DNA of 64,000 nt from Armatimonadota bacterium (GTDB lineage: Bacteria > Armatimonadota > Fervidibacteria > Fervidibacterales > Thermosaccharophagaceae), in the NCBI GenBank assembly GCA_025062195.1, contig JANXAS010000002.1:1-64000 (forward strand). Direction: 5' to 3'. The translations under genes were made by a program, and so were the position numbers. This document shows positions 1-64,000 of this stretch, piece after piece (position 1 is the stretch's first letter; every line of letters begins with the position of its first letter). The notes beneath the pieces were generated by a model, which was given only the letters and a program-made list of their open reading frames with translations, was not told the DNA's origin and searched no databases.

Positions 1-359
1 TTTTATCATCCCAATTTGTGAGCCACATTTGTTTTAACGACCCTTTGGAGAAAGCAATGACGATGAAAAAGATGCCTGCTCACTGATGAAAATGCTTTTG
101 TGAACTCTTCTCAAAATCGTGTTACGAGCTTTGGCCGATTGTCTATTGCGAACTCTTTGAGCATCATCTTCGGATAGTTAAAATCTCTTGCGATACTCTT
201 TGGCATTGCAATAGCCCCACCATCACAATTTGCCCTTTGTTAATACCTTTATCCAAATCGTGTTACGAAAATTAGAAAACAGTCTGGTGAAGTTTTGAGC
301 ATCGTCTTTAGGTGGTGAAAACTTCTTGGCAACTCAATAGCCCATATGTTTCTTTGATT

Positions 360-625
360 CCTTTTCGCTTGGCAATAGCTTTGCCATAACATTTTGGAGA
401 ATAGCCATCGCAAAGTTTGTGGGGCGCTGCTCTTACAGTTTTGACAGCAGCATCGCCCTCACAATTTTGCAGTAGAATCACCATCGCAACCTTGTCGGTA
501 GCATTGCCCTCACATGTTCGGCAGCAATATTGCTCTTGCAATTTTGTCAGTAGAATTTCCATCACAAGCTCGGCAGTAGCATCGCCCTCGCATGTGTGAC
601 ATTAACACCGCCCTCACAAAATGCC
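360..625. repeat. Degenerate ~26-bp tandem repeat
   Basis: About eight to ten diverged units of roughly 26 bp follow each other. The consensus is close to TCGGCAGTAGCATCGCCCTC followed by ACAA. Units can be phased by the recurring pieces CAGTAG, CATCGC and CCTCACA, for example near 440, 466, 492, 518, 544 and 571. Small open frames on both strands here are explained by the period not creating stops, and I do not call them genes. A related wording (GGCAATAGCCTTGCC) recurs near 22145. The rest of 1-359 is AT-rich, with looser matches to the same wording and no gene I can support. Confidence 0.6.
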
Positions 626-630
626 GAATA

Positions 631-786
631 CGCTCTTTACCACAAGCTTTGTTGTTTAGGTTCGTAGTTAGCTACGAAGCTATAGCGAGGTGGTGTCCTA
701 AAAATTGTTCCATGTCCCATGTTCCATTTTTGACGGCACTACTCTTTGTGCCTTACTACGAACCAAAAGCTTTTGAGTGAAGAATA
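631..786. repeat. Intergenic inverted-repeat element, copy A
   Basis: First copy of a dispersed element. The outer ends are CGCTCTTTAC...CTTTGTTG and, at the other end, the reverse complement (AAAGCTTTTGAGTGAAGAAT). Inside them lie inner inverted ends GGTTCGTAGTTAGC and CTTACTACGAACC at 659-764, around a core holding GTGTCC, a run of CCAT/GTCC words and TGACGGCACT. It carries no coding capacity. Part of a degraded CCACTGGC-type hairpin follows at about 826-850. The region up to the end of the lipase gene at 981 shows nothing else. Confidence 0.7.
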
Positions 787-980
787 AGAACCGAATGAAC
801 TGCGCACTCATCTGCTTCGTCATCGACTGCTGGCTAAATACAGTGGCATTGTAACTTAGCACAAACAAATTTTTGATAGAAAACGGGTGATTTGATGCTT
901 TTGCATTTGTTTGGGTAGGGCATCACTTTTCCTAAATTCATACGGCTTGTCAACTGACCCTTTTGGTGCTTACCCATCCT

Positions 981-2753
981 TCAAATACGCCTTAGAAGGG
1001 ATCGTATGGAGTCAATTAGCAAAACGAATGCAGCCCTGAGCGCCAGTATAGCGATACTGAGCCATATGCTGAGTATGTGTCGCTCATGTTTGCTGCCAAT
1101 ACTTTCGCTTGAAATTGGCATGAGCTTTTTCTCAATTATTGGTGTGCGACTGCGCAATGGTATAATTTTACCGCCCCTTCGTTCAACCTTTGCGCTCCAC
1201 ACTTTTACATTTCTCACGCTTTCATCAAGCAGTTTGTGTCTAAGCGCTTCGTTAAGTTCGCCCAGTCCGCAAAGCCATCGCCTCATACATTCGGCGCCAA
1301 CGCGAAAATCATTCTCACGAAAACGCCTGCTTAAGAAGCCCGCAAAATGCCCCATAGCTTCGCCACAGAGCAATTCATCGGGTAGACCAAACTCACTTAG
1401 CAGCAGCGGGCTTACAACTTCAATCTTGACTTCCCTCTTCCCCGTAGTCCCGCTCACCCTATCAAGCACTGCGTTTAACAGCCTAATGGCATTATCAACA
1501 TGGCTGTGGCTTTCAAGGTTGGATGACAAATCATCTTCCGACTCTGATTGGCTGCCATTGTTGCGGATGTCATTTCCTGCATGTTGCCCGCTTACACCAC
1601 AGCCTGCATTGCAGTCTCCCAAAGCCCTCTGTGCTATAGTTGACTTTTCAATTCCGTCCCTTTGCGCTCGTATGAAACGCATATCGCCGTTGATGCGCAC
1701 CAATATGCTCATAAGGACCTCGTAAAGGCTTTTTGCTGCGTCAGGGTTTGCACTCAACCAATCTTGCATCCGTTCAAGCAACATCGCTTTCCAACACAGT
1801 CTGGTGTTAAGTTTTTGCGCTCCACGCAGGTCATCAAAGACATCATTCACATTGAACCTTGCGCTTATAACGCTCATCAAAACATCAAGCATTAAAGGTT
1901 GCGGGCGCAACCTTATTCGTGTTGGCTGTGGCGGTTGTTCTCTTGGGCTAACAACCACAACAATTCTTGATGCCTCAGAGTCATCAATTGGCTTTTGGTC
2001 AAATAGACCAATATGGTGTGGTTCGTAGAGGGCATCAAAAGCCAATGCAATCGGTCGGTTGTGCATGACACCGCCATCGGTGAAGTCAAAATTAACGATG
2101 TCATCGCTTTGCGCTTCAATCCAGACATGGTTGGCAATGTATTCTTCAGCGCTCCTCTCAAGCCGCTGCGCAGGGAAGATTGCTGGGAAGGCTGCAGAGG
2201 CAAGTGCTGTCTTTGCAACATATTCCCAAGAGTGTTTTCCGTGTGGTGTTTGAGCACCAGCATAAGTTAGCACCATAGCTTTCCAATCACGATGCGTAGA
2301 TGCTATGAGTGTTCTACCCTCTATGACTGGTATTCGGTAATGCAACGGGGTCAAATTGGTCAACGTTGCCACATAGCGCACAGCCATTTCAGCGTTTTCA
2401 GATGGCTCATACGGTTGAGAAAGCAGTTCTTGTGCAAGTTCGTTCAAGCGCCTCATAGAAAGCACACCGTTGAGTTCGCTAACGAGAATGAGTTCTGATA
2501 GCTGAGGGTGTGTCACCCATGCATGATAGAGCCAAGAAGGCTCGCCATCGGTTAGAAGGATATAAGAAAGCAATGCACCAGTTATTGCGCCTGCTGATGA
2601 GCCAACGACGACATCAATGATGAGCGGTGGCTTATCCTTTGAAAGTTGGCGTGCCATTAATGCACACCTTGCAAGTTCAAATGCAGCTCCGGCTTCATAA
2701 CTCCCAAGTGATGCAGCGCCCGGAAATACAACTGCAAGACGCAATTGTCTCAT
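981..2753 (-). CDS. Patatin-like phospholipase
   Basis: A 590-residue serine lipase of the patatin family, which hydrolyses acyl esters of phospholipids or other lipids with a Ser-Asp dyad. The oxyanion-hole loop is at residues 10-18 (PGAASLGSY), the nucleophile elbow GSSAG is at 51-55 (Ser53), and the catalytic aspartate lies in TDGG (Asp226). A hydrophobic stretch at the extreme C-terminus, ending in a basic tail, suggests membrane anchoring. The middle (about 350-430) is low in complexity and rich in Ser, Asn and Gly. I chose the ATG at 2753 because GAGGTGAT lies just upstream; the frame stays open to 2777 but that start has no ribosome site. It stands alone between repeat-rich spacers. 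Family is confident, substrate unknown. Confidence 0.85.
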   Translation of the reverse strand: MRQLRLAVVFPGAASLGSYEAGAAFELARCALMARQLSKDKPPLIIDVVVGSSAGAITGALLSYILLTDGEPSWLYHAWVTHPQLSELILVSELNGVLSMRRLNELAQELLSQPYEPSENAEMAVRYVATLTNLTPLHYRIPVIEGRTLIASTHRDWKAMVLTYAGAQTPHGKHSWEYVAKTALASAAFPAIFPAQRLERSAEEYIANHVWIEAQSDDIVNFDFTDGGVMHNRPIALAFDALYEPHHIGLFDQKPIDDSEASRIVVVVSPREQPPQPTRIRLRPQPLMLDVLMSVISARFNVNDVFDDLRGAQKLNTRLCWKAMLLERMQDWLSANPDAAKSLYEVLMSILVRINGDMRFIRAQRDGIEKSTIAQRALGDCNAGCGVSGQHAGNDIRNNGSQSESEDDLSSNLESHSHVDNAIRLLNAVLDRVSGTTGKREVKIEVVSPLLLSEFGLPDELLCGEAMGHFAGFLSRRFRENDFRVGAECMRRWLCGLGELNEALRHKLLDESVRNVKVWSAKVERRGGKIIPLRSRTPIIEKKLMPISSESIGSKHERHILSIWLSIAILALRAAFVLLIDSIRSLLRRI

Positions 2754-2946
2754 AGCTATCACCTCAAAACGATACATAGTTTACAGCGAGTCATCTCCAC
2801 ACCAAGTTAATGCGAGCATTGTGATGCATGGCTTGTAACAGCCTCGAAGCGATTGTGAAGCAGCATTTGCCAAGCTTGCCAAAAGGGAATTAATGGTTTA
2901 GTGGAAGCATCACCCTATGAAGAAAAGCATCATCGTGTAACGAATT

Positions 2947-3768
2947 TTAGCGGACAGCTTTCCTATCGTGGATGCGCTCTCTCAATGCATCAATGTTTTG
3001 CTTCAGTGCCTCAATGAAGCGTTCGGCAATGCGCTTATAGCCGACGTCATTTGGATGAAGCCCATCGCTGCAGAAGAAACGCTCATCATACATCTCGTCC
3101 ACTGAGCGCAAGTCAACGAGTATTGCGCCGAAGTCTGAAGCAGCTCGCTCAATGATATCGTTGTAGATGCGAGATTGCTTTCTCAGGAACTCTCTCTCCT
3201 CGGGTGCGATGCGCCTTGCAAACGGTTGCCTTTCCATTTCTGGCAAGTTGGCAATGAGCACAATGGCATTCATTTCCTCGCGCAATGTTCTAAGCATGCC
3301 TCTGAGCAACCTCTCAAAGCCCTTTGGATGAATTCTGTGCCTGACATCATTTCCACCAACCCATATTGAGACAACAGTTGGTCTTACAGCTATAGCGAGC
3401 GGCAATTGGCGCTCTACTACATCCGTTATCCGTGCACCACTTCGCCCAACATTGATGAAATCCCATTTGCGACCCGTTGCTTGTTCAAGGTAACGATGAA
3501 AAGCTACAACATAGCCGTGCTCATAAGAGCTTGCCCCAGCTGCTTGCGTATCGCTTGCACCAATTGCGACATACGCCAACTTGTGAATGCCAACATGAGT
3601 TTGAGCGCCCTTATCAAGCTTACTTACCTTCCATTTGGCACAGCCGAGTTGCATGAGCAATGCAATCAACCAAACTTTTGCTGAACGCCTTTGAATGAGG
3701 AGATAGTTGGCGAGGACGATAAACATCCTTTTGGCTTCGCGAATGATTTGCCATGTCACACGACACAT
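2947..3768 (-). CDS. SGNH/GDSL-family hydrolase, membrane-anchored or secreted
   Basis: A 273-residue esterase or lipase of the SGNH fold. Block I is GASDT with Ser72 as nucleophile, block II glycine is in NVGRSG (about 109), block III is GGND (Asn140), and block V is DGLHP (Asp235, His238). The N-terminus has a basic stretch and a hydrophobic segment (about 31-42) ending LGC, which could be a poor lipobox or an uncleaved anchor. A GGAGGG site precedes the ATG. The downstream neighbour on the same strand, the patatin-like lipase, is about 190 bases away, so the two may be co-transcribed as an exported lipid or acyl-ester hydrolase pair. That pairing is inference; the substrate cannot be read from sequence. 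Confidence 0.85.
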   Translation of the reverse strand: MCRVTWQIIREAKRMFIVLANYLLIQRRSAKVWLIALLMQLGCAKWKVSKLDKGAQTHVGIHKLAYVAIGASDTQAAGASSYEHGYVVAFHRYLEQATGRKWDFINVGRSGARITDVVERQLPLAIAVRPTVVSIWVGGNDVRHRIHPKGFERLLRGMLRTLREEMNAIVLIANLPEMERQPFARRIAPEEREFLRKQSRIYNDIIERAASDFGAILVDLRSVDEMYDERFFCSDGLHPNDVGYKRIAERFIEALKQNIDALRERIHDRKAVR

Positions 3769-3950
3769 TCGTTTCCATCCCTCCTCTTAGACCTGTGCCG
3801 TAAAAGATGGATACAATGAACTTCGGCTTTAGCCAACTGTGGTTAACATGATTTGACCATCAGTTAATGTAGCGTGACCATCCTGCCCATGAAAGCCTGA
3901 CAAGATGCAACTGCCATTATCCTTTGCATCGTGGGAAGGTTAAACTCCAA

Positions 3951-4322
3951 CGTTCTTTACTGCGAACTTTGTTTGTTAGGTTCGTAGTTAGCCACGAAGC
4001 GTTAGCGCAGTGGCGTCCTAAATTGCCCGTTGCTCCTTGCCCCATGTCCTTTGCCTCGTGCTCCATTTTTGACGGCACTCCGCTTTGCTTCGTGCCTCAC
4101 TACGAACAAACAAACTCTCTTAGTCGCTCGGAGGGCGAGGCTACCGCCGAGCCAAAAACCTTGTTTGTTAGGTTCGTAGTTAGCCACGAAGCGTTAGCGC
4201 AGTGGCGTCCTAAATTGCCCATTGTCCCATACCCCTTGCCCCATGTTACATTTCTAACGGCACTCCGCTCCGTGCCTTACTACGAACAAACAAGGAAACA
4301 ACAAGCTTTTGAGTGAATAGCA
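3951..4322. repeat. Intergenic inverted-repeat element, double copy (B and C)
   Basis: Two inner cores sit head to tail between one pair of outer ends. The left outer end is CGTTCTTTACTGCGAACTTT near 3951 and the right outer end is ACAAGCTTTTGAGTGAATAG ending about 4320. Core B spans 3971-4114 and core C 4162-4293. Each runs from GTTTGTTAGGTTCGTAGT through AGCCACGAAGCG and TGGCGTCC to TGACGGCACT or TAACGGCACT, then TACTACGAACAAACAA. Between the cores is a GC-rich linker (about 4121-4160). Small open frames on both strands here have no independent support. Confidence 0.75.
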
Positions 4323-4357
4323 AACCTCAAATAAGTTGGATGCTACCTTAGCTATGG

Positions 4358-4487
4358 TTAGGAGTTACACAATTGAGTTTAAGGGCAGCTTTTAAGCTGC
4401 TCACAAAACAGTTCTCTTGTTTTTGTCACCGTTTTTAGTGGGCATCGTCCGCACATACAAAAGCAACGCTAACTGAGTAACTCCTAA
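4358..4487. repeat. Small inverted-repeat element, second family (copy 1)
   Basis: A 130-bp element with perfect 11-bp inverted ends TTAGGAGTTAC and GTAACTCCTAA. Inside is the hairpin GGGCAGCTTTTAAGCTGCTC and, toward the right end, GGGCATCGTCCGCAC followed by ACAAAAGCAACGCTAACTG. A second copy with the same layout is at 17173-17294. No coding capacity. The remaining DNA to 4762 has no gene I can support. Confidence 0.6.
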
Positions 4488-4762
4488 TGGTATCAATTTG
4501 CCTTTCAAATCTTGGCTCAATAGCCACTCCAAAATTAACAGTTACCTCATGCCACAACTTTTATAGCGTATGAAGACATTGCATCATACCCATTTGTGCG
4601 TTATAGTGAAGTAGTGGTATGAAGCGAATTAAGTAAGTGATGAATTTTGTGAAAGGCAGTTTGAAAAGGAAGCAATTAAGGAAGTTATTAGCTGGCTCAA
4701 ACGCACAATACTTTTAATGATCTTGATGATGCGCTGCTTAAGCAAATGGAGGTGCATGAACA

Positions 4763-5050
4763 ATGTTGAAGACAGAAGATGGACGCAAATGGGTTAGCCT
4801 TGAAGAGGCGCAAAATGAATTTGGAGTCACATACGCAACGCTTCACCGCCTGTATAGGAGCGGTTCAATTGATAGTTTGAAGTTGCATCAAAGGGCTATC
4901 CTGCTTGACTATGACCAACTTAAATTCTGGCACGAGCGTTTCTACCGAAAGACAGCGGCTGAGAAAGTTCGCCATATGTGGCAGAAACGCAGGGAAGAAC
5001 TTGTTGCAAAGATTAAAGCGGCAAAGGGGAAAGGCAGAAGGAGACGCTAA
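4763..5050 (+). CDS. Small HTH DNA-binding protein with basic tail
   Basis: A 95-residue protein. Residues about 10-50 resemble the winged-helix HTH of MerR and excisionase-type proteins: VSLEEAQNEFGVTYATLHR is a helix-turn-helix, followed by a short wing and a hydrophobic strand. The last 45 residues form a charged helix ending in a lysine/arginine-rich tail (KGKGRRRR), typical of non-specific nucleic-acid contact. An AATGGAGGTG ribosome site lies about 9 bases before the ATG. It stands alone between repeats and a convergent gene. It may be a regulator or a remnant excisionase-like protein; no integrase is nearby, so I do not call it mobile. Confidence 0.6.
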   Translation: MLKTEDGRKWVSLEEAQNEFGVTYATLHRLYRSGSIDSLKLHQRAILLDYDQLKFWHERFYRKTAAEKVRHMWQKRREELVAKIKAAKGKGRRRR

Positions 5051-5249
5051 TGTCCACATTTGAATGATGATACCAAAGTCGGATTCAAGATGTGGGAGCA
5101 CATCAGATGTGCCAAAAAGAATTGGCGCAGCCCACCACCTTCTTCAATGGTTGCATCATTTGAAATGGTCGCACCACCAAAAGATGTTTATGTGATGAGG
5201 GTGGCTTAAAAAGTTAATCCAACCAATAGCCCCTAAGTGTTGTTTGAAT

Positions 5250-6221
5250 CTAACTTCCACTGATTGTGGGACGGGCAAACCTTACACGCTTGTAAATCAA
5301 CCACACGATTATAAACATTGGGACGCCAAAGAAAACGCCAAACATGAACATCCAAATAGCTCCGATAAGCAATGTGCGAGCAACTGTCACAACGCTGCGA
5401 AATGCATCGGCAGCTACCTTTACAATGCTGAATGTGGCAGCTGGCAGTGGGCGTGGACGAAATTCAGTCAGCGTTACATTGATGGTTGAGAAAGCAACTC
5501 GTTGTGTCAGGTAGCGCAACCGACCTTCAAGCCTCTCAATCTCGCTTCTTCTATTAGCGAGTTCTCTTTCAACGCTGAGCAATTCACTCACCTTACCTGA
5601 GCGCTTTAGCAGTTCAAGTAGGTGTTCTTCGGAGCGCTTCAAGTTGCGAAGACGAGCCTCAATATCTATGAACTCCTCGGTTACATCTTCCACTTCCTCA
5701 GTGAAGCTTACAACTTCTCCGACCTTATGCAGGCGTTGCAATGCCTCGTTGTATCGCTCTGATGGGACTCGCATGACAATGTTTGCCCCCCAATGGTCAC
5801 CTTCCTGGTATTGCGAAACAGAAGACACATAGCCTTTCAAGCTAATAGCTATTTGCCTGATTTCGTTTACCATCTTTGGCACATCCCGAACTTGCAACGA
5901 TATGCTTGCAGTCCATATTAGCTTTGGCTGGACGGCAACAAGCATCAACTGTGACATACCGTGAGTGGTTTTGCTCGGCTTTCTTACGCTTGCATCAAGC
6001 TCTGTTCCAACTTCTGCGTAGTAATCTTTACCGCCTGCTCGCAATCGCATATGGTAACTCTCGTCGCTATCAGCCTTACTTGGTGGTGTTGGTGATAGAC
6101 CGTATCTTACTGTCAACAGTTGGCTTAGGAAGATAACGCCCGATAGGAAGATCATGAGCATCAAAAACACACCGACAGCTGCGAGCGTTAACTTGAGCCA
6201 TCGCTTTTTCGTAGGCATCAC
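5250..6221 (-). CDS. DUF4349-family membrane protein
   Basis: A 323-residue protein with an N-terminal membrane helix (about 11-35), a large extracytoplasmic part, and a C-terminal pair of hydrophobic helices (about 265-310). The central region has the DUF4349 layout: a strand rich in SISLQVRDV, a YNEALQRLHKVGEV segment, and a charged coiled coil (about 175-240) with EFIDIEARLRNL and LLSVERELANRR. Function of the family is not established; it is a membrane protein, sometimes proposed to act in envelope stress. The start is uncertain: a GTG at 6221 is followed at once by an ATG, and the only purine-rich run (GAGGTG) overlaps the GTG itself. Confidence 0.75.
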   Translation of the reverse strand: MMPTKKRWLKLTLAAVGVFLMLMIFLSGVIFLSQLLTVRYGLSPTPPSKADSDESYHMRLRAGGKDYYAEVGTELDASVRKPSKTTHGMSQLMLVAVQPKLIWTASISLQVRDVPKMVNEIRQIAISLKGYVSSVSQYQEGDHWGANIVMRVPSERYNEALQRLHKVGEVVSFTEEVEDVTEEFIDIEARLRNLKRSEEHLLELLKRSGKVSELLSVERELANRRSEIERLEGRLRYLTQRVAFSTINVTLTEFRPRPLPAATFSIVKVAADAFRSVVTVARTLLIGAIWMFMFGVFFGVPMFIIVWLIYKRVRFARPTISGS

Positions 6222-6464
6222 CTCATTTGTGAGTTATTAAAGGCGGGAGACCGAGTTTAGTTTGTGGACTTCAAGTGCAACACCTTCACCGGGCATTATA
6301 ACGCAGTTTGAGTAGTGAAGCGAATGGGAGCTATGCAGTTAGCCTTGCGGCTACTGAGTAGCTGCGCCTTCCGTCATTGTGTGGGCTGTCATTCACTCCT
6401 TACAAGATAATTCCAAATAATTCCAACTGTGTTAGTTTGGCGAATTGTAGCGATGAACGAAATG

Positions 6465-6495
6465 TTCGCATTGAGGCACAAAGCGAGGCGCCGTC
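6465..6495. repeat. Solo inner end of the intergenic element
   Basis: TTCGCATTGAGGCAC...GGCGCCGTC matches the inner end seen in the complete copies (TTCGTAGTAAGGCAC...GTGCCGTC) but has no partner nearby, so it is read as a decayed copy. The region 6222-6952 holds this half copy and copy D; I see no gene in it. Confidence 0.4.
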
Positions 6496-6558
6496 TAATA
6501 AGTTCGTGCTCTTCAAAGTTGCTTTGCCATTGCTTTGTGGGTTACAGTAAATGAATGT

Positions 6559-6704
6559 TGCTCTTTACTTCAAAGTTTGCTGTTTCACAGTAAGGCACAA
6601 AGCAGAGTGCCGTCAAAAATGGGACAAGGGGCAATTTGAGACGCCACTTCGCTAACGCTTCGTGGCTAACTACGAACCTAAACAAAAGTTTGTAGTAAAG
6701 AGCG
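6559..6704. repeat. Intergenic inverted-repeat element, copy D
   Basis: Copy in opposite orientation to A-C. Outer ends are TTGCTCTTTACTTCAAAGTTTG and TTTGTAGTAAAGAGCGG. The inner left end is degraded (TTTCACAGTAAGGCAC), while the inner right end CTTCGTGGCTAACTACGAACC is intact. The core contains GTGCCGTCAAAAATGGGACAAGG. Confidence 0.7.
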
Positions 6705-6952
6705 GTGAATGCAATTTTGCACCACCATAATTTGATGGTGACCGACTTGTTAATTGCGGGTGATGGCAGGGGCACATGAAATGTGTCCGAAAATATTGGG
6801 TGGACTATCGCCTGCCTTACATTTGCATCATTTCGCGCTCAAAATATTTGATGGTTTGATGAAGCGAGTCAAATCCAGAAAAATGATGCGCAGCAACCAA
6901 AGATACAACTTTTCGTCTAAAGTGATGAAGATGATGGCTATGGGGGTGCTGA

Positions 6953-7381
6953 ATGATGCGGAAAGGTATAACCGTTATCATCGTGCTTGCACTTATAGGT
7001 TTGGCTTTCAATTCTATCCATGCTCAACTTGGCAGGGTCATAAAGGGCGCTGCAATAGTGTTTATAGTTAAACAATTTGGAAAGCAGATTAACGACGGAA
7101 TAAACGCAGTCCTGTTGAATCGCAAATGGGAGCACAGGAAAGCCACAAAGGTTGTGCCGATTTTCAGCATCGGCAGCGGAGCTTATGTAGGTGCAGCTCA
7201 AGTTATTGGCGACGAGGAAAGGGTAAAGGAAGTTGAGGCTGTGGCTCAGATTGAAGTTAACTTGCCGGGGGAGGCAAGGGCAAAGGTGCTGATACCAGTT
7301 GACAGAGTTAGCCTAAATATAACGGAAATTAAGCGTGTTTATGATGTCGGGGTGTCTGCGGTTATTGACATAAAACTGTGA
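6953..7381 (+). CDS. Exported protein of unknown function (142 aa)
   Basis: I do not recognise the family. A clear signal peptide spans residues 1-24 (two Met, Arg-Lys, a hydrophobic run, then SIHA before QLG). The mature part begins with a second hydrophobic patch (GAAIVFIVKQF) and ends in a beta-rich domain with alternating Val/Ile (VPIFSIGSGAYVGAAQVIG and a final strand VSAVIDIKL). GGGGGTG precedes the ATG by about 5 bases. It is the first of three same-strand exported proteins (gap about 70 to the protease), so a shared envelope role is possible but unproven. Confidence 0.6.
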   Translation: MMRKGITVIIVLALIGLAFNSIHAQLGRVIKGAAIVFIVKQFGKQINDGINAVLLNRKWEHRKATKVVPIFSIGSGAYVGAAQVIGDEERVKEVEAVAQIEVNLPGEARAKVLIPVDRVSLNITEIKRVYDVGVSAVIDIKL

Positions 7382-7453
7382 GAGTTTTCCGGAGAATTTC
7401 TGATTTGATTGGAAGATTTGAGAGTTATGCAGGATTGTGGTGGGTGGTGCATT

Positions 7454-8245
7454 ATGGGGAGAAGTTTGGCAATTAAGTCATTTTTCACCGTGTTTATGGC
7501 GATTCTGTTTTGCCGCCCAGTTTCCTCTAATCCGTTTGAAGATATCCTCTCAGCAACTGTGCGCATAGTCGTCGGTGGTCGCTCATCAACTGGTTTTATC
7601 GTGGCAGTCGGTGATGCCGAAAGAAGAAGACATTTACTCGTCACAGCTGCACATGCATTCTTAGGGTCAAAGGAGCAAAGTTGCTCCGTATTTTTTCGCG
7701 TAATTGGTGATGGTAACGAAGTTAAACGCGCGGAGAAAAAGATACCAATCATGAATGATAGCAAGCCGTTGTGGATAAAGCACCCAAATATGGATTTAGC
7801 TATTCTTTCATTAGAGCCGCCAGAAAATGCCATTTTAAAGCCATTTTCGCTCCAGCAAATTGCCAGCAGCGAACTCGTTGAGCTTGGGAAAATTCATGTC
7901 GGTCAAGATGTTTATATACCATGCTACCCCGCAAAAATTGAGTCAAACCCAATGGGTTGGGCTGTGCTGAGGAGAGGAATAATATCATCTCATCCGCTGG
8001 CGCCTGTGGAAAAAATTAGGGCATTTTTGGTTGACTATTCAACATTTGGCGGGGATAGCGGTGCACCAGTTGTTGCGTTCATTGATGGTAAGCCAATAAT
8101 TGTTGGCATTGTTGTTGGAATGATGAGGCAAACAGATGTGGCTAAAATGCCGTTTGAAGAAAGGGTAGTTCACACTCCGGTTGGGCTTGCTATTGTTATC
8201 CACGCACACTTTGCCCGTGAAGTAATTGAAAAGGTGGAAAAATGA
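7454..8245 (+). CDS. Exported trypsin-like serine protease
   Basis: A 263-residue chymotrypsin-fold protease. The complete triad is visible: His67 in TAAHAF, Asp114 in MDLAIL, and Ser202 in FGGDSGAPV. A signal peptide covers about residues 1-25. There is no PDZ domain, so it is closer to a stand-alone trypsin-like or V8-like protease than to full DegP/HtrA. I chose the ATG at 7454 because GGTGGGTGGTG precedes it and it gives a proper signal peptide; the frame extends upstream to a TTG at 7409 without such a site. It ends 22 bases before the start of the propeller-PHP protein, suggesting co-transcription. Confidence 0.85.
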   Translation: MGRSLAIKSFFTVFMAILFCRPVSSNPFEDILSATVRIVVGGRSSTGFIVAVGDAERRRHLLVTAAHAFLGSKEQSCSVFFRVIGDGNEVKRAEKKIPIMNDSKPLWIKHPNMDLAILSLEPPENAILKPFSLQQIASSELVELGKIHVGQDVYIPCYPAKIESNPMGWAVLRRGIISSHPLAPVEKIRAFLVDYSTFGGDSGAPVVAFIDGKPIIVGIVVGMMRQTDVAKMPFEERVVHTPVGLAIVIHAHFAREVIEKVEK

Positions 8246-8267
8246 AACTGAATATGGGGTGAACGAT

Positions 8268-11200
8268 ATGAGGCTAATTGGCAAAATATGCTGTGCAATG
8301 AGTGGTGTCACAGGAAGGGTAACCTTTTGGTCATTAATAGTCGGATTTCTTTTGGCAGGGGTAACATTTGGGTTGCTTCAAAAGTTTCGCAAAATATTGC
8401 CAACTGAAAGCGTATTGGCACAGCAAGAAGTTTCAGCTAAGCCTGTTACAATGCCACTTGATTCGGTCGGCGTGCTCATAACTTTTGGCGTAACTGACAA
8501 GGAACCCACAAAGTGGTCAGGGGAGATATCGGTAAGCAATGGGCAAATTATATCATTAACTGGCTTCAGGCTTGGAGCGAAAATGAGTGTTGAGGATAAT
8601 CGGTTTATCATATGGTCAAGGTATGCAGGTCCTCAACAAAAGGCTATAATATCTCCCCAAGTTTTTGCGGTTATTTTGGCGAAGGATGATGCCACAATTT
8701 CCGCATCCACAAAGCAGGGGAATTTTTCCGCAAAAATTGGGGATTTATCTTTCTGGCAGCCAATGCTATTGCTTGATGGAAGAGTTAAAGTTGAGCGTGT
8801 CCTTCCAAGTTTCCAATTAACTCGGACGCCAAAAGAGGATGATTTCCCATCAGTTACAGTGGATTTTGATGGGAATTTGTGGCTTGCTTATGTAGCTTAT
8901 ACTCATGGCGGCATCCCAGATTTGAGCCAACCTTTGTCAGAAGAGCCGAAAGATTTTTCATTTCTCGTCCCGAAAGGCAATGGCGACCAAATTTTGTTAA
9001 CAAAATTTGATGGTAAGGAGTGGAGCAAGCCTATACCCATTACTGAAGGTGGTCTGGATGTCTGGAAGCCAACTGTTGCAGCTGGCATTGATGGAAGTAT
9101 TTGGGTGATTTGGTCGCAAAATATGGATGGAAATTGGGAGTTGCTTGCGAGGCGATTTGATTCCAAAGCGAACAGGATTGGTGATATTGAGCGGTTGACA
9201 AATTCTTTGGGTTCTGATTTTAATGCTTCCGCCGCTGCTGATAGAAATGGCAACATATGGGTTGCATGGCAAAGTTGGCAAAACGACAATTTTGATATTC
9301 TATTGATGAGATTGCCCGATAAAAAGCCAATTTATGTGTCTGAAAGCAAGGCAAATGATTGGTCTCCAACAATTGCCGTTTCTAAAGATGGGACTGTTTT
9401 CTTGGCTTGGGACACATACGATAAGGGCAATTATGATGTTTGGATGGCTGAAGTCCGTGCGGGAAAGATCATTCGCCGTCCGATTGCGATTACGCCAAGA
9501 TTTGAGGCGAGACCGCATATTGCGGTTGATGAGCAAAACCGTATTTGGATTGCCTATGAAGAGGATGAAGTCAGTTGGGGTAAGGACTTTGCTGGGCTTG
9601 GCGGCGTGCACTCATTAACTGTGGCAAAGTTTAATAAAGGTATACCACTTTACTTCAATCGGGCTGTCAGAGTGAGATGCTTTGCCGAGGGTAAACTTTT
9701 GACCACAATCGGGCAATTGAGGGCTAATTTCCCAAAGGAAGTGCAAAGAAGTATAAGCCATCCGAGAATAGGTGTGGATGGTGAAGGGAGAGTTTGGTTG
9801 CTATTCCGCCATGCAACAAACCCCGACGGAAGTCAAGAGAATTGGATGAGTTATGCCGTGTTTTACGACGGAGATAAGTGGAGCATTCCGCTGCCAATCA
9901 TGAACTCAACCAATATCATGGATATTCGCCCAACTTTGGCGTTAGTTGGCGGAAAAACTCTTTTAGCTATTTATTCAAGCGATAAGCGCTCTGGTGGGAC
10001 TGGTTCAAGGATTGATAGCGATTTGTTTGCAACACCGCTATATATTCCAATTGCTGCAAATCCGCCAAAGTTAACGGAAATATCACCAGATGTTGAAGAG
10101 GAGTTGCAATCCATACCCCCAGCTAAGCGAAGACAAGTTAGGCAAGAACGGCGAAAGAAAGCTGCAGCCTCCGGTGAGTATGTCCCTCAGGAAACTGTTC
10201 ATCCGAACGAGATAAAAGACATAGCTCGCATAAGGAATTTTAGGCTCAAAATTGGGAAGGAGGAGTATATATTGCTTCGTGGCGAGTTCCATAGACATAC
10301 AGAATTTACGGCTCATAGAGACCAAGATGGAACACTTGAGGATGCTTGGCGCTATGCGCTTGATGCTGCGGAGATGGATTGGATGGGTTTGGGAGACCAT
10401 GACAATGGCTACCATCACGAATATCACTGGTGGATTTCGCAAAAAGTAACGGATATTTTCAATCACCCGCCAAGGTTCATAACTGTGTTCACATACGAAC
10501 GCAGTGTTCCATACCCAAGCGGGCATCGCAATGTGCTTTTTGCAAAAAGAGGTATAAGACCACTTCCAAGGCTTGGTGGTGCGAAAGAGGAAAAATTGCT
10601 TATGGGAACAGCGGAGACTGGTTCGCCAGATGTTAAAATGCTTTACCGATATTTGCATGAATTTGGGGGAGTTTGTGCATCTCACACCTCGGCAACCGGC
10701 ATGGGGACAGATTGGCGTGATAATGACCCTGAGGCGGAACCAATTGTTGAAATTTACCAAGGACATAGGCAAAATTATGAATTTCTTGGTGCCCCAAGGA
10801 GTGCCACGGAGCAGAAAGAATCAATCGGTGGTTGGCAGCCCTCAGGTTTTGTCTGGAATGCTTTCAAGAAGGGGTATAAACTCGGATTCCAGTGCAGCAG
10901 CGACCATGTCAGCACTCACATGAGTTACGCCGTTGTTTTTGCCGAAAAGCCGACAAGGCAAGCTATAGTGGATGCATTCAAAAAGCGCCACAGCTATGGC
11001 GCAACTGACAATATCTTGCTTGTTGTCACCAGCGGCGATCATATTATGGGTGATGCCTTCGTCACGAATAAACCGCCTGTTTTGGAAATTTTTGTCGCCG
11101 GAACTGCACCAATCGCCAAATTGCATATTATTAAGGACTTTCAGCATGTTTATACAATTGAGCCAAAACGAAGCGAAGTGAAGTTGAGATGGCAGGATAA

Positions 11201-11300
11201 GGCAGCAGAGAAGGGCAAAACAAGTTGGTATTATGTGCGTGTTGAGCAGGAAGATGAGCAGCTTGCATGGTCAAGTCCAATGTGGATTCACTACGAGTAA
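8268..11300 (+). CDS. Exported beta-propeller protein with C-terminal PHP-like hydrolase domain
   Basis: A 1010-residue protein in two parts. After a signal or anchor helix (about 20-40), residues 170-590 contain at least six propeller blades, each with a D-x-x-G-x-[IVL]-W-[VIL]-[AL]-[WY] core (for example IDGSIWVIW, DRNGNIWVAW, SKDGTVFLAW). From about 665 a PHP-type metal-dependent hydrolase fold begins: HRH at 675-677, GDHDN with Asp710-His711, then a TYERS glutamate and a later SSDH motif. This layout resembles DUF3604-like proteins, which share such histidine motifs. Start at 8268 because GGGGTGA precedes that ATG; the frame is open back to 8226. Role unknown; a secreted phosphoesterase or polysaccharide-related hydrolase is a guess. 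Confidence 0.75.
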   Translation: MRLIGKICCAMSGVTGRVTFWSLIVGFLLAGVTFGLLQKFRKILPTESVLAQQEVSAKPVTMPLDSVGVLITFGVTDKEPTKWSGEISVSNGQIISLTGFRLGAKMSVEDNRFIIWSRYAGPQQKAIISPQVFAVILAKDDATISASTKQGNFSAKIGDLSFWQPMLLLDGRVKVERVLPSFQLTRTPKEDDFPSVTVDFDGNLWLAYVAYTHGGIPDLSQPLSEEPKDFSFLVPKGNGDQILLTKFDGKEWSKPIPITEGGLDVWKPTVAAGIDGSIWVIWSQNMDGNWELLARRFDSKANRIGDIERLTNSLGSDFNASAAADRNGNIWVAWQSWQNDNFDILLMRLPDKKPIYVSESKANDWSPTIAVSKDGTVFLAWDTYDKGNYDVWMAEVRAGKIIRRPIAITPRFEARPHIAVDEQNRIWIAYEEDEVSWGKDFAGLGGVHSLTVAKFNKGIPLYFNRAVRVRCFAEGKLLTTIGQLRANFPKEVQRSISHPRIGVDGEGRVWLLFRHATNPDGSQENWMSYAVFYDGDKWSIPLPIMNSTNIMDIRPTLALVGGKTLLAIYSSDKRSGGTGSRIDSDLFATPLYIPIAANPPKLTEISPDVEEELQSIPPAKRRQVRQERRKKAAASGEYVPQETVHPNEIKDIARIRNFRLKIGKEEYILLRGEFHRHTEFTAHRDQDGTLEDAWRYALDAAEMDWMGLGDHDNGYHHEYHWWISQKVTDIFNHPPRFITVFTYERSVPYPSGHRNVLFAKRGIRPLPRLGGAKEEKLLMGTAETGSPDVKMLYRYLHEFGGVCASHTSATGMGTDWRDNDPEAEPIVEIYQGHRQNYEFLGAPRSATEQKESIGGWQPSGFVWNAFKKGYKLGFQCSSDHVSTHMSYAVVFAEKPTRQAIVDAFKKRHSYGATDNILLVVTSGDHIMGDAFVTNKPPVLEIFVAGTAPIAKLHIIKDFQHVYTIEPKRSEVKLRWQDKAAEKGKTSWYYVRVEQEDEQLAWSSPMWIHYE

Positions 11301-11573
11301 TGCACTTAATAAGCTCTTGCAAATAGCAGTCTAAATTTATTTCAAAAGCTCATGGCGGAGCGCGAAACAAGTAAAGCGCCGTCAAAAGTATCAGGACTTG
11401 TAAAGTTGAATTGTTTCGCAGGAGGGGATGAAGGTTTTTCCAAAAATTTCCACAAAAATCATAAGTTCTGGCGGATTCCATACGACCATACCAAACAACC
11501 GACAAATGGCTTTTATAGTATACTGCACAACAAATTGCAGGAAGGACAAATGAACTATGTCCTAAAATAGGGG

Positions 11574-11759
11574 CGCTCTATACCACGAACTTTGTTAGTT
11601 AAGTTCGTAGTTAGCCACGAAGCGAAGTGGCATAAAATTGGCACTAAGCGGAGAATATGTGTCGTCATTTTAATTCACACGTTGCACTCATTTTGACGGC
11701 ACTCCACTTTGTTTCGTGCCTTACTACGAACTGACAAATGTGTCATTTAGGTAGAGGCG
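11574..11759. repeat. Intergenic inverted-repeat element, copy E
   Basis: Outer ends near CGCTCTATACCACGAACTTTG and GGTAGAGGCG. Inner ends are AAGTTCGTAGTTAGCCACGAAG and GTGCCTTACTACGAACTG, with TTTTGACGGCACT inside the right end. The core differs from A-D and resembles that of copy F. The stretch 11301-11573 holds no supported gene; a fragment near 11355-11395 faintly resembles an inner end. Confidence 0.65.
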
Positions 11760-11802
11760 TTACTATGTGTGGTGCTGCCTCTGCAATTTGCGGTGGTGAA
11801 AA

Positions 11803-13182
11803 ATGGCGAGGATTAGCCGAAGAGGACTGTTAAAAGCGGCAGTAGGTGGAGCCATTACAATAAGAACGGCTCTTATGTCTGGTGAAGCGAAAAGGCGACA
11901 AAAGCCAAACATACTCGTCATCATCACCGATGACATGGGCTACTGCGATGTGGGATTTCATGGCTGTGAGGATATACCCACACCAAACATTGATTCATTG
12001 GCAAAAAATGGCATACGATTCACTAATGGCTATGTTTCCCATCCTTGGTGTGCGCCAACAAGGGCTGGTCTAATGACTGGGCGTTATCAACAGCGTTTTG
12101 GGTTTGAAAACAACCCAAGGTTTAGTTTTGATGACGAAATTGCAGGTATACCTGAGAATGAAATCACACTTGCCCAATTGTTAAAAGAGGCAGGCTATGC
12201 ATGCGGCATTATTGGGAAATGGCACTTGGGTGCCCATCCAAAATTTCACCCAATAAAGAGGGGTTTTGAGGAATTCTTTGGGTTTAGAGGCGGTGGGCAT
12301 AACTACTTTAAGTCTCGTGAAACACTTGATGCGCCGATGTATCAATTGCCACTTGAACGAAATTTTGACGAATGGATCCCACTTAAGGGTTACTTGACTT
12401 TTGTCCTCGCTGAAGAAGCAGTCCAGTTCATCAAACGCCACAGTGATAAGCCATTTTTCCTCTATCTTGCCTTTAATGCCCCGCATGCACCTTTGCAAGC
12501 CCCTGAGGAATATGTTAGCAAGTTTGAGCATATTAACGACAAACGGCGGCGCCTTTATGCTGCAATGATGAATGCCCTTGATGATGCTGTCGGACAAGTC
12601 CTTCAAAATATCCGAGATTTGGGCTTGGAAGATGACACAATAATCTTTTTCCTGAGCGATAATGGTGGTCCAATAGGTGACGCAAGCAACGGCTCTCGTA
12701 ACGAACCGCTTCGTGGCGGTAAAGGGGGATTATATGAAGGTGGGATTCGTGTGCCATTTGTCATTCAATGGATAAGTAGACTGCCATCGGGCAAAGTTTA
12801 TGAGCATCCGGTTATTTGCCTTGATATTTTTTCAACTTCATTGGCAGCTGCAAATGTCCCGTTTCCAAAGGATAGAAAAATTGATGGTGTAAACCTGCTG
12901 CCGTATTTGAGGGGCGAACGGACAGATATGCCCCATGAATTTTTGTTCTGGCGAATTGGCGGCGGTAATTGGATGGCTGTGCGAGATAGCCGTTATAAAT
13001 TGCACCGAAGGAAAGATGGCACTTTTGAACTCTATGACCTGCAAGTTGACATTGGAGAAAAGCACAACTTGGCTAATGGATTACCTGAAATTGTGAATCG
13101 GTTAAACGAAGCCCTAAATAAATGGAACAATGAACTTATCCCGCCCATTTTTCCCCCACCAAAGAAAGACGAGGCAACTTAG
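11803..13182 (+). CDS. Tat-exported sulfatase (1 of 3)
   Basis: A 459-residue type I sulfatase, cleaving sulfate esters with a formylglycine made from cysteine. The Tat-like leader begins ISRRGLLKAAVGG. The metal site has TDDMG, and the signature CAPTR places the formylglycine cysteine at residue 83 followed by LMTGRY. GKWHLG and the later SDNGGP (Asp-Asn metal ligands) are present. Length fits the core enzyme without extra domains. GGTGGTG lies just upstream of the ATG. It heads a tight row (gaps 42, 31 and 55 bases) of three sulfatases and a methyltransferase. The maturase is not in the window. Substrate, probably a sulfated polysaccharide, is inference. Confidence 0.92.
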   Translation: MARISRRGLLKAAVGGAITIRTALMSGEAKRRQKPNILVIITDDMGYCDVGFHGCEDIPTPNIDSLAKNGIRFTNGYVSHPWCAPTRAGLMTGRYQQRFGFENNPRFSFDDEIAGIPENEITLAQLLKEAGYACGIIGKWHLGAHPKFHPIKRGFEEFFGFRGGGHNYFKSRETLDAPMYQLPLERNFDEWIPLKGYLTFVLAEEAVQFIKRHSDKPFFLYLAFNAPHAPLQAPEEYVSKFEHINDKRRRLYAAMMNALDDAVGQVLQNIRDLGLEDDTIIFFLSDNGGPIGDASNGSRNEPLRGGKGGLYEGGIRVPFVIQWISRLPSGKVYEHPVICLDIFSTSLAAANVPFPKDRKIDGVNLLPYLRGERTDMPHEFLFWRIGGGNWMAVRDSRYKLHRRKDGTFELYDLQVDIGEKHNLANGLPEIVNRLNEALNKWNNELIPPIFPPPKKDEAT

Positions 13183-13224
13183 CGATAAGAGCCAATTTCA
13201 GTAATCAGAGGCGGAGGTGTGGAA

Positions 13225-14628
13225 ATGGATAGGAGAGATTTTCTAAAAAATGCGACATTAGGTGGGATAGCGTTGAGTGCATCGGTTAAATCGTCAATTC
13301 GTATCGGAGATTCACATTTGCCAAATTTCGTCTTCATTTGCGCCGATGACTTGGGTTGGGGTGACTTGCGCTGTTACGGTCATCCGTTTGCAATAACACC
13401 AAATCTTGACAAGTTAGCCCAAGAAGGTATAAGATTCACACAATTCTATGTAAATTCTCCGGTCTGTTCGCCATCCCGTGTTGCCTTTTTAACGGGTTGT
13501 TTTCCGTCTCGTTTTCGCATTTGGGATTACCTTTCAACCTCAGAACTGAATGCAAAGCGAGGGATGCCAGACTCGCTTGATCCAAAAGTCACGACACTAC
13601 AAAAACTTCTAAAAGAGGTCGGCTATGTTTGCGGTCATTTTGGCAAGTGGCACATGGGTTTAATTGAGGCAAAAGAGTATGGTTTTGACGAATATCGCAC
13701 ATTTGCTGGTGGCGGCAGCAATCAGTTCAAAAGTGAGCATTTCATTCGTTATTCAAGCCGCCTCATTGTTGATGAAGCGATCCGTTTCATTGAAACATAT
13801 CGTAATAAGCCATTTTTCATAAATGTTTGGTTCTTTCATCCGCATGCCCCGTTAGACCCAGATGATGAGCAGATTAAACCTTATATCAATCGCATTGATA
13901 AGCGATTAACACCAAATCGTTATATCACCCCAGCGCAAGTTTACTATGCAGTCGTTACGGAGATGGATAGGCAAATTGGAAGGTTATTGGAAAAACTTGA
14001 AGAGCTTAACTTGGCGGAAAACACAGTTGTAATGTTCACAAGCGACAATGGTCCTGAGGATATAGCGCTGCTTGAAGCTGCTCATAGCGGTGTTGGCAGC
14101 CCAGGTCCATTTCGTGGTCGCAAGCGTAGCCTTTACGAGGGTGGAATTCGTGTGCCGTTTATCGTCCGTTATCCGGCAAAAACGCTACATGGTTTAGTGG
14201 ACAGGGAATCAGTGGTTAGTGGGGTTGATTTTCTCCCGACAATTTGTAAGCTTGTTGGGATTCCGCTGCCGGAAGATTTGCAAATTGACGGTGAGGATAT
14301 GAGCGAGGCATTATTGGGTCAACCTAAACGCCGCAAAAAGCCGCTCATGTGGGAGTGGCGTTTTCGCCATTTTCATGGTCATTTGATTAATAAAAGCCCA
14401 AGCCTTGCTATACGGGATGGAAAATGGAAATTGCTAATGAACCCAGACAAAAGTCGCATTGAACTTTACGACATCACGAATGATCCTATGGAAGTCAACA
14501 ATCTTGCAAAAATTCACCCAGAAGTTGTTGAGATATTGTCAAAAAAATTGCATTCATGGTTGGCAACTTTGCCTGAACAGCCAAGGGATAAAGACGCAGG
14601 GGCTATTTCATACCAATTTTCTCCATAA
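13225..14628 (+). CDS. Tat-exported sulfatase (2 of 3)
   Basis: A 467-residue sulfatase. The leader is DRRDFLKNATLGG, a good Tat motif. CADDLGWGD holds the first metal ligands, CSPSR places the formylglycine cysteine at residue 81, and GKWHMG and TSDNGPED follow. It is closest in appearance to arylsulfatase A-type enzymes; the WEWRFRHFHGH segment near the C-terminus may shape the substrate pocket. GGAGG 7 bases before the ATG at 13225 fixes the start, though an in-frame GTG lies 6 bases earlier. Second gene of the sulfatase operon. Confidence 0.92.
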   Translation: MDRRDFLKNATLGGIALSASVKSSIRIGDSHLPNFVFICADDLGWGDLRCYGHPFAITPNLDKLAQEGIRFTQFYVNSPVCSPSRVAFLTGCFPSRFRIWDYLSTSELNAKRGMPDSLDPKVTTLQKLLKEVGYVCGHFGKWHMGLIEAKEYGFDEYRTFAGGGSNQFKSEHFIRYSSRLIVDEAIRFIETYRNKPFFINVWFFHPHAPLDPDDEQIKPYINRIDKRLTPNRYITPAQVYYAVVTEMDRQIGRLLEKLEELNLAENTVVMFTSDNGPEDIALLEAAHSGVGSPGPFRGRKRSLYEGGIRVPFIVRYPAKTLHGLVDRESVVSGVDFLPTICKLVGIPLPEDLQIDGEDMSEALLGQPKRRKKPLMWEWRFRHFHGHLINKSPSLAIRDGKWKLLMNPDKSRIELYDITNDPMEVNNLAKIHPEVVEILSKKLHSWLATLPEQPRDKDAGAISYQFSP

Positions 14629-14659
14629 CTTTCGCAATAAATTTAGGGGAATTGGTGGG

Positions 14660-16381
14660 ATGAAAAGAAGGCAATTTTTTATGTTATTTGGCGGTATAAC
14701 TTTTGTTGCAAATGTTAGGTCAACATTGGGAGGAAATAAGATGCCAAAAAATATGCCAAATATTGTCCTCATTTTGACCGATGACCAAGGCTGGTGGGAC
14801 TTAGGATGCTATGGCAACCCTTACATTGAAACTCCAAACATTGACAAAATTGCGGAAGAAGGCGTCCAATTTATGAGATTTTATGCCACTCCAGTTTGCA
14901 CTCCTACAAGGGCGTGCATTATGACTGGTCGCCATTTCCAGAGAACCAGTGCTATTGACACATTTATGGGTCGTGATACAATGTCAGATAACGAAATCAC
15001 ATTGGCTCAAATTTTGAAAGAATATGGCTATAAGACGGCATTGGTTGGGAAATGGCATCTTGGGCGGTATATGAGATACCATCCAAACAATCGCGGATTT
15101 GATGAATTTTTCGGATTTTGGCAATACGGCTTCATAAATCGCTATTTTGACTCCGATGAACTTTTTTACCAAAATGAGCGAGTTTATACAACTGGATACA
15201 TCACGGATGTCCTAACGGATTTTGCCCTTGATTTTGTTCTGAAAAGCAAGGATAGCCCATTCTTCCTACTTTTGTCCTATAATGCGCCACACTCCCCTTA
15301 TTTCGTGCCAGACAAGTATTTGGAACATTATTTGCGCAAGGGTTTGCCACTAAAAGAAGCACAAATTTATGGAATGATAACTTGTATTGACGAGAATGTG
15401 GGGCGAATTTTGAGGGTGTTGGAAGAAACCAAAATTGACGACAATACAATCGTCATTTTTATGAGCGACAATGGCGGAGTGAGCAACTACTGGAAAGGTG
15501 GACTTAAAGGCAACAAAGGCACAGTTTATGAGGGTGGAATCCGTGTGCCATTTATCGTCCGATGGAGGGGGAATTTCCCTGAAGGTGTTAAAGTTAGCGC
15601 TATGGCTCATGCTATTGATATTCTCCCGACAATTTGCGATTTGCTCGGTGTCTCTCCATATGATCGCAGAGATATTGATGGGAAAAGCATCCTGCAAATC
15701 CTGCTCAGAGGCGAGGGTGAAACCCCTCATGAGGCACTTTTCTTTCAATGGACACGGGAAAGGCCACATCCAGATAAAAATTGGGCAGTTATTTGGAAGA
15801 ATTACAAACTCGTGAATGGAGAGTTATATGATTTGCAGAGTGACCAAGGTGAAAAGCACAATATTGCCCAGAAAAATCCGGAGATTGTTCGGAAGTTAAG
15901 GCAAGACTTTGAAACATGGTTTGAGGAAGTCACAAAAGGGCAAACTTACGAGAGAGTGCCAATTGAAGTTGGTCGTGAGGATGAAAATCCAGTTGAGATT
16001 GATGTCACTTGGGGGGAGGCTTTTGGCAAGAGAATAAAAATAAGATACGAGCGCTATATAAGAGATCGCATAGAAAATTGGGGGGATGTTGGCGACTTTG
16101 TGCGATGGAAAATTGAGGCAGTGAAAGAGGGAGTTTATGAGGTCATGTTGGCATACTCCTGTCCCCCAACAGATGCAGGTTCAGTTTTCAGAATTAGCGT
16201 TGGTAATTCACACATTGATTGCAAAGTTGAACCTACGCCTGGATTTGAAGTCTTTCAGGAGCGAGTTTTAGGGCAACTTTTCATCCATTCTGGGAAGAAT
16301 TTCCTTGAAATAAGACCAATTTCAATAAAAGGGCGTGAGTTAATGAGGTTGCACAAAATATGGTTAAAACTTTTGAAGTGA
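14660..16381 (+). CDS. Exported sulfatase with extra C-terminal domain (3 of 3)
   Basis: A 573-residue sulfatase. The leader MKRRQFFML is Tat-like. LTDDQGWWD, CTPTR (formylglycine Cys80), GKWHLG and MSDNGG show an intact active site. After the usual C-terminal subdomain (ends about residue 440) come about 130 further residues with a beta-sandwich look, ending in a strand LHKIWLKLL. Similar tails on sulfatases are often carbohydrate-binding or all-beta accessory domains; I cannot name this one. AGGGGA lies 9 bases before the ATG at 14660; the frame is open upstream into the previous gene but without a ribosome site. Third gene of the operon. Confidence 0.9.
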   Translation: MKRRQFFMLFGGITFVANVRSTLGGNKMPKNMPNIVLILTDDQGWWDLGCYGNPYIETPNIDKIAEEGVQFMRFYATPVCTPTRACIMTGRHFQRTSAIDTFMGRDTMSDNEITLAQILKEYGYKTALVGKWHLGRYMRYHPNNRGFDEFFGFWQYGFINRYFDSDELFYQNERVYTTGYITDVLTDFALDFVLKSKDSPFFLLLSYNAPHSPYFVPDKYLEHYLRKGLPLKEAQIYGMITCIDENVGRILRVLEETKIDDNTIVIFMSDNGGVSNYWKGGLKGNKGTVYEGGIRVPFIVRWRGNFPEGVKVSAMAHAIDILPTICDLLGVSPYDRRDIDGKSILQILLRGEGETPHEALFFQWTRERPHPDKNWAVIWKNYKLVNGELYDLQSDQGEKHNIAQKNPEIVRKLRQDFETWFEEVTKGQTYERVPIEVGREDENPVEIDVTWGEAFGKRIKIRYERYIRDRIENWGDVGDFVRWKIEAVKEGVYEVMLAYSCPPTDAGSVFRISVGNSHIDCKVEPTPGFEVFQERVLGQLFIHSGKNFLEIRPISIKGRELMRLHKIWLKLLK

Positions 16382-16436
16382 TATTAATGGGCATAATAAG
16401 TCAAAATGTTGGCAAAATCAAGCGAGGTGAGCTAAG

Positions 16437-17096
16437 ATGAAAAGGCGCGAGCTTCTGATGACAACTTTTGGAACTTTGGGATGGCTTGCTGCTAATCGGA
16501 TTGGTGCAGTAGAGACCGTCTCACTGCGGGAGCGCCAAAGAGAAATAGAGCCAATTTTGGAGGAATTAGAGGAATTTAGTGGCAAGTTCTCAAATGTTCC
16601 AAGGACAGACGGGCAGTTGCTAAACATGCTCGTGAAAATTGCCAGAGCAAAGAATGTTCTTGAGGTTGGAACATCAAATGGCTATTCCGCCATTTGGCTC
16701 TGTCTGGCACTGGAAGAAACCGATGGTTATCTGACAACGATAGAGATAAACCCCGAAAGGGTTAAAATGGCAAAAGAAAACCTAAAAAGAGTTGGATTAA
16801 GCCACAGGGCGACAGTTATTGAGGGTGATGGGCACAAAATTGTCCCAACACTTGACGGTAAGTTTGATTTTGTCTTTTTGGACGCTGACAAAGGGCGCGA
16901 GCAGGACTACTTCGGCTATCTTTATCCAAAAAAGCTTGCTATTGGTGCAATTATTGCTGTCCATAATGCAATACGAATGAGGGGAGCAATGAAGCGATAC
17001 CTTGAAATGATAACCTCTCACCCAGAATTTGACACAGTTTTCGTGAGCACGACCCTTGATGACGGATTCGCAATAAGCTATTGGCGAAGGAGGTGA
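16437..17096 (+). CDS. O-methyltransferase-like protein with Tat-like leader
   Basis: A 219-residue class I SAM-dependent methyltransferase of the catechol/caffeoyl-CoA O-methyltransferase type (Methyltransf_3/24). Motif I is LEVGTSNGYS, followed by TIEINPER (motif II) and FVFLDADKG with the acidic post-strand residues. The N-terminus reads MKRRELLMTTFG and a hydrophobic run, like the twin-arginine leaders of the preceding sulfatases. A SAM enzyme in the periplasm would lack cofactor, so either the leader is not used, or the protein no longer uses SAM. AGGTGAG precedes the ATG. Last gene of the sulfatase operon (55-base gap), so it may modify the released sugar or act on a glycan. Confidence 0.75.
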   Translation: MKRRELLMTTFGTLGWLAANRIGAVETVSLRERQREIEPILEELEEFSGKFSNVPRTDGQLLNMLVKIARAKNVLEVGTSNGYSAIWLCLALEETDGYLTTIEINPERVKMAKENLKRVGLSHRATVIEGDGHKIVPTLDGKFDFVFLDADKGREQDYFGYLYPKKLAIGAIIAVHNAIRMRGAMKRYLEMITSHPEFDTVFVSTTLDDGFAISYWRRR

Positions 17097-17172
17097 AAAA
17101 TTTAGAGCCCATTTCAACATTCGTTTCTGTCATTTTTAGCGTGTATCGTCCGATTGTATAAAACAACTTGGG

Positions 17173-17294
17173 ATAGGAGTTGCGCAATTGAATATAGGGC
17201 GGATGAAATCCGCCCGAACCAACAACTTTTTACAATGATTTTTCGGGCAGACTGTCGTCCGTGCTACAAAACAATGCCAACTGTGTAAGTCTTA
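17173..17294. repeat. Small inverted-repeat element, second family (copy 2)
   Basis: Starts ATAGGAGTTGCGCAATTGAA and ends ACTGTGTAAGTCTTA, mirroring the 4358-4487 element. It carries the hairpin GGGCGGATGAAATCCGCCC at about 17198-17216 and GGGCAGACTGTCGTCCG near the right end. A right-end fragment (GTGTATCGTCCG...AAAACAACTTGGG) directly precedes it at about 17139-17172. The rest of 17097-17624 shows no gene. Confidence 0.55.
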
Positions 17295-17624
17295 ACAACG
17301 ATAACTGTGTAACTACTACACTATAAAGTTTGGTAATTGCTTGAATAGGTCAAAGACTCTTAAATGAACTGAAAAAGTTGGGCAGAAAAAGGAAATCTTG
17401 TAAGAATGGGAGGGTGAGGCTCCTGCCGAACCAAAAATAGATTGCAATTTGCAAAGCCATTGTTTGGTAAGATGAGGCTATTTCCGAAACGAAATTTAGG
17501 CAAGTTGGCAACAGGTAATGGGAATTTCGTGGCTCGCTTATGGACTTACTTCCCCTAAAATCTTTCGTAAAAAATCTTTTGAGTGAATAGCGAAACTGAT
17601 TATACCATTTTCAAAAATTAAGGT

Positions 17625-17805
17625 CGCTCTTTACTAAAAACATTGTTGGGTAGGTTCGTAGGTAGCCACAAAACGAAATAGTGTTAAATTGGTGCAAAGT
17701 GCCATGTTATCATTTTACTTGCACTTTCACTTTGCACCCATTTTAACGGCACTACGCTTTGCTCCGTGCCTTACTACGAACCAACAAACTTTTGAGTAAA
17801 GAGTG
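17625..17805. repeat. Intergenic inverted-repeat element, copy F
   Basis: Best preserved outer ends: CGCTCTTTACTAAAAACATTG on the left, and ACCAACAAACTTTTGAGTAA followed by AGAGTGG on the right. Inner ends are TAGGTTCGTAGGTAGCCAC and GTGCCTTACTACGAACC. A solo outer end (AATCTTTTGAGTGAATAGCG) lies just before it at about 17570-17590. The stretch 17806-18016 up to the next gene shows no gene. Confidence 0.75.
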
Positions 17806-18016
17806 GTTAAGGTGGCATTCAGCCTATGTAGTATTGGGGCTTGTAGCCGACTGCCGTTTAAATTACGCCACCCACGAATGGCAGTGATAAATGTGAGATT
17901 TTTGTCGTTTCTTGGCTCAAATGGCGGTCATGTTGCTTTAGTTTCTTGAAGTAGTATTACTTTCTGGCACTTTGCTTGGTGCCTTATCAAGTTTAATCTC
18001 TCAGGAGGTGGTCAAA

Positions 18017-19690
18017 ATGCGTCATATGGTTTTGATTAATGTGCTACTTCTCATCGGCGTGTTAACTGGTTTGAGTATCCCTGCCGGTTTTCAGGATAGG
18101 TTTGTTTGGGTCTTCGGGTGGGGACTTGGAAAAGACGAAGAGGTAGCTCAAATTAGGGAAATCCTTGAGGCTGCATCAAAGTATGGCTATAATGGTGCTG
18201 TGTTGTCTGCAAGGCTTGACTCACTTTGCAAGCGTGATGATGGCTATTTCCGAAGGCTTCGCGAAGTGCAGGAAATTTGCAATAAGCTAAATTTAGAGCT
18301 AATTCCGTCCGTTTTTTCCGTTGGTTACGGTGGAGGGGTGCTGGCTCATGATAGGAACCTTGCTGAGGGATTGCCAGTTAAAGATTCATTGTTTATTGTC
18401 AAGGGGAATAAGGCATTTCATGTTCCAGATCACCAAGTTCAGATAGTAAACGGTGGATTTGAGGAATTTGAAGGGAATAGGGCGAAAGGATACGCATTTC
18501 ACGATGAACCCGGCAAGGTCAGCTTCATTGATACACATATTAAGCATAGTGGCAACTCATCTTTAAGATTCGAGAATTTCCAAGCACATCCATATAGGAA
18601 TGCAAGAGTGATGCAAGAAATAAAAGTCAATCCGCATAGATGCTATCGTGTTAGTCTTTGGGTGAAGACAGAAGGGTTGCAACCATCAAGAAACTTTCGC
18701 ATACTTGTTTTAGCAGGCAACCGTGATATTGCCCCACGCTCCTTTAACCTGCCGCCAACGACGGATTGGAGAAAAGTCACGATGATTTTCAATAGTATGG
18801 AGTTTAATTCCGTGAGACTTTATGCCGGAGTTTGGAGTGGAAGAGAGGGTAAATTCTGGCTTGATGACTGGACGATTGAAGAGATCGGACCCTATAATGT
18901 GCTTCGTCGTCCCGGAACACCCGTAACGGTAAAGAATGAGGATGGAAGTGTCACATATGAAGAAGGCAAAGACTATGCACCTTTAGTTGATGCAAATTTG
19001 CAGCCATATAGGTATGAGTTTGACTATCCAGAACCAGTCCTAACAATCCTGCCTGGAAGCCGAATAAAAGATGGACAAAAACTGAGAGTTAGTTGGTATC
19101 ATCCGATGGTAATTTACGAGAGTCAAGTAACAGTCTGTATGGGTGAACCCGCCCTGTATGAGATTTTTGAGCACGAGGCTAAGATGCTTTGGGAAAGGGT
19201 TCGTTATCGCAAGGTTTTGCTAAATATGGATGAGGTGCGCATGGGCGGAACTTGCAAAGCGTGTGAGGGGAGAAATATGGCACAACTTCTTGGAGAATGT
19301 GTGACAAAACAGGTGAAGGCTTTGCGGCGTTATAACCCTGAGGCTGAGATTTACATTTGGTCGGACATGTTTGACCCAAATCACAACGCTCGCCCGAATT
19401 ATTACCTTGTAAATGGCGATTTTACCGGCTCTTGGAATTATATCCCGAAAGACATAATTATTGCCGTCTGGGGAGGCACTCCGAGGGAGAAAAGCCTTAA
19501 ATTCTTTGAAGAACAGGGCTTCAAGATGCTAATTGCTTGCTACTACGATGCTGATACTCTGAGGGATGTTGAGGGTTGGCTGAATCTCGCAAAAAATGCA
19601 AAAAATGTGCGCGGATTTATGTATACGACATGGGAAAGGAAATATAAGCTTTTGGAGGGATTTGGTAGATTAGTCTTCGTGGATAAGTGA
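18017..19690 (+). CDS. Exported TIM-barrel-like protein with inserted carbohydrate-binding domain
   Basis: A 557-residue secreted protein with a signal peptide at about 1-22. Residues 25-115 and 310-557 have the alternating pattern of a glycoside-hydrolase TIM barrel; MDEVRMGG carries an Asp-Glu pair that recalls the catalytic D-E of GH20-type enzymes, and a later WSDMFDPNHN could be substrate-facing. Between them (about 135-300) sits a jelly-roll with VNGGFEEF, SGNSSLRFEN and a final FWLDDWTIE, the typical pattern of a CBM4/9-like module. The family is not certain and a hydrolytic role is inference. AGGAGGTGG precedes the ATG at 18017, so the earlier in-frame start at 17972 is not used. Confidence 0.6.
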   Translation: MRHMVLINVLLLIGVLTGLSIPAGFQDRFVWVFGWGLGKDEEVAQIREILEAASKYGYNGAVLSARLDSLCKRDDGYFRRLREVQEICNKLNLELIPSVFSVGYGGGVLAHDRNLAEGLPVKDSLFIVKGNKAFHVPDHQVQIVNGGFEEFEGNRAKGYAFHDEPGKVSFIDTHIKHSGNSSLRFENFQAHPYRNARVMQEIKVNPHRCYRVSLWVKTEGLQPSRNFRILVLAGNRDIAPRSFNLPPTTDWRKVTMIFNSMEFNSVRLYAGVWSGREGKFWLDDWTIEEIGPYNVLRRPGTPVTVKNEDGSVTYEEGKDYAPLVDANLQPYRYEFDYPEPVLTILPGSRIKDGQKLRVSWYHPMVIYESQVTVCMGEPALYEIFEHEAKMLWERVRYRKVLLNMDEVRMGGTCKACEGRNMAQLLGECVTKQVKALRRYNPEAEIYIWSDMFDPNHNARPNYYLVNGDFTGSWNYIPKDIIIAVWGGTPREKSLKFFEEQGFKMLIACYYDADTLRDVEGWLNLAKNAKNVRGFMYTTWERKYKLLEGFGRLVFVDK

Positions 19691-20026
19691 TGAGCCAAAA
19701 GCAACAATTAAGCGGCGTTTCTGTGGCGCAAATTTGCAGGTTATGTTAAAATGTCACTTAGCTTCTTGCTTTATAGAATTTCAAGTGTTGTCTATGTCTA
19801 TTGCAGGTGATAGTCATTGGAACTATCAAAAAGTATAGAGTTGTATTTTAGGCAACGAAGTTTAAAAACCGTCGGGGATAAACCCCAATGTTACATCAGT
19901 TGGATGCCGTCAATTTTTGTAAGGTTACGCCACTTGAATTAAATGCAGCTGTAAGCAAGTAGCATTTATTTGTTTTTGCCAATATTTATTGGGAATGGTG
20001 TCATCAGCACTATTAAACAATGAAAA

Positions 20027-20233
20027 CGCTTTTTACTACAAATGTTGTTGGTGACTATTTTCCCAGCCATGCTATGGGCTTTAGCCCATAGTCGTTGACG
20101 AATTTTTGAGCGCCGTCTTCAGACGGTGTAATTTTTTCGCCGAATAAATTCGGCGCTTGTAAATCCATCATCAACCACTGGCAAAAGCCAGTGGCATGGA
20201 GTAAAGCACCAACAAACTTTGAAGTAAGGAGCG
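20027..20233. repeat. Four-hairpin array between the same outer ends
   Basis: Outer ends CGCTTTTTACTACAAATGTTG and AACAAACTTTGAAGTAAGGAG are the same as in copies A-F, but the inside is different. It holds four hairpins in a row: CTATGGGCTTTAGCCCATAG (about 20074), CCGTCTTCAGACGG (about 20113), CGCCGAATAAATTCGGCG (about 20138) and CCACTGGCAAAAGCCAGTGG (about 20175). Related arrays lie at 22390-22530 and 31786-31877. The remainder of 19691-20288 holds no supported gene. Confidence 0.65.
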
Positions 20234-20288
20234 AATGAAAATTATGCAACATTTTTGAAAGAAATCCACAAATATGGGGGTGAAGCAT

Positions 20289-21740
20289 ATGGAATTGAGC
20301 CGGAGAGAATTTTTGAAGCAGCTGAGTGGGACTGTGTTTTTGCCAATAATTCTTCGTTCCGCTGGTCAATCGCAAAATAAGCGTCTAAATATCCTTTTCA
20401 TCGCTGTTGACGACCTAAACAGGCGGCTTGGTTGCTATGGTGATTCAGCCGCAAAGACGCCAAATATTGACAGATTGGCTGAAAATGGTGTTGTTTTTCG
20501 CCGTGCTTATTGTCAGTATCCTCTGTGTAATCCGAGCCGAACTTCGTTCTTAAGCGGTTTGTATCCTACAGAGACCCGAATTATGGACAACAATACACTG
20601 CCACGAACTTACATTGGAGATATTGCGTTTTTGCCGCAGCATTTCCGCAAACATGGCTATTTTACTGCCCGTGTTGGTAAGGTTTATCATGGTGGCATGG
20701 ACGATGCAGCATCTTGGGACATTTCAGAGGATCCAAGGCGAACAATTCGTCAACAACGCAGGCGACAAAGGCAACAAGATGCAAAAGGGCACCAAGCTGA
20801 CACAATTCTCGTCGGTTTGGCGGCGCAACAAAGACAACAAGTCTTGCCATTGATTTGGCACGCCACAGAGGGAGAGGATGTTGATGAGCCTGACGGGTTA
20901 ATTGCACAAAGGGCTGTGCGAATTTTGGAGGAACATCTAAAGACACGCAAAAATCAACCATTCTTCATAGCTGTTGGCTTTCACAAACCACATTTGCCTT
21001 GGGTAGCGCCAAAACGCTATTTTGATATGCATGACCCGGAGAAAATGCCATTGCCAAAAACACCGCCCGATGACCTCGCTGATATTCCAAGAGTTGCTTT
21101 AACGCTTCGTCCGCAAGAGCGAGAAATGGACGACGAGCAGAAGCGGCTTGCTATACGAGCCTACTATGCCTGTGTTTCGTTCATGGATGCACAGGTTGGC
21201 GTGTTGTTGGATGCTCTTGACAGGCATAAGCTTTTAGATGAAACCATTGTTGTGCTTTTAGGTGATCATGGCTTCCATCTTGGCGAACATGGTGGTTTAT
21301 GGCGAAAGATGACACTATTTGATGAATCAGCGGGAGCACCACTTATCATTGCAGCACCAAATACTAAGGGCAAAGGCAAAAGCTGCAACCGGGTCGTTGA
21401 ATTCGTTGACATTTATCCAACACTCTGTGAATTGTGCGGGTTGCCGATGCCCGAGCACAACTTGTCTGGCAGAAGCCTACTGACACTGCTTAATGACACA
21501 GATGCAAAGTGGGAAAAGCCAGCCTTCACTTTCGTTAGGCGGGGTAAGATTCTGGGGATTTCAATTTCCACAGAGCGATGGCGCTACATTGAGTGGGATG
21601 AGGGACGCTTCGGTGCAGAACTTTACGACCATGAAAATGACCCAAAAGAGTGGAAAAATCTCGCCGATGATCAAAAGTATTCCGATGTGATCAAAGAGAT
21701 GAAGGAGCTAATGAGAAAATGGATATTAAAGGCAAAGTAA
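20289..21740 (+). CDS. Iduronate-2-sulfatase-like exported sulfatase
   Basis: A 483-residue sulfatase. The leader ELSRREFLKQLSG is a strong Tat motif. FIAVDDLNRRLGCYGD, YPLCNPSR (formylglycine Cys80), GKVYHGG, a FFIAVGFHKPHLPW block and LGDHGFHLGEHG match the iduronate-2-sulfatase subfamily, which removes 2-O-sulfate from uronic acids. A Gln/Arg-rich stretch (about residues 154-190) looks like a lineage-specific loop. GGGGGTGA just before the ATG at 20289 fixes the start; an in-frame ATG at 20274 overlaps that site. It is apart from the three-sulfatase operon by about 3 kb but may serve the same polysaccharide. Confidence 0.92.
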   Translation: MELSRREFLKQLSGTVFLPIILRSAGQSQNKRLNILFIAVDDLNRRLGCYGDSAAKTPNIDRLAENGVVFRRAYCQYPLCNPSRTSFLSGLYPTETRIMDNNTLPRTYIGDIAFLPQHFRKHGYFTARVGKVYHGGMDDAASWDISEDPRRTIRQQRRRQRQQDAKGHQADTILVGLAAQQRQQVLPLIWHATEGEDVDEPDGLIAQRAVRILEEHLKTRKNQPFFIAVGFHKPHLPWVAPKRYFDMHDPEKMPLPKTPPDDLADIPRVALTLRPQEREMDDEQKRLAIRAYYACVSFMDAQVGVLLDALDRHKLLDETIVVLLGDHGFHLGEHGGLWRKMTLFDESAGAPLIIAAPNTKGKGKSCNRVVEFVDIYPTLCELCGLPMPEHNLSGRSLLTLLNDTDAKWEKPAFTFVRRGKILGISISTERWRYIEWDEGRFGAELYDHENDPKEWKNLADDQKYSDVIKEMKELMRKWILKAK

Positions 21741-21826
21741 TGGGATATTTTTGTTTGGGCTCAGCCCTGCCAAAAATTCGCATTAAATTCGGCAAATTAT
21801 GGGTTAAAGCATCAAATATTTGCTTT

Positions 21827-22145
21827 CGCTCTTTACCCAAAAGTTTGGTGGTTCTTTATTGGTTCGTAGTAAGGCACGAAGCAAAGCGTAGTGCCGTCAA
21901 AAATGGAACATGGGGCATGGGACACGGAACAACGGAGAATGGGCAATTTATGAAGCCACTTCGCTACCGCTTCGTGGCTAACTACAAACCTGTTGTTTGT
22001 TCGTAGTAAGGCACGAAGCAAAGCGTAGTGCCGTCAAATGGAACACGGGACATGGGACAATGGACAATGGGCAAGGGACAATTTATGAAGCCACTTCGCT
22101 ACCGCTTCGTGGCTAACTACGAACTTGACAAACAAAAGCTTTTTG
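21827..22145. repeat. Intergenic inverted-repeat element, double copy (G and H)
   Basis: Two cores in tandem, both in the orientation of copy D. Core G is 21861-21990 and core H 21995-22134; each starts GTTCGTAGTAAGGCACGAAG and ends CTTCGTGGCTAACTAC followed by AAACC or GAAC. The left outer end is CGCTCTTTACCCAAAAGTTTG at 21827. The cores contain runs of short words such as GGGACATGGGACAATGG, the reverse complement of the wording in copies A-C. Confidence 0.75.
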
Positions 22146-22888
22146 GCTCGGCAATAGCCTTGCCCTCCGATTTTTCGTCACGAATTTTTGTCATTTCGTA
22201 GGGCACGCCTACCGGCGTGCCAATCTTTCCGTCACGATTTTTTCAGCCGGGCAGTAGCACGACCCTCCAAATCTGTTCGTCACGATTTTTCGCTATTTCG
22301 TATGGTAAGCCTGCTGGCTTGCCATTTTTTCGTTTTGATTTTTCGGCAAGGCATTAGATTTTTCGCCGAATGAATTTTGCACTCATTAATTCGTCATCAA
22401 CCACTGGCTAAAGCCAGCGTCATGAATGAGCAAGAAAAATTTTGGCTTTTGTTCCAACCATGCTACGGACTTTAGTCCATAGTTGATGGCGAACTTCCCT
22501 TAGCGCCGACTTTAGTTGGCGAAAACTTTCATTTGCAGTGAAGAGCGAAATATTTTGGGGCATTTCTTGGGGAAAGCCTGTTGAGCTTGCCGAGTTAAAG
22601 AGCGTTAGATTTTGGTTTGGCAGGAACCTTGCCCTACCATCCTTCCAAGGTTCCATTCTGCCCAACCTCTGGCTCAATGATAAGTCCAGACGCTAACAAG
22701 ACATTTTAGGTTTTCTGACAGCCCTGCGGGATAGAACAATGCACTGAAAACTCAGGATTTAACCCCATTTCCAAGCATATACAAAGCTATAGAACCCCCA
22801 CTTTATCTTGGCTTTGAAGCCAACATTTGTGAGAGCGATTATCTGGCAGTATCTGGCTTACTTTCCCCACCTTTTGACTGCCATACAA
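22146..22888. repeat. Hairpin-rich intergenic region downstream of rpoC
   Basis: No gene is seen. Several short hairpins occur: GGCAATAGCCTTGCC (22152), GGCACGCCTACCGGCGTGCC (22202), GTAAGCCTGCTGGCTTGCC (about 22305), CCACTGGCTAAAGCCAGCG (about 22402), a CTACGGACTTTAGTCCATAG hairpin (about 22452) and GCCGACTTTAGTTGGC (about 22505), then a solo outer end GCAGTGAAGAGCG near 22545. The phrase TTTCGTCACGATTTTT recurs several times. One or more of these may also serve as terminator for the convergent genes on either side. Confidence 0.5.
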
Positions 22889-25800
22889 CTAACTTTCTGG
22901 CTCACTTGATGGCAGCAATTTTGGTGCTTCTTCTCGCGTGAGCAATTGCGTTCTTGCGCGGGCAAAGAAGCCAGTTCCGGCTGGTATTAGCCTACCGATT
23001 ATTACATTTTCCTTGAGACCGAGTAAGTAGTCAACTCTGCCCTTTATTGCTGCGTCTGTTAAAGCCTGTGTAGTCCTCTGGAAAGAAGCTGCAGACAGCC
23101 AACTTTCGGTTGACTCTGCAGCGCGCATTATGCCCATTAAGACCCAATCCGCTGTTGCTTCTTGCTTTCCTTGCGCTCTTACTCTTGCATTCTCACGCTC
23201 AAATGTAGCCCTATCAACGAGTTGTCCGGGAAGGAATTCTGTATCCCCTGGGTCTTTAATTCGGCGCTTTCTTAGCATTTGTCTGATGATTATCTCAATG
23301 TGTTTGTCATTTATATCAATGCCCTGAGAGCGATATACCGTTTGAATTTCCCTTAACAGGTAATCTTGCACAGCCTTCACTCCGCGAAGCGCAAGCAAAG
23401 CATGCGGATTGATTGTTCCGGCTGTGAGTTGTTGACCGGCTTCAACTTTTTCGCCAACTCTCACCTTGAAATCGGCATGGAATGGAACAACATACGGTCT
23501 TCTCAGCGTTATCTTCTGGACACCAGCTTTGCGCAACTTTTCAATTATCTCCTCGTCTATTTTAGTGCCCTTTTGTGCAACGACATTGCGGGTTTTCGGG
23601 GAAAAAGCGTCCTCAACTATTTCCATTCCAATGTGCCTCTCCAAGTCATCAACTGGGACTTCCACATCAAGCACTATGCGCCATATGCCGCTTCTGATAA
23701 TATTCCTGACGACTCCGTCATATTCAGCCACAATTGATTGACCAAGTGGGCGGCGCGCATCAAACAGTTCCTCAACGCGCAACAATCCCCTTCTCCTCGG
23801 CACATGCAATCTAACCCACCACTTCATTCTCTGCTCCTTTTGCTCCTCTTCATGCAATCCTCTCGGAGTTTTCTTTATTATTTTCAGCATTTCAGAGACT
23901 GTCATTTCCTCCCTCGCACGCTCAGTGATTTCCCTTAAAGCTCTCTCCCTTCTCGTCTTATATTGCCGTATTTCAACTATGCTTGGACCAACAACGGTGT
24001 GGAATGTGCGCATAGTGAACTGAGTTCCCGGCTCGCCTATTGATTGAGCTGCAATTATACCAACTGCCTCTCCGATGTCAACGAGCTTCCTTGTGCTCAA
24101 GTCCATACCGTAACACATCGCACATATCCCGTGTGGCAATGCACAAGTCATTGGTGAGCGGACTTTAACCTTTTTAATGCCGATTTTCTGTATTTCTTGA
24201 GCCTTGTTCATCGTTATCATTTCGTTCCGCTTAACTAATACTTCCTTTGTTCTTGGGTGAACAATATCATCAGCTGCTATTCTGCCCCAAATTCTCTCCC
24301 AAAGTTCCACAACAGTTTGCCCATTTTCGTCAAGTATTTCCGTCATATCAAAGCCATCATCAGTTCCACAATCAAACGCCTTTATGACCACATCTTGAGC
24401 AACATCAACCAAGCGCCTCGTCAAATAGCCAGCATCAGCTGTCCTAAGGGCTGTATCAGCAAGTGAGCGGCGTGAACTGAAAGTCCCAACGAAATACTGA
24501 AGGAGAGGCAAACCTTCACGGAAGTTTGAAGTTACAGGCAAGTCGTGTATTAGAACACCAAGTGCATTTGCCATAAGACCGCGCATGCCACACAGTTGCA
24601 CGATTTGCTCCTTTCTTCCCCTTGCGCCACTGTCTGCCATCATATAAAGTGGGTTAAATCTGTCAATGGTATGCATTATTTCGTCGGATACTTTTCTTGT
24701 AGCTGCCAACCATTCCTGAGTCACCTTGTCATCGCATTCAAATTGTCTCATTTCGCCCCTGCGGACAGCCTCTCTCCATTCTTCCGATTGCTTTCTTGCC
24801 CTCTCCACAATTTCGTCCCTGCTTGTCTTCACATCCAAGTCTTTTATGGAAAGCGACAAACCGCTAACAGTAGCTATGTGGAAGCCGAGTTCTTTGACAT
24901 CGTCAAGGAACTTCACCAATGGTTCGTTAGTTTGACCATAATGTTCAATCCATCCAGCCTCAATTGCCTCATCCAAAGTGAGCGATTCTTTCCCCCTTTT
25001 AACCCTAATTTCTCCCTTATTTTTGACTCTCTCAAAGACATCGCCCATCACGCAATTCCAACCCTGCCTTAGCTTTAAATCGCCAACGCCGGGTAGAGAT
25101 AGCACAAGTTTGCCATCTTCAACCAAGCTTTTGACCCAAAATGCCTCAAACATTTGAGTAACTATTACGCGCAATTTGCCCTTTGAGACAACCTCATTAA
25201 CAAATGGGAAGCCAGCCGGCAATAGCATGTTGAAGACAACTCTTCCCGGAGTGGTCAATATCCATTTACCTTGCCAATTCACCATAATGTCCTCATGTGT
25301 GTCAATCTTGCCAAGTTCCCACAATTGTGCTGCTTTTTCTGGGTTGCTGAATGCCTTCCCTTTGCCACCCAGGTAACGCAAAAGTGCCCTATATGCCTTC
25401 ATTCTCTCGTATTTATCGTTAAACTTTATCAAAATTTCCTCATCCGGCTGTATCCAACCCTGCCTTGCAAAGAGCAGAAGCAGTTCTGGGTCATCGTATC
25501 TCTCAATCGGCTTCCTTGGGGGTTCCTTCAGAAAATCTTTGTATTTTTCCTCACTATGCCTTCTTGTAACCTGAGTCAAGTAATAGCATCCCATAGCAAT
25601 GTCGTAAGCTGGACTCATCAACGGTGAGCCGTTTGCCGGGGAAAATATGTTATTTGTTGCCATCATCAAAAGCCTCGCCTCAGCTTGCGCTGTAGCTGAA
25701 AGAGGAACATGAACAGCCATTTGGTCACCATCAAAGTCGGCGTTGAATGGCGGGCAGACAAGTGGATGGATATGTATTGACCTATCATCCACAAGGATTG

Positions 25801-27397
25801 GCTCAAATGCCTCAATGCTCAATCTGTGCAAAGTTGGGGCACGGTTTAGCAAAACTGGGTGATTCCTTGTAACTTCCTCAACTGCTCTCCAAACCAGCTC
25901 GTTTTCTTCCTGCTCAAGCATTCGCTTTATTGCCTTCAAGGTCAAGGCGCTTTCGTTATGTAGCTCAATCCAACGCATTATGAACGGTTTGAACAACTCC
26001 TTAGCCATAACTCTCGGCAATCCGCATTGATTCAGCTTCAACTTTGGGTCAATAACTATAACTGAGCGCCCACTGTAATCAACCCTTTTTCCGAGCAAGT
26101 TCCTCCTAAATCTTCCCTCTTTACCCTTTAGCAAATCTGAGAGCGACTTTAACGGTCTACCGCTTGGTCCAAGAACTGGGCGAGGCTTCCTGCTGTTGTC
26201 AATTAGGGCGTCAACTGCCTCTTGCAAAAGCCTTTTCTCGTGATTTATGATTGACTCTGGCGCTCTAATTTCAATCAGTTTTTTAAGGCGATTATTTCGG
26301 TTAATTATGCGCCTATAAAGGTCGTTCACATCGGAAGTTGCAAACCTACCACCTTCAAGTTGAACCATTGGGCGAAGGTCGGGCGGAAGAACAGGCAAAA
26401 CCTCAAGTATCATCCACTCCGGATTATTGCGTGATTTCTTGAAAGCCTCAACAATCTCAAGCCTTTTTATCGCTCTTGTTCTCTTTGCACCTTTGCTTTG
26501 AGCTATAACCTTTCTCAATTCTCTTGCTTCCTTTTCAAGGTCTATCTCTCCGAGCAATTTCTTTATCGCTTCCGCACCAATGCCAACCTCAAACCATTTT
26601 CCGAGGTTTATGCCAGTCCTTCGGTGAACTATTGAAACAAGCCCTTGAAGTTGTCTATATTCTGCGTCTTCAAGCGTCTGTTTTGCCCTCAAATTCTTCA
26701 GCAATTCAACTGCATTTTGAATATCCTCAATTTGTGCCTGACCTTCCTGTTCTTCGCGCCTTATTTCCCGCTCAAGCTCCTTGGAGCGAGCTTCATACTC
26801 ATCAGCGCTAATTTCTCCCTTGCCAAATTTCTGCTCTAAACTAATGATTTCTTTCCTCAACCTTGCAACATTTCTCTTAACTGCTTCCTCAATTTCGGCA
26901 ATTTCTTCCTCAGCTGCGCGCTCAACTGTAAGTTCTATCCTTTTTTGCTCATCTTTGCTCGCCGGTTTTGTAACACGAGTGACAATGTATGCACTGAAGT
27001 ATATGACTCTCTCAACAACTTTTGGTGAGAGGTCAAGCAACAAAGCTATTGGTGATGGTGTATTCTTGACATACCAGATATGAGCAACTGGAACTGCAAG
27101 TTCTATATGACCCATTCGTTGCCTTCTTACCCTTGATGTTGTAATCTCAACTCCGCATCTTTCGCACTTCACGCCCTCATATTTCATCTTTTTGTATTTG
27201 CCACATGAGCACTCAAAATCTTTTGTAGGTCCAAAAATCCTCTCACAAAATAGCCCGTCTTTCTCTGGGCGATATGTGCGATAATTTATTGTTTCCGGCT
27301 TTCTCACCTCCCCATATGACCATGAGCGTATATCCTGAGGCGATGCGAGTGAAAGCCTAACTGCATCAATCTGAGGGACTCGCTTTGTTGTATCCAT
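22889..27397 (-). CDS. rpoC: DNA-directed RNA polymerase subunit beta-prime
   Basis: A 1502-residue beta-prime subunit, the catalytic half of RNA polymerase. The N-terminal zinc finger (CSCGKYKK...CERCG) is at about 63-82. A charged, helical stretch at about 145-215 enlarges the region after the zinc finger. The Mg-binding loop is NADFDGDQM with Asp554, Asp556 and Asp558. The second zinc site (CALPHGICAMC) and the trigger-loop region (GEPGTQFTMRTFH) are intact. The ATG at 27397 follows GAGGTGAGC; a TTG lies one codon earlier. It is downstream of rpoB with a 215-base spacer that contains repeat fragments. Confidence 0.98.
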   Translation of the reverse strand: MDTTKRVPQIDAVRLSLASPQDIRSWSYGEVRKPETINYRTYRPEKDGLFCERIFGPTKDFECSCGKYKKMKYEGVKCERCGVEITTSRVRRQRMGHIELAVPVAHIWYVKNTPSPIALLLDLSPKVVERVIYFSAYIVTRVTKPASKDEQKRIELTVERAAEEEIAEIEEAVKRNVARLRKEIISLEQKFGKGEISADEYEARSKELEREIRREEQEGQAQIEDIQNAVELLKNLRAKQTLEDAEYRQLQGLVSIVHRRTGINLGKWFEVGIGAEAIKKLLGEIDLEKEARELRKVIAQSKGAKRTRAIKRLEIVEAFKKSRNNPEWMILEVLPVLPPDLRPMVQLEGGRFATSDVNDLYRRIINRNNRLKKLIEIRAPESIINHEKRLLQEAVDALIDNSRKPRPVLGPSGRPLKSLSDLLKGKEGRFRRNLLGKRVDYSGRSVIVIDPKLKLNQCGLPRVMAKELFKPFIMRWIELHNESALTLKAIKRMLEQEENELVWRAVEEVTRNHPVLLNRAPTLHRLSIEAFEPILVDDRSIHIHPLVCPPFNADFDGDQMAVHVPLSATAQAEARLLMMATNNIFSPANGSPLMSPAYDIAMGCYYLTQVTRRHSEEKYKDFLKEPPRKPIERYDDPELLLLFARQGWIQPDEEILIKFNDKYERMKAYRALLRYLGGKGKAFSNPEKAAQLWELGKIDTHEDIMVNWQGKWILTTPGRVVFNMLLPAGFPFVNEVVSKGKLRVIVTQMFEAFWVKSLVEDGKLVLSLPGVGDLKLRQGWNCVMGDVFERVKNKGEIRVKRGKESLTLDEAIEAGWIEHYGQTNEPLVKFLDDVKELGFHIATVSGLSLSIKDLDVKTSRDEIVERARKQSEEWREAVRRGEMRQFECDDKVTQEWLAATRKVSDEIMHTIDRFNPLYMMADSGARGRKEQIVQLCGMRGLMANALGVLIHDLPVTSNFREGLPLLQYFVGTFSSRRSLADTALRTADAGYLTRRLVDVAQDVVIKAFDCGTDDGFDMTEILDENGQTVVELWERIWGRIAADDIVHPRTKEVLVKRNEMITMNKAQEIQKIGIKKVKVRSPMTCALPHGICAMCYGMDLSTRKLVDIGEAVGIIAAQSIGEPGTQFTMRTFHTVVGPSIVEIRQYKTRRERALREITERAREEMTVSEMLKIIKKTPRGLHEEEQKEQRMKWWVRLHVPRRRGLLRVEELFDARRPLGQSIVAEYDGVVRNIIRSGIWRIVLDVEVPVDDLERHIGMEIVEDAFSPKTRNVVAQKGTKIDEEIIEKLRKAGVQKITLRRPYVVPFHADFKVRVGEKVEAGQQLTAGTINPHALLALRGVKAVQDYLLREIQTVYRSQGIDINDKHIEIIIRQMLRKRRIKDPGDTEFLPGQLVDRATFERENARVRAQGKQEATADWVLMGIMRAAESTESWLSAASFQRTTQALTDAAIKGRVDYLLGLKENVIIGRLIPAGTGFFARARTQLLTREEAPKLLPSSEPES

Positions 27398-27612
27398 CAA
27401 AGTTGCTCACCTCTTTGAGCTTAAAATTTTGTGCACACCACAAATGTTACTGCTCTTTACTCAAAAAGTTATTGGTGAAACGCTTTAGGGAAGGCAAACT
27501 CACAACTGAGCTATAATGCTGCTTACCCAATTGCTGTTGTTCTCGCCTGTATAAACAACCCCAACTGCGCAACTTTTGAATTCACGGGCATTAAGCCCAT
27601 GATATACTGCCA
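27398..27612. repeat. rpoB-rpoC spacer with repeat fragments
   Basis: Holds a solo outer end of the dispersed element (GCTCTTTACTCAAAAAGTTATTGG, 27452-27475), a fragment like the right end of the second repeat family (TGTATAAACAACCCCAACTG, about 27548), and a small hairpin GGGCATTAAGCCC at about 27588-27600. rpoB and rpoC are usually separated by a few bases to some tens of bases, so the spacer is enlarged by repeats. Confidence 0.5.
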
Positions 27613-30600
27613 TTATCTCCTTTTTCTTGGCTGTATTGGCTCAGTTTCTTCCTCGTCCTTAATTTCAACTGGTGTGCCATCCTTTGTCTCAGATATGACT
27701 TGCAGACCGAGACTTTGCAATTCTTTGACGAGTATCTTGAATGATTCTGGTATCCCAGATTCAACCACATCTTGTCCTTTTATTAGCGCATTGAATGTGT
27801 CCTCTCGCCCCTTAATATCGTCTGATTTTATCGTTAGCATTTCTTCAAGTGTGTGTGCTGCACCGTAAGCCTCAAGTGCCCAAACTTCCATCTCTCCGAA
27901 GCGCTGCCCGCCAAACTGCGCCTTACCTCCAAGCGGTTGTTGAGTGACAAGGGAATATGGACCGGTCGCACGAGCGTGAATTTTGTCCTCAACAAGATGA
28001 ATTAACTTCATGACATACATGCTTCCAACAGTCACTGGTTGATGGAATGGCTCACCGGTCCGCCCATCATAAAGGATACATCTTCCGGTTTTTTCGTCAT
28101 AACCAACCCTCTTCTTGACGAGTTCCGAGATGTGCTCACCTACCAATCTTGGTCTATTTCTTGATTTCCTCCACTCGTTGATTCCAACGCCCACCTTTTC
28201 GGAAATAGCTTCAAGTTCTTCTTCACTAATGTTTGAAAGGAATTCAATAAATCTCTGCAAGTATTGCTCATATGTTTCATCAGACTCCGGTTTGCCGAAG
28301 TTCAGACCGAGTTCAATTGTGGCATAATCATAAAGCTTATCTTTTCGCAAATTATCAACTAACTCTGCAAGCCCTTTGAGTATTTCTTCCTCGTTCATAC
28401 CCTGAAATATCGGTATTTCAAAGGAAGTCCCAGTTAAAGCCGCTATTAAGCCCAGATGTGTTTCAAGTATTTGCCCAACATTCATTCGTGATGGCACTCC
28501 AAGAGGGTTGAATATGATATCAACCGGAGTTCCATCCGGCAAATACGGCATATCAGATTCTGGCAATATTTTGGCTACTACACCCTTATTTCCGTGTCTC
28601 CCTGAAAGTTTATCTCCAACGGTTATTTTCCTTGTTTGAGCCACATATACACGCACCATCATGTTGACTTGTGACTTTAACTCATCAGCTGGCAGCTGCT
28701 TAAGTTCACCGCCACACCTTGGGCACTCAAGGTCCGGGAGCTTTTGCCACTTTTTGAACAGATGACGGCACTTCTTGCATTCGTAGTTATATCTCGCAAA
28801 AACTTTCACACTTATTACAGTTCCCCACTCACCATGCGGGACTCTAAGCGAAGCATCCTTCATATCCTCTGCTTTCTTCCCAAATAAAGCAATTATTAGC
28901 TTTTCTTCTGGGGAGTGTTCGCCGCCGACTTTCGGAACAGCCTTCCCAACGAGTATATCGTTAGTCTTGACCTGTGCACCTATCCTGACTATCCCATCTT
29001 CATCAATATTTTTCAGTTTTTCCTCGCTAACATTCGGCACATCCCTTGTTATCTCCTCGGGACCAAGCTTAGTTTCTCTCGCCTGAGTTTCATACTTTTC
29101 AATATGGATGGATGTCAAAACATCCTCTTTTACGAGCCGTTCACTTATAACTATTGCGTCCTCATAATTGTAGCCTTCCCAAGGCATAAACGCGACTATA
29201 AGGTTCCTTCCGAGGGCAAGTTCGCCTCTTTCGGTTGCCGGTCCGTCGGCAAGTATTTCTCCCGGCTTGACTCTCTGACCAACCCTAACAATCGGTTTTT
29301 GATGTATGCAGGTTCCCTGATTGCTTCTCATGAAATTGTATAAGTTAAATGTGTGCTTTTTACCCCTTCTATCAACAACTTCAATTTTTTGACCGTCAAC
29401 ATATGTCACTTTCCCGTCAAGCGGTTTCCCATCCTCTTCAACATTCCAAATAACCAAGGCGCCGCTATCCCTTGCCGCCTTTGCTTCCATACCAGTTTTG
29501 ATTAAGGGAGCCTCCGGACGAATCAACGGAACAGCTTGCCTCTGCATATTTGAACCCATAAGAGCCCTATTTGCGTCATCATGCTCCAAGAATGGTATCA
29601 AGCTTGTTGCGACGCTAAAGCACTGCATAGGAGTGGCATCCATCAAAGTTACTTCCTCACGCCTAACAGTTACATATCCAATTTCACCAGTGTCAGGATG
29701 CCTACCACGAACTATAAGCTTTTCCGGAACTATTAGCCCATTTTTGTCAACTTGCGTATCTGCGGGCGCTATGTAATGATTTGCGTCCTCATCGGGGGCA
29801 AGGTAAACTATTTGATTCGTCACCCTTCCATTTTGGACAACTCTATACGGAGTCCTTATGAAACCGTATTCGTCAACATAAGCGCACACAGTTAGTGAGG
29901 AAATCAAGCCAATATTTGGTCCCTCTGGCGTCTGTATTGGGCATATTCTACCATAATGGGATGGGTGGACATCGCGAAGCTGTAGCATTCCTTTTGCACT
30001 TTCCCTTGAGATACCTCCAGGTCCAAGGGCAGTCATTCGGCGTTTGTGCTCAAGCTCATCAAGCGGATTTGTTTGTTGCATGAATTGTGATAGTTGCCCA
30101 CTGCTGAAGAAACTTTTTATTGCAGCCATTATAGGCTTTATGCTCAAGATTGCCTGCGGGTTAAGCTGCGACCTATCTGTAGTTGTCATTCTCTCCTTTG
30201 CAGCCCTTTCCATACGGAAAAAGGCAAGGCGAAGTTGGCTTTGGACAAGTTCACCAACACACCTTAAACGCTTATTGCTAAGGTGGTCAATATCATCAGT
30301 TTGATGAAGCTTTGATGGCGGTATTTTCTCCCTCTCTTCTGGGAGCATTTCTGATTCCTGGCGCAGATTGATCAGGTAAAAGACAATGCAAATCAAATCT
30401 TCAAGGGTAAATGTTGTTACATTTAGCGGGACATCGTAGCCGATTTCGTCCATCATTCTAAGCTTACGGTTCATCTGGTATCTTCCAACCCTCCCCAAAT
30501 CATACCTCTTTTTGTCAAAAAATAGGTGATTTAATAGGTTCCTTGCACTCTCATTTGTGGATGGCTCTTGTGGGCGAAGGAGCTTATGGACTTGAAGTAA

Positions 30601-31716
30601 AGCCATATTTTCATCTTTTGATGGGTCTTGTTCAAGGGTAGCGTCTATGTATGGTGGCAGTTCCCAAACTGTCAATTCGCTCAAACCAGCGTTTATAATT
30701 TTGGCAATGTCATCCTCTTCCAATTTCTTTGGTCCTTTTACGATGGTTTTCCCCCTTACCACCACATTCTCAACTATCCACTTGTTTTTCAGGTTATCTT
30801 TGGTTATTTCTGTTATCGTCTCGCAGCGCCCAAATAGCTTTATGATATCCGAATCTGTGCTGCAGCGAAGTGAATCACGACGAATAGCTACTTTCCTCAA
30901 ATCTCTACAACTCTCCATCTTCCTCTGCAATTCCTCGGTGATCAAATCCCCTTCCTTACCGATTATTTCGCCAGTCTCCGGGTTAACCACTACCTGTGCA
31001 AGCTTGCATCCAACTATGCTCGGGTCACTAACATCGGCTTCCGTAACCTGTGGTTTTCTTCCCCTTGACTCTGGGAGCGCACTGAAAGCCCGCATGAGCA
31101 TTGTTACAGGCATAAAGCGGCTTTGACCAATGCGAACCCTTAAAACATCTTCGGCATCGGTCTCAAATTCAATCCATCCGCCATCTTTCGCAATAACTTG
31201 AGCCGAATAAAGCTCCCTGCCCGTTAGTTCGTGCAAACGATAGTGGAAGTATACCCCAGGTGAACGCCCAAGTTGAGAGACAACAGTCCTTTCTGCGCCA
31301 TTTATGATAAATGTTCCCTTTGGTGTCATGCAAGGTATATCGCCAAGGTAAACATCGCTCCAATCTTTGGCTTCACCTGTTACCTTATCAACTAACCTAA
31401 CCCTAACCTTAAACGGCATTGCGTATGTTGACTCTTGCTCGCAGCACTGTTCTGGTGTGGCATCCGGTTCACCAAAGCTATAGTCAACAAATTCAAGGGC
31501 AAGTGTGCCAGTATAATCCTCAATTGGTGAGAATGTCTCAAAGAGTTCTTTTATCCCCTCGTTTATGAACCATTCGTAGGAGCGCAACTGAAATTCAATT
31601 AGATTTGGCATTTCAATTGGCGGCACTAACCTCTTTTGATTCTCAAGTTTTTCTTTAGCTTGTGCTATAAACATTAGCCTATTTGGGTCAACTTTGCGGA
31701 AATTATCCAAAGGCAT
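27613..31716 (-). CDS. rpoB: DNA-directed RNA polymerase subunit beta
   Basis: A 1367-residue beta subunit. The rifampicin cluster (QLSQFM...HKRR...ALGPGG), the VHPSHYGR segment, the SGRHGNKG motif and the C-terminal FGEMEVWALEAYGAA are all present. Two unusual features stand out. Gln and Thr occupy the positions equivalent to E. coli Asp516 and Ser531. A four-cysteine ribbon (Cys980, Cys983, Cys998, Cys1001) is inserted before VRVYVAQ, where most bacteria have only a short linker. The start at 31716 gives MPLDNFRK and is preceded by GGAGGCGGTG; the frame is open 12 codons further upstream without a ribosome site. Regulation is likely shared with the upstream ribosomal genes. Confidence 0.98.
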   Translation of the reverse strand: MPLDNFRKVDPNRLMFIAQAKEKLENQKRLVPPIEMPNLIEFQLRSYEWFINEGIKELFETFSPIEDYTGTLALEFVDYSFGEPDATPEQCCEQESTYAMPFKVRVRLVDKVTGEAKDWSDVYLGDIPCMTPKGTFIINGAERTVVSQLGRSPGVYFHYRLHELTGRELYSAQVIAKDGGWIEFETDAEDVLRVRIGQSRFMPVTMLMRAFSALPESRGRKPQVTEADVSDPSIVGCKLAQVVVNPETGEIIGKEGDLITEELQRKMESCRDLRKVAIRRDSLRCSTDSDIIKLFGRCETITEITKDNLKNKWIVENVVVRGKTIVKGPKKLEEDDIAKIINAGLSELTVWELPPYIDATLEQDPSKDENMALLQVHKLLRPQEPSTNESARNLLNHLFFDKKRYDLGRVGRYQMNRKLRMMDEIGYDVPLNVTTFTLEDLICIVFYLINLRQESEMLPEEREKIPPSKLHQTDDIDHLSNKRLRCVGELVQSQLRLAFFRMERAAKERMTTTDRSQLNPQAILSIKPIMAAIKSFFSSGQLSQFMQQTNPLDELEHKRRMTALGPGGISRESAKGMLQLRDVHPSHYGRICPIQTPEGPNIGLISSLTVCAYVDEYGFIRTPYRVVQNGRVTNQIVYLAPDEDANHYIAPADTQVDKNGLIVPEKLIVRGRHPDTGEIGYVTVRREEVTLMDATPMQCFSVATSLIPFLEHDDANRALMGSNMQRQAVPLIRPEAPLIKTGMEAKAARDSGALVIWNVEEDGKPLDGKVTYVDGQKIEVVDRRGKKHTFNLYNFMRSNQGTCIHQKPIVRVGQRVKPGEILADGPATERGELALGRNLIVAFMPWEGYNYEDAIVISERLVKEDVLTSIHIEKYETQARETKLGPEEITRDVPNVSEEKLKNIDEDGIVRIGAQVKTNDILVGKAVPKVGGEHSPEEKLIIALFGKKAEDMKDASLRVPHGEWGTVISVKVFARYNYECKKCRHLFKKWQKLPDLECPRCGGELKQLPADELKSQVNMMVRVYVAQTRKITVGDKLSGRHGNKGVVAKILPESDMPYLPDGTPVDIIFNPLGVPSRMNVGQILETHLGLIAALTGTSFEIPIFQGMNEEEILKGLAELVDNLRKDKLYDYATIELGLNFGKPESDETYEQYLQRFIEFLSNISEEELEAISEKVGVGINEWRKSRNRPRLVGEHISELVKKRVGYDEKTGRCILYDGRTGEPFHQPVTVGSMYVMKLIHLVEDKIHARATGPYSLVTQQPLGGKAQFGGQRFGEMEVWALEAYGAAHTLEEMLTIKSDDIKGREDTFNALIKGQDVVESGIPESFKILVKELQSLGLQVISETKDGTPVEIKDEEETEPIQPRKRR

Positions 31717-32252
31717 ATACACCGCCTCCATTAGATGAGTAATTGACCTCATTATTTGCTACAGATTTTGTTTATGGACACCAACCATGCTATAGGCTTC
31801 AGCCAACAGCTATTTGGTAAACTTCTTAGCGCCCTCTTTAGATGGCAGAAAAATTTCTCGCCAGCTGGTTCGGCATTCACTGTCTTCATAGCAGCCTGGA
31901 TTGATAAGTTCCAACAACATTTTGAATGAACAGCAGCTTGATTCACGCTATGGTTACCAAATACGGGTTTGTCCAATGCTTTGGGAAAATTATCAGGGAA
32001 AATTGGGAATTCAGGGCGAAAGCTCAAATGGGTTTTCACCCCCACAATTGGTTGTGGAAAGACATGAAGTCAAAAGCCGAGCAAACCAGATTACAGGATT
32101 TGAGAGAGGAGTTTAACATGCGAGGCATCATAACCTCCATTGCACAAAGAATTTGTTTCATTTTGTGCCATCTAATTCTTGATCCTGCTATGCTTTTACT
32201 CGCCCCCTTCTGTCCCTCAACTGCGCAATTTTATATCCACATTGGCAAATTG
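31717..32252. repeat. rplL-rpoB spacer with degraded hairpin array
   Basis: A 536-base gap. Next to rpoB (about 31786-31877) lie decayed versions of the hairpin modules: CCATGCTATAGGCTTCAGCC, GCGCCCTCTTTAGATGGC and CGCCAGCTGGTTCGGC. Short frames on the plus strand have no support. An attenuator or a promoter for rpoB would be expected here, but I cannot point to one with confidence. Confidence 0.45.
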
Positions 32253-32657
32253 TCACTTGATTTCAACCTTTGCCCCAGCTGCTTCAAGCTTCTCCTTTAT
32301 TTGCTCAGCTTCCTCCTTTGAAACGCCCTCTTTTACCAGCTTAGGTGCTCCTTCAACAAGCTCCTTTGCTTCCTTTAAACCGAGCCCTGGGATTACTTCC
32401 CGCAAGACTTTGATGACTTGTATCTTCTGCTCACCAACAGCCTGAAGTATAACATCAAACTCGGTTTTCTCAGCCACGGCAGGTTGAGCTTCCGTAGCTG
32501 GTGCTATACCCGCAGCAACTGGCGCAGCAACTGCAGCCACCGGGGCAGCAGTGATGCCGAATTCCTCCTTGAGCAACTCGTAAAGTTGCTTCGCCTCAAT
32601 AAGAGTAAGACCCTTTATCTCCTCAAACAGCGTTCTCACCTTTTCGGATACTTCCAT
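32253..32657 (-). CDS. rplL: Ribosomal protein L7/L12, internal in-frame start
   Basis: A 134-residue L7/L12 could be translated by itself from the ATG at 32657. The upstream GGAGG (32672-32668) with 10 bases spacing is as good as any ribosome site in the window. L7/L12 is needed in several copies per ribosome (two to three dimers on one L10), so separate production would supply the extra copies. Whether the read-through fusion, the free protein or both exist cannot be told from sequence. The +1 frame carries TAG, TGA and TAA just before this ATG, so a one-base shift near the end of L10 would restore two ordinary genes. Confidence 0.7.
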
Positions 32658-33215
32658 TATGCTCACCCCTCCATTTTGTGCTATGCTTTGTTGAACTTGC
32701 TCAGTGCCCTCGCTTATCTGGCGAATGGCATCCGTTAGCGCATATAGCAATGATTGCAACATCATCGCTATGCCGTGCAAAGGGCTGATTATTGCCCCTG
32801 CAACCATGCCAAGCATCTCAGCTCTTGATGGCAGCTTTGAAAGCTCAGCCACTAACTCAGGCGTGCATACCAATCCTTCAATCCAACCACCTTTGACCGT
32901 CAATGGCTCATACTGTTCCTCAGCCCTGATAGCTGCTTTAGCAACCTCAACTGCATCATCATACCCAACGATGAGCGCTAATGGTCCGATAACTAACTCG
33001 GCAAGCTTGCCATTTAGGTCGGCTTGCTTTAGTGCCCTAAGAAAGAGCGTATTCTTTATGACCCTAACCTTAAGATTCTTTTCACGCATCATCCTGCGAA
33101 GTGAGTTCATATCCTCCGCAGACATGCCAGTATAACTGACAAGAACCCACCCAGAGGCTTTCTTCAGCTCCTCGGTCAGCTCCGAAACTATGCGAATTTT
33201 ATGTGGCTTTGGCAT
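32253..33215 (-). CDS. Fused ribosomal proteins L10 and L7/L12 in one frame
   Basis: A 320-residue frame. Residues 1-186 are ribosomal protein L10: the rRNA-binding domain with [13 protein letters not shown] and [11 protein letters not shown], and the long C-terminal helix (about 145-180) that carries L7/L12 dimers. Residues 187-320 are a complete 134-residue L7/L12: N-terminal dimer domain, an Ala/Pro/Val hinge (about 223-240), and the globular domain with [14 protein letters not shown] and [12 protein letters not shown]. No stop separates them. Inside the frame GGAGGGGTGAGC stands before ATG at 32657, so free L7/L12 can also be made. In nearly all bacteria these are two genes. GAGGTG precedes the L10 start. 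Gene order (rplA upstream, rpoB downstream) is normal. Confidence 0.93.
32658..32673 (-). promoter_or_regulatory. Internal ribosome-binding site before L7/L12
   Basis: Read on the minus strand, TGGAGGGGTGAGCATA directly precedes ATG. The GGAGGGGTGA part is a near-ideal match to the 16S rRNA tail, inside a continuous coding frame. Confidence 0.7.
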
Positions 33216-33242
33216 ATCTTAACACCTCAACGCCCTATACTA

Positions 33243-33941
33243 TCACCTGAGCAGCGAAAGAGCCTTTTGCAGCTCCACCTTAACTCCAGGACCCATGGTT
33301 GAAGACATCGTTATGGATTTTATGAACTGTCCACGAACCCCGGGAGGACGAGACCGTATCAACGAATCAAGCAGCACTTTAAAGTTCTCAAGCAGCTTCT
33401 CCGTATCAAATGAAGCCTTCCCTATAACCGAATGCACTACGCCACCTTGGTCACTCCTGAAGTCAACTCGCCCTCGCTTCAATTCCTCAACCACACCCTT
33501 TACATCTTGGGTGACAGTGCCAGTGCGTGTGCTGGGCATCTTCGGACCAAGCTTCCTACCAAGACGAGAAACTATGCGCATCATATCCGGGGTGGCTACA
33601 AGGTAATCAAAGTCTTTCCAGCCATCCTCAATTCGTTTAACCAGGTCTTCTGCGCCAACATAGTCAGCACCGGCTTGCTCAGCTTCACGGGCTTGTTCAC
33701 CCTTTGCTATGACTGCAACGGTTGGTGAACGCCCAGTCCCGTAAGGAAGCACAACCGAACCTCTCACCCTCTGATCGCTTTTTCTCGGGTCAATGTTTAG
33801 AGTGAATGCAACTTCAATTGTCTCATCAAACTTCGCTGTAGCCATCCTCTTAACAAGTTCAATTGCTTGAACTGGGTCGTAAAGTTGGTTACGGTCATAT
33901 TGCTTGGTCAGCGCCTTGTATCTTTTGCCGCGCTCCGCCAT
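33243..33941 (-). CDS. rplA: 50S ribosomal protein L1
   Basis: A 232-residue L1, the mobile L1-stalk protein and, in many bacteria, translational repressor of its own operon. Family blocks are visible: YDPVQAIELVKRMA, FDETIEVAFTLNIDPRKSDQ, VRGSVVLPYGTG, LGRKLGPKMPS and SSTMGPGVK. Start at 33941 (MAERGKRY) with a GGGGGGCG run upstream; a TTG two codons earlier is in frame. It is followed by the rplJ-rplL frame after 27 bases. Confidence 0.97.
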   Translation of the reverse strand: MAERGKRYKALTKQYDRNQLYDPVQAIELVKRMATAKFDETIEVAFTLNIDPRKSDQRVRGSVVLPYGTGRSPTVAVIAKGEQAREAEQAGADYVGAEDLVKRIEDGWKDFDYLVATPDMMRIVSRLGRKLGPKMPSTRTGTVTQDVKGVVEELKRGRVDFRSDQGGVVHSVIGKASFDTEKLLENFKVLLDSLIRSRPPGVRGQFIKSITMSSTMGPGVKVELQKALSLLR

Positions 33942-34088
33942 CTTCAAACGCCCCCCTTAAAGGGCATCAAAACAACTACGCAAAGTAATTTCGCTAATTT
34001 CGCCAATTCGCTTGACGCAAAAAGCTCCTCTCTCACCTTCACCATGAAACAACTTTGTAGGATGCCAATGAAGGAACACCCATGGGGA

Positions 34089-34514
34089 TTAGTCCACTAT
34101 TTCAATGCCCATACTCCTTGCAGTTCCTTCAACAATCCTCATAGCGGCTTCTATGTTATCCGTGTTAAGGTCGGGAAGCTTGTATTCAGCTATCTGGCGA
34201 ATTTGCTCCCTTGTTATCTTCCCGGCAATCTCATGGCTCGGAGCACCAGAGCCTTTCTCCAACCCAATAGCCTGCTTCAAGAGAAAGGAAACAGGCGGAC
34301 GCTTGCAAACAAATGTGAACGACCTGTCCGAATAAATCGTCACCTCAACAGGTATAATTACACCCGCTTGAGATGCAGTCTGCTCATTGAATGCTTTGAT
34401 GAAACTCATAATGTCTATCCCATGTGGAGCAAGCGTTGGACCAACTGGCGGTCCGGGCACAGCCTTTCCTGCCGTCAGTTGAAGTTTGACTACGGCTACA
34501 ACCTTCTTTGCCAC
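34089..34514 (-). CDS. rplK: 50S ribosomal protein L11
   Basis: A 141-residue L11, which binds the GTPase-associated region of 23S rRNA. The N-terminal domain has [20 protein letters not shown], and the C-terminal RNA-binding domain ends with AARSMGI-type wording ([12 protein letters not shown]). The start is GTG (GTGGCAAAG) preceded by GAGGAAGG. The usual rplK-rplA order follows, with a 147-base spacer. Confidence 0.97.
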
Positions 34515-34640
34515 AGCTGACCTTCCTCTCTTGATCGGTTATGGTGTGTGACTTCACTTCCCGGTAAGCCATCATCATACCGATGCAGCTGAAGCTTTCA
34601 TTATGCCGTAAGGTGCACTAAATGTAAAATTGCAACCCTG

Positions 34641-35168
34641 CTACTCCTCAACCTTCTCAACCTGTGAGAAGTCAAGTTCAACTGGCGTTTCGCGACCAAA
34701 CAGCGAAAGCATAACAGTCAGAGTTTGCTTTTGTTGATGCACCTCCTCAATGACCCCTTCCGCACCTTCAAACGGACCTGAGTGCACTCTCACCTTTTCG
34801 CCCCTATGCCAAATGCTTTTTCTCCTGGGCATCTCTTCTCCGGAGATCTTCAATATCGTTTCAACTTCCTGATCGCGCAACGGAACTGGTTTCGTTTGTG
34901 AACCAGCAAAGCCAGTTACGCCCGGTATGCGGCGAATGAAATACAATGTGTCATCATCAGCTACCATCTCAACGAGTATGTAACCCGGAAAAAGCTTCCG
35001 CTCAACCTGACGGACACCGCCATGAAAACGCCTCTCTCGCTCAACCGGTATGACAACTCGCCCTATCTTGTCGTGAAGCTCTCTTGCCTCAACGAGCTTT
35101 TCAATTGCTCGCTTTACTCTCTCCTCATAGCTCGTCAGAACATGAATGACATACCATTTCTTCTGCAT
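34641..35168 (-). CDS. nusG: Transcription termination/antitermination factor NusG
   Basis: A 175-residue NusG. The NGN domain is MQKKWYVIHVLTSYE, with LFPGYILVEM, and the C-terminal KOW motif is KVRVHSGPFEGAEGVIEEV. It couples RNA polymerase to ribosome or Rho. Start chosen at the ATG 35168, giving the usual N-terminus; a GTG six codons upstream overlaps the purine-rich GAGGTGAG, so 35186 remains possible. Confidence 0.96.
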   Translation of the reverse strand: MQKKWYVIHVLTSYEERVKRAIEKLVEARELHDKIGRVVIPVERERRFHGGVRQVERKLFPGYILVEMVADDDTLYFIRRIPGVTGFAGSQTKPVPLRDQEVETILKISGEEMPRRKSIWHRGEKVRVHSGPFEGAEGVIEEVHQQKQTLTVMLSLFGRETPVELDFSQVEKVEE

Positions 35169-35471
35169 AGTCGCTTTCTCACTCACCTCTCAATGTGTTT
35201 ATCAACTCAGCAGCGTAAGCACCGATAATGATGTAAAGGTGTGTCGGATACAAAACCGCTCCTCACTCGCCCCTCACTCCCCCCACACTGCTGCCTGCAG
35301 CCCATTCACTACCAATCAGCTGTGGTCTATTTTTTCATTCGCAACACGAACACCATCGCTAATTACGAGTTACGCGCTTCAGCCATCTGCATCATTCGTT
35401 TTCGTCAGCATATATCGTGCTGACCATCATCCTCTGCAAAACAACACTGCTTGCGTGACTTCCACTGATTC

Positions 35472-35687
35472 TTAAAACCTGTAAATCCCAAGGGTGTGCA
35501 TTAACCATCCGAAAAAAGCATCAAGCAAACCCATGTAGATGCCAACCGCAATGATGATAGCGATTACAACCTTGGTGAATGTCCATGTGTCATGCCATGA
35601 AGGCCATGAAACACGCTTCAACTCTTCCCACGATTCCCTAAAGAAGTTTATTGGGCGCTGAAACATGTTAATAATCTTCCGATGCAA
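35472..35687 (-). CDS. secE: Preprotein translocase subunit SecE
   Basis: A 71-residue SecE with the conserved amphipathic segment FFRESWEELKRVSWPSW and one membrane helix (about 38-60). It is the small clamp subunit of the SecYEG channel. The likely start is TTG at 35687, with GAGGTGA 7 bases upstream; an ATG seven codons later (MFQRP) is the alternative. The position between tRNA-Trp and nusG is the common bacterial arrangement. The 285-base spacer to nusG holds no gene I can support. Confidence 0.93.
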   Translation of the reverse strand: MHRKIINMFQRPINFFRESWEELKRVSWPSWHDTWTFTKVVIAIIIAVGIYMGLLDAFFGWLMHTLGIYRF

Positions 35688-35887
35688 CTCAATGTCACCT
35701 CAATAACTTAACATACTCTCCCCTCTGCTCGCCCTGCAAGGTAATCAATGCCCCACGCACCAATTCGGAGTGACACACTCCCATCATCATTCATTCAATC
35801 TTTTGGAGAGCTTCATCAGTGTGGCAGTTTGCATTCCCGCTCGCTTTGCAGTTAGCCGCATCCGACAAATTGGACGATAAGCTATAC

Positions 35888-35964
35888 TGGCAGGCCCGGG
35901 AGGATTTGAACCCCCGACCACGGGATTTGGAGTCCCGCGCTCTTCCTGGCTGAGCTACGGGCCT
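35888..35964 (-). tRNA. trnW: tRNA-Trp (CCA anticodon)
   Basis: On the minus strand the 7-bp acceptor AGGCCCG pairs with CGGGCCT, followed by discriminator G and an encoded CCA tail (35890-35888). The D arm GCTCAG...GAGC, the anticodon arm GGGACTCCAAATCCC with anticodon CCA, and the T arm with GGTTCAAATCC are all in place. It lies 18 bases downstream of rpmG. Confidence 0.96.
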
Positions 35965-35982
35965 GCCAAAGGATTATAATTT

Positions 35983-36144
35983 TTACTTCGTCTCACGATG
36001 GAGTGTATGCTTTCGGCAGCGGCGACAAAACTTCTTAAGCTCAAGCCTCTCTCTTCTGCCACTCTGTTGCGGCTTCCTCGTCGTAACATAGTTGCGAGAG
36101 TTGCATTCAGTGCATGCAAGCACAATAACTCTTCTTTCACCCAT
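35983..36144 (-). CDS. rpmG: 50S ribosomal protein L33
   Basis: A 53-residue L33 of the zinc-binding type: CTEC and CRRC supply four cysteines. [15 protein letters not shown] and [15 protein letters not shown] are family blocks. I start at ATG 36144 (MGERRVIV), preceded by CAGGTGG; the frame is open 39 codons further upstream but that part is not L33-like. First gene of the rpmG-trnW-secE-nusG group. Confidence 0.95.
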
Positions 36145-36543
36145 AGCTACCACCTGTGCTTCAGTCAACTTGCCGCTGCCTGTAAACAGTGCCCTTCCCA
36201 ATAAAACCTGCAATTGATGGTAATAAACAATTGCCCTCTTCATCTCAATTGAGCTTTGCAAGCTGCTACTTAGTTTAACTCACATCCATGAGTTTGTAAA
36301 GCTGGGCAACAAAAGCACCTATGCGATGCGAAGATGACGGGGACGAAAAATGCTCCGCTATCTTTTAGATCGCAGCCTACACAAATTCTTAGCGCGCATT
36401 CCATATGCCCTTATCAACATAATTTGCTCGCCACTTCAGCGCTGATTCCACCGTGGCAATGAAAACGCTAAAATGGTTTTCAGTCGGAGTTAATAACCTT
36501 TGCCTTCAATAGTTACATAAACAAACGCATGAGGTGGTCAGCG
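36145..36543. other. Divergent intergenic region
   Basis: About 400 bases between rpmG (leftward) and the ADP-ribosylglycohydrolase-like gene (rightward). It must hold promoters for both. I see no hairpin array, repeat core or gene, and no promoter I would defend. Confidence 0.4.
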
Positions 36544-38400
36544 ATGGCGGTTATAAACAGGGGCGAACTATGGCGGCGTGTGTATGCGTGTGCCATGGGC
36601 AAGAACGCAGGTGGCACACTCGGTGCTCCTGTTGAAGGGCAACCAGGTCCGCACAACTTTGATTGGTATCCGAAGTTGCAAGAGGGCGGGATACCAAATG
36701 ATGACCTTGAGATGCAGCTTGTTTGGTTTGACGCCGTTAAAAGAGCCGGATGGAAAATTAACTCGCTTGTCCTCTCACAGGCGTGGCTGACTCATATTGG
36801 CTACAACTGGAATGAATATGGAATCGCAAAGCGCAACTTGCGTTGGGGGTTGCAACCACCGCTATCTGGAGCATACGACAACGACTTCTTCAAGGATTGC
36901 ATGGGTTCGCCAATACGCTCCGAGATATGGGCATGCCTTGCACCGGCGTCACCGCGTATAGCAGTGCGATTCGCATTTGAGGACGCAATAGTTGACCACG
37001 CAGGCGGTGAGGGAGTTTGGGGTGAGATGTTCTTTGCGGCGCTTGAGAGCGCAGCATTTGCCATGGGCGGTTATGAGAGGCTGGATGAACTGCTCGACAT
37101 AGCGCTCGCCTACATACCATATGATTGCCAGATACATCGTGCCGTCACAGACACACGCTCATGGTGGGCTGAACTGAAGGACTGGAAAAAAGTGCGTGAG
37201 CGCATCGCGGAGAAATATTGGCATCGCGAGCCAACCCATGCGCCGCAGAACATCGCATTCACTGTGCTCGGATTGCTCGCAAGCGACGGTGACTTTGGTA
37301 GGGCAATATGCACGGCGGTTAACTGTGGTCAGGATACGGACTGCACAGGCGCAACATCGGGTGCAGTAATGGGAATCCTGCTTGGCGAGCTGCCAAAGAG
37401 ATGGATTGAACCACTCGGTGAGATGATAGCCACAACGATCAGCTGGGGTGGATTGAGGAACTTCACACCGCCACAAAATGTGAGGGTGCTTACAGACCAA
37501 ATCGTTGAGGCTGCAGCTATGTTGCTTCCGTTCTATGGAGCGCCAATACGGATTTCGGATGAACCGACAGAACTTAAATCGCTCCCCCAAGACTGGCTCA
37601 TGCCAGATGACGGAATTTATGAGCTGTGGGAGCGAAACAAGTATCCGTGGCAATGCAACTTTGAACTCTCGGCGTTGAATGTGAGCGTAGATTACAGAGG
37701 TGCACCAACTATTAACCCGCAGGTGCAAAAGCCGTTGACTGTTTGGCTCCAGAACAGGCAACCAATGCCGATGCGAGTGCAACTCCAGTGGCATGCCGAT
37801 TCCAACTACTGTGTTGAACCTTATAGGCAGGATGTCGTCCTTGAGCCAAATGGGATTGTTGGCGTTGATGTGAGCGTTAGTGCACCAATGTCATTGCGCC
37901 AGACACAGACGCTTTGGCTCATACTGAACATCCTTGAGCGCCCAAATGAGGTTGCCATACCGGTGACGCTCATCGGCGAACGCAAATGGCAAATCAAGTG
38001 CCCGGATAATGGATGGCGCGTTGAGTGGGTTAAGGATAGCCAGCTGCCGCTTGAAGAATGGTTTGGTGGCAAGCCGGGAATGATTGAAGCGCGAATATGG
38101 CTTCACTCACCGAACAGAAAGCAAGCTGTCATTGGCTTCCCATGCAATGCAAGGTTTGAACTTTCACTTAACGGCATCACGCTGCTTAGCACGCATCAAC
38201 CAGATTACCTTGTGCGACCCGGTCAACAAGGTCCACAAAGTCACTACGCACGCACGACGCTTAGGATTGGTTGGAATGAGCTGAAGGTTAAAGTGGCTCG
38301 CGGCGATGAGCCGGTTAGCGCATATCTCATACTGACTGACCCAACCGATTTACATCGCCACATTACCGATGTGGTGCTCACTATGTCACCAGAGCAATGA
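36544..38400 (+). CDS. ADP-ribosylglycohydrolase-like protein with beta-sandwich tail
   Basis: A 618-residue protein. The first 300 residues have the ADP-ribosylglycohydrolase fold: GKNAGGTLGAPVEG, NDDLEMQLVW in place of the usual T-D-D-T, and NCGQDTDCTGATSGAVMG, a metal-site motif like GGDTDTxGA. These enzymes bind two Mg ions and remove ADP-ribose. From about 370 the protein is beta-rich and lacks known motifs; it resembles the sugar-hydrolase accessory domains that often follow this fold in Planctomycetota-like genomes. There is no signal peptide. GAGGTGG precedes the ATG at 36544. True substrate is open; it may be a glycoside or nucleoside hydrolase instead. Confidence 0.8.
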   Translation: MAVINRGELWRRVYACAMGKNAGGTLGAPVEGQPGPHNFDWYPKLQEGGIPNDDLEMQLVWFDAVKRAGWKINSLVLSQAWLTHIGYNWNEYGIAKRNLRWGLQPPLSGAYDNDFFKDCMGSPIRSEIWACLAPASPRIAVRFAFEDAIVDHAGGEGVWGEMFFAALESAAFAMGGYERLDELLDIALAYIPYDCQIHRAVTDTRSWWAELKDWKKVRERIAEKYWHREPTHAPQNIAFTVLGLLASDGDFGRAICTAVNCGQDTDCTGATSGAVMGILLGELPKRWIEPLGEMIATTISWGGLRNFTPPQNVRVLTDQIVEAAAMLLPFYGAPIRISDEPTELKSLPQDWLMPDDGIYELWERNKYPWQCNFELSALNVSVDYRGAPTINPQVQKPLTVWLQNRQPMPMRVQLQWHADSNYCVEPYRQDVVLEPNGIVGVDVSVSAPMSLRQTQTLWLILNILERPNEVAIPVTLIGERKWQIKCPDNGWRVEWVKDSQLPLEEWFGGKPGMIEARIWLHSPNRKQAVIGFPCNARFELSLNGITLLSTHQPDYLVRPGQQGPQSHYARTTLRIGWNELKVKVARGDEPVSAYLILTDPTDLHRHITDVVLTMSPEQ

Positions 38401-38430
38401 GGGAAATAGCCAACCTCTTCAAACATTGAC

Positions 38431-38459
38431 TTGACAGTGAACTTCAACAGGGTTAAAGT
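38431..38459 (+). promoter_or_regulatory. Sigma-70-type promoter candidate for the pseudopilin gene
   Basis: TTGACA at 38431-38436, 17 bases spacing, then TAAAGT at 38454-38459 (four of six matches to TATAAT). Transcription would start near 38466, ahead of the AGGAGGAGG site and GTG start at 38510. Confidence 0.4.
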
Positions 38460-38509
38460 GGTAAATAGCAATTTGGGTTTCAAACCGACATATTAAGGAG
38501 GAGGTTATA

Positions 38510-39172
38510 GTGAATCGCGGGGGCTTTACGCTAATTGAGTTGCTTGTGGTAATTGCTATCATTGCCGTCTTAGCAGCGATGTTGTTCCCAGTCTTTGCCC
38601 GTGCGAGAGAGGGTGCAAGAGCAACAGCATGCCGAAGCAACTTAGCGCAACTCGGCAGGGCGCTGCTAATGTATGCTCAGGATTACGATGAGTGGCTGCC
38701 AGCAGAACCACACGCAGGTAACCCTCATCCAGACCTTGTAGCTGTGCTGCAACCCTATGTTAAAAACATTGAGTTGTTTTACTGCCCGAGCGCACCCAGT
38801 GTTGGGCGCACAATATGGAGCGATTCAGATGGCGATGGAGCAATTGATATAGAGTATCACCCCATAAATGTTGCCAGAGGCAACATCAGCTACTACTACT
38901 TTTGCTTTTACAATCTCCCATCGCAGGCTGCTCCATCGCGCGCACGCTGGATTGACTGGGGTTTCTTAAGGCAATGGTGGGGTGACAGACCAAGAGTTAT
39001 GTCACTGCACTGGTTGCCAACATATTGGTTAATGTCGGACTGGTATTGCAGACCACATAGGGATGCTGGGGGAACTGTGCCACACGAGAGCGCATTCATG
39101 TCAGCAAATGTGCTATTCCTTGATGGGCATGTGAAGAAATTCAGCCAACCGGCAAAGGATATTTTCCAATGA
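38510..39172 (+). CDS. Type II secretion/type IV-like pseudopilin with DGH tail motif
   Basis: A 220-residue prepilin-like protein. [21 protein letters not shown] is the classic prepilin peptidase site: cleavage after Gly, then Phe, with Glu at +5. The C-terminus has the HESAF...[10 protein letters not shown] pattern that defines the H-x-DG family, very abundant in Planctomycetota and Armatimonadota. It starts at GTG with AGGAGGAGG 6 bases upstream. No other pilus or secretion genes are adjacent, so it is an orphan major or minor pseudopilin. Function unknown. Confidence 0.85.
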
Positions 39173-39730
39173 TGCCATCTTAAGGAGAGCTACTCCTTTT
39201 AGCTCCTAACTTACCGTTGGCTTTCACGGGCAAACTAACGCCCCATCCATCGTTGATTTTCATTCATTGATTTCAGCTTCAAACGCCTCTCAATGCTTAC
39301 ATCCGGGCGTTTGCGACAACCGTTTCCAGCTCAACAAACCTCGCTAACATTAATGATCCCACCACGAGGAAGTCGTCCAGATACGCTTTGCCACCAGATA
39401 CATGGCTCCATAAACAATTCATCGCTGTATGATGGTGTTTCTTGTGAGGGGAAAAGTGGCTCGCTATTTATTGCAAATGTTTTTAATGGGCGCCTCTGCC
39501 AACCATTATAGAATTTAAGGCATGTCCGTTAAAAACTTCGGGGCAAGATCATGGCTTGCCAAAATCTGTTTTGGATTAGTTTGCCATGAGGGCGCCCCCG
39601 ATTCTTTTCGGTTCGGCGTGAATCCAGCCTTTTAAAGCGCTAACAAGCTTTTGAATAAGAGCGTTTTGTTAAGCAAGGGCTTTACCTCACTCATCGCTAC
39701 TCATCGCTTACAGATATCCGTTTGCCAATG
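39173..39730. other. Intergenic region between convergent genes
   Basis: About 560 bases. A short hairpin AAGGAG-AGCTA-CTCCTT followed by TT at 39182-39198, just after the pseudopilin stop, is a weak terminator candidate. A solo outer end of the dispersed element (TAACAAGCTTTTGAATAAGA then GCG) is at 39641-39663. I see no gene. Confidence 0.4.
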
Positions 39731-42640
39731 CTAACGGTTGCCTGAACTACTCTGCAACTCTTCTACGAGTTCTTTTAGAGCCTTCCACTCACGCTCCATC
39801 GCTTTCCAATCGCCCTTTCGCTGCGCATCTTCAAACTTCTTCATTCGCTCCGAAATTTGCTCGGAAAGCCTGCTGCTCAATGAGTCGTGCGATGGCACTT
39901 CGGTTTTACTCACATTTGAATCAAGGCTCCCAACAAGGCTTTTGGAATCAACATCAACCACCCTTCCAATTGCCTCATAGATGGTGTCTGCCATTGCAAC
40001 CTTGTCTTCGGATGCCACCAGAACTTTCTTCAGCTGAGGAAGTTGTGTCTGTTCGGATTGCAAGAAGAGCGGCTCAACATAAAGCAACGAGAATGAAATG
40101 GGTATTACAAGTAGATGCCCTCTTATAACCTGCGAGCCGCGCTGATTCCACAGGGTCAAGTATTGCGATATAGTTGGGTCCTGGTCTATGCGAGCTTCAA
40201 TTTGCATCGGTCCAGGTATGAATGTCCCTCTTGGGAACCTGAAGATGACCACCTTGCCATAATCTTCTGGGTCGCAATGCGCAGCCATCCACGCAATCAT
40301 GTTTTGTTTCTCCCTCGGCGTGAATGGCAGGATGAGCATGAAACCCTCCTTGTTTTCCCCGGGAAGGCGCATGACGACATAGTATGGTTCCATTAATCGT
40401 TGCGAGCCTGCGTAAAGCTCCTTTGGTATCTCCCACACATCCTCCATGTTGTAGAACTGGACTGGGTCGGTCATATGATAGTGCGTGAGCATTATCGCTT
40501 GAGTCATGAATAGCCTTTTTGGATAACGGATGTGGCGTCTAAGGTGCTCGGGCATTTTGCTAATTGGTTTAAACATGCTCGGGAAGATCTTCTGATAGGT
40601 GCGGATTAATGGATCCGCTCTGTCGGCATCCTCAATCACATAAAAGTTAACTTTGCCATTGTAGGCATCCACAGTGACCTTGACCGAGTTGCGTATGTAA
40701 TGGACTCGCCTTGGGTCAAGGACATCCGGCGTTGCATATGGGAAGAATGGAGACACAGTGTAAGCATCAACGAGCCAATATAGATGTCCATCATCGCCTA
40801 AGACAATGTATGGATCTGGGTCAAGGAGCAAGAACGGCGCTATTGCTTGAATCCGTTCGTGTATCTTGCGATACATAAGCAACTTACTCTCTTTCGTCAC
40901 AGCGCTCGTTAGGAACAACATTAGGTCGGTAAAGCGCGCCGCAAATGCTAACCTCTTAAAGAAACTGTTAATCGGAACACCGCCATCGCCCTCGTATCTG
41001 CAAAACCTTGGACCGTCAGCAGCTGGATAATCAAATTCCGATTCGCTGCCCCTTACGATAACATACTCTGGAATTGGCATCCTTTCCCTCTGCGGTCTCA
41101 TCTCGCGCCTATATGTTTGCGGCGATGGCTTAACTTCAGCAGGAGGCGTGCTATCTTGCGATTGCTCTCCGGAAGCAGTTGGCATGCCCTCCTCAGGGGG
41201 TTGCGGTGCTGCCGGTGTCTTTTGGGGCGGAGGCGGCAATGATGGTTGCGGCAACTGAAGTTCGCCAAAGTAAATTCTGGGTTGACGCACCATTAAGCCT
41301 TTGACCTGAGGGGTTGGCGGGATATCTTTGATGATGAACACGGGTGAGCCATCGTTAGTGGCTTCGTTGACGAAGCTCATGACCACCCCATAACCATGCG
41401 TATACTTGAGATGGTCATTGACCCAAGTCCTCGCCTGAAGGTGTTGCACGAGTTCCCTTGCGGCTATAGCAACCTGGCGCAGCTTGCCGTTAATGAAGTA
41501 GCGGTCAACATCAACATCAATGAAGCTATAGTATGGGCGGATTGATTGCAGTTGCTCATATGTGCTCTTGAGGGGGCGTGTATCCCAAAGCCTTATGCTG
41601 GACAGTGTTGCGGCGTTCTCAATGGCTGCCTCCCGGCTCAACCCGCGAACGAAGTATGGCAGCTCCCTAAACCTATCCAAGTTGTATGCATATCTGGTGA
41701 ATCTGATGTTATGTTCAATGAAAGGCTTTTCAAGCTGCAGCTCGTTAGGGTTAACAACGAACGCTTGAACAAGCCCGGGGACAACGAATCGCCCCACAAA
41801 AGATAGAGCGATAGCTGTTCCGGTTGACCAAAGGAGTATCCTTATGCTCCCCCGTTTAAAGTTGAGCAGAAGGATTAGGGCTACAACGACGAAGACAAAA
41901 ATTAGAACCCACAGCGCTGGCAATGCCGCATAGTAGTCGGCAAAGCCAACCCCGTAAACTCGTCCGCGCATTGAATAAAGCAATTTGAACATGCCAAAGC
42001 GCGTCCCAATTGATGCGGCAATGAACCACAGTGCAGCCATGAGCGATAAAATGCGAACGGCATAGTCGGTCATTTCGGTGCCCATCTCGGTGAAGGAGAT
42101 GTGGTCGTCAAAGATGAGCAGCAGTATTGCGCCAATGATTGAGAGAGATAAGCCCGTTGAAACCAAACCGAGCACGAAAAGCCACAGCGGCAATTTGAAC
42201 AGGTAGAAATCAACCGGCTTGTTGAATATCGGCTCTTCAAGCTCCATGGGAGTTGGATGCATGGATTGCAACACTGTTAGCCACTTATGACTCGCATAAT
42301 AGCCAGCAATAAGTGCAGCGGCGAGCGAGACAAGAAGGACTGTGTTATCAATAGCTCTCTCAACTGCCCTCAGCTCATCTGCATCCAAAAGCCATTTTCG
42401 AGATGAAGGTGGCACAGGCAACCTGCGTATGTAGCGCCATGGGATGTAAAGCATGGAGAAGAATATCGGTGATGCAACGGCGAAGAGCAAAAGCCTTGTA
42501 AGAAGTATCTTGCCGTAGACATGTTGATAACCTTCCGAGACAAACCACAACCATTCGGCATATACCGACAACAGCTTCATTATGATTATGACTCCACCTA
42601 CAGCTATAGCAATGAAGCCTACAAGGCGCCATCCGCTCAT
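39731..42640 (-). CDS. UPF0182 family membrane protein
   Basis: A 969-residue protein with seven or so N-terminal membrane helices in the first 280 residues and a large extracytoplasmic domain after them, the layout of the UPF0182 family. FTRYAYNLDRF, LWDTRPLKSTYEQLQSIRPYYSF and YVVMRLPGENKEGFMLILPFTPR are typical blocks. The domain is interrupted by a proline-rich insert (about residues 460-520, nt 41090-41270). The last 50 residues form a charged coiled coil. Start at ATG 42640 gives MSGWRLVG; the frame stays open to 42748 but that part is not membrane-like. Function of the family is unknown. Confidence 0.9.
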   Translation of the reverse strand: MSGWRLVGFIAIAVGGVIIIMKLLSVYAEWLWFVSEGYQHVYGKILLTRLLLFAVASPIFFSMLYIPWRYIRRLPVPPSSRKWLLDADELRAVERAIDNTVLLVSLAAALIAGYYASHKWLTVLQSMHPTPMELEEPIFNKPVDFYLFKLPLWLFVLGLVSTGLSLSIIGAILLLIFDDHISFTEMGTEMTDYAVRILSLMAALWFIAASIGTRFGMFKLLYSMRGRVYGVGFADYYAALPALWVLIFVFVVVALILLLNFKRGSIRILLWSTGTAIALSFVGRFVVPGLVQAFVVNPNELQLEKPFIEHNIRFTRYAYNLDRFRELPYFVRGLSREAAIENAATLSSIRLWDTRPLKSTYEQLQSIRPYYSFIDVDVDRYFINGKLRQVAIAARELVQHLQARTWVNDHLKYTHGYGVVMSFVNEATNDGSPVFIIKDIPPTPQVKGLMVRQPRIYFGELQLPQPSLPPPPQKTPAAPQPPEEGMPTASGEQSQDSTPPAEVKPSPQTYRREMRPQRERMPIPEYVIVRGSESEFDYPAADGPRFCRYEGDGGVPINSFFKRLAFAARFTDLMLFLTSAVTKESKLLMYRKIHERIQAIAPFLLLDPDPYIVLGDDGHLYWLVDAYTVSPFFPYATPDVLDPRRVHYIRNSVKVTVDAYNGKVNFYVIEDADRADPLIRTYQKIFPSMFKPISKMPEHLRRHIRYPKRLFMTQAIMLTHYHMTDPVQFYNMEDVWEIPKELYAGSQRLMEPYYVVMRLPGENKEGFMLILPFTPREKQNMIAWMAAHCDPEDYGKVVIFRFPRGTFIPGPMQIEARIDQDPTISQYLTLWNQRGSQVIRGHLLVIPISFSLLYVEPLFLQSEQTQLPQLKKVLVASEDKVAMADTIYEAIGRVVDVDSKSLVGSLDSNVSKTEVPSHDSLSSRLSEQISERMKKFEDAQRKGDWKAMEREWKALKELVEELQSSSGNR

Positions 42641-43280
42641 ACTTCTCTTCACGCCCCGGTGAATTTGATAGCACCAAAAGGCACACAATTGTGGGCTTCG
42701 CCACCAAATGCTTATCTCAATTTGTAAGCCATTAATTGAGGATAGCACTGCAACGGTGCCTGAAGTTACCGAACAGAACTATATGCCTGATGATTCGCCC
42801 TATGCTTTAGAATATCACACGCCGCTATCAGTTAACTGGCTATGGAAGCGAAGCGCTTTAACACAAGTTGTGCAGCTGGTGTTGTCTCATAAGCGCAAAC
42901 TACAGCCACCGACAAAACACCACTTACCAAGTGAGCGCCACCGGAAAGCCAAAGCGCGATGGCTTAGCAGCTGCCCAGAATTCAACTGTGCGCCTCACCG
43001 CCATTCTCTTGGCGCCTAATCATGTAGCATTAGGGTTTATCTCAGATTGCCGTTTAATTCCCATCACCTAAGCCTTAACGCTTATAAACGGGCGTCGCCT
43101 GCAGGGGGAGAGTGCTACATAGTGGAAGTCTCCCTAATTTCATGATGCAATGGGCATCCCCCAAAATTTTTCATGGGCAGCATGCCATTCCTAACTCTTG
43201 AATTGGCATTACTTTGATGACTGGATGTGGTTGAGTTACAGGTCTGCAGGCTCAGCCTATCACTTCAACGCCACCGTTCC
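42641..43280. other. Intergenic region without recognisable features
   Basis: About 640 bases, downstream of the PorV-like gene and upstream of the UPF0182 gene, both on the minus strand. Small frames have no support. No repeat core, tRNA or convincing terminator was found. Confidence 0.35.
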
Positions 43281-44216
43281 TTAGAATGAGACACTCATGC
43301 TGAGAAGGTGAATGTCATCTTCCGGAGATGGGCGGTCGGAAAAGGCGTAATCAATGTGCATGCCGCGCATGAAACCACCCCTAAACCCAAAGCCGATTGT
43401 TAAGCGCCTGTCAAGCATGCCTATGCGTCCGGTGAGTGATGGCGTCAAGCGCCTTTCAAGCCCAACCCTTATTGCAATTCCGCTACCTCTGCCACCCGCC
43501 CAGTCAGTTGTGTTGTCCTCCAAATCCCAAACATCAACTGCAAGAAGTGTATCCTCATCAAACCAGTGCGCCACGCCCGCGTTTATCAAGCGTTCGTCAC
43601 GCTTCCTCACTGTGCCCATTGTGAATGATGGGCGTGTGGTGTTGATCGAAGATATGCCAATCCAGGTTCGTTCAGCAAGCCTCGTTAGGAAGCCTATGTC
43701 AAATGTCCAATTCGTCCTTGAGCCCTGCCCGGCAATGCGCTGCTGGTGCATCTTTATCGTTGTGCCGAAATCAATCTCGTATCCACGCCACATGCCTATC
43801 GGTTGAGTTATGGTGTATAGCAGCCCGAAGTGAGTTGTCCTTCCACCCAACGCTGAAGGGCTTTCATCCCTTGCCCACATGAGGGTGAGCCCACCGCCAA
43901 GCTTCCCCTCCTGAGAACCCCTCAAGTAGCCGGCGAGAAAATAGCGTTCGTTGGTTGTGTTAAGTCTTCCGCTGAGAGATGCTACAGGCTCTGGCAGCCT
44001 CACCGTTGCAGCCGGGTTGGCAAGCAATGAACCAAGGTCGCCAACAACAGCCACCGATGCGCCGCCCATACCTAAGGCGCGCGCATTTATTCCGTAACAT
44101 GGCATGCCCAAAACCTCAACTTGAGCCGTTGAACACTTCGGAAGTGAAGCTATGAGGCACACCACAAACGCAGCATTCATCAAACATCGCCGCTTGCATG
44201 CCACTGCCGACCGCAT
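43281..44216 (-). CDS. PorV/PorQ-like outer-membrane beta-barrel protein
   Basis: A 311-residue barrel. Signal peptide about 1-32. The mature start has the typical wording ARALGMGGASVAVVGD followed by LLANPAA, as in PorV, UPF0164 and FadL-related barrels. Alternating strands follow, and the last residues are LLSMSVSF, ending in Phe as expected for outer-membrane insertion. Start at 44216 because GGAGGTGG precedes it; the open frame reaches 44327 without a ribosome site. It follows the LptD-like gene by about 107 bases on the same strand. What it transports or carries is unknown. Confidence 0.8.
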   Translation of the reverse strand: MRSAVACKRRCLMNAAFVVCLIASLPKCSTAQVEVLGMPCYGINARALGMGGASVAVVGDLGSLLANPAATVRLPEPVASLSGRLNTTNERYFLAGYLRGSQEGKLGGGLTLMWARDESPSALGGRTTHFGLLYTITQPIGMWRGYEIDFGTTIKMHQQRIAGQGSRTNWTFDIGFLTRLAERTWIGISSINTTRPSFTMGTVRKRDERLINAGVAHWFDEDTLLAVDVWDLEDNTTDWAGGRGSGIAIRVGLERRLTPSLTGRIGMLDRRLTIGFGFRGGFMRGMHIDYAFSDRPSPEDDIHLLSMSVSF

Positions 44217-44323
44217 CGCAACCACCTCCATCATTGGTGTTGTGTTACAGTGCTTTAATCTTTGCTCCAAATGTGCCATGTCATTGTTAGCGTAACTCAA
44301 ATTTCTGCACCTTGCTACAGGCT

Positions 44324-46291
44324 TCAATACACATAGGAGCCAATCTCAAGGAAAACTTTTCGGCGCGACTTCTGCCAGTTGAGGCTGATCCAGAGGTCAC
44401 CAAGACGGTAAGCAACGGAGACATCATAGTCAACGGTTGACATCCCGCTATAACCCTGATACGAGCCACCAAGACGCAGGCGCCACCTATCCCCAAGCGA
44501 CCTGACAATGTGTAGGTAGCCATAAGTGCTATCGCTTGAGAACGACTTTGACGCTGATAGAGCGATACTCCAGTTGCGCCCAATGTTTCCGTAGAAGTTG
44601 AGCATGAGTGACTCATTTGTTGTCCGACCACCGTAAAACAAAGAGCCGCTATCGTAACTATAGCTTATGCTGAGCATACCGAACCTGCTGAGCTGATGGT
44701 TAAGCGAGAGCATTGCACTCCTGCCCAGCCTTAACCCATCATCGGAGTTGAAGGCTGATATGCCGCCACGAAATGATAACGATGTGGCTTTGCCCAGCCG
44801 GTATGGCGGTGAATAAAAGTCAAAGTCAATGCCCTGCGAGAACGAACCGGAGGCATACCTGCCGCTGCCGAGAGTCAAATAGCCAACCACCGAGTAGCCA
44901 AAGCCGCTTTTCCCAATTGACCTCATCGGCAGTTGAACCATTGCCTGAGTGTTCCAAGAGCTGCCAAAAGATGTCCTGTTGTAAAATGCTTCAATGCCGA
45001 GGTCGAAGCTTCCAAGCTGCCCAATGTAATCAATGCGTGTCAGAAGATCTTTGCCTCCGAAGTAATCGGCGCTGATTCGCATCATTGACTGCATACCGAG
45101 GCGCTGCAAGTGCTCCAAACGGAAGTTCCTCTCCGGTCTCGTCAGCGCCTCAAGCAGAATCACGCCCTCGGAATTCTCGCCAAGCACATAGCTCTCTTCA
45201 AGGGAGACTGTAAACCCCGGACGATACACTCCAAAGCCATGGCTGCCAAAATATTGCAACCTTAATGCGCCAGTGCCCTTCGTGTCGGCATGGAAATAGA
45301 GCGGGAAGTCAATCTGCAAGCCGCCATAGGAGTTGTATGAGATGATCTGGTTTGCAAAGCCGCGAGAACTCATGCGCAAACCATATGTTGATAGCGGGAT
45401 AACATGTATCGGGAGAGAGATGAGCCTGTTACCCCTGGCATAAAGCTGCGCCCGTTTTAGGACTATTTTCTCTCCGGGGTAGATAATGATTTCCTTTGCC
45501 CTTATCCAAGTTTGATCAATGCTATAATCGGGTTCGGGCGCCTGCAACCTCGGCATTTTCTCCTCTTCCTCAATCACCGTAAGCCATCTTATGCCCAACT
45601 TTCTCGGTTGCGGTGCAGTTTGAATCATCGTGCCTTCCTGCCGCTCATAGTCAAGCACAAGCCTATCGCAGTGGAGTTTGTTTTCGCCACAAGTTATGGT
45701 GACAGAATTCTTACCAGCCTCACCTTCGGCTACGAGTATGCGCTTGCTCAGAAAGATGTTCATCCTGACATCGCACTCAACTTTTACGCCCATGTGAATG
45801 AAGCGCGAATAACCGCTCGCAGTGATAAAGTCATCACCGGGCGAATACGATAAGTAATCCCCTTTGACTATGATCAGATTGGCATCGCGCGACATGGCAG
45901 CCTGCGGCGGCAACAGGCGCACTTCAACCGACTCACGGGAGACGCCAAAGAACGCGGTCACTATAGCTATTCCAGGCGTTGTTCCGCTGCGCAGCGTTGC
46001 TCTTGCGATCCTATTTCGCAATATGGCGCTGGGCTCTATTGTGGTGTCCGGCATTGAGCTTATGAAGCGCACCTCAGTCCCATCCGGTATTGATGGGTCA
46101 TCAACCTGCACAGTGATGATGCTCGTGCTCTTGCCGTTTGCTGGTATCTCCTGAGGTGAGGCTGTTATAAGGAACCTGATTGGCTGAAACGGTTGTGGCT
46201 CACCAGCCATCGCAAACTGAAGTTGGGCAGCCAAAGCCATCAATAGTGTGAATGAAATTGCCCTCAAAAACGAAGCATACATGGCGCGCAT
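44324..46291 (-). CDS. LptD/OstA-like outer-membrane protein with Ig-like domain
   Basis: A 655-residue protein. Signal peptide about 1-29 (MALAAQLQFAMAG). Residues 38-126 look like an immunoglobulin-like (invasin/Big type) domain: ITASPQEIPANGKSTSIITVQV and GTTPGIAIVTA. Residues 139-250 have the beta-jelly-roll of OstA/LptA (GDYLSYSPGDDFITASGYSRF and a CGENKLHCDRLVLDYE core). The last 350 residues are repeated amphipathic strands ending in SYVY. LptD inserts lipopolysaccharide or related lipids into the outer membrane. ATG 46291 follows GAGGGG. The extra Ig-like domain is unusual for LptD, so a different barrel role is possible. Confidence 0.75.
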   Translation of the reverse strand: MRAMYASFLRAISFTLLMALAAQLQFAMAGEPQPFQPIRFLITASPQEIPANGKSTSIITVQVDDPSIPDGTEVRFISSMPDTTIEPSAILRNRIARATLRSGTTPGIAIVTAFFGVSRESVEVRLLPPQAAMSRDANLIIVKGDYLSYSPGDDFITASGYSRFIHMGVKVECDVRMNIFLSKRILVAEGEAGKNSVTITCGENKLHCDRLVLDYERQEGTMIQTAPQPRKLGIRWLTVIEEEEKMPRLQAPEPDYSIDQTWIRAKEIIIYPGEKIVLKRAQLYARGNRLISLPIHVIPLSTYGLRMSSRGFANQIISYNSYGGLQIDFPLYFHADTKGTGALRLQYFGSHGFGVYRPGFTVSLEESYVLGENSEGVILLEALTRPERNFRLEHLQRLGMQSMMRISADYFGGKDLLTRIDYIGQLGSFDLGIEAFYNRTSFGSSWNTQAMVQLPMRSIGKSGFGYSVVGYLTLGSGRYASGSFSQGIDFDFYSPPYRLGKATSLSFRGGISAFNSDDGLRLGRSAMLSLNHQLSRFGMLSISYSYDSGSLFYGGRTTNESLMLNFYGNIGRNWSIALSASKSFSSDSTYGYLHIVRSLGDRWRLRLGGSYQGYSGMSTVDYDVSVAYRLGDLWISLNWQKSRRKVFLEIGSYVY

Positions 46292-46491
46292 TTTTCCATC
46301 CCCTCTCAAACTTCGTTGAAGAACACCGCCGAAAAAATTTTGCCCACCATAAATTGCAGCGAAACAGAATCGCCATAATGTTGCTATGGGAATACCCATA
46401 CGAAAGGTCAAATGTCTCGCCCTATTTAACTTGCCCCAATCAGTTCAAAATTATAATTGGCGCCAGATTAAGGCGCGTGAAGGCACATGGG

Positions 46492-47139
46492 ATGAGCAAG
46501 AACAGAGACCGATACAAGTCTTTGCGCATTTTAATTTACCGTGTCCTGATGCCGTTGCTGCGCGTTGCCGCAAAGCTCTTGTTTGGATTGAAAGTTCACA
46601 ATGCTGAGAAGGTGCCAAGGAGCGGCGGCATAATAATCGCATCCAATCACCCGACATACCTTGACCCATTGTTCATAGGGTGTGCCTGTCGCAGGAGGGT
46701 TTCGTTCGTCGCTAAGCGCCCCATATTTGACATCCCGTTGCTAAGGTCACTCCTTTGGCTTGACGATTGCATTCCGGTCTCAAGAAGCGCAAGCGATGTG
46801 GGGGCATTGCGCGAATGCGTCAGAAGGCTTAGGGATGGCGAAGTCATCGTCATCTTTCCTGAGGGCACAAGGAGCAATTACGGCAGGATGCGTCAGTTTA
46901 CTCACGGCGCCGCCCTGCTCGCTCAGCTCAGCGGATGCCCAATCTTGCCGTGCGCTATCATCAACGCTTACCCTGCATGGCGCATGAGTGCGCCTTTGCC
47001 AAGACCGCATTGGCGTGTGGAGGTGCGCTTTGGCGAACCGATGGTGGTCGAGCGATGTGACTCAAAATCAAGGGGGCTTATACTGCGCAAGCTGACTGAG
47101 GAGCTGATGGCTCAGATAAGACAACTTGGGGCAAATTAA
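46492..47139 (+). CDS. plsC: 1-acyl-sn-glycerol-3-phosphate acyltransferase-like protein
   Basis: A 215-residue PlsC-type acyltransferase, adding the second acyl chain in phosphatidic acid synthesis. The catalytic NHPTYLD (H-x4-D), the FPEGTRS motif and a following AALLAQLSGCPILPCAI block are all present. An N-terminal helix (about 10-30) suggests membrane association. The start is uncertain: ATG 46492 follows only a weak AAGGCACATGGG; a GTG 15 bases upstream is also in frame. It is divergent from the LptD-like gene and probably heads the operon that continues with the ATPase-HflK fusion. Confidence 0.88.
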   Translation: MSKNRDRYKSLRILIYRVLMPLLRVAAKLLFGLKVHNAEKVPRSGGIIIASNHPTYLDPLFIGCACRRRVSFVAKRPIFDIPLLRSLLWLDDCIPVSRSASDVGALRECVRRLRDGEVIVIFPEGTRSNYGRMRQFTHGAALLAQLSGCPILPCAIINAYPAWRMSAPLPRPHWRVEVRFGEPMVVERCDSKSRGLILRKLTEELMAQIRQLGAN

Positions 47140-47209
47140 TCGGAGAACCGGCTCAGTGTCGTTTTTGCACAAGTTCAAGGTGAGGACGATTGGAGAGTGA
47201 GCTTGAGAA

Positions 47210-50200
47210 ATGCGGACTCAGCACGATAAGCGTGAAAGCCGCAAAGGCATTGCGGATGAGGGTGTAAGGCACATAGCCTTTACAGCGTTCATTGGCATAG
47301 CTCTTCTGCTGCGCTGGTTCAACATAGTTCAGAGCGTTTTTGGGATTGACTTTGCTGCAATTATAGCTGCGGTCGGGGGATACAAGTTCTTCTACGGCAC
47401 AATTTATGAGCTTTTGTTTGAGAGGCGCATCGCAGTTGATGCGGCTGTGGCGGTGGCATCAGCGGCAGCGCTTTATGTTGGAGAATACTTTGCCGCTGCT
47501 GAAGTCATACTCATCATGCTCATCGGTGAGGCGCTTGAGCACTATGCTGTTGGGAGAACAAGGACTGCCCTCAGCGAACTCGCAAAAGCTATCCCTTCAA
47601 TTGCTCACCTGGTTAAAGGCGATGAAGTGGTTGATGTCACAGTTGATGAGATACAAATAGGTGATATCGTGCTCGTGAAGCCGGGCGAACGAATACCAGT
47701 TGATGGGACGGTGATTGATGGCAGTTCAAGTGTTGATGAAAGCACTATAACTGGGGAGCCACTCCCATCGGATAAATCCGCCGGTGAGCGCGTATACGCT
47801 GGGACGGTCAATCAGGCTGGCATTCTCTATGTGCGTGCCGATGCAGTTGGAAATCAGACGATCGTTGCCAAGATAATGCGAATGGTGGAAGAAGCTCAAG
47901 AGCGCAAAGCCAGCATTGAGCGTGCCGCTGACAAGTATGCGCGCTGGTTCCTGCCAGCCGTAATGGTTGCAGCTGCTGCCACATTCATTTTGAGCGGTGA
48001 TTTGATGCGTTCGGTAGCCGTGCTTATCATCGCGTGCCCGTGTGCGCTTGTCCTTTCAACACCGACTGCGATCATCTCAGCCATAGGCAGACTGGCAAGG
48101 GATGGCGTCCTTGTAAAAAGCGGGGCTGCAGTTGAGGGGCTTGGAAAAGTTAACTGCGTCATCTTTGACAAGACCGGCACCCTTACGATTGGCTCACCGG
48201 TGCTTACGGACATTGTTGCAGCTGATGCGTTTGATGATTTGGCGGTATTGTCATTTGCGGCATCAGTTGAGCTTGTAAGTGAACACACACTCGGACGGCT
48301 AATAGTTGAGGCAGCAAGGGGCAAAGGCGCAGTTATTTCCCATCCGGCGGATGTGCAGGTTTATCCCGGGATGGGCATCAGGGGAGTTGTAGCGGGGAAA
48401 GTTGTATCCGTCGGAAACCGCAAATTGCTTTCGGCTTTGAGCATAACCCCAACTGGCAGGCTTGAGGACGAGTGGAGACACTTGGAATCAGCCGGAAAGA
48501 CAGTTGTGGCTGTAGCTGTTGACGAGGTTGTTGTTGGATTGCTCGCCTTCTCCGACAAGCCTCGCCCTCAAGCATCCAGCGCAATTGAAATGTTGCGAAT
48601 GCTCGGGATAGCAAAGATCGGCATGCTCACAGGGGACACAAACGCCGCTGCAAGAACGGTAGCTGCACAGCTTGGCATAACTGATATCCATTCCGAGTTG
48701 CTCCCCGATGAGAAGGTTGAGCGCATAAGGCAATTGCAATCTCAAGGGCTATATGTGGCGATGGTTGGTGACGGAATAAATGATGCTCCGGCGCTCGCCG
48801 CTGCACATGTTGGCGTTGCAATGGGCGGTATTGGGACAGATCTGACTGCTGAAGCTGGTGACATAGTCGTCTTAACAGACGACCTGACTAAGGTGCCGCT
48901 CGCAGTTGAGCTCGGTAGGGCAGCGCTCCGAAAGATACATCAAAACATAGCCGGCTTTGCCATCGGGTTTAACTCAGCAGCTGTATTGCTTGCCGGCTTC
49001 GGGTATATACCGCCAGTTTGGGCTGCTGTAGTTCACCAGGTTAGCTCGCTTGCGGTCGTGTGCAATTCGCTTACGCTCTTATCAAAGCGCCGCTTTGAGT
49101 TATCGCCTTGGCTTGGCAGGATGGCATCGTTCTTGAGAACGGCTGCAGAAGGATTGCAGTGGGAGAACATAAGTGAATTCATCGCCCGAAACAGCAGAGC
49201 AGCAAACCGGATTGCCATATTGGCACTAATCATTGGTTACTTGCTCTCCGGCTTTTTTGTCGTTCGCGCCAACGAACGCGCCGTTGTTTTTCGCTTCGGC
49301 AAGCTTGTTAGGGAAGTTGCTCCGGGATTGCATTATCGTATTCCATCGCCCTTTGAGAGGGTGATAAAAGTTGACGCTCTTAGCAGGCGCAGGCTTGAGG
49401 TTGGTTTCAGGAGCAAACCGCAAACTGCAGGGGATGAACCGGTTGTCTATGAATGGGCATTCAAGCATCAAATAGCTGGCTACGAGCGCCGTCCCGAGGA
49501 AGGGTTGGTTATTACGGGGGACGAAAATATCATTGAGCTGAACATGATCTTGCACTACAGCATTAGCGATGCCACAGCGTTTTTGCTGCGCTGTGAATCG
49601 CCGGAGGCAATACTGCTTCCCCTCTCCGAAGCAGCCCTTCGCAGCGTGCTCTCTCGCTGTGACATGTATGCGCCGTTGGTTGGCAGGAGAAAACAAATTG
49701 AAACGAAGTTGATGCACAATTTGAGAAGGGATTTGATGCGCTATGGCATAGGCATAACTGTGCACAGCGTCAAGCTGCAGGATGTTCACCCGCCGCTTGA
49801 AGCGGATGTTGTAGATGCATTTCACGAGGTGGCGAGAGCGCTTGAAGCCAAAGCGCAGCTTATCAATGAAGCCGAAGCTTACAGAAATGAGAGGCTGCCA
49901 GAAGCGCGCGGAGAAGCCGCATCGCAATTTCACTCCGCAATTGCCTTCGGTGTTGATAGGACAAAGAGGGCTGAAGGTGAAGCTTCAAGGTTTGTGAGCG
50001 TAGCTTCGCAGTATAAAAAGGCGAAAGAAATCCACAGGATGCGCTTATATTGGGAGGCGCTTGAGGCGGCACTGCCCAACTTGAAGAAATATATTGTGGC
50101 GACAGATAAAGCTGGCTCTCAGCGAATCATTTTCTTTCCGCCAAACACGGGCGTAGCCGTTGAAAGCGCTTCGCAGCAAATGAAGGAAGCAGTAGTTATC

Positions 50201-50260
50201 CCGATGCTTGAGGAATTGGAACACGCACCGCCGCAGGGTGGACAAAAGGGGGCGAGGTGA
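47210..50260 (+). CDS. P1B-type heavy-metal ATPase fused to HflK
   Basis: A 1016-residue fusion. Residues 1-650 are a complete P1B ATPase: eight predicted helices, TGEPLPSDK actuator loop, CPC at 276-278 in the transport helix, DKTGT with Asp320 as phosphorylated residue, and [10 protein letters not shown]. No N-terminal metal-binding domain is present. The last transport helix has HQVSS, so the metal is not clear. From about 664 a ninth helix starts an HflK domain: [37 protein letters not shown] and [19 protein letters not shown]. HflK with HflC forms a cage around FtsH protease. The fusion is continuous, without stop or frameshift. hflC follows 7 bases later. Function, perhaps metal-dependent control of membrane proteolysis, is inference. 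Confidence 0.93.
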
Positions 50261-50267
50261 GTATGGT

Positions 50268-51194
50268 ATGACTTTCCGCCATCTCATTTTTGCAGTTCTG
50301 ATTCTGGCGCTCTTGATGCTGCTTAAGTCGGTCATGTTCACGCTTGACGAGAGAGAGGTCGCCATAGTGACAAGATTTGGCAAGCCTGTGCGAAGGGTCA
50401 TCTCAGCAGGGTTGCACTTTAAATCTCCAGTTGATGTGGTGGTGCGTTTTGACAGGAGGTTGCAGTTGACCGAAATACCGGCTCGCGAGTTGCTAACGCA
50501 GGACAAAAAGAGCTTGGTCGTTGAGACTTTTGTGTGCTGGTATGTGTATGACCCAAAGCGCTTCCTTGAAACGCTCGGGACAATGCAGGCAGTTCCAATA
50601 AGGCTTGAGGATATAGTGGTCTCGGAAGTAGCGACAGCATTTGGAAAGCGGATGCTCTCAAGCATACTTGTGGCTGACTTTGGTGCATCGGTGTTGGATG
50701 AAATCGGGAAAGAGGTGCTGAGAAGATGCCGTGAGCGCATACGAAATGAGTATGGCATTCCCGGCGACCCTAAAGCCGACCCGATAAAGCTTGTTGATGT
50801 GCGCATAAGAAGGATCAACTTCCCCGAGCCGACGAAGCAAAGCGTTTACGAACGAATGAAGGCGGAGAGGCAGCGTCAAGCAAAGCAGTATAGGGCTGAG
50901 GGGAAAGAGCAAGCGATGAAGATTCGCAGCCAAACGGACAAGGAGGTGGCGCGCATACTCGCTGAAGCATACAAGCGTGCTGAGCAGATTAAAGGTGAGG
51001 CTGAAGCGCAGGCAATGCGCATCTACGCCGATGCATACAAACGGGATCCAGAGTTCTATCGCTTTCTGCGCACTCTTGAAGCTTATAAGAAGGTGCTGAA
51101 TGACAAGACGACAGTCATACTTTCAGCCGACTCAGAGTTGATGAAGTTGCTAACACACGGTCGTGAGACAAAAATCAAAGATGAACGGAGGTGA
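50268..51194 (+). CDS. hflC: Protease modulator HflC (SPFH/band-7 protein)
   Basis: A 308-residue HflC. An N-terminal membrane helix (about 5-25) is followed by the SPFH domain (LDEREVAIVTRFGKPV, SAGLHFKSP) and the long helical part with KQYRAEGKEQAMKIRSQTD and FYRFLRTLEAY, typical of HflC. It partners HflK in the complex around FtsH. The start at 50268 has GAGGTGAG 6 bases upstream. It follows the ATPase-HflK fusion by 7 bases, so the two are translationally linked, and its stop overlaps the ribosome site of the next gene. Confidence 0.95.
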   Translation: MTFRHLIFAVLILALLMLLKSVMFTLDEREVAIVTRFGKPVRRVISAGLHFKSPVDVVVRFDRRLQLTEIPARELLTQDKKSLVVETFVCWYVYDPKRFLETLGTMQAVPIRLEDIVVSEVATAFGKRMLSSILVADFGASVLDEIGKEVLRRCRERIRNEYGIPGDPKADPIKLVDVRIRRINFPEPTKQSVYERMKAERQRQAKQYRAEGKEQAMKIRSQTDKEVARILAEAYKRAEQIKGEAEAQAMRIYADAYKRDPEFYRFLRTLEAYKKVLNDKTTVILSADSELMKLLTHGRETKIKDERR

Positions 51195-51200
51195 ACACCT

Positions 51201-51965
51201 ATAAAGCGAAGGGAATTTCTCATGCTGCCGATAGGTATTAGCATATGCGAACTTTTGAAGGGCTGCGGCGGTTCGCCAGGCAGCCTGCAAGGTGAACATC
51301 CCTTTAATATGGAACCTGACATCATGTTGATGGGCGACGAAGTCGAAATGGCTGAGCAGTTGCAGGATAGTTACGGAAGGCTTAAAGAGATTGCCGATGA
51401 CCCCGACAGGCAACTTAGAATCGGATTTGATGATGGCGGTCAGATGGAAATTTTGACGATGCATTTTTGTGAGCCTAAAAAGGGAGTCGCAAATTATAGG
51501 CACCTGAGAGTTGTTAAGGAATCTACCGGTGAGGCAGTTAGGCTGGTATGGGGTTGGGATGGGATTAAGCCGGCGATACAATTCGTTGATGATTATGGCA
51601 GGCTGCTCACCATCAACGGCACAAAGATGGATTTCAAAATCACAGATGCCAGTGGCAGGCTACCCAGTAGGAGTGTTGATTGGCTTTCGCTCGGCGTTAA
51701 ATGGATAGCGGTCGGATTCGCCATATGGCTGGGAGCACAGGTGGCAAGGCTTATAGTGTCGGCAATTGCCTTCCTTGCATTCAATGCTATGGTTATTGGG
51801 GCATTGATGATGGCGGTCGGAATCATAGTGCCAATATTGGAGCTGACAGGCTGGACCTTTGAGGATGTCAAGTCGTTCATAGGGCGCATGGTTGAGGAGC
51901 TCGTCAATGTCCTGCGTGAGGGCGCTGAGTTTATGTCTCAGATGCTTGCGCAGCTGGCGACATAG
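51201..51965 (+). CDS. Unknown membrane protein, probable ATA start
   Basis: A 254-residue protein I do not recognise. Its best ribosome site, GGAGGTGA (51187-51194, overlapping the hflC stop), points to ATA at 51201, 6 bases away, not to the first ATG at 51222, 27 bases away. From ATA the protein would start (M)KRREFLMLPIGIS, like the Tat-type leaders elsewhere in the window. The N-terminal half is polar with EQLQDSYGRLKEIADDP, and the C-terminal half holds two or three hydrophobic helices (about 165-220) then a charged amphipathic tail. It sits directly behind hflC, so it may belong to the same membrane complex. Confidence 0.6.
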   Translation: MKRREFLMLPIGISICELLKGCGGSPGSLQGEHPFNMEPDIMLMGDEVEMAEQLQDSYGRLKEIADDPDRQLRIGFDDGGQMEILTMHFCEPKKGVANYRHLRVVKESTGEAVRLVWGWDGIKPAIQFVDDYGRLLTINGTKMDFKITDASGRLPSRSVDWLSLGVKWIAVGFAIWLGAQVARLIVSAIAFLAFNAMVIGALMMAVGIIVPILELTGWTFEDVKSFIGRMVEELVNVLREGAEFMSQMLAQLAT

Positions 51966-52012
51966 CATTCTTTTTGTATCCCAAGCATTGATGAGGCGTT
52001 GGTGAGTTGCCT

Positions 52013-53410
52013 ATGGGTGCAAACGGGATGATGCGCATAATCTTAATCCTGTCATTTGCGCCGGTCATAACAGGAGCTGTGCTGCTTTGCTCTTGCAGGC
52101 GCGTTGGGGAAAGGGCAGCTGATAGCGCTTTAACGCTCGTCATTGTATCACCGCACTGGGATGGAATACAGCGCGAGTTCACACTGGCTTTTCAAGAGCA
52201 CTACAAGCGACGCTTTAAAAAACATGTTGAGATACGCTTCCCCGATGTCGGTGGGACATCGCAATGTCTCCGATACATACGAACCAGCTTTAAGGAAAGC
52301 CCAAGCGGCATTGGTGCTGATATGTTTTGGGGCGGTGGAATTGACCCACACATTGAGCTTAAGCGGGATGGCTTACTCTCGCAATATAAGCCGCCAGAGG
52401 AAATACTGAAGCGCATACCGAAGCACATAGCCGGTATGCCACTTTATGATGAGGACTATTACTGGTTTGGGACTGCCCTGTCTGGATTTGGGATATTGTT
52501 CAACAAGGTTGTGCTGAATGAGCATCGTCTTCCGGAGCCAAAGGAGTGGGCAGATCTGTCAGACCCGAAGTTTTATGGTTGGATTGAGCTTACAGACCCA
52601 AGGCAAAGCGGCGTTGCACATATGATGTTTGAGATCATCCTGCAAGCCTACGGTTGGAAGAAGGGGTTTGAAGTCATAGCTATGATGTCGGGCAACGCGA
52701 GGGTTTACAATCGCGGCTCGCAGGAGCCAGTTGAGAGCGTAGCCAATGGGCAAGCTGCATGTGCTCCAACTATTGACTTCTATGCGTGGTCAAAGATTGC
52801 CGAGGTCGGAAGCAAGATACTCGGCTTCGTCTATCCAAAGGACATGACCGTCATCAACCCGGACGGCATCGCAATCCTAAGAGGGGCACCGAACAGGGAT
52901 GTTGCTGAAGAGTTCGTTAATTTCGTCCTCTCAAAGTCGGGGCAGATGCTATGGATGCTTCCGAGAGGTGCAAGGGGAGGACCAAGAGAATTCACGCTCG
53001 CAAGGATGAGCATATTGCCAGATTTGTATGAAGAGCTGCGCACCAAGAGCATCGTAGATGTTAATCCTTTTGAGTGGAAGACAAGCATGCACTACGATGC
53101 CAAGCTCAGCGCTGACAGATGGGAGTTTATTAACAGCCTTATCGGCGCATTCTTTGTTGACGCACACAAACAGGTTCAAGAGGCGTTCTCTGCATTGATT
53201 GAGGCGGGCATGCCAAAGGAGCTGTTGAAGGAGTTCGCTCAAGTGCCCGTGGATGAAGCGCAAGCTATGAAGCTCGCAAAAAGGTGGGTTAAAGAGAAAT
53301 TGCTCTCAAGCAGGTATGAGGCTGAATGGGCATCGCTTGCGCAGGCAAGATACAAGCGCATAGTTCAGCTTGCTCGTAAGGTGAGGGGACAGAGAGCGAA
53401 AGGCAAATGA
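52013..53410 (+). CDS. Extracellular solute-binding lipoprotein (ABC-type, Fe/spermidine-like)
   Basis: A 465-residue family 1 solute-binding protein. The lipobox is LCSC with Cys28. The two-lobe pattern is visible: LVIVSPHWDGIQREFTLAF, GADMFWGGG, YYWFGTALSGFGILFNK, PKEWADLSDPKFYGWI and NPDGIAILRGAPN. This resembles iron(III) or 2-aminoethylphosphonate-type binding proteins. No permease or ATPase gene is near, so it is an orphan receptor, or its transporter lies elsewhere. ATG 52013 is preceded by GGTGAG. It may be the last gene of the plsC to hflC group (gap 47). Confidence 0.85.
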   Translation: MGANGMMRIILILSFAPVITGAVLLCSCRRVGERAADSALTLVIVSPHWDGIQREFTLAFQEHYKRRFKKHVEIRFPDVGGTSQCLRYIRTSFKESPSGIGADMFWGGGIDPHIELKRDGLLSQYKPPEEILKRIPKHIAGMPLYDEDYYWFGTALSGFGILFNKVVLNEHRLPEPKEWADLSDPKFYGWIELTDPRQSGVAHMMFEIILQAYGWKKGFEVIAMMSGNARVYNRGSQEPVESVANGQAACAPTIDFYAWSKIAEVGSKILGFVYPKDMTVINPDGIAILRGAPNRDVAEEFVNFVLSKSGQMLWMLPRGARGGPREFTLARMSILPDLYEELRTKSIVDVNPFEWKTSMHYDAKLSADRWEFINSLIGAFFVDAHKQVQEAFSALIEAGMPKELLKEFAQVPVDEAQAMKLAKRWVKEKLLSSRYEAEWASLAQARYKRIVQLARKVRGQRAKGK

Positions 53411-53588
53411 CACTAAACTGGGAAAAGCAAATTGGCAAGCGCCCCCCTTTAGGTTGCTAAGGTTTAGCCGATTGTGGATGCGCCCCGCGGAGAATTCAAC
53501 TTGCAGGTGATCTTCTCCCTTCAGTTTTTGGCAACCACATTTGCAGGGCGAATGTTGCGCCCTTCATATGCTCACCGTTGGCGCCAAC

Positions 53589-54338
53589 TCAAACGATGTC
53601 TTTTAGCGCTTCCTTTTGCAGCTCAAACAGCTTTTCAATTCCAGCCCTTGCAAGCGCAAGTAGGCGCATCAGTTGCTCTTGGGTGAATGGCGCTCCTTCA
53701 GCAGTCGCCTGAACCTCAACGAACCTACCGCCCTCAAGCATCGCCACATTCATGTCAACAGCTGAGCGCGCATCTTCCTCATAGCTTAAGTCAAGCATCT
53801 CCTGCCTATCAACCACGCCGACGCTTATTGCTGCCAGTAAGCCGTGCAGCGGGAGAGCCTTGCTTGAGAGCAAATTCTGCTCTCGCATTTTGTGGAGCGC
53901 TTCAACGAGTGCTACAAAACCGCCAGTGATTGCTGCCGTTCTTGTTCCGCCGTCGCTTTGCAGGACATCACAGTCGATTATGATGGTGTGCTCGCCGAGT
54001 GCAGACAGGTCAACGGCAGCCCTTAGTGCCCTTCCGATTATGCGCCCTATTTCAACCGAGCGCTCATGTTGACGACCGCGCTTTGCCTCTCGCTCGTTCC
54101 TTTGCGTCCCAGACCTCGGCAGCATCCCATACTCAGCCGTTATCCAACCTGACTTACTTCCGATGAGAAACGGGGGCACCTTGTCTGTTATTGTGGCTGT
54201 GCATATCACCCTTGTGTTGCCAACCTCAATCAAACACGAGCCATCCGCAAACTTTATCCAGCCACGAGTGAGCTTCACAGGACGCATCTGATTTGGCGCT
54301 CTGCCATCGGCACGCCTTAGCAAACTGGCATGTGACAT
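53589..54338 (-). CDS. rph: Ribonuclease PH
   Basis: A 249-residue RNase PH, which trims tRNA 3' ends by phosphorolysis. Typical blocks are [64 protein letters not shown] and [12 protein letters not shown]. The ATG at 54338 is preceded by AAGGAGGCGCG. It is divergent from the Trm112-like gene. Confidence 0.97.
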
Positions 54339-54569
54339 CTCTCTACGCGCCTCCTTATGCAAGTCCTTTGGACTTCCCCTTTGGGCGAAGTTTGACCGTT
54401 ACAAATTTTGCAGCACTCAGCGCTGCCATATTGTCCTCCCATCGTCACGCGGGCTTGAGACTCACAGTGTGCGCTGAGTGCGCTCTAAAAGTTTTGCGCA
54501 TTAGAATGAACGGCGAGGGCTATCAACGGGGTTGCGCCATTGCCCATTAAAATTCATGGGGTGAGCGGG

Positions 54570-54797
54570 ATGGAAAATGAGCACCTGCAGCGCTTGCTTG
54601 AAATAATAGACATACTTGCATGCCCAGCATGCAAGAACGGAGTCATGCTCTCGGATGACAAAACAGCACTAATATGCGAAGGCTGCGGAAAACGATACAG
54701 GATCTGGAAAGGCATCCCGATCATGCTGCTTGAGGAGATCGAGCTTCCGGAGGATGAATGTTCAGAGGATGTGCAACAAGATGCAAAGGGAAGTTAA
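54570..54797 (+). CDS. Trm112-family zinc-ribbon protein
   Basis: A 75-residue protein: IDILACPACKNG and CEGCGKRYRIWKGIPIML form the Trm112 fold with four cysteines. In bacteria these small proteins occur beside lipopolysaccharide or methyltransferase genes; the exact role here is not known. GGGGTGAG precedes the ATG at 54570. Its 3' end overlaps the following glycosyltransferase gene by 17 bases, so the two are probably coupled. Confidence 0.85.
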   Translation: MENEHLQRLLEIIDILACPACKNGVMLSDDKTALICEGCGKRYRIWKGIPIMLLEEIELPEDECSEDVQQDAKGS

Positions 54798-55758
54798 AGG
54801 CGAGAAGGCTCGTAAAAAGTTGCCTTGCGCCGGAGAGGACATTGATGTCTCCATTTGCATCGTCAACTTCAACACGAGGGACGAATTGGATGGGTGCATA
54901 GCTTCGCTTGAGAGGGGTGCTTCATTAATCACATTTGAGGTCATCGTTGTGGACAACGCCTCAATTGATGGTAGTCCACATATGGTGCGCACAAAATACC
55001 CTTGGGTGAAGCTCATCGTGAATGAAAGAAACATTGGCTTTGCAGCCGGATGCAATCAAGCAATGCTCCATTCCAGTGGACGATACATTATGTTGCTCAA
55101 CCCCGATACTGTTGTCCACGATGGCGCAATTGAAAAGCTTGTAAGATTCATGGATGAGCATCCTGGGGTGGCTATTGTCGGTCCGAAGTTGCTTAACCCC
55201 GATGGGACGCTTCAATACTCGTGTCGCGCCTTCCCGACGCTCCTCACGGGCTTGTTTAGGAATACACCCCTTGAGAGGCTCTTCCCGTCAAACAAACCGA
55301 CAAAGGAGTATCTACTCAAAAACCATAGCCATGAAGAACCAATGGAGGTTGACTGGCTCTCGGGCGCCGCAATGCTTGTGCGCAGGGACGCGATTAGAAC
55401 TGTGGGCATGCTTGATGAAGGCTATTTCATGTATTGTGAGGATGTGGACTGGTGCTGGCGTATGCGCAAAGCCGGCTTTAAAGTTTTTTATGTCCCGAGC
55501 GCCATCGTAACGCACGCTATTGGAAAGAGCAGCGATCAACTCTTTGTCCCGATGCTCATTCATCGCCACCGGAGCATGTTGCGCTTTTACTTCAAGAATT
55601 ACAGGCGCATGCTGCCGCTAATATTCGCTCCGTTAATTGTGCTTGGAATAGGGATAAGGCTTTTCGGGGCGCTCTCAAAAGTCGCTCTCTCGCGCATAAT
55701 GCTGAAGTGGAGGCATTGGATTGAAAATGCGTTCAGGCGGAAAAGGCAAACGCAATAG
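54781..55758 (+). CDS. Family 2 glycosyltransferase (WbbL/rhamnosyltransferase-like)
   Basis: A 325-residue GT2 enzyme. SICIVNFNTRDELDGC starts the nucleotide-binding domain, VIVVDNASIDGS follows, NPDTVV supplies the metal-binding acidic residue, and DEGYFMYCEDVDWCWRM carries the catalytic aspartate region. The C-terminal 60 residues contain a hydrophobic helix (about 275-300), suggesting inner-membrane association. It likely adds a sugar to a cell-surface glycan, which fits the O-antigen-ligase-like gene that overlaps its end. Confidence 0.9.
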   Translation: MQREVKGEKARKKLPCAGEDIDVSICIVNFNTRDELDGCIASLERGASLITFEVIVVDNASIDGSPHMVRTKYPWVKLIVNERNIGFAAGCNQAMLHSSGRYIMLLNPDTVVHDGAIEKLVRFMDEHPGVAIVGPKLLNPDGTLQYSCRAFPTLLTGLFRNTPLERLFPSNKPTKEYLLKNHSHEEPMEVDWLSGAAMLVRRDAIRTVGMLDEGYFMYCEDVDWCWRMRKAGFKVFYVPSAIVTHAIGKSSDQLFVPMLIHRHRSMLRFYFKNYRRMLPLIFAPLIVLGIGIRLFGALSKVALSRIMLKWRHWIENAFRRKRQTQ

Positions 55759-57976
55759 CCGTTCATATACAGCTGTAAAGCAAGCTCGCACGAGCTACAC
55801 ACCCGCTATAGCAAGTTGCATACGCCTCATTTTGTCAGTCCCGTTCGCTGTCATAGCGGCGCTCGTTGTCATAGCGCCACTTGTATGGTCATTTCCCGAG
55901 CTACCAACATTGGAGCTTCATCCGATGCGCACGCCATCAGCATTGAGCTTTCTCGTCCTCACCTTGGCGATCTTAGGGATTCTGGCGCATCTCCTCAGAA
56001 TGCGCCTTGGCATCGGTTCAAATGTAAGTTATGTTGACTCAGCCAATGTCGCCCTATTTGCATTTGTCATCCTCTGCGCCATAAGCTGTCTTGACTCAAT
56101 CTCGCTATGGGATAGCGCCATTGAGATGGTTAACACATTCTCATTTGCCGTCGCCTTTATTATCGCCTCACTGGCTGGAGCCAATTGGGCGCTGGTATTT
56201 CTCCTGGCGCTCCTGCTCGGCGTATACATTGAGGGCTTAATCTCGCTGCGAGAGTATTGCCTCTCCTATGCAGCTGGTCTCAAAGACTGGCGTGCATTCG
56301 GGACATTCCAAAATCCAAATCTGCTTGGCGGCTATATGGGAATGTGTATTCCGGTTGCCGTTGCACTCGCATTACATTTCAAGTGCGCATCGCTGAAGCT
56401 GATCTGCTGGCTGGTTGCTACAGTCTGTGCGCTATCGCTCGTGGTGAGTGGCTCAAAAGGGGCATTTGCAGCATTGCTTGTCTCGGCGGGTGCGTTTGCT
56501 TGGCTATCGATTAGACAGGCGCGCTTGAAGAGCACAATCGCCTTCGCGCTCACATCCGCATTTGCGTTGCTCCTCATTGTTGCCTTAATCCCAACGCTTC
56601 GTCACCGAATCGTTGCGGCATTTAGCGAGCAGGCTCATTCATGGTTGTTCAGGCTCTTTGTTTGGGGCGCTGCGGTAAATATAGCCCTTTCGCATCCAAT
56701 CAATGGAACCGGCATTGGCACATTCCATTTTGTTTATCCTCGCTTCACCGAGGTCGGACCGACATTTATGGCGCATAATGCGTTCCTTCAAATAGCCTCT
56801 GAGTGTGGCGTAACCGCGATGCTTACCTTTATTGCCTTTATAGGGCTATGCCTATTTAGCTCCGCGCAATTAGTTAAACGGTGCGAAGATGAATACCGGT
56901 GGCTTCGCATCGGCAGCTTTTGTGCCTGCATTTCTTTCATATCGCACAACCTCGTTGATTGCACTTGGTATGTCCCAGCAGCAAGGTTTGCCTTTGCACT
57001 CTTGCTTGCCTGCTGCATGACGAAATGCACACAGGCAGATGTTGGTGCAACGCATGCGTCCCACAAGCATGCGCATAGTGACAACAGGTTCGCTTTACCT
57101 GCGGGTTTAAGGATGCCAATCAAGATTGGCGTTGGCAGCTCAATCGCCGTTGTTGCCATCCTTGTTCCCTGCGCCTTTGTTTCGCTAAGCCACATTGTTG
57201 CCGTATCGCACGCTCTAACTGGACGCAATTCTGAAAGCATCCTATCAGCCATTGAGTCATTTGAAAGAGCAATTATATGGGAACCCTTTAACGCCCGTCA
57301 TAGAGTTGCCCTCGCCAATGCCTATTTAGCCCTCGCAAGGTATGAAGATGGCGGAAACCTGAAAAGAGCTTTAAGTGAGGCGCTAACCGCTGTCAGGCTT
57401 CAGCCGATGAGGGGGGCAAACTACCACACTCTGGCTAAGGTCTACATCGCCATTGGAAATCGCCCAAAGGCAATTGAAGCATACAGGTCGGCAATTGAGG
57501 TTAATCCGCATGATACCCTTGCTATGCTTGAACTCGGGCGGCTGCTTGAGCTGATGGATGACAAGCGCGGCGCAGTTAAGATGTATGAGCGCATCATCCA
57601 CTTAATGCGTTCACCATATGGGCAATACAGAGCTATTGATGCTCCAACGGATGTCAGCGTTGTTGCTGCAGCTGCCAACTTGGCGTCTTTAAAATTGCGC
57701 TGCGGTGCAGCCGGCAATGAACTACTAAAATTGAAAAGCGACCTGAAATTGGCTGCCAATCTTGGGGAGGCATACCTTGGCTTCTTTCACCCACAGATGA
57801 ATGAAGCTGTGGGCGCTAAAGTGGACGAAGTAAAGCGCTGGCTCGCACTTGTGTATGCATACCTTGCAGTGGTGGATGGGCATTTGGGGGAGACTGTGGA
57901 AGCTGAGAGGGCTAAGCGGAGGGCAATTGAGCTTAACCCGAGCATCAACCTTGATGAGCTTTTGGGGGGTGGCTAA
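55721..57976 (+). CDS. O-antigen ligase/polymerase-like protein with TPR tail
   Basis: A 751-residue membrane protein with about twelve helices (residues about 35-500). GTFQNPNLLGGYMGM and the periplasmic loop GTGIGTFHFVYPR followed by FMAHNAFLQIASECG are the Wzy_C/WaaL motifs that join or polymerise glycan chains. From about 530 there are tetratricopeptide repeats (LAKVYIAIGNRPKAIEAYRSA and a second unit). The start is probably TTG 55721, with GGAGG 7 bases before it; ATG 55727 is the alternative. It overlaps the end of the glycosyltransferase gene. Whether it acts on LPS or another glycan is open. Confidence 0.85.
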   Translation: MKMRSGGKGKRNSRSYTAVKQARTSYTPAIASCIRLILSVPFAVIAALVVIAPLVWSFPELPTLELHPMRTPSALSFLVLTLAILGILAHLLRMRLGIGSNVSYVDSANVALFAFVILCAISCLDSISLWDSAIEMVNTFSFAVAFIIASLAGANWALVFLLALLLGVYIEGLISLREYCLSYAAGLKDWRAFGTFQNPNLLGGYMGMCIPVAVALALHFKCASLKLICWLVATVCALSLVVSGSKGAFAALLVSAGAFAWLSIRQARLKSTIAFALTSAFALLLIVALIPTLRHRIVAAFSEQAHSWLFRLFVWGAAVNIALSHPINGTGIGTFHFVYPRFTEVGPTFMAHNAFLQIASECGVTAMLTFIAFIGLCLFSSAQLVKRCEDEYRWLRIGSFCACISFISHNLVDCTWYVPAARFAFALLLACCMTKCTQADVGATHASHKHAHSDNRFALPAGLRMPIKIGVGSSIAVVAILVPCAFVSLSHIVAVSHALTGRNSESILSAIESFERAIIWEPFNARHRVALANAYLALARYEDGGNLKRALSEALTAVRLQPMRGANYHTLAKVYIAIGNRPKAIEAYRSAIEVNPHDTLAMLELGRLLELMDDKRGAVKMYERIIHLMRSPYGQYRAIDAPTDVSVVAAAANLASLKLRCGAAGNELLKLKSDLKLAANLGEAYLGFFHPQMNEAVGAKVDEVKRWLALVYAYLAVVDGHLGETVEAERAKRRAIELNPSINLDELLGGG

Positions 57977-57979
57977 TTT

Positions 57980-58483
57980 ATGCCGGTGCGCCGCTCCAAA
58001 ATTAGCAGCGCAAGACGCAGCTTGACTGTGGCTGTATTTCACGGACCGAATCTAAATTTGCTTGGCTCCCGTGAGCCCTCAATTTACGGCTCGCTGAGCC
58101 TTGAAGAAATAAACCGCAGGTTGGAAGAGCTCGCCTGTGAACTTGGCATAGCTGTGCGCACATTCCAAAGCAATCATGAGGGCGAGCTGATTGACGCCAT
58201 TCACGAGGCGAGGAATTGGGCTGATGCCATCATCATCAACGCGGGCGCACTCACGCATTATTCAATTGCCCTTCATGATGCTCTGAGAGCTGTTGGGCTG
58301 CCAGTCATTGAGGTCCATTTGAGCAACATACATGCGAGGGAGCCCTTCAGGCACGTTTCAGTGATAGCTCCCATAGCTGTCGGGCAAATATGTGGCTTTG
58401 GCGTGCATAGTTATTTGCTCGCGCTGCGAGCAGCGGTCGCCATACTGACTGAGAGAGCTCAAGGCAAAGGTGATCAGGCATGA
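57980..58483 (+). CDS. aroQ: 3-dehydroquinate dehydratase, type II
   Basis: A 167-residue type II dehydroquinase of the shikimate pathway. [17 protein letters not shown] carries the catalytic tyrosine (Tyr36), [15 protein letters not shown] and [17 protein letters not shown] are the substrate loops, and [14 protein letters not shown] is the C-terminal motif. A GGGGGGTGG site lies before the ATG, 3 bases after the preceding stop. A 4-base ATGA overlap links it to the M24 peptidase. Confidence 0.96.
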
Positions 58484-59577
58484 GCGCTCTTTTGCCGTAT
58501 GAGGAGAGGTTAAAAAAGCTGCAGGGTGAACTTCGGGCAGCTCGGATTGATGCCATGCTCATCACATATATGCCGAACATACGCTACCTCGTTGGGTTCA
58601 CAGGCACATCAGGCGTATTGCTCGTTGGCACTGGGGAATGTGTCTTCATAACCGATGGCAGATATGACGCGCAAGCACATAAAGAGGTGAAGGGGGCAAA
58701 AGTGAGCATAGCACCGCGCCGCAAAAGCTACTTTGATGTTGCAGCAAACTTGCTCAAGCGCTGGGGCATTAGTTCCATTGGCATTGAGTCAGAGCGGATG
58801 AGCGTAGCTCAATTTGAAAGGCTCAAGGGATTGCTTTATAAGGTCAGAGTGCGCAAGCTTGACGGCGTTGTTGAAAGAATGCGTTCTGTCAAAGACGAGG
58901 TTGAACTGCAGTTGATAAGGAGAGCTGCAGGAGTCGCTGACGCCGCATATGAGTATGCGCTCTCACTGATCCGTCCCGGAGTTAAAGAGCGTGAGGTTGC
59001 CCTTGAACTTGAAAGGTTCATCAAGTTGAGCGGTGCCGAAGATGTCTCATTTGACATCATCGTCGCGTCTGGCTATAGGAGCGCTATGGCGCATGGGGTT
59101 GCTTCGGACAAAGTAATTGAGTATGGCGATGTGGTCGTGCTTGACTTCGGGGCTGTATGCGATGGCTACCATTCCGATTTGACACGCACGGTAGCCATCG
59201 GGAAAGCCGACAGGAGGGGGCGCTCAATTTACGCTGCTGTGTATGAGGCGCAAATTGCAGCTATTGAGGCAGTGTGTTCCGGGAGGACAATGAAACAGGT
59301 TGAGGCAGCAGCGAGAAAAAAGTTGCGACTGAGCGGCTATGAACGCCAATTTAAGCACGGCATTGGGCATGGTGTCGGATTGGAAATTCACGAGTTGCCC
59401 AGCCCGAAGCAAAGCGATGGCGGATTAATGCAGGCTGGGTGTGTGGTGACGATTGAGCCGGGAGTTTACATTGAAGGTTTTTGCGGCGCGAGGATTGAGG
59501 ATATGGTTCTGGTAAAGCAAGATGGTTATGAGCTGCTTACGGCGGCTCAAAAGACAAGCGAGTTGTTAGTATTATGA
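58480..59577 (+). CDS. Xaa-Pro aminopeptidase/prolidase-type M24 peptidase
   Basis: A 365-residue creatinase/prolidase-fold metallopeptidase. The five metal ligands are Asp222 and Asp233 ([16 protein letters not shown]), His297 ([12 protein letters not shown]), Glu326 (IEPGVY) and Glu340 (RIEDMV). The N-terminal creatinase domain has [16 protein letters not shown]. It removes N-terminal residues before proline. The aroQ-pepP pairing is common in bacteria, often with efp next, which is absent here. Confidence 0.95.
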
Positions 59578-59682
59578 AGTGCACAACTGTTTGCCATCGC
59601 AACCGTGTTGCAAGCGTTCAAATCTCAATGAATGAGTGCTTGTCAGCCTGTGCGTGCTTAAGCAGTCATGGGGGTGAGTGAG

Positions 59683-60537
59683 ATGGAGCGGGATATGCTT
59701 TTCTCACGGCGCAGGTTTATCGAAAGCGCGCTGCGCAGCGCTGCAGGGGCGACATTAGGTGGCGCCTTTGGGTTTGCGCTTTCGCACAGCGCAGTTGGCG
59801 GCGAGGCTAAAGACCCATATTGCGGCTTTAGGGTTGGGCTGCAAAGTTATTCTTTGCGCAAGTTCGGTGCAGAAGAAGCAGCTGCGATGGTCGCCCAATT
59901 ATCTCTCAAGTATGTTGAGGCGTATCCGGCTCACCTTCCGGCTCGCAAGGACATAATTGAGGATGCAAAGGCGGTGCTTGAAAGGCATGGCTTAAAGGTT
60001 GTTGCTTATGGCGTTGTTCGGCTGACCAAGGATGAGAAGGCTATGAGAAGTCTGTTTGAGTTTGCAAAGGCTATGGGGATTGAAGTGCTCTCAGCCGACC
60101 CAGACCCGGACAGCTTTGCACTGCTTGACAAACTCACCGAAGAATATGGGGTTGCCATTGGGATACACAATCATGGGCCTGGGCACAGATGGAATACCAT
60201 TGAGACAATGCGCAAGGCGATTGAAGGGCACGGTGTCAAAATTGGCATTTGCCTTGACACCGGACATTTGGCGAGGGCTGGCGATGACATAGTCAAAGCT
60301 GTTCATGTCTTCAAGGAAAGGCTTCACGGCGTCCATCTGAAGGATGTGGATGGAAACAAGCGGGATGTAATTGTTGGCATGGGTGTCCTTAACATCAAGG
60401 GCTTCTTCAAGGCGCTTAAAGAGGTCGGCTTCAAGGGTTACATCGCCCTTGAGTATGAGCTTGAACCGGACAACCCGCTTCCGGGGATAAGGAAGTCACT
60501 TGAGTTTATCCAAAAGGTGTGCGCCGAGTTAGTTTGA
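59683..60537 (+). CDS. Tat-exported sugar-phosphate isomerase/epimerase fold (AP endonuclease 2 family)
   Basis: A 284-residue TIM-barrel protein. The N-terminus has FSRRRFIESAL and a glycine-rich hydrophobic run, a Tat leader. The barrel shows the metal ligands of xylose isomerase-like enzymes: GIHNHGPGHRW, GICLDTGHLARAG, GVHLKDVDG and a final ALEYE. Such exported isomerases are frequent in Planctomycetota-like bacteria, with unknown sugar substrates. ATG 59683 is preceded by GGGGGTGAG; the ATG at 59668 overlaps that site. Confidence 0.88.
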   Translation: MERDMLFSRRRFIESALRSAAGATLGGAFGFALSHSAVGGEAKDPYCGFRVGLQSYSLRKFGAEEAAAMVAQLSLKYVEAYPAHLPARKDIIEDAKAVLERHGLKVVAYGVVRLTKDEKAMRSLFEFAKAMGIEVLSADPDPDSFALLDKLTEEYGVAIGIHNHGPGHRWNTIETMRKAIEGHGVKIGICLDTGHLARAGDDIVKAVHVFKERLHGVHLKDVDGNKRDVIVGMGVLNIKGFFKALKEVGFKGYIALEYELEPDNPLPGIRKSLEFIQKVCAELV

Positions 60538-60605
60538 CGAGTCAATGAGGCAAGCAAAGCTTTGCGTTGACATCTTCATTCTCCTATGGAGGTGGGCGGA
60601 GAAAA

Positions 60606-61583
60606 ATGAGGGGTGTCATTTTTTGTGTGATTGCATGTGCCGTCATCTTGGCTGTGTTTTCGGGTCGCTTTACATTTGCGCAATACGCAAAACCCGTCAA
60701 GGTGCCAATTCGCGGTGCGTGCCAGACATGCCACAAGGCGCATGCCGATGAGTGGTTAAAGTCAGCTCACGCGAGGGCTTGGATAAGCGAATTGTTCAAG
60801 GAGATGAGCGACAACTATGAGCGAGAGGAATGCCTTCATTGTCATGCGCCAGAACGGTTGCTTGACACCGGCTTTGGAAAAGAGCCGAAGTTGAGAGACC
60901 GCACAAGGGAAGGAGGGGTTGACTGCTCCGCATGCCATGCTGATTTAAAAGGCAGGATGCATGGTCCTTATGAGATTGAGCGGGAGTTCCATGAGAATGT
61001 GAAGAACGAGGAGATCGGCACAGTTGAGATGTGCGCAAGTTGCCATTACAAGTTCGGGACTGTGAGCGAATTTAAGGAAACAAAATGGGGCAAGGACCCA
61101 AAAGGATGTGTTGAGTGCCATATGCCGAAGGTTGAGCGCCCAATAGGGGAAATGCCATTGGTTGAGAAGAAATATCCGGTCAGGTTCTCACGGGTGCACA
61201 CATTCAGGAGCGTTGACGACATTGAGTTTGTCAAGGAATCGCTCAAGCTTGAGGCTGCAGTTGATGGCGACAAGCTCATAGTGAAGTTGAGCAGCATTAA
61301 TGTGGGTCATAAATTTCCGACAGGCTTCAATGTGAACGCTGCAGTCATTGATGTGTCCCTTCTCGATGGCGACAAGCAACTGCTCTCCTTCAAGCACTTA
61401 CTTTCTGACGAGCGCCCACAGGGAAAGGATACGCGCCTATTGCCCGAAGAGACGCTCACGCTCTCATATCCACTTGAAGGGAAGAAAGGGACTGCTGTTG
61501 TGCGCTTGCTTTATAAGCGCCCAAAGACATTGCCCGATGAGAAGGCTTTGGAGTTGCTCAAGGTTGAAGTGCCCGTCAAGTGA
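60606..61583 (+). CDS. Secreted pentaheme cytochrome c
   Basis: A 325-residue protein with a signal peptide (about 1-26). Five heme-binding sites are present: CQTCH, CLHCH, CSACH, CASCH and CVECH, all in residues 38-185. The C-terminal 130 residues form a beta-rich domain with VGHKFPTGFN, a motif shared by several multiheme cytochromes. It belongs to the cytochrome c554-like group and carries electrons in the periplasm or on the cell surface. GGCGGAG precedes the ATG; a better GGAGGTGG lies a little further upstream. The terminator hairpin begins at its last codons. Confidence 0.92.
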   Translation: MRGVIFCVIACAVILAVFSGRFTFAQYAKPVKVPIRGACQTCHKAHADEWLKSAHARAWISELFKEMSDNYEREECLHCHAPERLLDTGFGKEPKLRDRTREGGVDCSACHADLKGRMHGPYEIEREFHENVKNEEIGTVEMCASCHYKFGTVSEFKETKWGKDPKGCVECHMPKVERPIGEMPLVEKKYPVRFSRVHTFRSVDDIEFVKESLKLEAAVDGDKLIVKLSSINVGHKFPTGFNVNAAVIDVSLLDGDKQLLSFKHLLSDERPQGKDTRLLPEETLTLSYPLEGKKGTAVVRLLYKRPKTLPDEKALELLKVEVPVK

Positions 61584-61605
61584 GCCGCCAAATTAGGCTC
61601 ACTTG
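61577..61605. terminator. Bidirectional terminator hairpin
   Basis: CAAGTGAGCC and GGCTCACTTG form a perfect 10-bp stem around a 9-base loop. It overlaps the stop of the cytochrome gene and lies 26 bases from the stop of the convergent PHP gene. A T-run is short, so efficiency is uncertain. Confidence 0.65.
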
Positions 61606-61630
61606 CGATTGCCTCTTCTGATGGCTGCGC

Positions 61631-62557
61631 TCATTCAGCGATGATGCGCATCGGGTTTGTCCAAGCACAATTGCCTTCTCTGTCAGCGCACTCAATTCTT
61701 AGGAAGCGTTCGCCCCCGCGCAATTTGTAATGCGCCTCTGTTATTTCATCCTTCCCCACCGCCGTCCATCTCTCCCCCTTCCCGTTATCTGAGACGAAGG
61801 TGATGGTTTTGACGGATGATGTTTCAACATGCACCCACTCGCCCTCAAAGTGCACATTCATAAAATGTGGCCCCGTGCTTGAGTAGAAAAGTCCGTGTTG
61901 CAACGCTTCCAGAACATCTTTCATTGTTAGTTGGCGGCACTTGACCATTACCCAAGCGCCACAAATGTCAACTGGACGATGCTCATTGAAGTGATAGTGG
62001 GCATCATCCACAGCTACACCCCAAACGAAGCGCCCACGAAAAAGGAGGTCATCCCAGTGAGTTGTTGAGAAGCCTTTACCGATGGAGTGATGGCATGAGG
62101 TGTTAAATATCTCAATTGCAATGTATCCATCAAACGAAAGCATATCATGCACCGTCAACTGAGACCAGTATGGATGACAAAGAATTGCAACTCCGCCCAA
62201 TGAATGTATCTCCTTCACAAGCCTGCTTGGCGATATCTCCTTTGTCAACATGCCTTCCGGCTTCTCCCATTGCCTTTCAATCCCTATCGCAACGAAATGG
62301 AACTCAGTCCCAACTTCAGATACTCCAACGCTTATCTCTTCGCCGGGTATTAGCAGCATCTCGCAACTTTCCTTCTCATCAATCAGGGTCAATTTATTGT
62401 GATCTGTTATGGCGAGGAAATCATAGCCCGCTTCTGCATATCGTTTCACCACTTCGTGAGGCTCCAAGGCACCATCGCTGCGCTTTGTGTGAGTGTGCAA
62501 GTTGCCTTTAAACCAAACCCCATCGGATGCAAACGGATTTGGGAATTCAATCCGCAT
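61631..62557 (-). CDS. PHP-domain metal-dependent phosphoesterase
   Basis: A 308-residue PHP protein. HTHT (21-24) and TDHN (Asp52, His53) start the trinuclear metal site; Glu73 in GEEI, His128 in CHPYW and the DDAHYH motif (about 184-189) complete it. The last 70 residues are beta-rich. It resembles CehA/McbA-type PHP proteins. GAGGTGAG precedes the ATG. It is convergent with the cytochrome gene. It has no signal peptide, unlike the exported PHP protein at 8268-11300. Confidence 0.9.
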   Translation of the reverse strand: MRIEFPNPFASDGVWFKGNLHTHTKRSDGALEPHEVVKRYAEAGYDFLAITDHNKLTLIDEKESCEMLLIPGEEISVGVSEVGTEFHFVAIGIERQWEKPEGMLTKEISPSRLVKEIHSLGGVAILCHPYWSQLTVHDMLSFDGYIAIEIFNTSCHHSIGKGFSTTHWDDLLFRGRFVWGVAVDDAHYHFNEHRPVDICGAWVMVKCRQLTMKDVLEALQHGLFYSSTGPHFMNVHFEGEWVHVETSSVKTITFVSDNGKGERWTAVGKDEITEAHYKLRGGERFLRIECADREGNCAWTNPMRIIAE

Positions 62558-62736
62558 CCAATCTCACCTCGGCGCTCGTTTTGGCTGCAAGTCGAACTTA
62601 ACAGCTTGCAATCAATGAAGGAATTGTATCTTCATGCCATCTTGATGGCTCATGCGGCATAGTGTCTGTAGCGTGTCATTGAACCGAGCATGATGGGAGA
62701 CATCCAACGCATACAATTCAAAGGTGGTGTGTTCAG

Positions 62737-63291
62737 GTGAGCATCACAATTGCGTTGGTCGGCATCTTGTTCCTTCTGGTCTTTTGGGTTGTGTTTGTAT
62801 ACAACAGGCTTGTTCGGCTAAGCATGCTTGTTAACAATGCATGGTCAGATGTAGAGGTTCAACTTAAGCGCCGCCACGACTTGATACCTAACATTATTGA
62901 GGCTGTAAAGGGTTACATGAGCTACGAAAGAGCAACCCTTGAAAATGTTGTGCGAGTGCGAAGTCAAGCGGCATCGTCTTCTACGCCGGATCAAAGGGCT
63001 CAAGCAGAGGGCTTGCTCACGGCAGCGTTGCGGCAGCTGTTTGCGCTTGCGGAGGCATACCCGGATTTGAAAGCCAACCAAAGTTTTCTTGACCTGCAGG
63101 CGCAGCTCTCAGAGGTTGAAGAGCAAATTCAACTTGCGCGCCGATATTACAATGCTGTTGTGCGAGACTATAACACTGCAACACGCGTGTTCCCAAGCAA
63201 TATAGTTGCAGCGTTACTTGGCTTTAAAGAGCGACCATTCTTTGAGCTGCCGGATGAGCGCGAGCGCGAAGTGCCGCAGGTGCGGTTCTGA
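62737..63291 (+). CDS. LemA family protein
   Basis: A 184-residue LemA protein: an N-terminal membrane helix (about 2-22), then the helical bundle with NNAWSDVEVQLKRRHDLIPNI, a YYNAVVRDYNTATRVFPSN block and FKERPFFEL. It starts at GTG with AGGTGG upstream. The next gene on the strand is DUF2207, the usual partner. The role of the pair is not established. Confidence 0.93.
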   Translation: MSITIALVGILFLLVFWVVFVYNRLVRLSMLVNNAWSDVEVQLKRRHDLIPNIIEAVKGYMSYERATLENVVRVRSQAASSSTPDQRAQAEGLLTAALRQLFALAEAYPDLKANQSFLDLQAQLSEVEEQIQLARRYYNAVVRDYNTATRVFPSNIVAALLGFKERPFFELPDEREREVPQVRF

Positions 63292-63360
63292 TTTCGGTAA
63301 AGCTATAAAGCCGCAGTGTAAGCGTTGGCTTAGGTGTCAAGCCGCATCGGAGTGAACGCG

Positions 63361-64000
63361 ATGAAAATCGTGATAAGCGGTGCAGGTGAAGATGGCGTAA
63401 AGGGAAGAGCCGCTGTTAGGTGGCTCTTGTGGCTGTGGGTGGGTGTTCTTCTAAAATTTGAAGGCGCACTAAACCAATGTAGTGCTTGGGAAATTAAGAA
63501 GTTCGTCACAGACATAACGGTGCACAACGATGCGCACATAACTGTGTCGGAGCGGTTGAGGGTTGATTTTGGCAATGAGTTGCGCCACGGCATTTTCAGG
63601 ACGATACCATATCGCTATGAGCGCCATATGAAGGCACCCGCAGTCGGCATGATACCGTTGCCTTATAACTTGCACATCAAAGTTCATTCTGTAACCGATG
63701 GCTTGGGTGCGGGGTTGAAATACCGGGTCTCCCGCGGGAACGGTTACATTGAAATACGGATCGGCGATCCGATGGCGGTTGTTAGTGGTGTTCGGGATTA
63801 TGTCATCACCTACGATGTATGGCGCGCCATTATCAAGCAACCAAAACATGTTGAACTTTATTGGAATGCAACAGGGGATGAATGGCCTGTCCCGATAGGT
63901 GAAGCGATCGCAAGAGTGAAGTTGCCAAAAGGTGTTAATGGGCTTGATGAGCGTCTGGTGAAGGTGGCGTTTTACACCGGACCGTATGGCTCAACAGCAC
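63361..64000 (+). CDS. DUF2207 domain protein, cut by the window edge
   Basis: The first 213 codons of a longer frame, open to the end of the window. A signal or anchor segment (VRWLLWLWVGVLL) is followed by the DUF2207 domain: KFVTDITVHNDAHITVSERL and RHGIFRTIPYRY, then a YRVSRGNGYIEIRIGD strand and GVRDYVITYDV. The family usually has C-terminal membrane helices, lost here. A GGAGTGAAC site precedes the ATG. Pairing with LemA is typical. Confidence 0.88.
   Translation, partial: MKIVISGAGEDGVKGRAAVRWLLWLWVGVLLKFEGALNQCSAWEIKKFVTDITVHNDAHITVSERLRVDFGNELRHGIFRTIPYRYERHMKAPAVGMIPLPYNLHIKVHSVTDGLGAGLKYRVSRGNGYIEIRIGDPMAVVSGVRDYVITYDVWRAIIKQPKHVELYWNATGDEWPVPIGEAIARVKLPKGVNGLDERLVKVAFYTGPYGSTA

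Follow-up and report, generated by a model that had tools for sequence, protein, structure and literature searches.

Metal exporters of three families fused to HflK in two bacterial phyla suggest a dedicated HflK-HflC scaffold for metal efflux

HflK and HflC are usually treated as partners of the FtsH protease, and the function of most SPFH rings is an open question. In the window (the whole stretch of 64,000 nucleotides of an Armatimonadota genome that was analysed), a metal pump appears to be joined to HflK in a single gene, which raises the question of whether the fusion is real and, if so, what an SPFH ring would do with an exporter. The earlier note had described a complete P1B ATPase running into a complete HflK in one frame, and both the frame and the family profiles bear this out. 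The gene (47210-50260; this and all window features below are on the plus strand) encodes 1016 amino acids with no internal stop. Residues 77-623 (47438-49078) score 583.7 bits against TIGR01525, the model of heavy-metal P-type ATPases (cut-off 346.25), and residues 682-969 (49253-50116), comprising the SPFH domain and coiled coil, match the HflK equivalog TIGR01933 with 199.6 bits (cut-off 159.4). The Pfam matches along the protein are, in order, E1-E2_ATPase, Hydrolase and Band_7.

The ATPase part carries TGEP at residue 181, the CPC metal-binding motif of M6 at residue 276 (48035-48043), the DKTGT phosphorylation motif at residue 320 (48167-48181) and the GDGINDAP hinge motif at residue 520 (48767-48796). 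Its last helix (TM8) contains HQVSS at residue 609 (49034-49048), the local version of an H(Q/E)xx(S/A/G) motif conserved across the fusions, and two extra hydrophobic segments lie near its N-terminus (residues 22-61). The catalytic core with CPC, DKTGT and GDGxNDAP is common to the fusion and to ATPases of the ZntA/CopA type, from which the fusion differs by its C-terminal HflK, its last-helix motif and its N-terminus, where no metal-binding domain was detected. The window ATPase scores above the cut-offs of TIGR01525, TIGR01512 (Cd; 474.6 bits) and TIGR01511 (Cu; 460.3 bits) alike, and HQVSS points to no single subtype either. A linker of about 40 residues (49079-49201) leads from the pump to the HflK transmembrane helix (about residues 665-686; 49202-49267). 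The HflK part aligns with residues 83-352 of E. coli HflK in structure 7vhp, from the membrane helix through the SPFH domain to the coiled coil. It has one N-terminal membrane helix followed by an SPFH domain and coiled coil, which are predicted to lie on the periplasmic side.

As the earlier note had stated, hflC follows after 7 bases: its ATG lies at 50268, the fusion stop codon ends at 50260, and the product of 308 amino acids (50268-51194) matches TIGR01932 with 207.8 bits (cut-off 134.4). Right after hflC lies a gene for a 247-amino-acid predicted membrane protein without a Pfam match (51222-51965), which was not found in the sister cassettes searched. In nearly all sister genomes the order is exporter::HflK, hflC and a second, unfused hflK. 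The window genome has no second hflK behind hflC; one is located on another contig, C122 (L044 1318-2337), so that all three parts of the cassette are present in this genome. The earlier note named a second stand-alone ATPase/HflK pair as a sign of an assembly artefact. A stand-alone HflK does exist, but the C122 protein is a paralogue and not a copy. It is only 40% identical to the fused HflK and takes a different position in the tree, among the second HflKs of sister cassettes, and we therefore rejected the idea of a duplicate assembly of the fused gene. Its nearest neighbour in the tree is the second HflK of G251, a weak pairing (82/50), and the fused HflK of G251 is also the nearest to the fused HflK of the window. 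The displaced gene has an unexpected neighbourhood, about 40 bases behind cas2 and cas6 (L044 52-2337).

Another explanation is that chance or misassembly brought two neighbouring genes together although they share no function, and an in-frame ATG within the linker (49121, residue 638) lends it some support. This ATG is, however, not conserved in the alignment of fusions, and the same architecture recurs in 14 other assemblies with diverged sequences, the HflK parts among the search matches being 31-43% identical. The P1B::HflK fusion is present in 14 Armatimonadota genomes including that of the window, and in the planctomycete G451. It is complete in G001, G008, G013, G031, G053, G062, G226, G250, G251 and G259; in G004, G055 and G276 it is cut by a contig end, yet the junction is continuous. 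The P1B motifs are retained in every complete copy. We conclude that the fusion is genuine, as the earlier note supposed, and reject an assembly artefact or chance junction; together with the joining of three unrelated exporter types at the same place, described below, these observations make a neutral fusion or artefact extremely improbable.

When 291 genomes from the phylum of the window were scanned with the HflK profile, 18 scored above the cut-off. A prepilin signature indicates that this phylum is Armatimonadota. All 18 carry their confident HflK in an exporter cassette, counting G275, in which the contig stops before the fused gene. The comparison spans two phyla only, the second being represented by 392 Planctomycetota genomes taken around the genome of L047. 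The P-ATPase of L047 itself, from Phycisphaerales, proved to be an ordinary unfused enzyme with no HflK nearby, and two long frames were excluded as fusions, L092, a stomatin-like protein whose N-terminus is noise, and L138, whose N-terminus is noise as well. Among the best 5000 records of plasmid-borne P-ATPases none spans 80% of the fusion, and viral contigs gave no relative.

The P1B ATPase is not the only exporter joined to HflK at this position. In 11 Planctomycetota genomes the cassette begins with a Cu/Zn permease of the SO_0444 family, the representative (L132 6097-8235) matching NF033936 with 389.3 bits against a cut-off of 300. Pfam was run on four of the 11 permeases, each of which matches ArsP_1; the other seven were assigned by evident sequence similarity. 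CDF transporters are fused to HflK in three further planctomycete cassettes (G330, G460 and G615) and, in degenerate form, in a fourth from Armatimonadota (G031). The CDF of G330 matches TIGR01297 with 120.3 bits (cut-off 82.35), and the planctomycete copies match Pfam Cation_efflux at 4e-33 to 4e-28, compared with 1.7e-8 for the degenerate copy. The paired HxxxD zinc-site motifs of TM2 and TM5 are intact in three of the four (G330, G460 and G615). The N-terminal domains of these planctomycete fusions thus pass the NCBIfam cut-offs of the SO_0444 and CDF families, whose models stop before the HflK part, and we know of no member of either family with a C-terminal HflK. Because three unrelated exporters are fused at the same HflK position in two phyla, an unrecognised scaffold for metal efflux is suggested. 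Histidine-rich tracts occur at the N-terminus of a cassette ATPase and in a loop of permease fusions (L040 12516-14645, L131 5099-7315 and L126 1545-3719).

A second type of cassette in Armatimonadota begins with an HflK that carries another membrane domain; hflC, hflK and a P1B ATPase gene of its own come next. It is present in G031, G062, G257, G258 and G262, with cut copies in G053 and G259, and in G031 the membrane domain is the degenerate CDF. In Planctomycetota, fusions of a Pfam-unmatched membrane domain to HflK occur in G317, G510 and G341, while the recognised parts in G342 are a second HflK and a P1B gene only. The Pfam-unmatched domain is about 300 residues long, and each fusion (L085 4070-5950, L086 8381-10261, L087 5149-7026, L088 5656-7653, L133 4294-6288, L140 1347-3635 and L142 3987-5924) has a separate P1B ATPase gene nearby. 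Profile comparison of this domain with CDF gave a probability of 18% only; it may represent a novel family of transporters or adaptors.

In the SPFH tree, built from 99 domains, the HflKs fused to P1B ATPases, permeases and CDFs fall into one group (94/95, just under the strict support threshold), and ordinary planctomycete HflKs form a separate group (100/100). Second HflKs fall in further groups, and the HflKs fused to the Pfam-unmatched domain stand apart from the other fused ones. Several planctomycetes, such as G349, G310, G394 and G460, have an ordinary HflK in addition to the cassette. The CDF label appears at three places in the tree: one is basal, one (G031) adjoins the permeases, and one (G330) lies among the P1B fusions in a group supported by 100/99. 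On the well-supported branches, at least three changes are required for the CDF label alone. The simplest reading of the tree is that there was one old scaffold, onto which different exporters would have been exchanged.

A ZIP zinc-transporter gene lies directly upstream in 7 of the 11 SO_0444 permease cassettes. In G257 and G258 the P1B gene is followed by one for ZnuA, and in G460 and G615 the CDF cassette is followed by a P1B gene that encodes a heavy-metal-associated (HMA) domain. The recurring neighbours are metal transporters and not proteases, and FtsH is absent among the genes identified in the cassettes.

These neighbours bear on the possibility that the exporter is tethered to HflK for its own removal, by ring-bound FtsH at low metal. 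In E. coli, FtsH sits within HflK/C, which influences how it reaches its membrane substrates (PMC12048511), and the window genome does encode one FtsH, a single gene on another contig. Such FtsH-coupled turnover is nevertheless unlikely in our judgement, since the identified cassette genes include no FtsH, the zinc-transporter neighbours indicate transport, and a confident HflK occurs in so few genomes of the phylum (18 of 291), always within the cassette. Because all the HflK-bearing genomes have it there, HflK seems to belong with the exporter and not with general control of FtsH. The earlier note had proposed both that the pump is carried in an HflK/HflC ring and that metal transport is coupled to FtsH quality control. 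The first part is strongly favoured by a fusion conserved across families and phyla, by HflC and a second HflK alongside, and by the preserved SPFH domain and coiled coil; the second finds no such support, the lone FtsH gene lying on another contig, no FtsH being seen among the identified cassette genes and the recurring neighbours being metal transporters.

Proteins of the P1B ATPase, CDF and SO_0444 families span the membrane with an even number of helices, and the catalytic domains of P-type ATPases are cytoplasmic; a crude hydropathy scan agrees only roughly with the even number. Because of this even number, the C-terminus of each exporter should be cytoplasmic and meet the start of HflK there, and the fused HflK would therefore be oriented as usual, its SPFH domain being periplasmic.

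We consider it fairly probable that the cassettes encode a dedicated HflK-HflC scaffold carrying exchangeable metal exporters, a 'metal efflux platform'. The C-terminus of the pump would join HflK where it begins in the cytoplasm, the helix of HflK would cross the membrane, and the SPFH domain would assemble in the periplasm with HflC and the unfused second HflK. Assembly of these three proteins into a ring or complex is predicted from homology, and metal export is the presumed direction of transport. A dedicated SPFH ring could in this way hold several exporter units in one membrane patch as a covalent platform, with clustering of the exporters as the likely benefit. The exporter itself, be it a P1B ATPase, an SO_0444 Cu/Zn permease or a CDF, would be a swappable module on a common HflK/HflC base.

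Alternatively, the periplasmic dome of HflK/C may cover the exit side of the exporter, so that metal would enter a closed space, to be stored, returned by ZIP or passed to partners. The release side of the exporter is the side of the SPFH dome, ZIP, ZnuA and PPIase genes lie beside some cassettes, and the chambers made by E. coli HflK/C are closed or nautilus-like (PMC12048511). The E. coli chamber can, however, be open on one side, and an enclosed compartment presupposes that the fused exporters sit inside the ring and that small ions are retained; we regard it as rather improbable. A modular form of this idea, in which three unrelated exporter families in a dedicated HflK/HflC dome pump into a periplasmic chamber and ZIP or other transporters complete the circuit, appears to us slightly more doubtful still. 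The PPIase genes, of the PPIC type, lie directly upstream of CDF::HflK in two loci (L136 3924-6026, assigned by similarity, and L137 9452-11506, assigned by Pfam).

For the scaffold with exchangeable exporters, the best functional analogue is PacL1-CtpC of mycobacteria, in which a P1B zinc exporter is clustered by a scaffold into 'metal efflux platforms' for zinc resistance (PMC9374683). As in that system, the cassettes would concentrate a P1B ATPase in a scaffolded membrane assembly. Unlike HflK in the cassettes, PacL (DUF1490) is a small stand-alone scaffold protein that is neither SPFH nor fused, and PacL1-CtpC foci exclude flotillin (PMC9374683). Pfam found no DUF1490 in the window's fusion, in HflC (Band_7 only) or in the next gene (no family). 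The E. coli HflK-HflC-FtsH complex (7vhp, 7wi3 and 9cz1) is alike over the HflK membrane helix, SPFH domain and coiled coil, and an hflC partner follows there too, but the cytoplasmic N-terminus of E. coli HflK is short and carries no transporter, where the cassettes instead have an exporter and a second HflK.

HflK and HflC belong to the periplasm-oriented SPFH3a/b subfamily (Hinderhofer et al. 2009, PMC2636767). That survey covers 1486 prokaryotic SPFH proteins, and none of the words ATPase, transporter, P-type and heavy metal occurs in its main text (PMC2636767). Full-text search of mostly open-access papers found no published HflK-ArsP, SPFH-P-type ATPase or similar fusion; automated annotation of such architectures may exist in protein databases. 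The parts, exporters and scaffold, are known, while for their combination and its recurrent modular design we found no description. Evolution has joined a ring subunit to metal exporters and swapped the exporters while keeping the ring genes, which would be direct evidence at the genetic level that a particular task in transport can fall to an SPFH ring. The fusion is also a ready-made natural construct whose metal tolerance could serve as a readout of ring function.

Two further genes were seen beside P1B cassettes. A gene for a protein of 910-1000 amino acids with a weak DUF3604 match lies directly upstream of several P1B::HflK genes (L035 2509-5472, L037 3230-6232, L041 8508-11246 and L082 2149-4929). 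A small protein ending in LIPYGT, one member of which has a weak match to DUF4878, is often encoded after the second hflK (L080 7603-8211 and 12 other loci).
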